Below the pieces are notes generated by a model. It saw only the letters and a program-made list of their open reading frames with translations, ran no database searches and was not told the origin of the DNA. The translations under genes were made by a program, and so were the position numbers. A stretch of 45,762 nt of DNA. Origin: Sedimentisphaerales bacterium. GTDB taxonomy: Bacteria > Planctomycetota > Phycisphaerae > Sedimentisphaerales > SM23-30. This document shows, piece by piece, positions 1 to 45,762 of the stretch. The stretch covers positions 1 to 45,762 of the forward strand of contig JANQJS010000008.1 of NCBI GenBank assembly GCA_028281535.1, in the 5' to 3' direction. Positions within the stretch are counted from its first letter, which is position 1, and the number at the start of each line of letters is the position of its first letter.

Positions 1-1
1 C

Positions 2-1204
2 GATGTGACCTTGAATCAAGAGATTAGCAAGGCGGATATTGATGCGGGTAATCTGGTCTTTATTCCTGTGGCGAATGCAAATGGTAGCAGCTATGATACG
101 TTTGGCTTCCAGGTGCATGACGGTACGACCTATGCTGCTGCGGCCGATACGATGACGATTGATGTGACGGCAGTCAACGATGCGCCTACGGCGACGAATA
201 ATACGGTGACGACGAATGAAGATACGAACCATACCTTTGCTGCGGGTGATTTTAACTTTAGTGATATTGATGGTGACTCCTTAAGTAAAGTTAAAATTAC
301 CACACTGGAAGGTGTGGGGTCCTTGAAATTAAGTGGTGCCGATGTCACACTAAATCAAGAAATTAGTAAAGCCGATATTGATGCTGGCAATCTGGTATTT
401 ATCCCTGTTACGAATGGTAATGGTGCAAGTTACGATACGTTTGGCTTCCAGGTGCATGATGGCACGACCTATGCAGCGGCTACTGATACGATGACGATTG
501 ATGTCACGGCAGTCAACGATGCGCCTACGGCGACGAATAATACGGTGACGACGAATGAAGATACGAACCACACATTTGTGGCCGGAGATTTTAACTTTAG
601 TGATATTGATGGTGATTCTCTAAGTAAAGTGAAAATTACGACCTTGGAAGGTGTAGGTTCCCTTAAATTAAGTGGTGCCGATGTCACACTAAATCAAGAA
701 ATTAGTAAAGCCGATATTGATGCCGGTAATTTAGTCTTTATTCCTGTAGCAAATGGCAATGGTGCTGGTTACGACACCTTTGGTTTCCAGGTTCATGATG
801 GCACGACCTATGCGGCTGCCGCAGATACGATGACCGTGGATGTCACTGCCGTCAATGATGCCCCCACCGCATCAAATAATACGGTGACGACCAATGAAGA
901 TACCAATTATACGTTAACCGCTGGTGACTTTAACTACAGCGATACAGAGGGTAGTGCGCTTAGCAAAGTGAAAATCACGACGCTTGAAGGGGTTGGTGCC
1001 TTAAAATTAAGTGGTGCCGACGTCACGCTAAATCAAGAAATAAGTAAGGCCGATATTGATGCTGGAAATCTGGTCTTTATCCCAGTAGCCGATGCCAATG
1101 GTGCTAGCTACGATAGCTTTGGTTTCAAAGTTCACGATGGTACAGAATATTCTGCCGCAGCTTATACTGCTACCGTGGATGTCACTGCCGTCAATGATGC
1201 TCCA
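2..1204 (+). repeat. A-module block 1 (A1 partial to A4)
   Basis: In-frame tandem array with a period near 339 nt encoding NEDT/ADIDAGNL/VNDAP cadherin-like modules. Copies are almost identical at DNA level: a 59-nt stretch at 326-384 recurs without change at 665-723. Confidence 0.85.
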
Positions 1205-4200
1205 GTCTTAGATAATGCTCAAAGTCCGACACTGACTGCTATCAACGAAGATAATACAACCTCCGCTGGTGATACTGTTGCTGATATTGTCGTCAATGGT
1301 TCAATTACTGACGCAGATGGAGGTGCTGTTGAAGCTATCGCAATCACAGCAGTTGATGATACCAACGGTACTTGGCAATACAAAATTGGTGCTGGCGCCT
1401 GGACAGATATCGATGATGGTTCTTTAGCAGGTAATCACTCACTTTTACTTGATAGTACAGATAATATTCGTTTTGTTCCGGATGCCGATTGGAACGGCGG
1501 GGCAACCTTTACATTTCGAGCTTGGGATAAAACCGCTGGTACTGCCGGTAATTATGTTGATACAACAACGAATGGTAACGCCACGCCATACAGTTCTGCA
1601 ACCGATACTGCAGCTATTACTGTCAATGCGGTCAATGATGCCCCTGTTTTGGATAACGCTCAAAGTCCTACGTTGACAACTATTAACGAAGATGACACAA
1701 CCTCTGCGGGTGATACCGTTGCTGACATTGTTGTTAATGGTTCAATTACTGATGCGGATACTGCTACAGAAGCAATTGCGGTTACCGCTGTTGATAATAC
1801 GAATGGTACCTGGCAATACAAAATTGGTGTGGGTGCCTGGACAAACATTGATGATGGCTCACTCGATAATGACCATGCGTTATTATTAGATAGTGCAGAT
1901 AATATTCGATTTGTACCTAACGCCAGTTGGAATGGTACTGCAAATATCACCTTCCGGGCTTGGGATACCACCGCAGGTGCAGCAGGCAACTATGTCGATA
2001 CAACGACGAATGGTACAACAACACCTTACAGTACAGCTACAGATACCGCACAAATTACTGTTTCGGCGGTCAATGATGCTCCTGTACTAGATAATGCTCA
2101 AAGTCCAACATTAACAGCCATCAATGAAGATAATACTACTTCTTCTGGTGATACTGTTGGAGCCATTGTGGTCGATGGATCGATTACTGATAACGATGGT
2201 GCTGTTGAAGCGATTGCGATTACAGCAGTGGATGATGCCAATGGGTCCTGGCAATATAAAATTGGTGCTGGCGCCTGGACTAATATCGATGATGGTTCTT
2301 TAGCTGGCAATCATTCACTTTTACTCGACAGTGCAGATAATATTCGCTTTGTCCCAGATGCAAACTGGAATGGTTCTGCCAATTTCACCTTCCGAGCATG
2401 GGACAAGAGTGCGGGGAGTGCAGGCACTTATGTAGATACAACGACCAATGGCACAACCACGCCATATAGTACCGCAACAGATACCGCAGCGATTACGGTG
2501 AATGCTGTCAATGATGCACCGACTGCAGCCAATAATACCGTCACGACAAATGAAGATACCACATATGTTCTAACTGCAGCAGATTTTAACTACAGTGATA
2601 TCGATGTTGACACGATGAGTAAAGTCAAAATTACAACATTAGAAGGTGTCGGTTCTCTAAAATATAACGGTACAGATGTCACATTAAATCAAGAAATCAC
2701 CAAAGCGGATATCGATGCTGGAAAATTAACCTTTATTCCTGTAGCTGATGCAAATGGTGCTGGCTATGATACATTTGGCTTCAAAGTGCACGATGGCACT
2801 GTAGAAAGTACCGCGGCATATACCATGACCGTCGATGTCACGGCGGTCAATGATGCACCTACTGCAACAAACAACACTGTTGCAACGAACGAAGATACCA
2901 ATTACACATTTGCTGCCGGCGATTTCAATTTTGCCGATGTGGACGCTGGTGATACCTTAAGTAAAGTTAAAATTACCACACTGGAAGGTGTCGGTGCCTT
3001 GAAATTAAGCGGTGCCGATGTGACGCTTAATCAGGAAATATCGAAAGCCGATATTGATGCCGGTAATTTAGTCTTTATTCCTGTGGGTAATGGTAACGGT
3101 GCAGGCTATGATACGTTTGGTTTCCAGGTCCATGATGGCACGACATATGCTGCCGCAGCTGATACGATGACGGTGGATGTGAATGCCACCAATGACGCGC
3201 CAACAGCAGCAAATCAAACAGTAACGACTAATGAAGATACGACATATACCTTTGCGGCGGGTGATTTTAACTTTTCAGATATCGATGCAGGGGACGCCCT
3301 AAGTAAAGTCAAGATCACTACCTTAGAAGGCGTAGGGGCGCTAAAATTAAATGGTGCTGACGTTACCTTAAATCAGGAAATAACCAAGGCGGATATTGAT
3401 GCTGGTAAATTAACATTTATTCCTGTCGGCGATGCCAATGGTGCAAGCTATGACAGCTTTGGATTTAAAGTCAACGATGGTACTGTTGAAAGTACCGCGG
3501 CATATACCATGACCGTCGATGTCACGGCTGTCAATGATGCACCTACCGCAACAAATAACACTGTTGCGACGAACGAAGATACCAATTACACTTTTGCTGC
3601 CGGCGATTTCAATTTTGCCGATGTGGACGCAGGTGATACGTTAAGTAAAGTTAAAATTACCACACTGGAAGGTGTCGGTTCCTTGAAATTAAGCGGTGCT
3701 GATGTTACTCTTAATCAGGAAATATCGAAAGCCGATATTGATGCAGGTAATCTGGTCTTTATTCCAACGGCACAAACGAATGGTGCTAGTTACGATACGT
3801 TTGGCTTCCAGGTGCATGATGGAACAACCTATGCTGCGGCCGCTGATACCATGACAATCGATGTTAATGCAGTTAATGACGCACCCGTTCTGGATAATGC
3901 TCAGAGTCCAACACTGACCGCAATCAATGAGGACAATACCACGTCAAGTGGTGACACAGTGGCTTCAATAGTTGTTGATGGTTCTATAACAGATGCAGAT
4001 ACAGCTGTCGAAGCAATTGCTATTACCGCAGTCGATGATACCAACGGTACCTGGCAATACAAAATCGGTGCCGGTGCCTGGACGAACATTGACGATGGTT
4101 CAATTGGTGCTAATCATGCATTGCTTTTAGATAGTACTGACAATATTCGTTTCGTACCTGATGCTGATTATACGGGCAATGCAACATTTACATTCCGAGC

Positions 4201-7200
4201 CTGGGATAAAACTTCAGGAACAGCAGGCAACTACGCTGACACAACGACCAATGGGAATGCCACTCCATATAGTACAGCAACAGATACAGCACAAATTCAA
4301 GTCAGTGCCGTTAATGATGCCCCAGTATTGGATAACACGCAAAGCCCAACATTGATTACTATTGCAGAAGACAATACCACATCCGGTGGTACAACGGTTG
4401 CGGGAATCGTGGTTGATGGTTCGATTACCGATGTGGATGGTACCGCTGTTGAAGCGATTGCAGTGACCGCCGTTGATAATACCAACGGTACCTGGCAATA
4501 TAAAATCGGTGCCGGCGCCTGGACGAACATTAATGATGGTTCACTAGGTAATGATCATGCATTGCTCTTGGATAGTGCTGACAACATTCGATTCGTACCA
4601 GATGCCAGCTGGAACGGTACTGCAAATATCACCTTCCGTGCATGGGATGCTACATCAGGTATAGCGGGTACCTATGCCGACACAACAACCAATGGTACAA
4701 CAACGCCCTATAGTACCGCGACAGATACCGCTCAAATTACTGTTAGTGCAGTCAATGATGCGCCGGTATTGGATAACGCACAGTCACCAATTCTTGCGGA
4801 CATTACAGAAGATAATTTCACTTCAGGGGGTGACACCGTTGGTACAATCGTTGTCAATGGTTCCATTACAGATGTTGATGGTGCTATTGAAGCAATTGCA
4901 GTGACCGCAGTAGATAATACCAATGGGTCCTGGCAATATAAAATCGGTGCGGGCGCCTGGACCAATATTGATGATGGCTCACTAGCAGATAATCATGCCT
5001 TGTTATTAGATAGTGCAGATAATATTCGTTTTGTCCCTGATGCAAACTACAACGGCACGGCAGATTTTACCTTCCGCGCCTGGGATAAGAGTGCAGGTAC
5101 AGCGGGTAATTATGCTGATACCTCAACCAATGGCGGAACAACGCCATATAGTACCACAACCGATACCGCTCAAATTCAAATCAATGCGGTTAACGATGCA
5201 CCAACTTTGGATAATACTCAAAGCCCAACGCTAAATACTATTAGCGAAGACAATACAACATCGAGTGGAAATACTATTGGTAGTATTGTGGTCGATGGTT
5301 CAATTACAGATATTGATTTCGCTGTCGAAGCAATTGCCATTACCGCGGTAGATGATACCAATGGGTCCTGGCAATATAAAATTGGTGCTGGTGCCTGGAC
5401 AAACGTTGATGATGGTTCATTAGGCGGCAATCATGCCTTATTACTTGATTCTGTCGATAATATTCGTTTCGTTCCTGATGCAGATTATAATGGCACTGCG
5501 AATTTTACTTTCCGTGCATGGGATAAAAGCAGTGGTTCAACTGGAACCTATGCCGATACCACAACCAATGGTGGAACGACGCCTTATAGTTCTGCAACGG
5601 ACACTGCCCAGATTACGATTAATCCTGTCAATGATGCTCCTGTATTAGATAATACGCAGAGTCCGACACTAACAGCGATTAATGAAGAAAATACAACCTC
5701 CGGCGGCGATACCGTCTCTGATATTGTCGTTAATGGTTCGATTACCGATGCGGATGGCGCAGCTGTCGAAGCAATTGCAGTAACCTCGGTGGATGACACC
5801 AATGGGTCCTGGCAATATAAAATTGGTGCTGGAGCTTGGACAGATATTGATGATGGTTCATTAGGAAGCAATCACGCACTAATGCTTGATAGTACCGATA
5901 ATATTCGTTTTGTGCCAGATGCTAATTTCAATGGAACTGCAACTTTTACCTTCCGTGGTTGGGACAAGAGTACCGGTTCTGCTGGATCATATGCAGATAC
6001 GACAACGAACGGAACAACGACGCCATATAGTACCGCAACCGATACCGCATCCATTACCATAAATCCAATTCAAGATAAACCAACGGCCTCTGATCAAACC
6101 ATTGCGTTTGATGAAGATACTATTTATACCTTCACGGCATCAGACTTTAACTTTGCTGATGTTGATTCAGGCGATACGTTAAGTAAGGTTAAAATTACAT
6201 CGCTGGAAGGGATTGGCGATCTTAAACTAAATGGTGCAGATGTTATATTAAATCAGGAAATCACCAAGGCAGATATTGATGCCGGCCTGTTAACATTTGA
6301 ACCGCTTGCTGGTGAAGATGGAGACAATTATGACTCCTTTGACTTCAAAGTGAACGATGGCACAGATTACAGTGACCTTGATTATACCATTAACTTCAAT
6401 GTCATTAATACCAACGATCGTCCAGAAGCGTTGGATGATACTTATTATGTTAATGAAGATACCACGCTCAATGGAACAAGTGTCATATCCAATGATACTG
6501 ATCCTGACAACGATGTTTTAACCATCCAAAGTCATACGCAACCAGAGCATGGCACGTTGACTGTTAATGTCGATGGTTCATTTGTCTATATACCAGATCC
6601 AAATTTTTCTGGCACAGACATGTTCTCGTATTTTGTTGTTGATGCTGACAACGAAATTGATGGAGGACTCGTTTATATCCATGTCCAAGCCGTCAATGAC
6701 GCACCAGTTGCCAATAATGATTCAGCATCAGGCGATGAAGATACTGCTATAGTCACGACAAATGTTCTGGCAAATGATAGTGATCCAGAAGGTGACACGC
6801 TATCCATTGATAGCTTTTCCCAGCCCACCAATGGTTCTGTTGTCTATAATGGTGATGGCACGTTCTCTTATACGCCAAACAACAATTATTATGGTAATGA
6901 TAGCTTCACCTACACGGTGTCAGATGGTAATGGTGGTTTAACTACAGCGACAATTGATTTAACCATAAATCCTGTAGATGATGCGCCGGTTGTCAATAAT
7001 GATTATGCTTCAGGTGATGAAGATACCACGATTGTGACAACAAATGTACTATCGAATGATGTTGACCCGGAAGGTGATGTGTTAACGATAGATAGTTACA
7101 CGCAGCCAACTCATGGTACGATTATATATAATGGTGATGGCACTTTTTCCTATACGCCGAATGCTGATTTCTTTGGTAGTGATAGCATAACCTATGATGT

Positions 7201-8494
7201 AGTAGATAGTGGTGGCAATAAATCAACCGCAACCCTAATCTTTAATGTCAATTCAGTTAATGATGCACCTATTGCAAAAAATGACTCGGCAACAGGTGAT
7301 GAAGATACTGTAATCTTGACACCTAACGTCTTAGAAAATGATACAGACCCTGAAGATCAGGTACTTGGTGTAGATAGCTTTACGCAGCCGACTAATGGAA
7401 CGGTCGCTTATAATGGCGATGGTACGTTCTCTTATACACCAAATAGCAACTATAATGGATCGGATAGTTTTACTTACACTATTGTTGATAGCGATGGTGC
7501 ACCATCAACGGCAACGATTGACTTGACGGTTGTTTCGGTAAATGATTTGCCGCAAGCGAATCCGGATAGTACCACCGGTGAGGAAAATTATCCACAAACG
7601 ACAACCAATGTTCTGGCGAATGATTCAGATATTGATAGTGACAGTCTATCTGTTTATGGATTCACCCAACCAGAAAATGGTTTTGTTGATTACAATGACG
7701 ATGGTACATTTACTTATATTCCATTAAAAGGGTATGTCGGCGAAGACTCCTATACCTACACGATTAGTGATGGCGATGGTGGTTATTCTACCACAACCAT
7801 CAATGTGACAGTTACTGAAGGTAAGCCAGAAGATAAGTCTGTCGAAACACCCATCGAAACGCCAGATCCTGTGGAAACAGCCGGACCAAAACCTGGCCCA
7901 TCAATCGAAAAACCAACAATCGAGCCTGGACCAAGTCCTGATGATGATTTAATCGTTTTGGATCCAACCACGGATGAAGTGGTCGTGCCAGTAGATGATA
8001 CGGATGATGAAAAATTAGATGAACTTAAGAAATTTGCTGAAGAACTCGAAAGTGCTGAGGAGCAAAACATTATACTGAAAAATCAAATTAATGATATTCA
8101 GTTAGATGTCTTATCCACATTGGCAGAAGATGAAAAATATAAAATCCCAACGGAATTTTATAGTGAATCTTTTGAAGATACCTTTGAAGAGGTTAACCTG
8201 GATTGGGTACCAAAACTACATGGTGATCATGATCAAAATGCTAGTTTAGCCGATGAGTTCAATCGCAAGAAAATTGAGTCGAGTGAAGATCTTAAATTAG
8301 ATACGGATGAATCCATTGAAGCTCTAGAAGATGCTGCTACTGAAAACAAAAAGTCACAAGCAGTCATGGCGAATCTGTGGAGTTTAGTACGTAACTTTGT
8401 TGGTGTGGTAGACGATCGTACAGAACAGCAGCAACGTGATGATGACAATAATGCAAATCGAAAAACAAAAGGCTCAAGTCGCTATAAAAAATAG
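2..8494 (+). CDS. Giant cadherin-like tandem-repeat protein, 5'-partial
   Basis: The reading frame is open from the first bases. The GTG at position 5 is the Val of a repeat (D-V-T-L-N-Q), so it is not the real start and the N-terminus lies upstream. The 2,830 visible residues consist of three module types: about 113-aa 'A' modules (NEDT... SKVKITTLEGVG... ADIDAGNLVFIPV... VNDAP; nine, the first partial), about 146-aa 'B' modules (LDNAQSPTL... GTWQYKIGAGAW... NIRFVPDA... TFRAWD; eight) and five C-terminal 93-aa 'C' modules (NVLANDSDPEGD... GDGTFSYTP..., the tandem-95/Big_9-like type). Order is A4-B3-A4-B5-A1-C5. After about residue 2605 come a Pro/Glu/Asp-rich linker, an acidic helical region with possible coiled coil (LKKFAEELESAEEQN) and a basic end. 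No RTX repeats, LPXTG or clear membrane anchor are visible. Families of this kind are Ca2+-binding surface or secreted adhesins; that role is inferred. It is convergent with the sigma factor gene, with no clear terminator in the 38-nt gap. Confidence 0.85.
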   Translation, partial: DVTLNQEISKADIDAGNLVFIPVANANGSSYDTFGFQVHDGTTYAAAADTMTIDVTAVNDAPTATNNTVTTNEDTNHTFAAGDFNFSDIDGDSLSKVKITTLEGVGSLKLSGADVTLNQEISKADIDAGNLVFIPVTNGNGASYDTFGFQVHDGTTYAAATDTMTIDVTAVNDAPTATNNTVTTNEDTNHTFVAGDFNFSDIDGDSLSKVKITTLEGVGSLKLSGADVTLNQEISKADIDAGNLVFIPVANGNGAGYDTFGFQVHDGTTYAAAADTMTVDVTAVNDAPTASNNTVTTNEDTNYTLTAGDFNYSDTEGSALSKVKITTLEGVGALKLSGADVTLNQEISKADIDAGNLVFIPVADANGASYDSFGFKVHDGTEYSAAAYTATVDVTAVNDAPVLDNAQSPTLTAINEDNTTSAGDTVADIVVNGSITDADGGAVEAIAITAVDDTNGTWQYKIGAGAWTDIDDGSLAGNHSLLLDSTDNIRFVPDADWNGGATFTFRAWDKTAGTAGNYVDTTTNGNATPYSSATDTAAITVNAVNDAPVLDNAQSPTLTTINEDDTTSAGDTVADIVVNGSITDADTATEAIAVTAVDNTNGTWQYKIGVGAWTNIDDGSLDNDHALLLDSADNIRFVPNASWNGTANITFRAWDTTAGAAGNYVDTTTNGTTTPYSTATDTAQITVSAVNDAPVLDNAQSPTLTAINEDNTTSSGDTVGAIVVDGSITDNDGAVEAIAITAVDDANGSWQYKIGAGAWTNIDDGSLAGNHSLLLDSADNIRFVPDANWNGSANFTFRAWDKSAGSAGTYVDTTTNGTTTPYSTATDTAAITVNAVNDAPTAANNTVTTNEDTTYVLTAADFNYSDIDVDTMSKVKITTLEGVGSLKYNGTDVTLNQEITKADIDAGKLTFIPVADANGAGYDTFGFKVHDGTVESTAAYTMTVDVTAVNDAPTATNNTVATNEDTNYTFAAGDFNFADVDAGDTLSKVKITTLEGVGALKLSGADVTLNQEISKADIDAGNLVFIPVGNGNGAGYDTFGFQVHDGTTYAAAADTMTVDVNATNDAPTAANQTVTTNEDTTYTFAAGDFNFSDIDAGDALSKVKITTLEGVGALKLNGADVTLNQEITKADIDAGKLTFIPVGDANGASYDSFGFKVNDGTVESTAAYTMTVDVTAVNDAPTATNNTVATNEDTNYTFAAGDFNFADVDAGDTLSKVKITTLEGVGSLKLSGADVTLNQEISKADIDAGNLVFIPTAQTNGASYDTFGFQVHDGTTYAAAADTMTIDVNAVNDAPVLDNAQSPTLTAINEDNTTSSGDTVASIVVDGSITDADTAVEAIAITAVDDTNGTWQYKIGAGAWTNIDDGSIGANHALLLDSTDNIRFVPDADYTGNATFTFRAWDKTSGTAGNYADTTTNGNATPYSTATDTAQIQVSAVNDAPVLDNTQSPTLITIAEDNTTSGGTTVAGIVVDGSITDVDGTAVEAIAVTAVDNTNGTWQYKIGAGAWTNINDGSLGNDHALLLDSADNIRFVPDASWNGTANITFRAWDATSGIAGTYADTTTNGTTTPYSTATDTAQITVSAVNDAPVLDNAQSPILADITEDNFTSGGDTVGTIVVNGSITDVDGAIEAIAVTAVDNTNGSWQYKIGAGAWTNIDDGSLADNHALLLDSADNIRFVPDANYNGTADFTFRAWDKSAGTAGNYADTSTNGGTTPYSTTTDTAQIQINAVNDAPTLDNTQSPTLNTISEDNTTSSGNTIGSIVVDGSITDIDFAVEAIAITAVDDTNGSWQYKIGAGAWTNVDDGSLGGNHALLLDSVDNIRFVPDADYNGTANFTFRAWDKSSGSTGTYADTTTNGGTTPYSSATDTAQITINPVNDAPVLDNTQSPTLTAINEENTTSGGDTVSDIVVNGSITDADGAAVEAIAVTSVDDTNGSWQYKIGAGAWTDIDDGSLGSNHALMLDSTDNIRFVPDANFNGTATFTFRGWDKSTGSAGSYADTTTNGTTTPYSTATDTASITINPIQDKPTASDQTIAFDEDTIYTFTASDFNFADVDSGDTLSKVKITSLEGIGDLKLNGADVILNQEITKADIDAGLLTFEPLAGEDGDNYDSFDFKVNDGTDYSDLDYTINFNVINTNDRPEALDDTYYVNEDTTLNGTSVISNDTDPDNDVLTIQSHTQPEHGTLTVNVDGSFVYIPDPNFSGTDMFSYFVVDADNEIDGGLVYIHVQAVNDAPVANNDSASGDEDTAIVTTNVLANDSDPEGDTLSIDSFSQPTNGSVVYNGDGTFSYTPNNNYYGNDSFTYTVSDGNGGLTTATIDLTINPVDDAPVVNNDYASGDEDTTIVTTNVLSNDVDPEGDVLTIDSYTQPTHGTIIYNGDGTFSYTPNADFFGSDSITYDVVDSGGNKSTATLIFNVNSVNDAPIAKNDSATGDEDTVILTPNVLENDTDPEDQVLGVDSFTQPTNGTVAYNGDGTFSYTPNSNYNGSDSFTYTIVDSDGAPSTATIDLTVVSVNDLPQANPDSTTGEENYPQTTTNVLANDSDIDSDSLSVYGFTQPENGFVDYNDDGTFTYIPLKGYVGEDSYTYTISDGDGGYSTTTINVTVTEGKPEDKSVETPIETPDPVETAGPKPGPSIEKPTIEPGPSPDDDLIVLDPTTDEVVVPVDDTDDEKLDELKKFAEELESAEEQNIILKNQINDIQLDVLSTLAEDEKYKIPTEFYSESFEDTFEEVNLDWVPKLHGDHDQNASLADEFNRKKIESSEDLKLDTDESIEALEDAATENKKSQAVMANLWSLVRNFVGVVDDRTEQQQRDDDNNANRKTKGSSRYKK
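1205..2521 (+). repeat. B-module block 1 (B1 to B3)
   Basis: Three in-frame copies, period about 439 nt, beginning V-L-D-N-A-Q-S-P and carrying the GTWQYKIG and NIRFVP signatures. They are inserted between two A blocks at the VNDAP module junction. Confidence 0.8.
2522..3886 (+). repeat. A-module block 2 (A5 to A8)
   Basis: Four in-frame A modules of about 341 nt. The first halves of A6 (from about 2860) and A8 (from about 3540) are nearly identical at nucleotide level, which points to recent duplication or gene conversion. Confidence 0.8.
3887..6079 (+). repeat. B-module block 2 (B4 to B8)
   Basis: Five in-frame copies of the roughly 439-nt B module. All keep the SWQYKIGAGAW/TWQYKIGAGAW core and the RFVPDA motif. 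The modules vary mainly in the 'SITDxD' loop and the residues before VEAIA. Confidence 0.8.
6080..6424 (+). repeat. Single divergent A module (A9)
   Basis: One A-type module (FDEDTIYTFTASDFNFADVD) that is more diverged than the other copies. It sits between B block 2 and the C modules, and is preceded by NPIQDKP instead of AVNDAP. Confidence 0.7.
6425..7819 (+). repeat. C-module block (five tandem-95/Big_9-like repeats)
   Basis: Five in-frame repeats of about 279 nt with the signatures NVLANDSDPEGD, QPTNG and GDGTFSYTPN. They are much more diverged at DNA level than the A and B modules, so they look like the older membrane-proximal or C-terminal part of the protein. Confidence 0.8.
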
Positions 8495-8532
8495 TGGCAG
8501 GGCTTGTATAGTAAAAGGGATAAGGGGTTGAC

Positions 8533-10266
8533 TTAGTTTTGGGGAATTAATGTATTGAACTCGTCGCCTGATAAGACTTTTCTTAGTTTGTCGAGTGCTT
8601 TTAATTCGATTTGGCGAACGCGTTCTTTGCTCAATCCAAGTATTTTGCCAATTTGATTGAAGCTTTTTGCTTTACGTTGGCCTGGTCCACTTAAAAAGGA
8701 AGCTAGGCCATAATGTTCATAAACAACAACTTTTTCACGTTCTTCCAAGGTTTCATCCATAATAGAATCAAGGCTGCGACGAGCGGATTCCACTTCGAGC
8801 ACATTGCTATCTTTGATTCTTAAGTTTTGTTCAACTTCAATCATTTCTTCAGAAACAAGGAACGCTGGAGCTTTAAGAGCTTGTGTTTTAAGTGTTGCAT
8901 ATCGACGAATGATTGCCCAGGTCGCATAGGTTGAAAATTTCACTTCGCGTGAAAAATCAAATTTCTCTACAGCATTCATGATCGCAATATTGCCTTCACT
9001 GATCAGTTCCAACATGTCGTAATGTTTTTCGTGCTTACGAGCGGTACTGACAACTAGGCGTAAGTTACTGCGTATGAGAAAGCTTTTTAAATCGTTGATT
9101 TCAGCCATAGCTAGGCGGAGATGGCGTAATTGTTTGCCATCAGGATTGCTTGGTGAAATACTGGATTGGAGCTGCTTGGCAAGATACTTTAAATAATTAT
9201 ATTTAGCAAAAAGAAACGTTTCTTGTTTGGCTGAAAGAATCTCATGTTGGCCGATGTCTTGAACGTACGTGTCTAGGACGTCCAAAGGTTTAAGGCTTGG
9301 GTTGTGGCTGATTGCGAGGCAGTCTTCAAGTGGCTTATGATCAATGACCAGGTTATCTAAAATACCATCTGTGGGGACAATGAATTTTTTGTGGTTTGAT
9401 GGTTTGTCAAAATCAGCATGATGCATATATTCTATCGGGCTATTCAACAAGTGTGCATAGCGTTGTGTATTGATAATAGAATAAATACTGGATTTGCTGC
9501 GTTGGTATTCTTTCATTAATAGCTGAACAGGAGTTCCGCTTTTGTAGGCTTTGTAAATCGCAAGTTGCTTTTCTGAGCTTAAATGACTTGCTCTGGTAGA
9601 GAATAATGGTGTTGCGCTATCTTTTGCATCCACTTGCTGGATGATTGAGCGAATGGTTTCCAGGCATCGGTTAAATTTCCGTGCAGTGCGGATAATAGCA
9701 ATTTGTCGTTGGTTAGGACATCGCTGAGACCATTTTTGTAATCGTTTTTCGATGAGTTCGCGTTCTGTGGCACTAATTTTTCTGAATTGACTACTTTGGC
9801 GAATCTTCTTGCGATTTAATTGAACAAAATACTCAATACTCGAAGCCAGAAATCCCAATCGTTTTCGCCCATCCGGAAAACTCATATATCTTCCAAATAA
9901 TCCCTTATCTCGCCATCGTGCAATCGTTTTTGCATTAACGCGATATCGTTTAGCCAGAGCATTTGCTGTGTAAACTTTCTGATTGAAATCCTTGCTGGAT
10001 AATTCACAAGTCCTGCTCAAACCCTCAGCGTAGGCAGGTAAATCCCGCAGAAGTGTTTCGTAGGGAATTTTCTCTTCGTTCTTTTTGAATTTCGGCTTAT
10101 AGCCCGTCAAGTGATAACAAATAAAACTGTAAGGATACGACTTGTTTTGTTGTATCAGATGGAGCAGTGTCTCACAGGCATTTATTTGGATAAGTCGCTG
10201 TTTCTCTGGTGAGTAAGCGGCTTGCTTGTAGAGATCGCTTAGGCTTTTTGTGGTTAATTTTGCCAT
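8533..10266 (-). CDS. Sigma-70 family RNA polymerase sigma factor with N-terminal HTH modules
   Basis: The 577-aa protein carries a normal sigma-70 core at its C-terminus: a region 1.2-like segment (about 330-367), region 2 (about 395-460, with 'LVVSTARKHEKHYDMLELI', 'EGNIAIMNAVEKFDF' and 'KFSTYATWAIIRRY') and region 4 (about 500-565, with the HTH 'FNQIGKILGLSKERVRQIE'). Ahead of it are about 320 extra residues. These include a MerR/excisionase-like helix-turn-helix (about 99-150, YTANALAKRYRVNAKTIARW then a wing-like GRYMSFPDGRKRLGF) and a possible second HTH (about 230-270, YKSGTPVQLLMKEYQRSKSS). It is predicted to direct RNA polymerase to a promoter set, perhaps with extra sequence contacts; that last part is inference. 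The ATG start is at 10264-10266; no good Shine-Dalgarno site is visible. It is transcribed away from the symporter gene. Confidence 0.85.
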   Translation of the reverse strand: MAKLTTKSLSDLYKQAAYSPEKQRLIQINACETLLHLIQQNKSYPYSFICYHLTGYKPKFKKNEEKIPYETLLRDLPAYAEGLSRTCELSSKDFNQKVYTANALAKRYRVNAKTIARWRDKGLFGRYMSFPDGRKRLGFLASSIEYFVQLNRKKIRQSSQFRKISATERELIEKRLQKWSQRCPNQRQIAIIRTARKFNRCLETIRSIIQQVDAKDSATPLFSTRASHLSSEKQLAIYKAYKSGTPVQLLMKEYQRSKSSIYSIINTQRYAHLLNSPIEYMHHADFDKPSNHKKFIVPTDGILDNLVIDHKPLEDCLAISHNPSLKPLDVLDTYVQDIGQHEILSAKQETFLFAKYNYLKYLAKQLQSSISPSNPDGKQLRHLRLAMAEINDLKSFLIRSNLRLVVSTARKHEKHYDMLELISEGNIAIMNAVEKFDFSREVKFSTYATWAIIRRYATLKTQALKAPAFLVSEEMIEVEQNLRIKDSNVLEVESARRSLDSIMDETLEEREKVVVYEHYGLASFLSGPGQRKAKSFNQIGKILGLSKERVRQIELKALDKLRKVLSGDEFNTLIPQN

Positions 10267-10598
10267 AATTTTGTCGCCATGCAGGCTGGGGTTGTTATTA
10301 ATCTCTTTATTTAATTATCGGAAAGAGATCGTAAAAAATCAAGTAAAATTAAGGGTTCATAAAACTAAGTGTCTTATTATATTCGGGGTTATGGTATGTA
10401 AGTATTTTAATATAAATAAGATATAGTTTTATTGGGGTAGTAGTTTTAGAGGGAGGAAATCGATGCTTTCTGGTATTAAATTGGATAATATTCGAAAATA
10501 ACAACCTATATTTTAGTGAAATCCTGGACCATTTCGATAATCTGATATAAACAAAACCACTGTGATTATGATATTTATTCTACGGAGAAACGCATTTT
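10267..10598. other. Divergent intergenic region, sigma factor / symporter
   Basis: A 332-nt AT-rich region between divergently transcribed genes, so it should hold promoters in both directions. I see no unambiguous -35/-10 pair. The only distinct element is a 12-codon ORF with a strong ribosome-binding site, at 10463-10501, listed separately. Confidence 0.6.
10463..10501 (+). CDS. Possible 12-aa leader peptide (MLSGIKLDNIRK)
   Basis: The ATG at 10463 follows an excellent Shine-Dalgarno stretch (gagggaggaaat, 10449-10460) and the frame closes with TAA after 12 codons, 97 nt before the symporter ATG. It is too short to judge by coding statistics. The ribosome-binding site is stronger than that of the symporter itself, so a translated upstream ORF or leader peptide is plausible. 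Function is unknown. Confidence 0.3.
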   Translation: MLSGIKLDNIRK

Positions 10599-12155
10599 AT
10601 GGATACTTTTTCAAACTGGATGAACATGCTAAATGGGATTGTGTGGGGCCCAATAATGATAATTTTATTGGTGGGGACAGGACTCTATTTAACCTTGCGA
10701 TTAGGATTTGTTCAGGTTCGCTATTTGCGTCATGCGATCCGATGTGTATCTGGAAAATATGATGATCCAAAGGAACAGGGGGATGTAACTCATTTTCAGG
10801 CCCTATGTTCAGCATTGTCAGCTACCATCGGGACTGGAAATATTGCAGGTGTGGCGACAGCGATTACGTTAGGAGGCCCAGGGGCTGTATTCTGGATGTG
10901 GGTGACGGCCTTAGTAGGAATGGCGACAAAATATACCAGCTGTTCATTAGCTATTCGATATCGAATCATCCATGAAGATGGCAGCGCATCGGGTGGGCCG
11001 ATGTATTTTCTCGAGCAAGGACTTAATTTAAAATGGTTGGGGAAATGCTTTGCCTTTTTTGCAGCTGCCGCGGCTTTTGGAGCTGGTTGTACTGTTCAAT
11101 CTAATTCGGTTGCAGATGGCTTATTGATGATCATGCCCACAGCAGTGACTGATATTAAAATTTCCGAACAGATTCCGTTTCTTGGTGGGATTGTTATGTT
11201 AAAGCCTGTAATTGGTTTGATTATCGCAATCCTTGTTGGAGTGGTTATTATTGGTGGTATCAAGCGTATTGCTAATGTCGCTTCAAAAATCGTTCCCATG
11301 ATGTGCGTTGTATATATTGTTGGAGCTATGTTCATTTTATTTAAAAACATTGATATGGTTCCTGCGGCATTTGGTCAAATTTTTAAATACGCTTTTAATC
11401 CATTAGCGACAGGTGCAGGTGTTGTGGGGGCAGTGATAGCAATGACTTTAAAAAGTGGTGTTGCTAGAGGGATCTTCAGCAATGAATCTGGTCTAGGCTC
11501 AGCTCCTATCGCGCATGCTGCAGCCAAAACACATGAAATGGCTCGTGAAGGTATGGTTGCTATGTTAGGTCCGCTGATTGATACGATTATAATTTGTACG
11601 ATGACCGCTCTGGTCATCATTATCTCTGGCGTTTGGCAAGTACACGACAATCAAGGTAATGTATTGTATGGTCCGAATGGTCAAGGTTTACCTATGTTGC
11701 ATACAGTTGATGGCGTTAATATGCAAGTCGTAGGTTCGCTTGACGAAAACCGTCAGCCTATTTTAGATGAGAGTGGTCAGCCTTATATTTTGCCGACTGG
11801 TGCTAGTATGACCGCCAGTGCCTTTGAAAAAGAGATACCCGGTTTTGGGCAATGGATCGTTGTTTTTGGATTGGTCTTTTTTGCTTATTCTTCCATGATT
11901 GCCTGGAGTTATTATGGGGACAGATCGTGCGAGTATTTACTAGGCGAAAAGTCAGTAACGCCATATAGATACTTATTTTGCTTTTTTGCGTTTATTGGGC
12001 CTATTGGAGGCTTAGACCTCATTTGGATTATAGCGGACAATTTGAATGCACTTATGGCAATTCCCAATTTAATCGCACTAATCCTACTGTCTAAAGTTGT
12101 TAGCCGTGAGACCAAAGATTACATCAAACGTATGAAAGAAATTCATGACATGTAA
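10599..12155 (+). CDS. Alanine/glycine:cation symporter family protein (AGCS)
   Basis: This 518-aa polytopic inner-membrane protein matches the AGCS (sodium:alanine symporter) family. It has the N-terminal 'WMNMLNGIVWGPIMIILLVGTG' membrane segment, the signature 'SATIGTGNIAGVATAI' followed by 'GGPGAVFWMWVTALVGMATKY', and the core 'SGVARGIFSNESGLGSAPIAHAAA'. A hydrophilic loop of about 60 residues (about 350-410, YGPNGQG... LPTGASMTASAFE) interrupts the later helices. Family members import small amino acids such as alanine or glycine with Na+ or H+; the exact substrate cannot be read here. The start is supported by a GGAG at 10584-10587, 11 nt upstream. The gene is convergent with the Kazal-repeat gene, and a hairpin spans both stop codons. 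Confidence 0.92.
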   Translation: MDTFSNWMNMLNGIVWGPIMIILLVGTGLYLTLRLGFVQVRYLRHAIRCVSGKYDDPKEQGDVTHFQALCSALSATIGTGNIAGVATAITLGGPGAVFWMWVTALVGMATKYTSCSLAIRYRIIHEDGSASGGPMYFLEQGLNLKWLGKCFAFFAAAAAFGAGCTVQSNSVADGLLMIMPTAVTDIKISEQIPFLGGIVMLKPVIGLIIAILVGVVIIGGIKRIANVASKIVPMMCVVYIVGAMFILFKNIDMVPAAFGQIFKYAFNPLATGAGVVGAVIAMTLKSGVARGIFSNESGLGSAPIAHAAAKTHEMAREGMVAMLGPLIDTIIICTMTALVIIISGVWQVHDNQGNVLYGPNGQGLPMLHTVDGVNMQVVGSLDENRQPILDESGQPYILPTGASMTASAFEKEIPGFGQWIVVFGLVFFAYSSMIAWSYYGDRSCEYLLGEKSVTPYRYLFCFFAFIGPIGGLDLIWIIADNLNALMAIPNLIALILLSKVVSRETKDYIKRMKEIHDM

Positions 12156-12171
12156 TTAGATGTCGTGAATT
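12140..12171. terminator. Bidirectional hairpin between convergent genes
   Basis: AATTCATGACAT (12140-12151) pairs with ATGTCGTGAATT (12160-12171) over 12 bp with one non-Watson-Crick position and an 8-nt loop. The arms cover the end of the symporter gene and the stop codon of the Kazal-repeat gene. There is no U-tract on either side, so a role as a two-way terminator is only likely, not shown. Confidence 0.5.
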
Positions 12172-14269
12172 AATTATCATTGCAAGCAGATGTTGGGATT
12201 AATGCACAGTCGCACCACATGCTGGCGAAGATGGCAAAGTCATTTATTTTAACTTTGCAGTCGCCATCGAAATCAGCCAATGGCGGATCAACACAAATTG
12301 TACATGGCCCATCATGTTTCACATTCACACCAGCCGCTGCGGCAAAGCAGGCGTTGCTGTAGGTTTGTCCATCACATCCACAAACGGGATCAAAAATTTC
12401 AGGACACGCTTGAGGTTTTGGTGAGCAATTGCCTAAACCGTCGCAACCATCTTTTTCACAGTAATCATTTGCTCCACATTGAGCATTACTTTCACACTCT
12501 GATGGAGTACATGGTCCTTCATGAGCGATGCTGACACCCGCTTTGGCAGCAAAACAAGCATTGCTGTAGGTTTGTCCATCGCACCCACAAACAGGATCAA
12601 AAATTTCTGGACAGATATCTGGTTTTGGTGAGCAGACTCCTGAGCCGTTGCAATCGCCTGCATCTTTATCGCAATAAGCATTTTCTTCACAGTCAGAGTT
12701 GCCATTACATGCCGGCGGTGCACATGCGCCATCGTGAGCAACATTGACGCCAGCCATTGCAGCAAAGCACGAATTGCTATAGGTATTTCCATCGCAACCA
12801 CACACGGGATCGTAAATGAGTGGGCAGATGCCTGGTTTCGTTGTGCATTCACCGACGCCGTTACAATTATTATCACCTTTGTTGCAGAATTGTCCTTCTT
12901 CACATTGTTCATTGTTGACACAAATGTCAACGCATGGGCCATTATGAATAACGTTTACACCTGCAGCAGCAGCTTCACATGCATTGCCGTAGGTTATTCC
13001 GTCACAACCGCAAACAGGATCGAAGACGTCTGGGCAAGCTTGAGGGATTGCTGTACATACGCCATTGCCTCCACAATCACCATTCGTTTTGTCGCAATAA
13101 AAACCAGGATCACATCCGTCGTTGTCTGTGCAGCTGTTAATCGGACATGGGCCTGCATGAGCAACATTGACACCAGCGGCAGTAGCTTCGCATGCATTGC
13201 CATAGGTGAGTCCATTGCAACCACAAACAGGATCAAAAATATCAGGGCAGACTTGAGGTTTAGGAGCACAGGTGCCGTTGCCTGCACAGCCAGCATTCTT
13301 TTGGCAATAGTCAGAAGGTGCGCATTGGCTATTATCTGTGCAATCGCCTGGGATACATGGCCCTGCATGGTTAACGCTGGTGCCTGCGGCATTCGCCAAA
13401 CAAGCATTGCCGTAGGTTTGTCCATCGCATCCGCAGACAGGATCAAAGACTTGTATGCAAACATCAGGCTTAGGCAAGCAATGTCCGGAACTTTGACAAT
13501 CAGGTTTCGCACAAAACTCGCTAGCGTCACAATCGTTGTTGTCGATACATTGGCTAGGTTGGCATTCACCAAAATGATCTATGCTAACACCTGCTTTGAT
13601 CGCCTCGCATGAATTGCCATAGGTTTGTCCGTCACATCCGCAGACTGGATCATAGACTTGTACGCAAACATCAGGTTGAGGTTGGCATTGCCCCTGGCCG
13701 TTGCAATCACCTTCCAGTTTGATGCAAACCGTTCCTGGATTACAATCAATATTGTCATTACAGAAATTAGGTTGGCAGGGACCTTGGTTGACGATATTGA
13801 CGCCAGCTGCCGCAGCCTCACAGAAATTGCTATATGTATTGCCATCGCAACCGCAAACTGGATCGAAGATATCTGGGCAAATTTGGGGTTTGTCAGTACA
13901 TTGTCCGTTGCCATTGCAATCATTGAGTGCTTTGTTGCAATATTGACTCTCTGAGCATTGGCTATTGTCGCTGCAGACAGGCGGGGAACAAGGACCTGAA
14001 TGATCTACACTGACGCCTGCTGCGGCTGCTTGACAAGCATTACCATAGGTTTGTCCATCACAACCGCAAACGGGGTCAAAAATTGCTGGGCAAATCTCTG
14101 GTTTTTCCATGCACATGCCGCTGCCGCCGCAATCAAGTGGATTGGAATTGCAGAATTCTGTTGGACCGCAATCGCCATCAGTTAGGCAGCCACCGGTTTC
14201 CTGGGCAAAAATGGGGGATGAAATGGTTAAACAAAACGCGAGTAATAGAACAGACAATGAGCGGGTCAC
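12170..14269 (-). CDS. Secreted nine-Kazal-domain protein with dockerin-like C-terminal tail
   Basis: The 699-aa precursor has a signal peptide (residues 1-22, LLLAFCLTISSPIFAQ) and nine tandem units of about 70 residues. Each unit has a Cys-rich half ('C.D...CG...FC....DC.G.G.C...P..C') and a Kazal-type half ('FDPVCGCDGQTYGNAC...AGV...H.GPC'). The last 40 residues contain 'ADFDGDCKVKINDFAIFASM', an EF-hand or dockerin-like tail seen on many exported Phycisphaerae proteins. Kazal domains inhibit serine proteases, so an extracellular inhibitor or protective array is inferred. The start is a GTG (14267-14269), well supported by a perfect AGGAGG nine nt upstream; no better ATG exists in frame. 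The many cysteines imply an oxidising, extracytoplasmic location. Long open frames on the opposite strand come from the repeats. Confidence 0.88.
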   Translation of the reverse strand: MTRSLSVLLLAFCLTISSPIFAQETGGCLTDGDCGPTEFCNSNPLDCGGSGMCMEKPEICPAIFDPVCGCDGQTYGNACQAAAAGVSVDHSGPCSPPVCSDNSQCSESQYCNKALNDCNGNGQCTDKPQICPDIFDPVCGCDGNTYSNFCEAAAAGVNIVNQGPCQPNFCNDNIDCNPGTVCIKLEGDCNGQGQCQPQPDVCVQVYDPVCGCDGQTYGNSCEAIKAGVSIDHFGECQPSQCIDNNDCDASEFCAKPDCQSSGHCLPKPDVCIQVFDPVCGCDGQTYGNACLANAAGTSVNHAGPCIPGDCTDNSQCAPSDYCQKNAGCAGNGTCAPKPQVCPDIFDPVCGCNGLTYGNACEATAAGVNVAHAGPCPINSCTDNDGCDPGFYCDKTNGDCGGNGVCTAIPQACPDVFDPVCGCDGITYGNACEAAAAGVNVIHNGPCVDICVNNEQCEEGQFCNKGDNNCNGVGECTTKPGICPLIYDPVCGCDGNTYSNSCFAAMAGVNVAHDGACAPPACNGNSDCEENAYCDKDAGDCNGSGVCSPKPDICPEIFDPVCGCDGQTYSNACFAAKAGVSIAHEGPCTPSECESNAQCGANDYCEKDGCDGLGNCSPKPQACPEIFDPVCGCDGQTYSNACFAAAAGVNVKHDGPCTICVDPPLADFDGDCKVKINDFAIFASMWCDCALIPTSACNDN

Positions 14270-14278
14270 AGGCCTCTA

Positions 14279-14284
14279 CCTCCT
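14279..14284 (-). promoter_or_regulatory. Strong Shine-Dalgarno that fixes the GTG start of the Kazal protein
   Basis: AGGAGG on the minus strand lies nine nt before GTG 14269. It is the main reason for choosing that start codon. Confidence 0.7.
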
Positions 14285-14472
14285 AACAGACGTTGTTAGC
14301 TTATTTTTCCTTACTGAATTAATTGAATGATACTCTATTTTACAATATTTGGCAACGGGTTCAAACTAGAATGTGATGAGCTGACTCTAAAGTCTTGTTA
14401 TCAAAAGAAATAAAATTAACGATTGTAGCGATTATGCATGTGAAATATCGATTGAAGAGGAAAGAACTTTGT

Positions 14473-14500
14473 TTGCATTCTTTTGGAGATCTGGTATGAT
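14473..14500 (+). promoter_or_regulatory. Predicted sigma-70 promoter of the prepilin-like gene
   Basis: TTGCAT (14473-14478) is followed after 16 nt by TATGAT (14495-14500). The -10 box is preceded by TGg, an extended -10 motif. It lies about 45 nt before the ATG. This is a motif reading only. Confidence 0.5.
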
Positions 14501-14546
14501 ACTATTGTACTTTAAAGGTTTGAGATCAATCACTTAGGAGTCAGGA

Positions 14547-15635
14547 ATGATCAGGAGAAACGAATCGGGATTTACCCTTTTTGAATTACTTATCGTCGTT
14601 GCTGTAATTTCAACGATGCTTGCTATTTTGATGCCTGCTTTAGGCCGTGCGCGTACGATCGAAAAGCGAATTATGTGCATGAGTAATTTGCGAAAAATCG
14701 GCATAGGCATGAATACTTATTCACAAAATTTTGAAGGCAAATTCCCTGTGGTTGGACTTCGACATCAAACTAAGCGAAGTACATTTGGATTTACGCCTTA
14801 TAACGACGGAACATCTAATGCTAATAGTCTTATTTATAATATGCCTTTATATAATATTCCAGGTTCCTATGGCGAAGCAAGTCATAAACATTTAACCTAT
14901 ATTAATGCCGGGCTATATTTGCTGGTGCGCCTTGAAGGTCTAGATCCAGATTTGTTTTTATGCCCCTCGGACACGAAAGCTCAAGAGATGAGTTTGGAAG
15001 TTGCTCAGTCCATCAATCCTGCGATTACCTCCTGGCAAGATATGACTATGTTTTCGGGGCGTCGAGCAATGAGTTATTCGTTTTGGGATGCCTTTAATTA
15101 TTTGGCGAGCTCTGATGAGTGGGCCAATCGCCCCTTGGCTGCTGATATCAGCCCCGCTTGTGATACGAGTGATTTTAGTCCAGGTGTTATAGAATTTTCA
15201 TGGGATTCGACCGATCTTAGTGGGGCATCTGGTTCATATTCATCACCTTCTCTTGGACCATTTGTTCCAGCTTCGGGAATTTCCACTGAGGAATATGTTA
15301 GTTTAATTGTTTGGGATAATTCAATGTCTGTCGCGGGTGGTATATCAGATAATACCAGAATTGGTCATGGTAATTCCAATAATCATGGCACTGAGTTCCA
15401 AAATGTAATGTTTGGTGATGGTCGTGTTGCAACTCACAAAACGCCCTTGGCGGGTGCGAATGGTGATAATATTTACACGCAATGGACGTCTGGCACGATA
15501 TCTAATGATCCTGCATCACAATTGAATTATCGAACACGAGGTTTTTGGAGAAATGGAGGGAATAGTTTTGGTACTGCAGGGTTTAGAAACCCGAATGGAG
15601 CTCGTGATGAGCTGGATAGTTATTTGGGGAATTAA
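14547..15635 (+). CDS. Type IV pilin-like (prepilin N-methylation) protein
   Basis: The 362-aa protein begins with a class III prepilin signal: a short basic leader 'MIRRNESG' then 'FTLFELLIVVAVISTMLAIL' with the conserved Glu five residues after the cleavage-site Gly. Prepilin peptidase would cut after Gly8 and methylate Phe. The remainder is a globular extracytoplasmic domain, and near the C-terminus lies 'HGTEFQNVMFGDGRV', an H-x10-DG version of the H-X9-DG motif found in the large planctomycete pseudopilin family. Such proteins are numerous in planctomycetes and their individual roles are unknown; type II secretion or pilus-like surface structures are the usual proposal. SD AGGAG at 14536-14540. 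It is probably monocistronic. Confidence 0.85.
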   Translation: MIRRNESGFTLFELLIVVAVISTMLAILMPALGRARTIEKRIMCMSNLRKIGIGMNTYSQNFEGKFPVVGLRHQTKRSTFGFTPYNDGTSNANSLIYNMPLYNIPGSYGEASHKHLTYINAGLYLLVRLEGLDPDLFLCPSDTKAQEMSLEVAQSINPAITSWQDMTMFSGRRAMSYSFWDAFNYLASSDEWANRPLAADISPACDTSDFSPGVIEFSWDSTDLSGASGSYSSPSLGPFVPASGISTEEYVSLIVWDNSMSVAGGISDNTRIGHGNSNNHGTEFQNVMFGDGRVATHKTPLAGANGDNIYTQWTSGTISNDPASQLNYRTRGFWRNGGNSFGTAGFRNPNGARDELDSYLGN

Positions 15636-15785
15636 ACCTACTTAGAATATTATTATTCCACTTTTTCGTTGAATCATTTTTTCAAAATTTAAAAATAAAC
15701 TGCAATATCTTGCTGTTTAAAATCGTCCTAAATATATATAGTCGTTATTGAATGTTATGGCTATGAGCTAGAGAAAGGGCGGTGA

Positions 15786-16421
15786 ATGATGAAACGGAAC
15801 AGCTGGAATTTTCTGATCGATTCATTGATGTTGATAGCTTTTGGGGGATTGGTTTATACGGGATTTATCATTTACTTTATTCTGCCGCCCGGGTCTGGTG
15901 GGCGCCATGCGGGCGGTTTAGAATTATGGGGTTTATCGCGACATGATTTTGGTGGCATTCATTCCTACTTTGCAGTTGGCTTATTGGGCTTAGCTGCACT
16001 TCATTTATTTTTACACTGGCGATGGGTGCTGGCGACCTTATTTGGTTTTATCAAAGTTAAAGATCGGAAGGCTTACTATCAAACCCATCGAGCAACTGTT
16101 CTTGGATTTCTTTTTACTTTTACACTAATTTTTCTATTATCCGCCACTTTGATGGTTGCCAAAGCGGATGTGACCAAACGTATCGATCAAATCCATCACA
16201 CCGCAAGCAAAAGTTATCAAACAAACAGATCGGTTGATATTAAAGGGTGGATGACTATCAATGAGATTGCTGAACATCAGAATTTGCCCGCTCTCACAAT
16301 TATTAAAACATTGGATTTGCCTGAAGATGTATCACGTGAAGTTGGGATTGGTAAAATTGCCCGCGAGGCTGGTCAGACGGTTTCCGGGTATCGCCTCTTA
16401 TTATCAAACCTGGCAAAATAA
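15786..16421 (+). CDS. DUF4405 family membrane protein, cytochrome b-like
   Basis: The 211-aa protein has about four hydrophobic segments. The pattern 'SRHDFGGIHSYFAVGLLGLA' followed by 'ALHLFLHWRWVL' places His53, His59, His73 and His77 on neighbouring helices, as in DUF4405 proteins, where they are thought to hold heme b. The soluble C-terminus (about 150-211) contains 'IKGWMTINEIAEHQNLP' and 'LDLPEDVSREVGIGKIARE', a helical module often attached to this family. A role in membrane electron transfer is likely but the partner is not visible here. Two ATGs are adjacent (15786, 15789); the first was kept, behind a purine-rich GAGAAAGGG. No gene partner is tightly linked, since the gaps on both sides exceed 140 nt. 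Confidence 0.7.
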   Translation: MMKRNSWNFLIDSLMLIAFGGLVYTGFIIYFILPPGSGGRHAGGLELWGLSRHDFGGIHSYFAVGLLGLAALHLFLHWRWVLATLFGFIKVKDRKAYYQTHRATVLGFLFTFTLIFLLSATLMVAKADVTKRIDQIHHTASKSYQTNRSVDIKGWMTINEIAEHQNLPALTIIKTLDLPEDVSREVGIGKIAREAGQTVSGYRLLLSNLAK

Positions 16422-16497
16422 GTAGATTTAGGGTGAATATTAGGTAAATCTCTGCAAATGCGTTGAATCTAACTCGTGGGCGAGTCTGGATTTAATG

Positions 16498-16527
16498 GTT
16501 TACTCATGCTTAACATATTGATATGAT
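16498..16527 (+). promoter_or_regulatory. Possible promoter of the GT2/GT39 pair
   Basis: TGaTATGAT (16519-16527) is an extended -10 element with a weak -35 (gtttac, about 16498-16503). It lies about 70 nt ahead of the GT2 start. Motif evidence only. Confidence 0.35.
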
Positions 16528-16597
16528 ACTCACCGTCCGTTCTGGCTGAAATGTGGCCTGTTTGATTCAAAATAGTACTAATTTGTGGTGAGTTTAG

Positions 16598-17404
16598 ATG
16601 AGTGATTCCGCTCAAGATAATTTTCTCAAAAAAGAACCCGTTATTTCGTTAAAAAAACCCGTCATCGTGATGCCTGCTTATAATGCTGAATCGACACTTA
16701 AAGTGACCGTAGAAGATATTCCGCCTGAATGTTACGATGAATTGATTCTCGTGGATGATTGCAGTACGGACAACACCGTTGAGGTAGCCAAGTCCCTTGG
16801 TATAACTGTCATTCAACATAAAAATAATACGGGCTATGGCGGTAACCAGAAAACCTGTTATGACGCGGCACTGGACCATGGTGCAGATGCTGTGGTCATG
16901 TTGCATCCTGATTATCAATATGATGCAAGAACGATTCCACACTTTCTCGGATTTATTGAGACCGGCGTTTGCCAGGTTATGATGGGCAGTAGGATTCGAA
17001 CGCGGAAAGAAACGCTCGATTCTAAAATGCCACTCTATAAATATTTGGCAAATCGATGTTTGACCATATTTGAAAACGTCGTATTGGGACAAAATTTAGG
17101 CGATTTTCATAGTGGTTTTCGCTGCTATTCTCGCGAAGTTCTTGAAACGATTCCTTATCATAAAAACTCAGATGATTTTGTGTTTGATTCACAATTTCTA
17201 GCTCAGGCCGCTTATTTTGGATTTCGTATAGGAGATGCACCTGTGCCATGCCGTTATTTTGATGAAGCGTCTTCCATCAATTTTAAGCGAAGTGCTGAAT
17301 ATGGCTTGCTGACATTGAAAACAATGGGGCAGTTTATGTTGCAAAAGTCGCGATTAGCTTCATTCGATTACTTTATCCCAGATGAAAAAAAAGAAAACGA
17401 ATAA
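16598..17404 (+). CDS. Family 2 glycosyltransferase (DPM1/polyprenyl-phosphate type)
   Basis: The 268-aa protein has a GT-A fold signature: '[20 protein letters not shown]' (21-40), the nucleotide-binding '[13 protein letters not shown]' (48-60), '[17 protein letters not shown]' (76-92) and '[12 protein letters not shown]' (99-110), which replaces the usual DADGQH metal-binding segment. No membrane helices are present. The family transfers a sugar from a nucleotide donor, often to a polyprenyl phosphate. The gene overlaps the following GT39-type gene by 23 nt, which suggests that this enzyme makes the lipid-linked sugar used by that membrane enzyme (inference). A possible extended -10 promoter lies at about 16519-16527. 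Confidence 0.85.
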
Positions 17405-19202
17405 ACAAAAATCCGTTTCGACGGTCGAGAAACCTTCTCAGGTCACTCCATGGTTATTGATTGATAAACCGATCGAGCCGCTCAAAGATTCCGTTTTAAA
17501 AATTCCAGGTTGGTTAGGTGTTTTACTGCTTGTAATAGGTACCTTAAGTTTAACCTTAACTGGAATTAAGTGGGGCTTGCCGAACGATCGCCCTTGGAAT
17601 ACCGATTCGATTGCCGGTATGAAAACCGTCAATATGCTTCCTCGTCTGTTTAGTTCGTGGCATTATGCTGATATGGATGGTAAACCGCTGATGCGTAATG
17701 GTAAGCCAATCATTGAAAGATATCCCAGGGTGCAATTCATCATTACTGGATTGATATATAAACAGATGATCAATTCCTGGGATCCGCAACATATCGCCAG
17801 TCGTGATTTTCAGGTCGATTCAAAAAACAATACATTTTATGCAAAATCAGATGATGGAAAAAAACTTCTAAAATTTCAACTTTCCAGAGAGCAGATATCA
17901 AAACTAATTATGGCATCCAGAATCGTGATCATTCTCATGGCCATTGGGACGGTACTGGGTGTATTTGCCGTTGCTCGCCTGCTGAGTCGTAATAGTCTGG
18001 TAGGGTTTTTGTCTGCGTTGGTTATGATGTTATCTGCTGAATTCAATCAGTTTTCTCATATTGGTAATTTAGATACACCTGTGACATTCTGGTTTATCTG
18101 GACAGCCTATGTTGTGTTAAAGGCGATTATGACATTGCAATTTCGGTACTTTGTTCTGACTGGATTATTCGCCGCGATTGCTATGGGAACAAAAGATCCG
18201 ATCGTTGGTAGCTTAGCTGCTCTGGCATTGTTTATGGTTGGGTGTGCAGTATTTTATCATGTTCGACATGGTGCGGATCTGTCGCAGAAATTGAAATTTC
18301 TGTATGAACCAAGATTGTGGGGGTCGCTCATTTGTTTTGTTGCTTTGATTTGTTTATTAAATAATGTTTGGGATACTCTTGCATTTAAAACGCGCCTAGA
18401 TCACTGGATGAGTGTGAAAGAGGATTATCAAGGGGGGGCGGGGCATCAAAAACGACTCGCTTTTAAAGCATTATATTGTATCCGTGATGCTTGCGGGATA
18501 TGGATGTTTTGGACCATTATTGTTAGTTTTTTTTATTGCTTATGGCGACACAGGCTATGCGCGTTATGGGCAATTTTTCCTTTTGTCGCATTTCATCTTA
18601 TTGTTACGGTTGATGCTTCCCAAGTTCAAGCCAGGTATCATCTGCCCAGTTTGGCTTGTATGGCTATTCTGGTTGGGTTAGCCTTTCGTGATCTGCTCGA
18701 GCTTAAACGATTTCCTCTTTTTGTGAAAATGATTCCTTTACTATTGATTTATGGTATTGCGACAGTTTTTTCTGCTAGCATAAGCCTGGAAATGCGAAAT
18801 GAATCGCGTTTACGAGCTGAGGCGTGGATTCGTGAAAATATCGATAAAGAAAAAGGATCTATTACATTTATCTCACCTCCCAGTTATATGCCACGATCCC
18901 AACATGAAGGATATAATGTTCGCTATTCACTGAATAAGGGGAAAACAGATCAACGGTCCATTCAGCATAAACCTCAATATATAGCTTTATCGAATAAATG
19001 GTATAATGACAAATTATTTTTTGATCAGAAGTTTAAAAAGCAGCTATTGAATGAGCAGTTAGGATACAAAAAAGTAGAGGTTTTTAGACCTCAGTATCTC
19101 AATCCTTTTGGGCAGGGAATATTTAAGATTGCTGCTTTAAAGACGAAACGTCGTAGTGTGATTAGTCCCGTTGTTGTAATCATGGAACGAATATCTGATT
19201 AG
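17382..19202 (+). CDS. GT39/ArnT-like membrane glycosyltransferase (PMT family)
   Basis: The 606-aa polytopic protein has a cytosolic Lys-rich N-terminus, a first helix '[20 protein letters not shown]' and about ten further hydrophobic segments, with a hydrophilic C-terminal domain (about 490-606). The first loop carries '[14 protein letters not shown]', where acidic residues after helix 1 are typical of the catalytic site in GT39-like enzymes. These enzymes use polyprenyl-phosphate sugars on the outer face of the membrane. The ATG lies inside the upstream GT2 gene (23-nt overlap), so translation is probably coupled. The gene ends only 3 nt from the convergent TPR/HEAT gene, leaving no space for a dedicated terminator. 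Confidence 0.75.
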
Positions 19203-19205
19203 TTA

Positions 19206-21731
19206 TTAATTTTGTTCCTCATTAGGCGTGGTGGGATTTTCTTGGGTTGGAGTTGTCAAGCTGTTTTTCAGGATAAGTTTTTTCCAGGGACGATTAAGCT
19301 TCATTTGGGCATATCTTTTAATGATGATATTTTTGTCCTCATCTGCCGCCCACTCATAGTAATCTTTTAAATCAAATGCTTTTTCTATGGTTTGTATCGC
19401 CATGAATCGTACGAACCAATGGTCGTCGTTTAACAATTTACTTAAACGATTATTAGCGGATTTAAGGGTAGGTTTTGGTAGATCGCGAAGAGAAGCGATG
19501 GTCCAAGCTCTGATTCTAAAATCAGTATCGTCTAATTGATTTAATAAGATTTTAAAAAGAGATTGAGAGTCAACAGGGCGTAGAGGGTAATTGATTTTAC
19601 CTTGTTTGCTTAAAATGGATTCGTGGAGTAAACCCGATGCGGTAAAAATCGCTTGAAGACGCTCTTTTGTATTAGCTTTATTGATAGTTTTCATCAATCG
19701 AGCTATGCTTTTGGTATTGACATCAAAAGCTTTGCGAGTGATGGTGACAGGGTTTTGTTTTAAGTCCCCAATCCGTTGCACATGATGATTGTCTTGATTA
19801 ATGACAGGGTCAAGAATCATGTTATAGGTGATTTTGTATTCATTTTGAGGGTGATGATTCATGGTCTCATGGACAAATCCTATATTACCAAAATCAATGA
19901 CTTGATTCGTTCGGTTAGGTTGTAATAAAAAAGATTCTTTCAGATTACGAAAGCCGATTACTCTGCTAGTATGGCTGTTTTTAGGAGAACGCTTATTCTC
20001 TACAGAGTGATCATGAATTTTAGCTTCAATTAAAACATGCGGGTTAATAGCGCAGTCGGAATTTAGCATGTAAGGGCTATCAGACATATTTGTCAAATTG
20101 CATTCAAGTAGTATTGGTTCGCCATAGGCATATGTGTGATTAGATTTGCCACTGCGCAAATAGCATTTAATGACTTCGTTTGGGTTAGAAACGATTTTTA
20201 ATTCATTTAATTTATCAGGAAAATATGCGTCAAAAGTGTTCTTTAAGTCCTTTTGAGAATTTAAATAATCGTCCATTGTTGGTAATTGCTTTGCGTCAGG
20301 CAAGCCTTTATGTTTGTCTTCAAATTGTTTTAATAATTTCAAGATTTCTTCACCAATAATCCCTTTGGGGATATGTAGTAAGCCGGCTAAACTTTCATGG
20401 GCACTCTGAGTATCATTCTTTTGTAAATGATAAATGGAAAAAGCAAGTGCGTTAATCGGCTCAAACGGATCGAGTTCTACGAGAAGTGTTTCAGACAGTT
20501 CGAGCTTGTTATTGATGAGTGCGTTAAAGAGAATCAATGGTTTTGGGGACGAGGAGTTTAGAGTTTTAATGATCTGGTTCGATTTTTCCTGGTTCACCTT
20601 AATGAGAGTGAAGTACCAACCTAGTTCGATTAGTTTATCAATGTTTTTGCCATCTGTGTTTAATTGAATCAGATTATTTGCGTCGATCTCGGAATATATC
20701 ACCTTTGCAGCACTGTGATCGTTGAGCATAGCGAGTGACTTTGCCATGTAGGTTTTAGCTGTTAAATTTTCAGGTGAAGTGTTTATGATTTCTTTACACA
20801 ACTCTATGCAACCTTTGAAATCACTGGTTGCGTATCTCGTGATCATTTGATTCTTTTTTAGATTAAAAAGTAAATCGTTTTTGTCAGGATAAAATTTTAC
20901 TAATTTATAGGCATGTTCATAAAATGGGTCTGTTAATAATAAACCATTGTAATTTTCTGCTGCCTGGATGAATTCAATGGTTGCATTCAGATCATATGGG
21001 TTGTTTCTGATGCGTGTTCGCCAATAGGCGATATTGGAAAACCGTTTGAGATGTAATTCTTCAGATGCTTGTTGAAGTTGGTCTGGATTTTTTGAGGCAT
21101 CAAATTGTAAAGGTAGGTTTATGAAATTGAGTATGGCTTGCGTATTATATTGATTGAGACTGTTGGCTTGCATAAAAAATTGGCGGGCTGATTCGGTGTC
21201 AGATTTTTCTGTGGCGAGTATTCCCAATTGTACAAAAATGTCTGATAGTAGTATTGGGTTGAAATTAAATATACTTAATGTTTTTTCAAGAAAACCCTCT
21301 TTTGATTCCCGGTCATTGAATTGGCTTAGTTTGTAACTTAGCCACATGGAATTTAAAACATCATTGTTGCCCATATGAATGGCGGATTGGCTAAATGCCA
21401 AAGCTGCACGGCCTGAATCATTGATATATTCAGATGTATAAAGGTGTAATTGGTCATAGTAGGCATATTTATTTTCGGGGTTTAAAGCAATGGCTGCTTC
21501 AAGATAAAGGCAGGCAAGCTTAATTTGATTTAGGGAGGTCTGATCTGATTGTGATTTACTGGTGAGTTGGAGATCTTGAATTTCAACTGGAGACCATAAA
21601 TTTCTTGAAATCGCTGCCAAACGCTTGCTATCTTGCGGATATGTAACGGGTTTTTCTGTTTGACTGTAGAGGTAAGGCGTGAAGTATGAAAGTATGCTTG
21701 CTATCGTTAGTGTGTAAATAATTCGTGGCAT
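19206..21731 (-). CDS. Exported TPR/HEAT repeat protein, function unknown
   Basis: The 841-aa protein starts with a signal-like hydrophobic stretch (MPRIIYTLTIASILSYFTPY). Residues about 60-480 look like degenerate tetratricopeptide helices (for example 'LACLYLEAAIALNPENKYAY', 'AKTYMAKSLAMLNDHSAAKV'). A middle beta-rich segment (about 520-670) contains 'CYLRSGKSNHTYAYGEPILL'. A C-terminal HEAT-like segment (about 715-815) contains 'FRIRAWTIASLRDLPKPTLK' and 'HWFVRFMAIQTIEKAFDLKD'. No catalytic motif is seen. Repeat-only exported proteins of this type usually act as scaffolds; a more exact role would be a guess. The start codon has no convincing Shine-Dalgarno site. Confidence 0.65.
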   Translation of the reverse strand: MPRIIYTLTIASILSYFTPYLYSQTEKPVTYPQDSKRLAAISRNLWSPVEIQDLQLTSKSQSDQTSLNQIKLACLYLEAAIALNPENKYAYYDQLHLYTSEYINDSGRAALAFSQSAIHMGNNDVLNSMWLSYKLSQFNDRESKEGFLEKTLSIFNFNPILLSDIFVQLGILATEKSDTESARQFFMQANSLNQYNTQAILNFINLPLQFDASKNPDQLQQASEELHLKRFSNIAYWRTRIRNNPYDLNATIEFIQAAENYNGLLLTDPFYEHAYKLVKFYPDKNDLLFNLKKNQMITRYATSDFKGCIELCKEIINTSPENLTAKTYMAKSLAMLNDHSAAKVIYSEIDANNLIQLNTDGKNIDKLIELGWYFTLIKVNQEKSNQIIKTLNSSSPKPLILFNALINNKLELSETLLVELDPFEPINALAFSIYHLQKNDTQSAHESLAGLLHIPKGIIGEEILKLLKQFEDKHKGLPDAKQLPTMDDYLNSQKDLKNTFDAYFPDKLNELKIVSNPNEVIKCYLRSGKSNHTYAYGEPILLECNLTNMSDSPYMLNSDCAINPHVLIEAKIHDHSVENKRSPKNSHTSRVIGFRNLKESFLLQPNRTNQVIDFGNIGFVHETMNHHPQNEYKITYNMILDPVINQDNHHVQRIGDLKQNPVTITRKAFDVNTKSIARLMKTINKANTKERLQAIFTASGLLHESILSKQGKINYPLRPVDSQSLFKILLNQLDDTDFRIRAWTIASLRDLPKPTLKSANNRLSKLLNDDHWFVRFMAIQTIEKAFDLKDYYEWAADEDKNIIIKRYAQMKLNRPWKKLILKNSLTTPTQENPTTPNEEQN

Positions 21732-22124
21732 AATATTTTTAGGAAAATAGGGTATTGTGATTTTTTATCTCTTAGACGAATAATTAAGAGGTGTAATATA
21801 TCGATTTACGTAAGTAATTACAATCAAAGAATAAAGGACTTTTATCTCAAACACCTACGTAAATGTTGGGTTGTATTTATAGAATTACAATATGGTGGGG
21901 AAAATTGAGCCTTTTGTTTGTTTGAGTTGGGGGGAAATCCTGTAAGCGTTTGCCTGGTAGTGTATTATGTAAAAACTTGTCGGGTTTTAATTTATGGCAC
22001 AAATGTTGCATATAGTATGGTGAAATAATATTTTTTTGTAAATGTTGCTATCTTATGCTTTTTAGCAACCCCTTACTCTTGCTTGCCGGTTTTGCTTGAG
22101 GCATTCCGGCAAGCATTTATACTA
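21732..22124. other. Intergenic region between TPR/HEAT gene and mutS
   Basis: 393 nt with no supportable gene. Two copies of tacgta (21807-21812 and about 21854-21859), one inside the palindrome TTACGTAA (21806-21813), lie upstream of the TPR/HEAT gene and could be regulatory. A long-loop inverted repeat sits close behind mutS and is listed separately. Confidence 0.5.
22080..22115. repeat. Inverted repeat behind mutS
   Basis: TGCTTGCCGG (22080-22089) and CCGGCAAGCA (22106-22115) form a perfect 10-bp stem with a 16-nt loop, 10 nt beyond the mutS stop codon. No U-run follows on either strand, so it is not a classical intrinsic terminator. It may still end or protect the transcript. Confidence 0.55.
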
Positions 22125-24812
22125 TTATTCATTCAGTTCTTTTTTGATTTCACCTAGAAGATTTAAAGCGTCTAACGGCGTAAGTGCGTTTAAGTCTAGT
22201 GCCTTGATTTTGTCAAGCTGCGGATGGCTCACTGTCACAGGCTGGTTTGTCGCTGATTGATCCACGGGCTCAAATAAAAGTAGTTGGCCGTCAGAATGAC
22301 TTTGATCGATATGGCCACCAATTGTTTTGCCATGAGCTTCATTTGAAAAATTATTTTCAAGTTCATCGAGAATTTCATTCGAACGTTTTAAAACTTGTTT
22401 AGGTATGCCTGCCAGGCGAGCAACATGGATTCCATAACTTTTGTCGGTTCGTCCTGGATTGATTTTATGTAGGAAGATGATATCCTCTTTCCATTCTCGT
22501 ACAGAGACGTTTTCGTTTTTCACATTAGCCATTAAATCTGCTAAAGAGGTTAATTCGTGGTAATGCGTTGCGAATAGTGTGCGACACTGGATCGTAGAGG
22601 CAATATATTCCGCGATAGCCCAAGCCAGTGATAAACCATCATAGGTGCTTGTGCCTCGACCAATTTCATCTAATATCACCAAAGAAGATTCGCTGGCATT
22701 GTTGATGATGTTGGCTGTTTCTGTCATTTCGACCATAAAAGTTGATTGGCCCCGAGTTAATTCATCACTTGCACCAACGCGTGTAAAAATTCTATCAACG
22801 ATGCCGATATGAGCTTTTTGGGCTGGGATAAAACTTCCCGTGTGTGCCAGCAGAACTAACAAAGCGGTCTGGCGGATATAGGTACTTTTACCACTCATGT
22901 TAGGGCCAGTGATCAATGAGAGGTCAGCATCACTTTTGCCTAGAGCAACATCGTTTGGAATAAATTTACTGCCTAGTGTTTGGTCAAGTACAGGGTGCCT
23001 TCCTTCGATAATTTCCAGGTCTTTTTCCATGTGCATTTGAGGGCGGCAGTAATGGTTTGTTTGAGCTAAATGTGCCAGGCCTGATAATACATCAATTTGT
23101 GAAACCGCTTGAGCGGCCTGTTGTAGGTGGTGTGTTTGTGTGCTGATTTGTTGGCGAATATCTTGAAATAGTTTTTCTTCAAGGCTCTTGCTTCGTTGTT
23201 CGGCAGTTAAGGCCTCTGATTCATATTTTTTCAATTCGTCAGTGATGTAGCGTTCAGCATTTTTAAGTGTTTGTTTGCGGATAAAATCCCCAGGTAATTC
23301 ACCTTTATACGCATGTGACATTTCTACATAATAACCAAACACTTTATTGAAGCCGACTTTAAGGTTTGCAAAGCCTGTTTGATCAATCATCTTTTTCTGG
23401 TACTCTGCCAGCCAGCTTTTACCATCTTGGCAAATACTACGGAGGCGATCAACTTCCTCGTTATAGCCAAGGCGTATAATGCCACCATCTCGAATTGTGA
23501 AGCCCGCATCAGGATCGATCGCTGATTCAATAAGATCTGCCGTTTTATCTTGGGTGTTACATTGTTGGCGTAATTCTTCAAGTAACGGAGTTTGGCAATT
23601 GCCAAGCGCATCATACAACTTGGGTAACTGTCTTAGAGCTTGACAGAGACTTAGTAAATCTCGAGGGGTCGCTCGGGCAGTACTAATTCGTGTTGTTATG
23701 CGTTCGATGTCAGTGATGTCGCTAAGGAGTTGGCGTAGATTAGATCGTGTGGCATCTTCTCTAAGTAATTCACTGATAGCATCTTGTCGCTGTTCGATAG
23801 GATCCAATTCATTCAACGGATAGCAGAGCCAGTTTCTAAATTCGCGAGCGCCCATAGCGGTGGTTGTTTTATCTATTGCGTGAAGTAAAGAGCCTGCAGA
23901 TGCATTGTCACGTATTGTTTTTTCAATTTCCAAACTACGCATAGTTGTTTGATCAAGTTTAAGAAAACCATCAAATGATACTTTTCGTAGTTGAGCGATA
24001 TGGCCTAGTGAGGTTTTTTGTGTTTCGTTCAGATAGTCAATGATCGCACCTGCAGCTTTAACGCTACAATCAATATCTGTAAAGCCAAACCCTTCTAATG
24101 ATTGAGTTTTAAAGTGTTTAATAAGTGTGTCAAATGCATGATGGCTATCAAAACACCAGCCTGGGCGATGAGTTACAACCGTTTGTAATGTCTCTTTGAG
24201 TTCTGTTGCAAAATTCTCAGGCATGGACTGAGAATCTTCGGAAATAAGACATTCGGTGGGTGAAAGTCGAACGAGCTCATCAATGACAAAATGAGCGCCG
24301 ATGGTTTGGCTGAAAAAATGCCCCGTTGACAAATCCACCCAAGATAAACCTACCTTAGGCTTTTGCTGAGTTGATTTTTTGGAGCCAGTTAAATCGAAGC
24401 ATAAACTAACCAGATAATTTCCTTTGCGTTCATCAAGAAGGGAATCTTCTGTGAGAGTCCCTGGTGTCACCAGGCGAACCACATCGCGTTTGACGACACC
24501 TTTGGCTTGGGCTGGATCTTCAACTTGTTCACAGACAGCGACTTTGTGGCCCGTTTGAATCATTTTATTTAAATAATTATCAACCGCGTGGTAGGGGACA
24601 CCAGCTAACGGAATAGGGTTGTCACTATTTTTGTTTCGACTGGTTAGGGATATACCTAGTACGCGAGCGCAGATTTTGGCATCTTCATAGAATGTTTCAT
24701 AAAAATCACCCATGCGGAAAAATAATACTGCGTCAGGATATTGTTCCTTGAAGTGATGGTATTGCCGCATGGCAGGTGTTAAGTTCGCGAGCTTATCTGT
24801 TTTATCTGTCAT
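22125..24812 (-). CDS. mutS: DNA mismatch repair protein MutS
   Basis: The 895-aa protein is full length for MutS1. The mismatch-reading motif 'GDFYETFYEDA' has Phe37 and Glu39. The ATPase shows Walker A 'TGPNMSGKSTYIRQTALL' (about 630-645) and Walker B with signature 'VILDEIGRGTSTYDG' (about 705-718), followed by 'LFATHYHELT'. Near the C-terminus 'GQLLLFEP' resembles a beta-clamp binding motif, and the last helix pair 'LDLNALTPLDALNLL' matches the MutS tetramerisation end. MutS recognises mispairs and hands over to MutL, which is not in this window. It is the last gene of the obg-coaX-mnmE-mutS run, 47 nt after the mnmE-like gene. Confidence 0.97.
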   Translation of the reverse strand: MTDKTDKLANLTPAMRQYHHFKEQYPDAVLFFRMGDFYETFYEDAKICARVLGISLTSRNKNSDNPIPLAGVPYHAVDNYLNKMIQTGHKVAVCEQVEDPAQAKGVVKRDVVRLVTPGTLTEDSLLDERKGNYLVSLCFDLTGSKKSTQQKPKVGLSWVDLSTGHFFSQTIGAHFVIDELVRLSPTECLISEDSQSMPENFATELKETLQTVVTHRPGWCFDSHHAFDTLIKHFKTQSLEGFGFTDIDCSVKAAGAIIDYLNETQKTSLGHIAQLRKVSFDGFLKLDQTTMRSLEIEKTIRDNASAGSLLHAIDKTTTAMGAREFRNWLCYPLNELDPIEQRQDAISELLREDATRSNLRQLLSDITDIERITTRISTARATPRDLLSLCQALRQLPKLYDALGNCQTPLLEELRQQCNTQDKTADLIESAIDPDAGFTIRDGGIIRLGYNEEVDRLRSICQDGKSWLAEYQKKMIDQTGFANLKVGFNKVFGYYVEMSHAYKGELPGDFIRKQTLKNAERYITDELKKYESEALTAEQRSKSLEEKLFQDIRQQISTQTHHLQQAAQAVSQIDVLSGLAHLAQTNHYCRPQMHMEKDLEIIEGRHPVLDQTLGSKFIPNDVALGKSDADLSLITGPNMSGKSTYIRQTALLVLLAHTGSFIPAQKAHIGIVDRIFTRVGASDELTRGQSTFMVEMTETANIINNASESSLVILDEIGRGTSTYDGLSLAWAIAEYIASTIQCRTLFATHYHELTSLADLMANVKNENVSVREWKEDIIFLHKINPGRTDKSYGIHVARLAGIPKQVLKRSNEILDELENNFSNEAHGKTIGGHIDQSHSDGQLLLFEPVDQSATNQPVTVSHPQLDKIKALDLNALTPLDALNLLGEIKKELNE

Positions 24813-24859
24813 TGAAAATACACTATCTCTATTTATGAATTAAATTCTGGGTTCTATTT

Positions 24860-25984
24860 TTACTGAATCTCGGTGTTGTTGTCGAGTAGCTTTTCCAGTA
24901 GTTTTACTCTATTTTTACTAGAATCAGATATTACCGATTCGAGGATCTGTCTTTGACGGTCAGTAAAGACCAGTGGATTTTTATAATTAAATTCATCAAA
25001 GCCTAGTTTGTCATTAATAATATGACGTAGTTGGTCTAGATTCTGGTCTTTTAAAGCGCTGATGTATACAAAGTCAGGGTTGCTTAAGAGCGATTCATCC
25101 AAATCGCATTTATTGATAACGATCTGAGTGTTTTGATAATTGCCAATCATTGCTTTAATTTTCTCCATTGGATTCTCTTCAGTAATTGACATCATGCATA
25201 ATATTAAATCTGATTGATGTAGGATATCTTCTGAAAGACGGATGGAGGCCTGTTCAAGTTCATCATCACTTGAACGTCTGCCAGCCGTGTCGATGAGATT
25301 TACAGGGATGCCATTGACGTCGATGAGGCGATGAGTCCAGTCACGTGTTGTACCTTCCATGTCAGCGATAATGCTTTGAGTGTGGCCGCAAAGTTGATTA
25401 GCTAATGTACTTTTACCAACATTTGCGGGGCCTGCGATGGCAACTTTCGCTGAGCTCAATAAAATTCGAGCTTGATGTTGCGATGCTAAAATAGTATTTA
25501 TTTCATCGGATAATTTGGATTCAGAGTACTGGTTTGATCGTATTGCCTGAATAGCATGGCGTGACCAATATCCAAGCCCATCTGTTAGTTGTGATGATAT
25601 GGCCTTGACGCCTAAGGTGGTTGACGTTTTAGGTATATAATATAAGATTTCTTCTTCAAGGGAATTGGGGATGCAGTGATCTTGCCATCGAAGAATGTCA
25701 CACCCTTTGCTTTGGATTATCATTAATAATCTCTGAAGAATTCGAGGGCCACCATGACAGTGGATTTTATATCCATTAAGTTCAGGGGTTGATGATATAA
25801 CGACCTGATCAATTAAATCCTTGTCATCATATATGGAGGTGTAAAAAATCTTCTCAGGAGGAAGATTTTTAGGAATGTCTTGGCATATTTCATTGAGTAT
25901 ATTTTTGCTCTGAGGGCCGGTGATTTGGATCGTTCCAATACCACCGGGCTTGGTGGGTGTCAGTAGAGAGGCCTGACAGTCCAT
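24860..25984 (-). CDS. mnmE: MnmE/TrmE-like GTPase, shortened and lacking the C-terminal Cys motif
   Basis: The 374-aa protein has the MnmE N-terminal fold ('LLTPTKPGGIGTIQITGP', 'YKIHCHGGPRI' at 72-82), a helical segment and a GTPase domain: G1 GPANVGKST (185-193), G2 GTTRD (211-215), G3 DTAG (232-235) and G4 NKCD (291-294). Classical MnmE has about 450 residues and ends in CIGK, whose Cys is needed for modification of tRNA wobble U34. Here the chain ends 'LLEKLLDNNTEIQ' with no such motif, and the helical domain is about 80 residues short. The frame is intact up to a normal stop codon, so this looks like a diverged family member and not a fresh truncation. Whether it still works with MnmG is unclear. 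Its ATG overlaps the coaX stop (TAATG), indicating translational coupling. Confidence 0.8.
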   Translation of the reverse strand: MDCQASLLTPTKPGGIGTIQITGPQSKNILNEICQDIPKNLPPEKIFYTSIYDDKDLIDQVVISSTPELNGYKIHCHGGPRILQRLLMIIQSKGCDILRWQDHCIPNSLEEEILYYIPKTSTTLGVKAISSQLTDGLGYWSRHAIQAIRSNQYSESKLSDEINTILASQHQARILLSSAKVAIAGPANVGKSTLANQLCGHTQSIIADMEGTTRDWTHRLIDVNGIPVNLIDTAGRRSSDDELEQASIRLSEDILHQSDLILCMMSITEENPMEKIKAMIGNYQNTQIVINKCDLDESLLSNPDFVYISALKDQNLDQLRHIINDKLGFDEFNYKNPLVFTDRQRQILESVISDSSKNRVKLLEKLLDNNTEIQ

Positions 25985-26781
25985 TATTCGCTTTGCTCCT
26001 GCTGCATTGAAAAGCGGAATTTATCGTAGGCAATATAAATGCCATCAAGACATAAATCTGGGACCAGAGAATCAATAAAATCGCACTTTTGTGATATTAA
26101 TTTGCTGTACCCACCGCAGGCGACAACTTGAGGCCATTGTCCAAGTTGTGTTGCATAGCGTTCTGCGACTTCTCGTAGCGTGCCTAATGCACCATAATAT
26201 AGGCCATTTTGTATAGCGGTTTCAGTATTAATTCCATAGTCACTGGTTGGGACTTCGATTTTTACTTGAGGTAAATTTTGTGTGTTTTCATGTAAGGCTC
26301 GAGCTGACAAACCTAATCCTGGCAAAATCACACCCCCCAGATATATCCCAGAATCATTTACGCAGTCAATTGTAGTTGCTGTGCCAAAATCTGCTACGAT
26401 CAGGGAGTGTCCTATGACTTCAAATGCAGCGCTGGCGGTTAGTAATCGATCACTGCCAATTGCATCGATATTTTCTACAGCTACTTTCATATCAAGTGGT
26501 ACATCTCTACCAATAAGCAGGATGTTTTGGTCAAGAGCTTCACCAGCAACGTCTTCAACAAATTTTAAGGCTTGGTCGTTGACGCTGCTAACAACGATAG
26601 GGACTGTTTTTGCACCGAGAGGTTGCGGGCCACAAAATTCCCTCATTGATTTTAATATGTTAGCAAGTATAGATTTGTCATTATTGGGAAGTTCTATCTG
26701 CTCTGTTTTACTTAATGACTCTTTGGCGAAACAGCCAATTGAAATCGAACTGTTGCCAATATCAATAGCAATTAAATCCAT
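25984..26781 (-). CDS. coaX: Type III pantothenate kinase CoaX
   Basis: The 265-aa protein catalyses the first step of coenzyme A synthesis, ATP-dependent phosphorylation of pantothenate. It shows the ASKHA-type phosphate motif 'LIAIDIGNSSISIGCF' (3-18), the second motif 'IVADFGTATTIDCVNDSGIYLGG' in its shortened form 'VADFGTATTIDCV' and 'GGVILPGLGLSARALHENT' with the conserved PGL. A third motif 'VVACGGYSKLI' lies near the C-terminus. Length is normal for the family. It is packed between obg (17 nt upstream) and the mnmE-like gene (1-nt overlap), so it belongs to one transcription unit. It has no sequence relation to CoaA-type kinases. Confidence 0.93.
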   Translation of the reverse strand: MDLIAIDIGNSSISIGCFAKESLSKTEQIELPNNDKSILANILKSMREFCGPQPLGAKTVPIVVSSVNDQALKFVEDVAGEALDQNILLIGRDVPLDMKVAVENIDAIGSDRLLTASAAFEVIGHSLIVADFGTATTIDCVNDSGIYLGGVILPGLGLSARALHENTQNLPQVKIEVPTSDYGINTETAIQNGLYYGALGTLREVAERYATQLGQWPQVVACGGYSKLISQKCDFIDSLVPDLCLDGIYIAYDKFRFSMQQEQSE

Positions 26782-26798
26782 TATTACACTATCCTGTT

Positions 26799-27827
<1,029 letters not shown>

Positions 27828-27832
27828 TCATT

Positions 27833-27862
27833 AAAAAAAGAGCAGCAATGTCTGCTGCTCTT
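27833..27862 (-). terminator. Intrinsic terminator behind rpmA, before obg
   Basis: On the minus strand AAGAGCAGCA pairs perfectly with TGCTGCTCTT (10 bp, 5-nt loop) and is followed by seven U. It lies 63 nt after rpmA and 26 nt before the obg start codon. Confidence 0.88.
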
Positions 27863-27925
27863 GGAAGTCAGTCTAATTAGTAAAACCTCTGATTTTAAAT
27901 GAATAATGAAAATCAGCAGGTGCCC

Positions 27926-28165
27926 TTAGGCAGGAACGACACTGACATGGCGTCCTTTGAAGGCAACTACGCCATCTACTTTTGAAAAGATGGTATAATC
28001 TTTACCCATGCCAACGTTTTTACCAGGCTTAAAAGGGGTGCCGCATTGACGAACAATAATGCTACCAGGCTTGACGACTTGACCGCCAAAGCATTTGATG
28101 CCGCGATATTGCGGGTTACTATCTCTTCCGTTACGTGAGGAACCTTGTCCTTTTTTATGTGCCAT
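27926..28165 (-). CDS. rpmA: 50S ribosomal protein bL27
   Basis: The 79-aa protein starts [16 protein letters not shown], whose N-terminal arm reaches the peptidyl transferase centre, and contains '[20 protein letters not shown]' and '[11 protein letters not shown]'. Its length is normal and no N-terminal cleavage extension is present. A good Shine-Dalgarno (AAGGG) precedes the ATG. The usual upstream partner rplU (bL21) is not here; instead an exported hypothetical gene ends 40 nt upstream. A strong terminator follows. Confidence 0.97.
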
Positions 28166-28205
28166 GATAAACCCTTATTTTCTTAACTAACTGATATATA
28201 TTCGT

Positions 28206-28862
28206 TTACCGCATAATCCATTGGCGGTTTTTGTACAATAAGACACGTTTGTCCGGGTTGTATTTGTCGCCGGAAACGGTGTATTCTAACATTAAAGTTT
28301 TTTGAAGCAAGACCTCTTTTGGTTTATTTGTTTTTGGGTTAATAAGTACTGGATGGTCTATACTTACGGTTTCATTGCTAAAGCCGCTTAAAAATATTTT
28401 TACAGCACTGGCTTTTGGGTCGAAATCTTCAAATACTGCAACTGAGTCTCGGGCATAATCTTTTCCTTGGAGTATTTTACCCGTTATAAGCTTTTGAGGT
28501 TCTAATAGTGGAATCTTGCGTTCATACCTATCACGTATAGCTTCGAAAACATCTTTTTTGATGTTTGTACCAGCAATAGTTGATTGGAATGTGTCAGTAA
28601 ATATTTCAAATTGAGGATAGAAAGCTATATCTTTATCCATGTAATTCGTGACAGTGAATGGTAAATACCAATAATTTTTATAAGTATTCTTGATGGAATC
28701 TTTGACTGTAATGAGTTCTGGCTCGCCATGTAATTCAATTTCGAGTTGCCAGTTACCATAGTGCAGAACTTTAGATGGTTCTGGGGCAGAGTAGCCCTGA
28801 TTGATGAGCAATCCAATGCAAAGGGAAATTCCTAGAAATCCAATAATTGTAAGTTTTTTCAT
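28206..28862 (-). CDS. Exported protein of unknown function
   Basis: The 218-aa protein begins with a clear signal sequence (MKKLTIIGFLGISLCIGLLI, probable cleavage near the Ala in GYSA). The mature part is rich in beta-strand-like sequence, with 'WQLEIELHGEPELITVKD', 'YWYLPFTVTNYMDKDIAFYP' and 'KIFLSGFSNETVSIDHPVLI', which suggests a beta-sandwich fold. No known motif or catalytic residue set is recognised. GGAG lies about 10 nt before the ATG. It ends 40 nt before rpmA and may be co-transcribed with it. A link to ribosome function should not be assumed from position alone. Confidence 0.65.
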   Translation of the reverse strand: MKKLTIIGFLGISLCIGLLINQGYSAPEPSKVLHYGNWQLEIELHGEPELITVKDSIKNTYKNYWYLPFTVTNYMDKDIAFYPQFEIFTDTFQSTIAGTNIKKDVFEAIRDRYERKIPLLEPQKLITGKILQGKDYARDSVAVFEDFDPKASAVKIFLSGFSNETVSIDHPVLINPKTNKPKEVLLQKTLMLEYTVSGDKYNPDKRVLLYKNRQWIMR

Positions 28863-29281
28863 ATTAGGTAGTCTCCGCTATGCAGGAAGGTTAATATTCA
28901 CAAATAAGGTATTATGCATAGCTTAAAACATTATTAGACTCGATTTCAGAGCAAATTACAATGATTTTTTAGTGAAAAATAATGGAAGTTGGTGCAGATC
29001 CATGGGGTTGGATTATGTTGATTCTCGGCAACAAAATCTAAATAGTGTTCATTTAGTTCATATAGACGTATGTAATTAATTTACAAGTAGATAATGACAT
29101 TTATTGCAGAGCGTTGTTGTTGATATTCAACATTTGGGCTGGCCAGCACTGTAGAGGAGTTTAGGAAAATATTAAAAGGTTACCAGCGTAAACCATCATG
29201 AAATAGGGTCTTGTAATAGACGGTTTGTAAAGTGTTTCTGGCAAATGAATAATGGCATCAGATTTGCGTATAATATCCATG

Positions 29282-29307
29282 AATATTTAATTATTCTATT
29301 AAATATT
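29282..29307. repeat. Perfect AT palindrome, possible operator
   Basis: AATATTTAAT (29282-29291) and ATTAAATATT (29298-29307) are perfect inverted copies with a 6-nt spacer. They sit about 50-75 nt upstream of the predicted ncRNA -10 box, a position that would suit an activator site. AT-rich chance pairing is possible. Confidence 0.4.
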
Positions 29308-29358
29308 ATCTATAGTCACATGATTAATCGTTTCTGAAAACCACGATTAAACTAAAAA

Positions 29359-29364
29359 TATAAT
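29359..29364 (+). promoter_or_regulatory. Consensus -10 box of the ncRNA candidate
   Basis: A perfect TATAAT seven nt before the proposed RNA start (GGATTCTC, 29371). No -35 consensus is visible at 16-18 nt, so an activator or an alternative sigma contact may be needed. Confidence 0.5.
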
Positions 29365-29370
29365 GATGAA

Positions 29371-29544
29371 GGATTCTCTGCCCGCACTCCTCGGAGGGAA
29401 TTGCGTGTATCATGAATCAAACTTCATCCAGAAATTGCGAATGGTGTGGACCTAGGTAGGGAGTTCCTGAGGAGGTTGAGGAGAAAACTTCCACACATTC
29501 GTTTAAAAATTAAGAGATTGGAGTTTCTCCAGTCTCTTTTTTTT
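29371..29544 (+). ncRNA. Candidate structured ncRNA, about 170 nt, unassigned (6S-like possible)
   Basis: The segment lies between a perfect -10 box and a strong intrinsic terminator and has no ORF. Two alternative folds can be drawn. In the first, the ends form a long rod: TTCTC (29374-29378) with GAGAA (29480-29485 region), CTCCTC (29387-29392) with GAGGAG (29470-29475), AGGGAA with TTCCT, and an apical hairpin ATGAA-TCAAAC-TTCAT (29412-29427). In the second, CGAATGGTGTGGA (29438-29450) pairs with TCCACACATTCG (29490-29501) with one bulge. The rod with internal loops and the length are like 6S RNA, which inhibits RNA polymerase, but no diagnostic 6S sequence could be confirmed. It could also be a cis-acting leader of the downstream gene, although the terminator ends 131 nt before that start. 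Confidence 0.6.
29512..29544 (+). terminator. Intrinsic terminator of the ncRNA candidate
   Basis: AAGAGATTGGAG pairs with CTCCAGTCTCTT (12 bp with one G-U pair, 3-nt loop), and the stem runs directly into a tract of T. Confidence 0.9.
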
Positions 29545-29675
29545 ATCTGATTTCGGGGGATATTACGATAGAATGATGATTGGGTGTGGTTTTGTTTTTA
29601 GGAAAACCATCTTGACAGATACCCAGAATAATTATATACATAACGTTTTGTATTTTATCATTTTAAGGAAAAAGC

Positions 29676-30512
29676 ATGAAAGCAGAAGAACGTCATAAAC
29701 TAAAAGAAAATGAATTAGATAGCCTCTTAAAAGATGTACCTGGTGCTTTGCGTAATTTTTTCTTCGGATCACAAATATCCAAGATAATTACATCGCTGCT
29801 GGTCATTATGCTGCTGTTTTATTCATTAAAAAGCATTATCACAACTGCACAAGATTCAGCTCGTCAAAAGCAAGCATCTGAGTTGGCATCATTGATGACA
29901 GAAATATCTAATCTCAAAGTCGAAGCCATAAAGGGCGCTGAGTCTGCTGAGGTTGATAAATATTTAACTTCATCTAAAAGTTTAGTTACATCATTCGCTA
30001 AATTAGCGGATAGCAGCAAGTCTGACGGATTTGAAATTACTGCAATGTTGAATCATGCAAAATCATTACGATCTCAATTGTTATACTCAGGAACCCAAAT
30101 AGAAACTGACCAGAGAGATAATATTTTAGAGCAAATTTCAGCGATATACACAAAGCTGCAAAGTAAATACAAATCTAACGCTATTGCTCAAGGGGCTGCA
30201 AAGCTGGGGTTGGCAGTTATTGCTGAGGATAGGGCTGATTACGCTCAAGCTAAGAAGCTATACCAAGAAATTATTGATGCAGGTACTGATAAACTAGTTG
30301 GAACTCCTTATGCTTTGCAGGCGAAATTAAGATTAGCAAAAATTGATGAGTCTTCATCGCCGCTCGATTTTAAGTGGGTTGAGCCAGTGGCTGAAGCAGT
30401 TCCAGTCACGCCTGACACTAATACCTCTGCAGTGGATCAACCTGCCGATAGTGATACACCTGTCGATTTGAGCTCATTTGAATTTGTTGAACCTGCTGAA
30501 GAAAGTAACTGA
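29676..30512 (+). CDS. YfgM-like membrane-anchored TPR protein
   Basis: The 278-aa protein has a charged cytosolic N-terminus (MKAEERHKLKENELDSLL), one transmembrane helix (about 34-52, 'SKIITSLLVIMLLFYSLKSI') and a helical extracytoplasmic domain with a coiled-coil-prone segment (about 60-125) and a TPR-like pair (about 168-230, 'AAKLGLAVIAEDRADYAQAK'). The C-terminus is Pro/Asp/Glu-rich and low in complexity. This layout matches planctomycete YfgM-type proteins; E. coli YfgM works with PpiD at the SecYEG translocon. That role is only inferred here. The RluD-family gene follows after 30 nt and is probably in the same unit. Confidence 0.65.
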   Translation: MKAEERHKLKENELDSLLKDVPGALRNFFFGSQISKIITSLLVIMLLFYSLKSIITTAQDSARQKQASELASLMTEISNLKVEAIKGAESAEVDKYLTSSKSLVTSFAKLADSSKSDGFEITAMLNHAKSLRSQLLYSGTQIETDQRDNILEQISAIYTKLQSKYKSNAIAQGAAKLGLAVIAEDRADYAQAKKLYQEIIDAGTDKLVGTPYALQAKLRLAKIDESSSPLDFKWVEPVAEAVPVTPDTNTSAVDQPADSDTPVDLSSFEFVEPAEESN

Positions 30513-30542
30513 TTCCCTAATACTGTTTAGCAGTAAAAAATC

Positions 30543-31610
30543 ATGAGTGAGAATGAAGAACAAGATCCTGTGATTGAGCCGGATGATGGTGAAATCATTC
30601 AGGATGAAGATGGTGCGCAGCATGCTAAATTAATCATTAAGCGGTTATTACCCAACCGTCGAATTGACAAGTATCTGAGGCATCGATTCCCAGATTTTTC
30701 CAGGAATATCATCCAAAGGCTCATTGCTGAAAATGCGGTATTGGTCAATAATTCTCCAACCAAAAATAGTTATCAACTCAATCAGGGGGATCAGGTTGAT
30801 TTAATACTTCCGCCGCCACCGACCAATGAGATTACACCTGAGCCTATTCCTTTAGATGTGCTCTATGAAGATGATGACCTGATTGTCATCAATAAACAGG
30901 CAGATTTAATTGTGCATCCTGCTAGGGGAAATCGAGGTGGGACACTCGTAAATGGCTTGGTGCATTACAGCGATAGTCTTTCCAAGGTTAATGGTCAGTT
31001 TAGACCTGGTATCGTGCATCGATTAGATCGCAATACAACGGGGATAATTGTTGTTGCGAAAACAGATACGGCTCATTGGCGAATGGCACATCAATTTGAG
31101 CATCGGCAAGTTCAAAAAACTTACATGGCGATTATTCATGGCACATTAGAGTTAGATGCTGATGTGATCGATATTCCGCTAGGGCGTCATCCAAGGGTTC
31201 GTGAAAAATATGCTGTTCGATTGGAAGATGGTAAGCCAGCCATGACGACCTACCATCTTGTTGAACAGTTTAGGGGGTATGCGCTGGTCAAGCTCCACCC
31301 CAAAACAGGTCGTACTCATCAGTTGCGTGTTCATATGAGTGCGATTAAGCATCCAATCGCTTGCGATACGATGTATGGGGGCAAAATTATGACGCTTGAG
31401 CAGTTGCTGGAATCAAGTCCAAATCCTGAAATAAACGATAATGGTTTCGGTATTCAAAAAACGGATCCTGTCATGGTTCGGCAGGCACTTCATGCTGCTG
31501 AAATTACCTTTCATCATCCTACAAGTGGGGAGAAAGTGACTTTTTCTGCGCCACTGACCAAAGACATGGCAATGTTGCTGGACTTGCTTAAGTTTCATAG
31601 GTCTAAGTGA
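30543..31610 (+). CDS. RluA/RluD-family 23S rRNA pseudouridine synthase
   Basis: The 355-aa protein has an S4 RNA-binding domain (about 38-90, 'RRIDKYLRHRFPDFSRNIIQ') and a pseudouridine synthase domain with the catalytic motif GIVHRLDRNTTG (156-167, catalytic Asp162) and 'LHPKTGRTHQLRVHMSAI'. The acidic N-terminal 25 residues are a local extension. A segment of about 35 residues after 'CDTMYGG' (KIMTLEQLLESSPN...) is inserted before the final strand 'RQALHAAEITFHHP'. The family converts uridines in 23S rRNA; RluD itself modifies U1911/1915/1917, but the exact target cannot be told from sequence. The ribosome-binding site is weak, and the gene lies 30 nt behind the YfgM-like gene. Confidence 0.9.
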   Translation: MSENEEQDPVIEPDDGEIIQDEDGAQHAKLIIKRLLPNRRIDKYLRHRFPDFSRNIIQRLIAENAVLVNNSPTKNSYQLNQGDQVDLILPPPPTNEITPEPIPLDVLYEDDDLIVINKQADLIVHPARGNRGGTLVNGLVHYSDSLSKVNGQFRPGIVHRLDRNTTGIIVVAKTDTAHWRMAHQFEHRQVQKTYMAIIHGTLELDADVIDIPLGRHPRVREKYAVRLEDGKPAMTTYHLVEQFRGYALVKLHPKTGRTHQLRVHMSAIKHPIACDTMYGGKIMTLEQLLESSPNPEINDNGFGIQKTDPVMVRQALHAAEITFHHPTSGEKVTFSAPLTKDMAMLLDLLKFHRSK

Positions 31611-31802
31611 TTATACCGGTCGTCTTAATGTTTAAGCTTGTTGGGTCTGAGGTTGGAACAGAGTTTGCCTGTCATATGCTGGCTGAAATCAATAAAAGAT
31701 CGAAAATTCTAATAAATCTAATGTGTTGTGACCGATAATTAGACAAGGCACTAATGGTGGTGTTTCGTAATTAAGCAATCGCATATTTAGGGTATAACTC
31801 GC

Positions 31803-32591
31803 ATGAGCAAAATAAGAATATTGTCAACAATGGCAGCAGCTGTTGTTTTACTCGTGATGGTTTATTTGGTTGTAAACGGACATCAATTAGGTCCCTTTGC
31901 CGAAATTGCCTCACTGGCGATGGTTATGTCCCTGGCTATTGTTTTGGGCTTATTAACGTATGATATAAAAACGATCTATGGTGCACTAAGCATTATCGCT
32001 AAGAAAAAAACAGAAAACACCACTGGCACAAAAAGGATTCTTGCGCAGCTAGCGTTGTATTCATTAGTTTCTGGTATTGTCTTTGCTATAATTCAAATTT
32101 TACCATTAGATGCAGGAGTTAATTCTGCAGAAGCATATCAATTAGCCTTGTGGTCCTTGTTGTATGGCGTTCTTATGGCAATTGGGTTATGGGTGATATC
32201 AGGACTTGATAAACCAGAAACCTCCATCACAATGACAAAAAATAAAGAATCTGACGAGAATCAGATTATCATGGCGTTTTGCGTGCTTTTGCTCACTGTT
32301 GGTGTTTTGTCATTATTGTTTGTTGAAATGTACCACATGGATGGCCTAACTGATCAGCAGCAGGGTAACGAGGTTGCCGTCGATACAAATCAGGGGTTAC
32401 AGCTTGGGGAAGATATGGTGTGGCGACCCGCTAAATTGGTGGAACAATCTAATACTCAGGGGGCGGCAGATTATGATATTCCCCTCCAGCCTAAGAAAAA
32501 AATCAACACGACTAAAAATAATGGAGATCCTGAAGTTAAAGAAAAGCATCAGGCGCCGTTAAGGTGGGAGTTGACTCTAGGCAGTGACTGA
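31803..32591 (+). CDS. Membrane protein of unknown function
   Basis: The 262-aa protein has five hydrophobic segments (about 7-25, 32-52, 79-100, 113-133, 156-175) and a hydrophilic C-terminal tail of about 85 residues rich in Gln, Asn and Lys. No family motif is recognised and there is no catalytic signature. AGGG lies about 11 nt before the ATG. It precedes the GAF-HlyD and M50 genes on the same strand by 119 nt, but a promoter-like sequence in that gap means shared transcription is uncertain. Confidence 0.6.
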   Translation: MSKIRILSTMAAAVVLLVMVYLVVNGHQLGPFAEIASLAMVMSLAIVLGLLTYDIKTIYGALSIIAKKKTENTTGTKRILAQLALYSLVSGIVFAIIQILPLDAGVNSAEAYQLALWSLLYGVLMAIGLWVISGLDKPETSITMTKNKESDENQIIMAFCVLLLTVGVLSLLFVEMYHMDGLTDQQQGNEVAVDTNQGLQLGEDMVWRPAKLVEQSNTQGAADYDIPLQPKKKINTTKNNGDPEVKEKHQAPLRWELTLGSD

Positions 32592-32679
32592 TCCTGTGTT
32601 CTGTTCATATCCAATGCTAGTGTCTATCTGTGTGTTATAATCTTAGGGAAATCACATAGAATTACCTAAAATCCATTTG

Positions 32680-32707
32680 TTGACCCAATTGTTAAATAAG
32701 GTAAAAT
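32680..32707 (+). promoter_or_regulatory. Promoter-like sequence at the GAF-HlyD gene
   Basis: TTGACC (32680-32685), 16 nt, TAAAAT (32702-32707). Transcription from it would begin near 32714, which is after the first ATG (32711) and before an in-frame GTG (32756) that has its own AAAGGA. The promoter, if active, therefore favours the GTG start. Confidence 0.45.
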
Positions 32708-32710
32708 AGT

Positions 32711-34681
32711 ATGCCAACAGCAGAACAAGATACCCGTTATAATAGAAAGGATTCCGTGTCAGAAAATCACGCCACACAGCAATTGGCTGAGCTGATTAGT
32801 CGGATTGCGAAATTAACATCTGAAAATCTTGAGCCTCCTCAATTTTTTGCCAGTTATTTGCAATTAGCCGTTGCGGCAACTGGTTCTCATGGTGGGGCTA
32901 TATGGCTCACGCAGGCAGGGCAACCTCCGCAATGCTATTGCCATATAGAATTAGAATCTACTCAAATTAATGACTCAGAAGAGCAAAAAAAATTGCTTGT
33001 CGATGCTCTGCAAAAATGTGCAGATCAAGAGCAGGTTTTAATATTACCTCAGCATGGGGCAACGCTTCAGGAAGGTCAACCTCCTTCTAGTAATTGTTGT
33101 CCATACCCATTAATATTCAAACCATTGCGAGCTGCGAATCAAGTGTCCATGGTTATGCAGTTAATTGGAAAAAATGGTATGGAACCTCAGCAGTTCCAAT
33201 TTGTTTTAGGTTTGCTCAATCAAGTTGCAGAGTATGCAGAAACTTATTTGGCACATAGACGTGCAGCCGTATTGGACGATGACAGAAAATCATTAGCTAA
33301 ATTATTGAAATATACTGAGGGGGTGCATGAATCACTTAACCCGACTGAAGTGGTTTATCAGTTAGCGAACCTGGGTAGGGATACCATCGGTTGTGAGCGT
33401 GTTGTTGTCTGGGTTGATCCCAATATCAAGCGGGGCGTACATGCTGTTAGTGGTGTCGATAAGCCAGACAAGAGAGCGGTATTGCTCCAAGCGATTGAAA
33501 AATTAAGCCAGCATTGTCTTGAGATCAATAAGCCGATCATTTCATCAAGAGAACAATTGGTAGAATTGCCAGAAGAAGAAAGGCTCACGCAGCTTTTAAA
33601 GAACTATTTCAACATTAGTCAATTAGATCAGATTTATATTCAGGCAATGCCAACCAAAAAGAGTGACATTGGAACAATTGTCGCTGAAGGATTTGATGAG
33701 CAGAGTGGCATCAATTTAGCGGGTGTTATGTCTACCGTTTGCACACATGGTGGCATCGCATTGAATAATGCTATAGAAATGGCTTCAGTGCCATTGGTAA
33801 AACCATTCGCTAAATTACAAAATGTAAAAAATGATCCAGTGAAAAAGAAAAAATGGATGGTGAGAACTGGGATTATTTTTACTTTATTGCTTATTCTAGC
33901 TTTTATGCCATGGACTATAAAAATTGACTGTGTCTGTGAATTAACACCGAAAGTTTCTCGTGTTGTTGATGCTCCCCTTGATGGTATTGAATTGGCTCGA
34001 ATTAGCATTGATGAAGGGGTCGTTCAACCAGGCGATATTATCGCAGAGTTAGATGATACGGAATTAGTGACTAAGTTGATTTCCTTGCAAGCACGATATG
34101 ATCAGCAGGAAATAAAAGATTCTTTAGCACGTGGACCTGAAAAACGAATCAGCGGTCTCGAACTTAAACGAATTCAACAGGAAATTGCTTTAGTAAAAGA
34201 ACAGATCGAAAAATGTAAAATCCGGTCACCGATCGCCGGTACCATTTTAACGCCCAGAAATGAACTAAAACTGTTGGAGGGGATTACGGTCAAAAAAGGC
34301 GACAAAATTTGTGAGGTCGCAGCGTTTGATCAATGGGAATTGGTTCTGGATTTACCCCAGGAGGAACTTGCCTGGGTGCAGCGTGGGTTAGAAGAAAATA
34401 GTCCATCAAAAATAAAATATTTTCTAGCAGCATACCCAAAAGATAAATTGGAAACTGTTATTGCAGATACATCGCAAATCAGTCAAATGGCAGTTATGAA
34501 AGATAAAGGGAATGTCTTTCAAGTTCGTGTTCCGTTGGATGCCAAGCAGTTAAGTGAAACATTTCAAAATGGATTAAGGCCTGGAAGTGAAGGCCAAGCA
34601 AAAATAGAAACAGTTTCAAGACCATTGGGATATGTCTTGCTGCGAAAAGTCATTCGATTTTTCCGTGTAACATTCTTTTAA
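32711..34681 (+). CDS. GAF-domain / HlyD-type membrane fusion protein
   Basis: Up to 656 aa. The N-terminal half (about 18-370) looks like two GAF-type sensory domains ('QLAVAATGSHGGAIWL'; 'QLANLGRDTIGCERVVVWVD'). One transmembrane helix follows (382-402, 'WMVRTGIIFTLLLILAFMPW'). After it comes a periplasmic HlyD/biotinyl-lipoyl-like adaptor ('RVVDAPLDGIELARISIDEG', 'VQPGDIIAELDDTELVTKL', a coiled hairpin, then 'CKIRSPIAGTILTPRNELK'). Adaptors of this kind join an inner-membrane exporter to an outer-membrane channel; sensory GAF domains on the cytosolic side are unusual. The next gene, 18 nt downstream, encodes an M50 peptidase with its own adaptor region, so the two probably work together. 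The start is uncertain: ATG 32711 has AAGG upstream, but GTG 32756 is equally possible. Confidence 0.75.
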   Translation: MPTAEQDTRYNRKDSVSENHATQQLAELISRIAKLTSENLEPPQFFASYLQLAVAATGSHGGAIWLTQAGQPPQCYCHIELESTQINDSEEQKKLLVDALQKCADQEQVLILPQHGATLQEGQPPSSNCCPYPLIFKPLRAANQVSMVMQLIGKNGMEPQQFQFVLGLLNQVAEYAETYLAHRRAAVLDDDRKSLAKLLKYTEGVHESLNPTEVVYQLANLGRDTIGCERVVVWVDPNIKRGVHAVSGVDKPDKRAVLLQAIEKLSQHCLEINKPIISSREQLVELPEEERLTQLLKNYFNISQLDQIYIQAMPTKKSDIGTIVAEGFDEQSGINLAGVMSTVCTHGGIALNNAIEMASVPLVKPFAKLQNVKNDPVKKKKWMVRTGIIFTLLLILAFMPWTIKIDCVCELTPKVSRVVDAPLDGIELARISIDEGVVQPGDIIAELDDTELVTKLISLQARYDQQEIKDSLARGPEKRISGLELKRIQQEIALVKEQIEKCKIRSPIAGTILTPRNELKLLEGITVKKGDKICEVAAFDQWELVLDLPQEELAWVQRGLEENSPSKIKYFLAAYPKDKLETVIADTSQISQMAVMKDKGNVFQVRVPLDAKQLSETFQNGLRPGSEGQAKIETVSRPLGYVLLRKVIRFFRVTFF

Positions 34682-34699
34682 TCTATAGGAAATATTTCT

Positions 34700-36907
34700 G
34701 TGCCAGATTCACAACCTGATAATTTAGTTTTGAGTGGTGAAGGACCTATGGATTCCAATGGGGCTCTTCCTAAAGCACGTATCGATGTGGAGTGGAATGA
34801 GCAGGTGTATTATGGCAAGCCCTGTTATGTATTAAAAGATCCTACAACACTTCGGTATTATCGATTACGTCCACCAGAGTATACTATTTATCAAATGCTG
34901 GACGGAAAGAATGACTTAGATGCTATACTGCAGGAATTAAAAGATCGCTATCCACAAGAAGAATATGACGCCCAATCTGTTATGAGCTTTTTAGTTATGC
35001 TTAGAGGGGCAAGTCTTCTTCATATACCTGGAGAGACTGATACCGAATATTTATTGAAAAGGAAAGAGGTTTTAACGCGATCATTGTGGCAACGGATACG
35101 AACCGAATATCTCTTTTTTAAAGTACCATTATTTGATCCTGATAAGGGCTTGAATTGGCTGCATCGAAATTTTGGTGGCATTATCTATTCCCGTTTTATG
35201 GGAATATGCGTCATGGCGATGTTAGCAGGCGCATTATTTCTCTTTTTTAATAATATTGATAAAGTAAGCGAAGCCCAACCTATTTTGAGTTGGATTAACT
35301 TGCTTTATTTAGGGCCTAGTCTACTTTTGATTAAATGGATACATGAATATGGGCATGGATTGACCAGTAAGCATTTTGGTACTGAAGTGCACGAGATGGG
35401 GATATTGTTTTTAGTCTTTACGCCCAATTTTTATTGTGATGTCTCTGATGCCTGGATGATTCCAGAAAAACGAAAACGGATGTGGATCACAGCAGGGGGA
35501 ATTGTTGTTGAAGTTGTTATGGCAGGTATTGCCTGTTATATATGGGCCTTTACAGAACCCAAGACATTCATTAATCAGTTTTCATTGAATATTATGCTCG
35601 CTGCCAGTTTGAATACGGTGTTATTTAACGGGAACCCGTTATTAAGATATGATGGTTATTATTTTCTGATGGATTGGCTTGAGATTCCGAATCTTCGTCA
35701 AAAAGGGTCTGGGTATCTTTGGTATTTATTTCAACGCTATGTTTTAGGTGTTGATGATGCAACAAAGCCTATAGATGTTGAAGGTCGGGAGAGAACATTA
35801 ATCATTTACGCGATCAGTGCTGCTATATATCGATGGCTTGTTATGATTGCAATTATTACACTGGTCTGGACATTTTTAGATCCGATAGGGTTAGGATTGA
35901 TTGGTGCTGTAATGGCTGTAGGTGCTATATATACCTCACTAATAAAACCTATCATATTTTTCTTGAAGTTTGTCATAACACAAAATCATCGTTTACATAT
36001 ACAATTTGTCACAGCAGCAATATTACTGGTATTGATAGGTTCAGCGGCATTTATAGTTCTTGGATATCCTGTTGAAAGATCTGTTGATACGCAATGTATT
36101 ATTCGTCCTGTTCAATCATCTGTTATGTATGTTAATCATCCTGGATTTATAATGAAGAAGAATAATCCAAAGTTTGTCGAGGATGGGCAATTAGTTGATA
36201 AAGATCAGGTTCTTTTAGTGTTAACAGATCCTGAATTAAAAGCACAAGTGGATGATTTGTCATTTCAAATTGAGCAAAAGGTTATCGAGCTGGAAAGTTC
36301 TTTGAGGACCGGAAATCAAGCGAAAGCACGCCAAATACAGCACAATATTGACAGTTTGAAAGCACAATACCAACAAGCAAAAGTAAATTATGATAAACTA
36401 ATTATCCGTGCACCGCGCGATGGTGTTTTGCAATTACGAACGAAGAAGCCACTTGAGAAAATGGTTGGACAATTTTTACCAATCCAGTCTGAGTTATTTT
36501 CTGTTTATAATCCAGATGAATTCTTAGCTGTCGCTGCTGTACATCATAGAGATAATGGGCTGATCCAAGAAGGGCAAGTTGCCAAGGTGAAATTGTGGGC
36601 TTATGACGGAGATGAGATTATTAGTCTTGTAAAGCAAAAAGCCGCCAGGCCCGTCTTACGAATGTCCAGCCCTGCCTTTTCTACAGCTTATGGTGGCGAA
36701 GTTCAAACCATGCCTGCTGCGACACCACAAGAAGCGATTGAGCCTGCTGAAAATACCTATGAGTTAGAATTACCTCTTGAAAATCCAGGATTTCCATTAC
36801 GAGAAGGCATGGTTGGCAAGGCAAAAATCATCATGGGAGATGACTCACTTTTTGAGATATTTACCTATTGGTTTATGCAAACTATACGACAAGATTTTCG
36901 CTTATAG
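34700..36907 (+). CDS. PqqD-like / M50 zinc metallopeptidase / HlyD-like membrane protein
   Basis: The 735-aa protein begins with a PqqD-like winged-helix region (about 28-120, 'YVLKDPTTLRYYRLRPPEYT', 'LVMLRGASLLHIPG'). Then comes a site-2-protease-type membrane domain with the zinc motif HEYGH (His215, Glu216, His219) and 'NPLLRYDGYYFLMDWLEIPN', whose Asp318 is the likely third ligand. Several further helices follow. The C-terminal third (about 465-735) is periplasmic and HlyD-like, with a coiled coil (about 510-565) and 'LIIRAPRDGVLQLRT'. This matches the 'putative peptide zinc metalloprotease' (COG1994) group found with planctomycete adaptor genes; processing or export of a substrate is inferred. 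The start is GTG 34700 with AGGA 9 nt upstream. Confidence 0.8.
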   Translation: MPDSQPDNLVLSGEGPMDSNGALPKARIDVEWNEQVYYGKPCYVLKDPTTLRYYRLRPPEYTIYQMLDGKNDLDAILQELKDRYPQEEYDAQSVMSFLVMLRGASLLHIPGETDTEYLLKRKEVLTRSLWQRIRTEYLFFKVPLFDPDKGLNWLHRNFGGIIYSRFMGICVMAMLAGALFLFFNNIDKVSEAQPILSWINLLYLGPSLLLIKWIHEYGHGLTSKHFGTEVHEMGILFLVFTPNFYCDVSDAWMIPEKRKRMWITAGGIVVEVVMAGIACYIWAFTEPKTFINQFSLNIMLAASLNTVLFNGNPLLRYDGYYFLMDWLEIPNLRQKGSGYLWYLFQRYVLGVDDATKPIDVEGRERTLIIYAISAAIYRWLVMIAIITLVWTFLDPIGLGLIGAVMAVGAIYTSLIKPIIFFLKFVITQNHRLHIQFVTAAILLVLIGSAAFIVLGYPVERSVDTQCIIRPVQSSVMYVNHPGFIMKKNNPKFVEDGQLVDKDQVLLVLTDPELKAQVDDLSFQIEQKVIELESSLRTGNQAKARQIQHNIDSLKAQYQQAKVNYDKLIIRAPRDGVLQLRTKKPLEKMVGQFLPIQSELFSVYNPDEFLAVAAVHHRDNGLIQEGQVAKVKLWAYDGDEIISLVKQKAARPVLRMSSPAFSTAYGGEVQTMPAATPQEAIEPAENTYELELPLENPGFPLREGMVGKAKIIMGDDSLFEIFTYWFMQTIRQDFRL

Positions 36908-37116
36908 TTCTGAATATTTCTTAGGCTGATTGATATATGAATTTTAATTAAATGGTATGTGGATTTAGGCACTATTTTAAAATCATCATATTATCCTTTA
37001 GAATGTTTTTCCTCAATGAGTTAATAATGCATATTCAATATAGTTTATACATAGTACTTACCATCAAGATATCAAATCATGTTATCTCAAAAAAATTGGT
37101 GTAATAGAGGGGTAAT

Positions 37117-38643
37117 GTGTTAAACAGTAAAAGTTATTTATATGAACAATATCAAGAATGGAAAATGATATTTTGGGTCGCTTTTGGTTTAAATATCATA
37201 TCTTTTTTAGGGTTTATTGTTCACGAAACTTACACCTCTGATGATTATTCATATATTTTCACACATGTGCATCATTTGCCGCAAGGGAGATGGTTTGCTG
37301 GTTTTATTTATAATACTCTCTTGCAGGGTAGTTTTATGCCAACCTTGTCACCTATTATTGCAATAATATTCCATATTATTGCTGGTATTTTTGTATGTAA
37401 GTTTTGGGAGCTAAATAAAACGACAAGTTTGTTTGTCATTCTTTTGTGGAGTTTGCATTCCTACCATTTAGAGACATTCAATTTTAGAATTTCTACAATA
37501 TTAATTTCCTCAGTTTATATTCTTTCGAGTGTGGCAGTCTGGTTGGCTCCTAAAAGTAAAAAGTATTTTTTCATTAGTGTATTTTTGTTTTATTTGACCT
37601 TGTCGACATATCAGGTTTCATTGGGATATGTTGTTAGTGTTGTTATGGTATATGTTTTATTGGGTGTTACGAGAGGGGGATTTTCAAAAGATTCTGTGCG
37701 TAAAGCCGCTAGATATCTGCTTTTGTATGGTGCGATGATTGTATTGAGTGTCATTCTATATTTTGTGGTCACCAAAGTGATATTTATCGTTCTAGATGTT
37801 CAAGCACTGCAAAGATTTCAAATAGGTTTTATAAAAAACTATGAGCAATTACAGGCGAAAACTGCGGTTGTTGCGACTTTATTGTTTGTACGCTTAATGC
37901 CACTTTCTGAATTCATCATGCCCTTTTTTGGTAAGCTTGTCATTTTTCTTATTTCGATCTTGGGTTGTATTGCTGCTGCTCAAAAGACAAATAGCTTATG
38001 GAGTCGATTGGGCATATTGCTATGGATCATAATCATTCCTTTAGGGGCAATTTTATTTATGCTGCCACTGGCAGTGTTGTGGATGCCTTGGCGTGTTTGT
38101 CTCGGGTTGGCTATTTTTATTGTAGGGATGTTTGCTTTAACGCAAGAAGCCTCTCGTAAATGGATTCGTCAAACAAGTATTGTACTCGCAAGTGTATTGG
38201 TTGTTTATTTATTATTAAATAATAATAGTATATTTTATAAACATTTCCTCGTTAACCATGATGACAAGGTTATGGCAACCAGAGTTATAGATAAAATTCA
38301 ATCTTTAGAACAGTACAAACCCGGTCTGCCAGTGGTCATTGTTGGAAATGTTCCTAAGCAGAAGTTTTCCAAAGAAGGAAAGTCAAATCAGGAAATTATT
38401 GTTGGATATGCAAAACACGCCATGCAAAGACGCTACTCTTTGGCGACGAGTGCTTTTACTATTGGTTGGGGCAAATATAATATTTTATTAAAATACATGA
38501 ATTTAGATTGCCAAAGACCAACGGAAGATGAAATTACGATGGCATATTCCCAGGCCGTCGGACGAAAAGCCTGGCCTGATCCTTCCTCAGTGTTTATACA
38601 TAATGATGTGGTTATATTGGTGCTTACGCCACCTAATTCCTAA
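37117..38643 (+). CDS. GtrII-like polytopic membrane glucosyltransferase
   Basis: The 508-aa protein has about eleven hydrophobic segments. Its first loop carries 'SDDYSYIFTHVHHLPQGRWF', where the Asp pair after helix 1 and the later GRW are the marks of the GtrII (Glucos_trans_II) family. The soluble C-terminus (about 385-508) is extracytoplasmic. Family members move glucose from a polyprenyl-phosphate donor to surface polysaccharide. The start is GTG 37117, because the overlapping ATG (37115) is closed after two codons; a strong GAGGGG lies 4-5 nt upstream. The gene stands alone, with 209 nt before it and the tmRNA after it. Confidence 0.75.
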   Translation: MLNSKSYLYEQYQEWKMIFWVAFGLNIISFLGFIVHETYTSDDYSYIFTHVHHLPQGRWFAGFIYNTLLQGSFMPTLSPIIAIIFHIIAGIFVCKFWELNKTTSLFVILLWSLHSYHLETFNFRISTILISSVYILSSVAVWLAPKSKKYFFISVFLFYLTLSTYQVSLGYVVSVVMVYVLLGVTRGGFSKDSVRKAARYLLLYGAMIVLSVILYFVVTKVIFIVLDVQALQRFQIGFIKNYEQLQAKTAVVATLLFVRLMPLSEFIMPFFGKLVIFLISILGCIAAAQKTNSLWSRLGILLWIIIIPLGAILFMLPLAVLWMPWRVCLGLAIFIVGMFALTQEASRKWIRQTSIVLASVLVVYLLLNNNSIFYKHFLVNHDDKVMATRVIDKIQSLEQYKPGLPVVIVGNVPKQKFSKEGKSNQEIIVGYAKHAMQRRYSLATSAFTIGWGKYNILLKYMNLDCQRPTEDEITMAYSQAVGRKAWPDPSSVFIHNDVVILVLTPPNS

Positions 38644-38741
38644 TCGTTTCCATACTCAAACTCTATTCGAAGGAATCGTCCTATCCATCATCTTTATAAT
38701 TCGATAAACTTATACATGATAGAAACTTAATCCATACTTGA

Positions 38742-38771
38742 TTGACACTTCATGTTAAATTATAATATACA
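38742..38771 (+). promoter_or_regulatory. Predicted promoter of the tmRNA gene
   Basis: A perfect -35 TTGACA (38742-38747) is followed after 18 nt by TATACA (38766-38771). A perfect TATAAT overlaps at 38761-38766, but its 13-nt spacing is too short. The mature 5' end (38812) is about 40 nt downstream, consistent with RNase P trimming. Confidence 0.55.
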
Positions 38772-38811
38772 CAATAAGCAAGTCCTCTCATTGGTTATTA
38801 TGGGGGCGAAA

Positions 38812-39153
38812 GGCTTCGACCGGACGGGTTGAGGTTTGGGTTGCGTGTCCAGGATCGGTAGTTGGCCTGGTTAATCATCTACCGAAAATAATAAATGCTA
38901 ACAATCAGTTACGCATGGCCGCTTAATTAAGCGACCCGTTTGCACCGCGACGTCTACTAGTGGATGCAAACGACGATAGTAGACTGGCTTAAGCGGGCTG
39001 CTCGGCCCTTCTTAAGTGAGAAACAGTCGAGCTAGCCAAAATGATATCCTGTTGGTCGGAGATTATGGCGGCGAAACTTAAATGACACAACTATGCACGT
39101 AGATGCCCTTTCTGAAACGTCACGGGACCGGGGTTCGATTCCCCGCGCCTCCA
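38812..39153 (+). ncRNA. ssrA: Transfer-messenger RNA (tmRNA), one-piece
   Basis: The RNA rescues stalled ribosomes by trans-translation with SmpB. The 5' end GGGGGCGAAAGGCTTCGACC pairs with the 3' acceptor strand CGCCTCC (39146-39152), and a T arm CGGGG-TTCGATT-CCCCG precedes it. The discriminator base is A39153; CCA is not encoded and must be added. The resume codon is GCT 38897 and the frame reads A-N-N-Q-L-R-M-A-A then TAA (38924-38926), so the added tag is (A)ANNQLRMAA. The stop codon lies in a hairpin (CGCTTAATTAAGCG), as is usual for tmRNA. Its length, 342 nt, is normal and there is no permuted two-piece arrangement. Confidence 0.97.
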
Positions 39154-39189
39154 TTCTCCGTCGCTCATCAGAGATGAGCTATGGAGAAT
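39153..39189 (+). terminator. Hairpin directly behind the tmRNA
   Basis: ATTCTCC (39153-39159) pairs with GGAGAAT (39183-39189), and inside it GCTCATC (39163-39169) pairs with GATGAGC (39173-39179) around an AGA loop. The stem starts at the discriminator base. No T-run follows, so it may be a processing or stability element and not a true terminator. Confidence 0.5.
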
Positions 39190-39493
39190 GCTCTCTGAAG
39201 CTAATTTATTCGAAGCGTTAGCGAAGAAAAATAGCGAAAGGGGGCTAATTGCTACAAGTGGTTGAGATATTATTTGGAATTATTGCATGCCTTTGCGAAT
39301 AAACATTTGAATACTATCCTATAATGGCTTCAGGGGAATTTACGTTAAAAAAGATTATAATGTTAGGGGTTTGTTAAAATCATGAATAAGTATTAATCCT
39401 ATTGCATTTTGCTATCTTTCTGTATAATTGAATTGTGTTAAACCAATGTAACTAATCCAAAAAATGTGTGTTGATAAAAAGGAAGAAAGATAA
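39190..39493. other. Intergenic region, tmRNA to GH95 gene
   Basis: About 300 nt with no gene. A small repeat-like patch (tagcgaa twice, and TTCG...CGAA, about 39211-39240) follows the tmRNA hairpin. The GH95 promoter candidate lies near the downstream end. Confidence 0.5.
39402..39428 (+). promoter_or_regulatory. Possible promoter of the GH95 gene
   Basis: TTGCAT (39402-39407), 15 nt, TATAAT (39423-39428). The -10 is perfect, and the leader to the ATG would be about 60 nt. The spacing is slightly short. Confidence 0.4.
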
Positions 39494-41926
39494 ATGTATA
39501 ATAAAATTATTCTATTTATGTTGTTGGTGGCGATCAGCATCTCAAGTCCGTCTTATTCTGCTGAAAGTACTTTATATGATCTCAAAATAATTCATCCCGA
39601 TAAAGGGTTTGTCAGTACTGACGCAGCTGAAAAATGGGATCAAGCTCTTATCTGTGGCAATGGTTCTACCGGGGCTTTGATTTATGGTCAGCCTGTCAAT
39701 GAAACAATCACTTTTTCACATGAAGATCTTTTTCTGCCTCAAGCTTATCCCAAAAAGCAAATTCCCTTAGCTCAACATATAGACAAAATCCAAGAGTGGG
39801 TGATGAATAATGAGGGTGAAAAAGCAGGCGAGTTGATTATGGAGATTGGCAAAAAAGAAGGTTATAAAGAATTGATCTGGCCTGATCCTCTTAGTCCTGC
39901 TGCTCAGTTGTTGATTGCGATGGATGATGGTAAAAAGGTACAAAAATCAATTCGTAGTGTAGATTTTGAAACGGCAGAAGCATTGGTTGCCTGGAAAACC
40001 GAGGAAGGTGTTTATCATCGTAATACCTTTGTCTCTCGTAGTGATGATATCACCGTTGTCTCAATGACAAGTCCTGATATGGCTAAAATTAATTGCCGAT
40101 TTCGATTAGCAAACGTACCTTATGAAGAAAACAAAGAGTGGGGCGAAGAATTAGGCCTTAATAAATTAGAAGTCTATCTTTACAAGCAAATCGAAAAAAC
40201 CACTGTCGATGCAAATGTAAAATGGCTGGCTTTTACCACAAAATACCGTCAAAACTGGCAAGGAGCTCTTGGTGGAATGGCCATCGTATCTAAAGTGATC
40301 ACGGATGGCGTGACCAGCAAGGATGATGAATGGTTGAAGGTCAGTGATGCTTCTGAAGTGCTTGTGATTACAAAAATGAAAGTCTGTCAAGACTTCGATA
40401 TAAAAGTTATTGATGAACTTAAAGAGCAGATCGATAATTATAAACCAAATTACGATACCTTGTTTAAATCACACGCACATGTCCATTCAGAAATATTTAA
40501 TCGTGTTTCTTTAGATTTAAATACTAAATCCACAAAAATCAGCAGTGAAAAGCTAATCGCTAATTCAAGTTTCGAAAATACGACACCAGAATTAGTAGAA
40601 CGTCTTTTCGATGCGGCCCGGTATGCGATTATTTGCAGTACAGGTAAAAATGCACCGACGCTACAAGGAATCTGGACGGGAACCTGGCAACCAGCCTGGA
40701 GTAGTGATTATACATTGAATGGTAACATCCAGACGGCAATTGCTTTTGGATTAAGTGGGAATTTTCCAGAAACAACTCTTGCTTATTTGGATACCATGGA
40801 GCGATTCATGGATGACTTACATAATAATGCTAAAATATTATATGGCAGCGATGGGATAATGGTTCCTTCCCGCGGCAGTGTTCATTGTATTGCTAATCAC
40901 TTCACTGACGAGTATCCAATGATTTTATGGACCGCGGGTGCTGGTTGGACATCACAATATTATTATGATGTTTACCAATACACACAGGATAAAAAATTTC
41001 TGGAAGAACGTGCCATTCCATTTATGACAAAAACAGCCAAGTTCTATGAGGATTTTCTGACGGTTGAAAAAGATGGTAAAATTGTCTATGTACCATCCTA
41101 TTCACCTGAAATTGGTCCATTAGATCACCCGACAACGATTACGGCAAATGCGACGATGGATATCGCGATTGCTAAACAATTATTCCGAAATTTGATAACC
41201 TTAAGCAAAGAGACACCAATTGATCCAGAACTCATCAAAATGTGTAAAACCATGTTGAAAAAATTGCCTGATTACGAAATTGGTGAAGATGGTGCATTGC
41301 GAGAATGGATTTGGCCGGGACTAAAAAATAATGATACGCATAGACATGCATCACATTTGTATCCGCTTTATTATGAAAATGATCCAGAGATCATGGCAAG
41401 TGAAGCCTTAAAGAAAGCTTCGCTGCAGGCTATAGAAAATCGTTTGGATTATCGTCGTCCTAAAAATGGTGCAGAGATGGCTTTCGGTATAGTTCAGTTA
41501 GGTCAACCTGCGGCTCACTTGGGAGCGACAGATGTTGCATATGAATGTCTGAGATGGCTGGCTAATTCTTATTGGCGATCGAACATGATGTCTACACATG
41601 ATCCTGACAAGATCTTTAACGTGGATATTTGTGGCGGTGTTCCGGCACTTATTATCGATATGTTGTTGTATAGTGAAGTAGATAAAATGACCATTTTGCC
41701 TGCATTGCCATCTGATTGGGCAGAAGGCAGCATCAAAGGGATTAAAGCAAGAGGCGGATTTACTTTGGATATCGCCTGGAAAGATGGAAAATTATCCTCT
41801 TTGAAAGTGCATAGCCTTGCAGGGCGATCATGTCAGATTTTCTATGGAAACTACTTTCACAACCTTGTCCTTAAAGCTGGAAGTACCCTGGAATTAGATG
41901 GCCAATTGAATAAAAAAGTTAATTAG
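39494..41926 (+). CDS. Exported glycoside hydrolase family 95 protein (alpha-fucosidase-like)
   Basis: The 810-aa protein has a signal peptide (IILFMLLVAISISSPSYSA). The N-terminal beta-domain contains 'WDQALICGNGSTGALIYG'. The (alpha/alpha)6 barrel contains 'LQGIWTGTWQPAWSSDYTL', 'HRHASHLYPLYYENDPEI' and 'FNVDICGG', and the C-terminal beta-domain 'ILPALPSDWAEGSIKGIKAR' is typical of GH95. Residues expected to be catalytic by comparison with Bifidobacterium AfcA are present: Asn409 and Asn411, Glu539 (in SPE) and Asp711. The family removes alpha-1,2-fucose or, in some members, alpha-L-galactose by inversion. The sequence is diverged, so the substrate is uncertain; algal fucose-containing glycans are a fair guess. 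SD GGAAG lies 8 nt upstream. The last 4 nt overlap the convergent hemG. Confidence 0.87.
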   Translation: MYNKIILFMLLVAISISSPSYSAESTLYDLKIIHPDKGFVSTDAAEKWDQALICGNGSTGALIYGQPVNETITFSHEDLFLPQAYPKKQIPLAQHIDKIQEWVMNNEGEKAGELIMEIGKKEGYKELIWPDPLSPAAQLLIAMDDGKKVQKSIRSVDFETAEALVAWKTEEGVYHRNTFVSRSDDITVVSMTSPDMAKINCRFRLANVPYEENKEWGEELGLNKLEVYLYKQIEKTTVDANVKWLAFTTKYRQNWQGALGGMAIVSKVITDGVTSKDDEWLKVSDASEVLVITKMKVCQDFDIKVIDELKEQIDNYKPNYDTLFKSHAHVHSEIFNRVSLDLNTKSTKISSEKLIANSSFENTTPELVERLFDAARYAIICSTGKNAPTLQGIWTGTWQPAWSSDYTLNGNIQTAIAFGLSGNFPETTLAYLDTMERFMDDLHNNAKILYGSDGIMVPSRGSVHCIANHFTDEYPMILWTAGAGWTSQYYYDVYQYTQDKKFLEERAIPFMTKTAKFYEDFLTVEKDGKIVYVPSYSPEIGPLDHPTTITANATMDIAIAKQLFRNLITLSKETPIDPELIKMCKTMLKKLPDYEIGEDGALREWIWPGLKNNDTHRHASHLYPLYYENDPEIMASEALKKASLQAIENRLDYRRPKNGAEMAFGIVQLGQPAAHLGATDVAYECLRWLANSYWRSNMMSTHDPDKIFNVDICGGVPALIIDMLLYSEVDKMTILPALPSDWAEGSIKGIKARGGFTLDIAWKDGKLSSLKVHSLAGRSCQIFYGNYFHNLVLKAGSTLELDGQLNKKVN

Positions 41927-43302
41927 TCTAACAGATTAGATTGACAGATTAAATGGGTGATATGATCTGATCGTTTGATCACATCATTGAGGCCAACGCC
42001 AGAGTAGGAATTCCCGGCTAGATAAATGTTGCCTAGCGCCGCAAGATTGTTTTCGATTGTCTCCAATCTTGCATTGTGACCTAGAGAATATTGTGGAATG
42101 GCTTTTTTCCAGACAATGACTTTTTCAATTATGGGCGGTTGATTCAATCCGATTATGCGATCTAGCTCTTGAAATGTTATTTGGCCTAATTCCTCACTAC
42201 TTTTTTCTAGCAATTCAGGTTTTCTAGGGCCCGCTAACATGGTTCGTAACAATACATGGTCTTGCGGTGCTTGATCTGGGAAAATGACCGAAGTCCAGAT
42301 GGAACCTAAAATCAGGCTTTGTTGGCTGCCAGGTACTAAAAATCCAAATCCATCCATGCTCCGTTTTATCTGATCACGGTGATATCCCTGGCACACAACA
42401 ATCAGACCATTGTAAGTAATTTCACTGAGCAAAGAGGCTGTTTGAGATTGTAGTGGCTCTATGAGTTTTTGTGTGGCATAAGCAGGGCAGGCAAAAATCA
42501 GTCCGTCAAAAATGTCAGATGAATCATCCGTTTGGACTTTGTATTGATTATCCATTGATTGAATGTTTTGTACGGTTGAGTTGGTGGCAATGTGATTATT
42601 TAATTCTTTGGATAGCCGTTCAATTAGGGTATAAAAACCGCCTTTAAAACTGGTTAATATCCCGGAAGGTCCCGCGCTGACGGGTTGGTCTTTTTTTTCA
42701 TTCTTTTTAGCCTTCATGGCTTTGATCAGGCTACCATACTGGTTTTCCATTTCAGCCATTTTAGGAAAACATGCCGTAAGTGATAGTTTGCGTGCGTCAC
42801 CGCCAAAAATACCCGTCACCATAGGATCGATCAAAATGTCTGCTGCTTCTTTGCCTATGCGTCGGCAGGCGAATTGATAGATGCTTTCATCGATATCATC
42901 TTTTCTTGCTGAAACGAATATGTCGCCAAGAACCCGAAGGCGGCCGGGCAATGATAATAATTTATTGGTAAGAAATTTACCTGGATGAGCGGCAATTTCC
43001 CATAATTTTTCATTGCGGTAAATATACCGTTTTGCTGACTTTTCATTTGCTTTGATCAACTGATCTGTCAGTCCTAATTGTTTGATAAATTCTAGCGTGA
43101 TGGGCTCTTTATCTAGAAAACCATTGGGGCCCCAATCCATCGTATACCCTTGTTCACGCGTGACGCCGATAGTCCCTCCACATGATGTCTTGGATTCAAA
43201 GATCTTGAATTCAACCTTGTTGCCTAGTTTTTCTTTTAGAAAAAAACCTGCAGAGAGCCCTGCTATACCAGCACCAATGATGGCAACACGTTTTGTGCTC
43301 AT
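41923..43302 (-). CDS. hemG: Protoporphyrinogen oxidase, HemY/PPOX type
   Basis: The 459-aa FAD enzyme oxidises protoporphyrinogen IX to protoporphyrin IX. The N-terminal dinucleotide-binding motif is 'VAIIGAGIAGLSAGFFLKE' followed by 'FESKTSCGGTI'. 'DWGPNGFLDKEP' and the C-terminal 'YLAGNSYSGVGLNDVIKRS' are standard for the HemY/PPOX family. An ATG at 43321-43323 would add seven residues (MHPRGFG), but the ATG at 43300-43302 overlaps the hemH stop as ATGA, has GAGG seven nt upstream and gives the usual family start MSTKRVAIIG; I chose it. Enzymes of this type generally use O2, unlike HemN in the same operon. The gene name is given in the hemG/hemY sense, not E. coli HemG. Confidence 0.93.
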   Translation of the reverse strand: MSTKRVAIIGAGIAGLSAGFFLKEKLGNKVEFKIFESKTSCGGTIGVTREQGYTMDWGPNGFLDKEPITLEFIKQLGLTDQLIKANEKSAKRYIYRNEKLWEIAAHPGKFLTNKLLSLPGRLRVLGDIFVSARKDDIDESIYQFACRRIGKEAADILIDPMVTGIFGGDARKLSLTACFPKMAEMENQYGSLIKAMKAKKNEKKDQPVSAGPSGILTSFKGGFYTLIERLSKELNNHIATNSTVQNIQSMDNQYKVQTDDSSDIFDGLIFACPAYATQKLIEPLQSQTASLLSEITYNGLIVVCQGYHRDQIKRSMDGFGFLVPGSQQSLILGSIWTSVIFPDQAPQDHVLLRTMLAGPRKPELLEKSSEELGQITFQELDRIIGLNQPPIIEKVIVWKKAIPQYSLGHNARLETIENNLAALGNIYLAGNSYSGVGLNDVIKRSDHITHLICQSNLLD

Positions 43303-44324
43303 TCCAAAGCCTCTTGGATGCATTGAGCGAGAAGATCTGTAAACATGTTATGATCATTAAAGACATTGCCCCGATGGAACAATTCGATTCCTGATTCTTC
43401 AGCCGTTTCACGTAGTTCGATGTCTAATTCATGGATGGTTTCGATATGATCACAGGTAAATCCAATCGGCATGACAACAACCTGCTTAAATCCCATTTTT
43501 CCCGTTTCAATAATCGTGTTTTCGGTTGAAGGCCCCATCCATTCAACAGGACCTATCTTACTTTGAAATGCTAATATGGAATTTTCTATTGGGTGCCGTT
43601 TGATGATTTCTTTGTAGGTTTGTTCCACTTGCTGGCGATAAGGATCCCCTTTGATGGTGATAGAGGTCATCGGTAAGGAATGTGCTGTAAAGACTACGCG
43701 GTAGGGAATGGATGGATCTGTTTTTTTCAAAACATTTTTTAATAGCTCGATCGTGCCGTTGATATGTAATTCTTTGTCATAATAGGGCGGAACAATTTTT
43801 ATCCGATCACCCAAGTTAAATGTTTTGCGAGCTCTTTCAATGTCGCTATACATACTACCCAGTGTAGCGATTGAATAATAAGGATAAAGAGGTACAACGA
43901 CAATTTCGTCATGCTTTTGTGCAAGCTTGCCAATGGTATCGTAAATAAAAGGCGCGCTATAGCTATATCCTTCGTGTGTAGTTAAATTTGGATATTGATC
44001 CGTTAGTTTCTCAACCGTTTTTCTACCTTGTTTTTCTGTCCAGCAAAAGATGGGGGAACCACCACATAAATTATTACTTTCAGAAACAGGGCAGGTTTGT
44101 CCGTCACGAAGCGATTTGCATTCAATGTCACTATAATTAGCTCGAACCCCTTTAACGCGGGCAAGTGTAATCATTCGGGCGATAAAAGTTCGCATCGGTT
44201 GACCGGTATCAATAATGTGGATGTCATTAAACAAAGCATGCATAAATCGGCTGACATCTTTGATACTACGCGGGCCACCCATATTTATAAATAATGCAGC
44301 AATCTTTTTAGCAGATTTTGGCAT
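43299..44324 (-). CDS. hemH: Ferrochelatase with cysteine-bearing insert
   Basis: The 341-aa enzyme inserts Fe2+ into protoporphyrin IX, the last step of heme synthesis. It shows 'AALFINMGGPRSIKDV' near the start, the catalytic His in 'VVFTAHSLPM' and the acidic motif 'FTCDHIETIHELDIEL' near the end. Between about residues 65 and 95 the usual 'IGGGSPI..WTEKQ' region is altered to a segment with four cysteines (Cys69, Cys78, Cys87, Cys94; spacing C-x8-C-x8-C-x6-C) ending 'CGGSPIFCWTEKQGRK'. Some bacterial ferrochelatases carry a [2Fe-2S] cluster; this pattern may be such a site. It is 15 nt behind hemN and overlaps hemG by ATGA, so it is translationally coupled. Confidence 0.93.
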   Translation of the reverse strand: MPKSAKKIAALFINMGGPRSIKDVSRFMHALFNDIHIIDTGQPMRTFIARMITLARVKGVRANYSDIECKSLRDGQTCPVSESNNLCGGSPIFCWTEKQGRKTVEKLTDQYPNLTTHEGYSYSAPFIYDTIGKLAQKHDEIVVVPLYPYYSIATLGSMYSDIERARKTFNLGDRIKIVPPYYDKELHINGTIELLKNVLKKTDPSIPYRVVFTAHSLPMTSITIKGDPYRQQVEQTYKEIIKRHPIENSILAFQSKIGPVEWMGPSTENTIIETGKMGFKQVVVMPIGFTCDHIETIHELDIELRETAEESGIELFHRGNVFNDHNMFTDLLAQCIQEALE

Positions 44325-44339
44325 AGTTCTCTCAATTAT

Positions 44340-45719
44340 TTATATAGTTTTAGAATATTGCACTTGATTTGAACTTGTCTTCAAATAGGTGTCAAAAATC
44401 ATAGCAATATTTCGAATAAATATTTTACCGATTTCAGATATTTCAATTTTGTTGTCACCTATTTTAACCAAATCATCTTTAGAAAATGGTTCAAGTTCGC
44501 TCAATTCATTTGAAAAGTATGTTTGACTATTAATCGAAAATCGTTTGTTTAATTCCGAAAAATCAAGTTGGAAATTACACATCAGTTCAGAAATAACAAA
44601 CTGACGAATGAGATCATCCTGTGACAGCTTCATGCCTCGTTCTATGGCAAGGCCATTTGTTTCGATTCCAGCCTGATAGGATTTAATTTTTGCGATGTTT
44701 TGTGTAAAGGTATTTTCGATAAATGAGATGGCTGACATGCCAAATCCGACCCAGTCTTGAGCTGCTTTTACAGTATAGCCCATAAAATTGCGTCGTAATT
44801 TTCCATTGGCTTGTGCAACAGCTAATTCATCTTCTGGAAGTATAAAATGATCCATGCCAATATGAACATACCCGGCGTCTAAAAGCATCGATTGGGCATG
44901 CAAAAACATATTCAGTTTTTCGCCAGAGCCTGGAAGCCAACTATCTTCAATCAACCTTTGTCCTGCGAGTTTTTGAGGAAGGTGGGCATAGCTGTAAAGA
45001 GCAATTCTATCTGGTCTTAGTTGCGTAATGCATTGAATCGTTTTTTTAAATAATTCCAGTGTTTGTTTGGGAAGGCCATATACCAAATCCAGGTTGACGC
45101 CTTCAAATCCTAATTCTCGGCTATCATGATAAAGTTGTTTTGTGACCTGTTCACTTTGATCACGATTGATCGCTCGTTGGACTTCATCGTTAACATCTTG
45201 TACGCCATAGGAAATTCGATTAAATCCGAGCGATTTTAATAAATGTAGTTTACCTTTATCTGTTGTGCGTGGATCTAACTCCATGGCAATTTCAGCCTGC
45301 GGATCAATTTCAAAACGCTTTGATAACATTTCAAAGCTGCGACGAGTTTGATCAAGAGTCATTATTGATGGAGTACCACCACCCCAGTGGATTTGTGAAA
45401 CGGTTCTGCGTTGGTCTAAACGACTAAATATTAGTTCGATTTCTTTTTCGATGCAATCCAGATAGAAATTAGCTTTGGATTCGTTATTACTGATTTCTTT
45501 ATTACAACCACAAAAATAACACAATTTTTTACAAAATGGATAGTGGACATAAATTGACAACGGTTCATCAGTTTGTTTGGAAGCCATGCCAATCGTGGCG
45601 AGGTAATCGTCGTTACCAAACGAATTTTTCCATTGAGGGGCAGTAGGGTAACTGGTATATCTCGGGCCAGAGGTGTCAAATTTTCCTAATAAAGATTTTA
45701 TCTTAGCATGGTCGGCCAT
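44340..45719 (-). CDS. hemN: Oxygen-independent coproporphyrinogen III oxidase (radical SAM)
   Basis: The 459-aa enzyme decarboxylates coproporphyrinogen III to protoporphyrinogen IX without oxygen. The radical SAM motif is 'YPFCKKLCYFCGC', with Cys63, Cys67 and Cys70 holding the 4Fe-4S cluster and Cys72 the extra conserved Cys of true HemN. 'RYTSYPTAPQW' at the N-terminus and 'WGGGTPSIMTLDQ' and 'GVNLDLVYGLPKQT' fit HemN better than the HemW heme chaperones. The C-terminal HemN domain ('LSQDDLIRQFVISELMCNFQ') is present. It is followed after 15 nt by hemH, and preceded by a short open frame that looks like the end of hemE, five nt away. Confidence 0.95.
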   Translation of the reverse strand: MADHAKIKSLLGKFDTSGPRYTSYPTAPQWKNSFGNDDYLATIGMASKQTDEPLSIYVHYPFCKKLCYFCGCNKEISNNESKANFYLDCIEKEIELIFSRLDQRRTVSQIHWGGGTPSIMTLDQTRRSFEMLSKRFEIDPQAEIAMELDPRTTDKGKLHLLKSLGFNRISYGVQDVNDEVQRAINRDQSEQVTKQLYHDSRELGFEGVNLDLVYGLPKQTLELFKKTIQCITQLRPDRIALYSYAHLPQKLAGQRLIEDSWLPGSGEKLNMFLHAQSMLLDAGYVHIGMDHFILPEDELAVAQANGKLRRNFMGYTVKAAQDWVGFGMSAISFIENTFTQNIAKIKSYQAGIETNGLAIERGMKLSQDDLIRQFVISELMCNFQLDFSELNKRFSINSQTYFSNELSELEPFSKDDLVKIGDNKIEISEIGKIFIRNIAMIFDTYLKTSSNQVQYSKTI

Positions 45720-45724
45720 GTGAT

Positions 45725-45762
45725 TTATCTTTCAAATGATTTAACCATATCAACCAGTAGTT
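45725..45762 (-). CDS. C-terminal end of an upstream gene, probably hemE (partial)
   Basis: On the minus strand the frame entering from the window edge reads L-L-V-D-M-V-K-S-F-E-R and stops at TAA, 5 nt before the hemN ATG. Such an ending fits the last helix of uroporphyrinogen decarboxylase, and hemE is the expected neighbour, but eleven residues cannot prove it. Confidence 0.45.
   Translation of the reverse strand, partial: LLVDMVKSFER

Follow-up and report, generated by a model that had tools for sequence, protein, structure and literature searches.

A candidate orphan small RNA in a divergent intergenic gap of a Sedimentisphaerales genome

The closest described systems to the locus analysed here are the intergenic, trans-encoded small RNAs of bacteria, 6S RNA (RF00013), and CsrA-titrating decoys such as CsrB, RsmY and RsmZ. 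Small RNAs of the first kind occupy intergenic units of their own, and small RNAs commonly have no homologues at the family level. 6S-type RNA forms a long rod with a central bubble, closed by a stem between its 5' and 3' ends, while the decoys carry repeated GGA motifs that sequester CsrA. A limited search of titles and abstracts found no dedicated study of small RNAs in Phycisphaerae. Set against these systems, positions 29371 to 29544 are best read as a putative orphan, lineage-specific small RNA of about 170 nt, transcribed independently from an intergenic gap, a reading to which we give a probability of about 0.55.

The genome (G000) comprises 4.44 Mb in 67 contigs, one of which (G000:C61) is the window, that is, the whole stretch of 45,762 nucleotides that was analysed. 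The candidate is present as a single copy in the genome and sits between two genes that point away from each other, in a gap of 813 bp. No ORF of at least 60 aa is found in this gap, in agreement with the earlier note, which had seen no ORF in the candidate. The product of the downstream gene has no match in Pfam or NCBIfam, and the next gene after it encodes a pseudouridine synthase of the RluA/RluD family. Elsewhere in the window, at 5-8494 (+), lies the gene of a giant protein of 2829 aa made of tandem cadherin-like / bacterial Ig repeats; at the DNA level its repeats measure 339 and 438 bases and match at 74 to 83%. The features of the locus are as follows.

28206-28862 (-): upstream gene for a hypothetical protein, divergent
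29359-29364 (+): putative -10 box TATAAT, without a recognisable -35 (read from the sequence; hexamer at chance frequency)
29371-29544 (+): candidate small non-coding RNA (terminator in a divergent gap, G+C island; 5' end inferred, 3' end from the terminator)
29371-29382 (+): 5' arm of the alternative fold, pairing with 29455-29466
29372-29418 (+): 5' hairpin GATTC...GAATC with a CGGA tetraloop (MFE and centroid folds; z -1.3 alone)
29437-29502 (+): P2 hairpin GCGAATG-GTGTGGA / TCCACAC-ATTCGT with a GAGGAG-rich loop (folding; z -2.6)
29455-29466 (+): 3' arm of the alternative fold, pairing with 29371-29382
29512-29545 (+): intrinsic terminator with a 12-bp stem, a TTT loop and a T-run (terminator scan, fold against shuffles)
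29612-29640 (+): TTGACA-N17-TATACA, a separate element resembling a promoter, for the downstream gene (read from the sequence, after the terminator)
29676-30512 (+): downstream gene ('TPR29'), whose product is probably a membrane protein

The textbook terminator described in the earlier note is real. The sequence 29512-29538, with 12 pairs, a triloop and T8, has a fold z of -6.5 against shuffles, and it ranks first in the window for stem length and uninterrupted T-run among terminator-like sites; one such site was observed in the region for 0.3 expected. Because both flanking genes face away from the gap, which holds no co-directional upstream gene, no annotated upstream gene can end at this terminator. 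The candidate therefore has a terminator of its own, and the transcript most likely begins inside the gap. In addition, the 138 bases that precede the terminator form a G+C island, with 47% against 31% on both flanks (binomial P 7e-5, a value that is somewhat optimistic since the bounds of the island were picked in the earlier note).

The runner-up among the terminator sites of the window (27862-27838, minus strand) is a separate matter. This strong intrinsic terminator is located between rpmA (L27) and an obg-like GTPase gene, within what would be a single operon, and could be either an attenuator or a sign that the second gene has a promoter of its own.

At the other end of the candidate, a perfect -10 box followed by a G start had been put forward. 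Both elements are present, and G29371 is seven bases past the end of TATAAT, which is the correct spacing. The box is weak as evidence of a promoter, however: the window contains 50 copies of TATAAT for 53 expected from shuffles, no -35 is recognisable upstream of the box at 29359-29364, and a promoter scan of the region does not include the site in its list. Two short reading frames begin within the candidate, one of 16 aa at GTG 29405, with an SD-like GGAGGG 6-7 nt upstream, and one of 34 aa at GTG 29446, which extends into the terminator. We considered their translation and set it aside, as its support is limited to the SD-like GGAGGG.

The proposal of about 170 nt of pairing-rich sequence fails for the body taken as a whole. 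The body without terminator, 29371-29508, has a fold z of about -0.25 relative to dinucleotide shuffles, and the z of -2.39 obtained for the full stretch is due to its 3' part (P2 and terminator, z -4.5). P2 folds better than 98.6% of shuffles (1.4% match it), whereas 12% of shuffles are as good as the 5' hairpin. The pairing of GTGTGGA with TCCACAC, also pointed out in the earlier note, does exist and extends to the whole of P2, but its supposed rival, a long rod formed by CTCCTC and GAGGAG, is not the competitor: its pair probability is about 0.001 or less, and forcing it costs at least 3.8 kcal/mol. The alternative fold that comes near is the one joining 29371-29382 to 29455-29466, at -36.5 kcal/mol for -37.1 kcal/mol in the best fold, a gap of 0.6 kcal/mol. 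Since 13.5% of shuffles have an alternative as near in energy, the idea of two competing folds able to switch is not supported statistically.

The question arises as to whether relatives carry the same RNA. The candidate matches itself only, both by BLASTN in 161 genomes of the order and with a single-sequence covariance model (R1) in 148 of the order's genomes and the syntenic loci. Phage and plasmid collections contain nothing similar. BLASTN against 59 relatives gave short matches only, three of which (G021, G029 and G039) have 29420-29450 in common; they were examined as possible related RNAs, and reading their surroundings gave no sign of this, the match in G021 falling within an aminotransferase-like reading frame.

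The relatives retrieved via the neighbouring gene are metagenome assemblies of Sedimentisphaerales / Phycisphaerae, and in two of them, G005 (locus L036) and G007 (at -231), the same gap contains a strong terminator. In G005, a very stable structured stretch (L036:3160-3345, contig G005:C41; fold z -5.7) ends in this way; it has no match in Rfam and, using a single-sequence model, no homologue in 13 family genomes. We rejected it as a homologue of the candidate, given alignment P values of 0.06 to 0.47 and a model (R2) that matches itself only; it is either a positional coincidence or a relative that is no longer recognisable. One may speculate that, across the family, this gap houses a structured RNA that evolves fast. 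The window, G005 and G007 would then hold versions of one RNA too diverged for their sequences to be recognised as related, and this RNA might be a global regulator, for instance a decoy for CsrA in planctomycetes, but we regard this as very improbable. Independently of these stretches, a string of 16 identical bases, TCAACATTTGGGCTGG, is found at 29127-29142 of the window and at L036:2883-2898, in the gaps that precede the orthologues in G000 and G005; the similarity does not extend beyond it.

Several other explanations of the locus were weighed. The best guess of the earlier note was 6S RNA, and this was wrong. The 6S gene of the genome is on another contig (G000:C20:207307-207487), where its score of 52.9 bits, for a gathering score of 46.4 bits, makes it the sole match above that threshold in the genome; it carries its own TATAAT box and terminator, as read from the sequence, and 12 of the 13 family genomes have a single recognisable 6S gene. 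Likewise, SRP RNA (RF00169) is encoded by one copy at G000:C23:82540-82637, also above the gathering score. The candidate matches neither covariance model, and its MFE, centroid and alternative folds consist of separate hairpins, the 5' end pairing locally or with 29455-29466, without the 6S-type rod, closing stem and central bubble. A primary 6S or SRP gene at this site is thus refuted by the location of the true genes, and, with size and intergenic position as the points in its favour, the identity of the candidate with either RNA is virtually excluded. That no family can be assigned was, in contrast, borne out: an Rfam search at the gathering cut-off, and at E values up to 10, gave nothing near any cut-off for the candidate. 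The only match at gathering score in the window is a tmRNA gene at 38802-39156 (+), with 157 bits, preceded by TTGATT-N17-TATAAT at 38738-38766. The earlier note had also considered a riboswitch-like leader. The RNA would then be a cis-acting leader or attenuator of 29676-30512 that switches between two folds, possibly with a leader peptide of 16 codons starting at GTG 29405. It is on the same strand, with its terminator about 130 bp upstream of the start codon; the SD-like motif before GTG 29405 and the closeness of the two folds fit this scheme, and GGAGAAA (29480-29486) could pair with the UUUCUCC of the terminator, as read from the sequence. However, the element TTGACA-N17-TATACA stands between the terminator and the gene (the promoter scan omits it, as it accepts only -10 hexamers that end in T). 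By eye, the orthologues in G004, G005, G009, G001 and G010 have TTGAC(A/T) just upstream and a GA-rich, -10-like hexamer 17 bases on, and neither sequence searches nor the R1 model found the candidate near orthologues in the relatives (genomes and syntenic loci). Because the downstream gene has this separate promoter-like element, with equivalents in relatives lacking the candidate, a cis-acting leader is improbable, and the competition between folds that it calls for is within chance.

Alternatively, the RNA may titrate CsrA in the manner of CsrB or RsmY/Z, its GGA motifs acting as decoys. The genome has one CsrA gene (G000:C45:250607-250762, 91.5 bits), and the 138-nt body contains 7 GGA for 4.3 in dinucleotide shuffles, a marginal excess that 4.9% of shuffles reach. 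One of these motifs lies open in the tetraloop (CGGA) that caps the 5' hairpin, and two more are partly exposed, in the GAGGAG stretches. Several others are paired, however, the A(N)GGA form is not significantly enriched (4 for 2.1 in shuffles, P 0.17), Rfam shows no match to CsrB or RsmX/Y/Z, and CsrA is present in 12 of the 13 family genomes while the candidate is present in one. A decoy role is therefore possible, though the odds appear to be well against it. A last scenario is that the locus has no function as RNA: the intergenic sequence would be fortuitous or in decay, and its terminator spurious. The body folding close to its shuffles, the promoter at chance level and the want of a homologue among the order's 161 genomes are all consistent with it. 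Yet a strong terminator coincides with a G+C island, and the genomes compared do not include a second member of the genus, which makes the lack of conservation weak evidence; we hold this scenario to be unlikely.

We therefore favour the orphan small RNA, for which the following mode of action can be proposed. Transcription would start within the gap, with 29371 as the probable neighbourhood of the first base, and would stop at the Rho-independent terminator 29512-29545. The RNA would then most likely act in trans, its unpaired stretches forming short duplexes with mRNAs; the segment 29419-29436, within CAAACUUCAUCCAGAAAUUG, is the longest that is mostly unpaired, and together with the GAGGAG-rich loop of P2 it may provide the pairing sites. 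Its transcription, the precise position of the 5' end and the action in trans are what we infer from the DNA. No long complementarity to the candidate is listed elsewhere in the genome, the 11-nt anti-seed GGATGAAGTTT has three sites, including the candidate gene itself, which is no more than the control, and a duplex scan against the gene starts of the window gave no convincing outlier (lowest z -2.7 among the best eight).

The main value of the analysis is negative, in that the 6S and SRP readings are removed by locating the true genes and the riboswitch reading is made unlikely. Compared with known systems, the candidate is like 6S RNA in its length, its intergenic site and the terminator at its end, but it has no match to the 6S model and no single rod with central bubble and closing stem. 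It is like CsrB, RsmY and RsmZ in having several GGA motifs, one of them in a hairpin loop, in a genome that encodes CsrA; it departs from them in that few of these motifs are clearly in loops, A(N)GGA is not significantly above shuffles and Rfam gives no match. Provided that it is expressed, it would add to the small RNAs confined to single lineages, here within the planctomycete group Phycisphaerae. From the class of intergenic, trans-encoded bacterial small RNAs it differs in belonging to no sequence family and in being known here from sequence alone, and it resembles that class in being an intergenic unit of its own, in the range of about 100 to 200 nt, with hairpins and a Rho-independent terminator.
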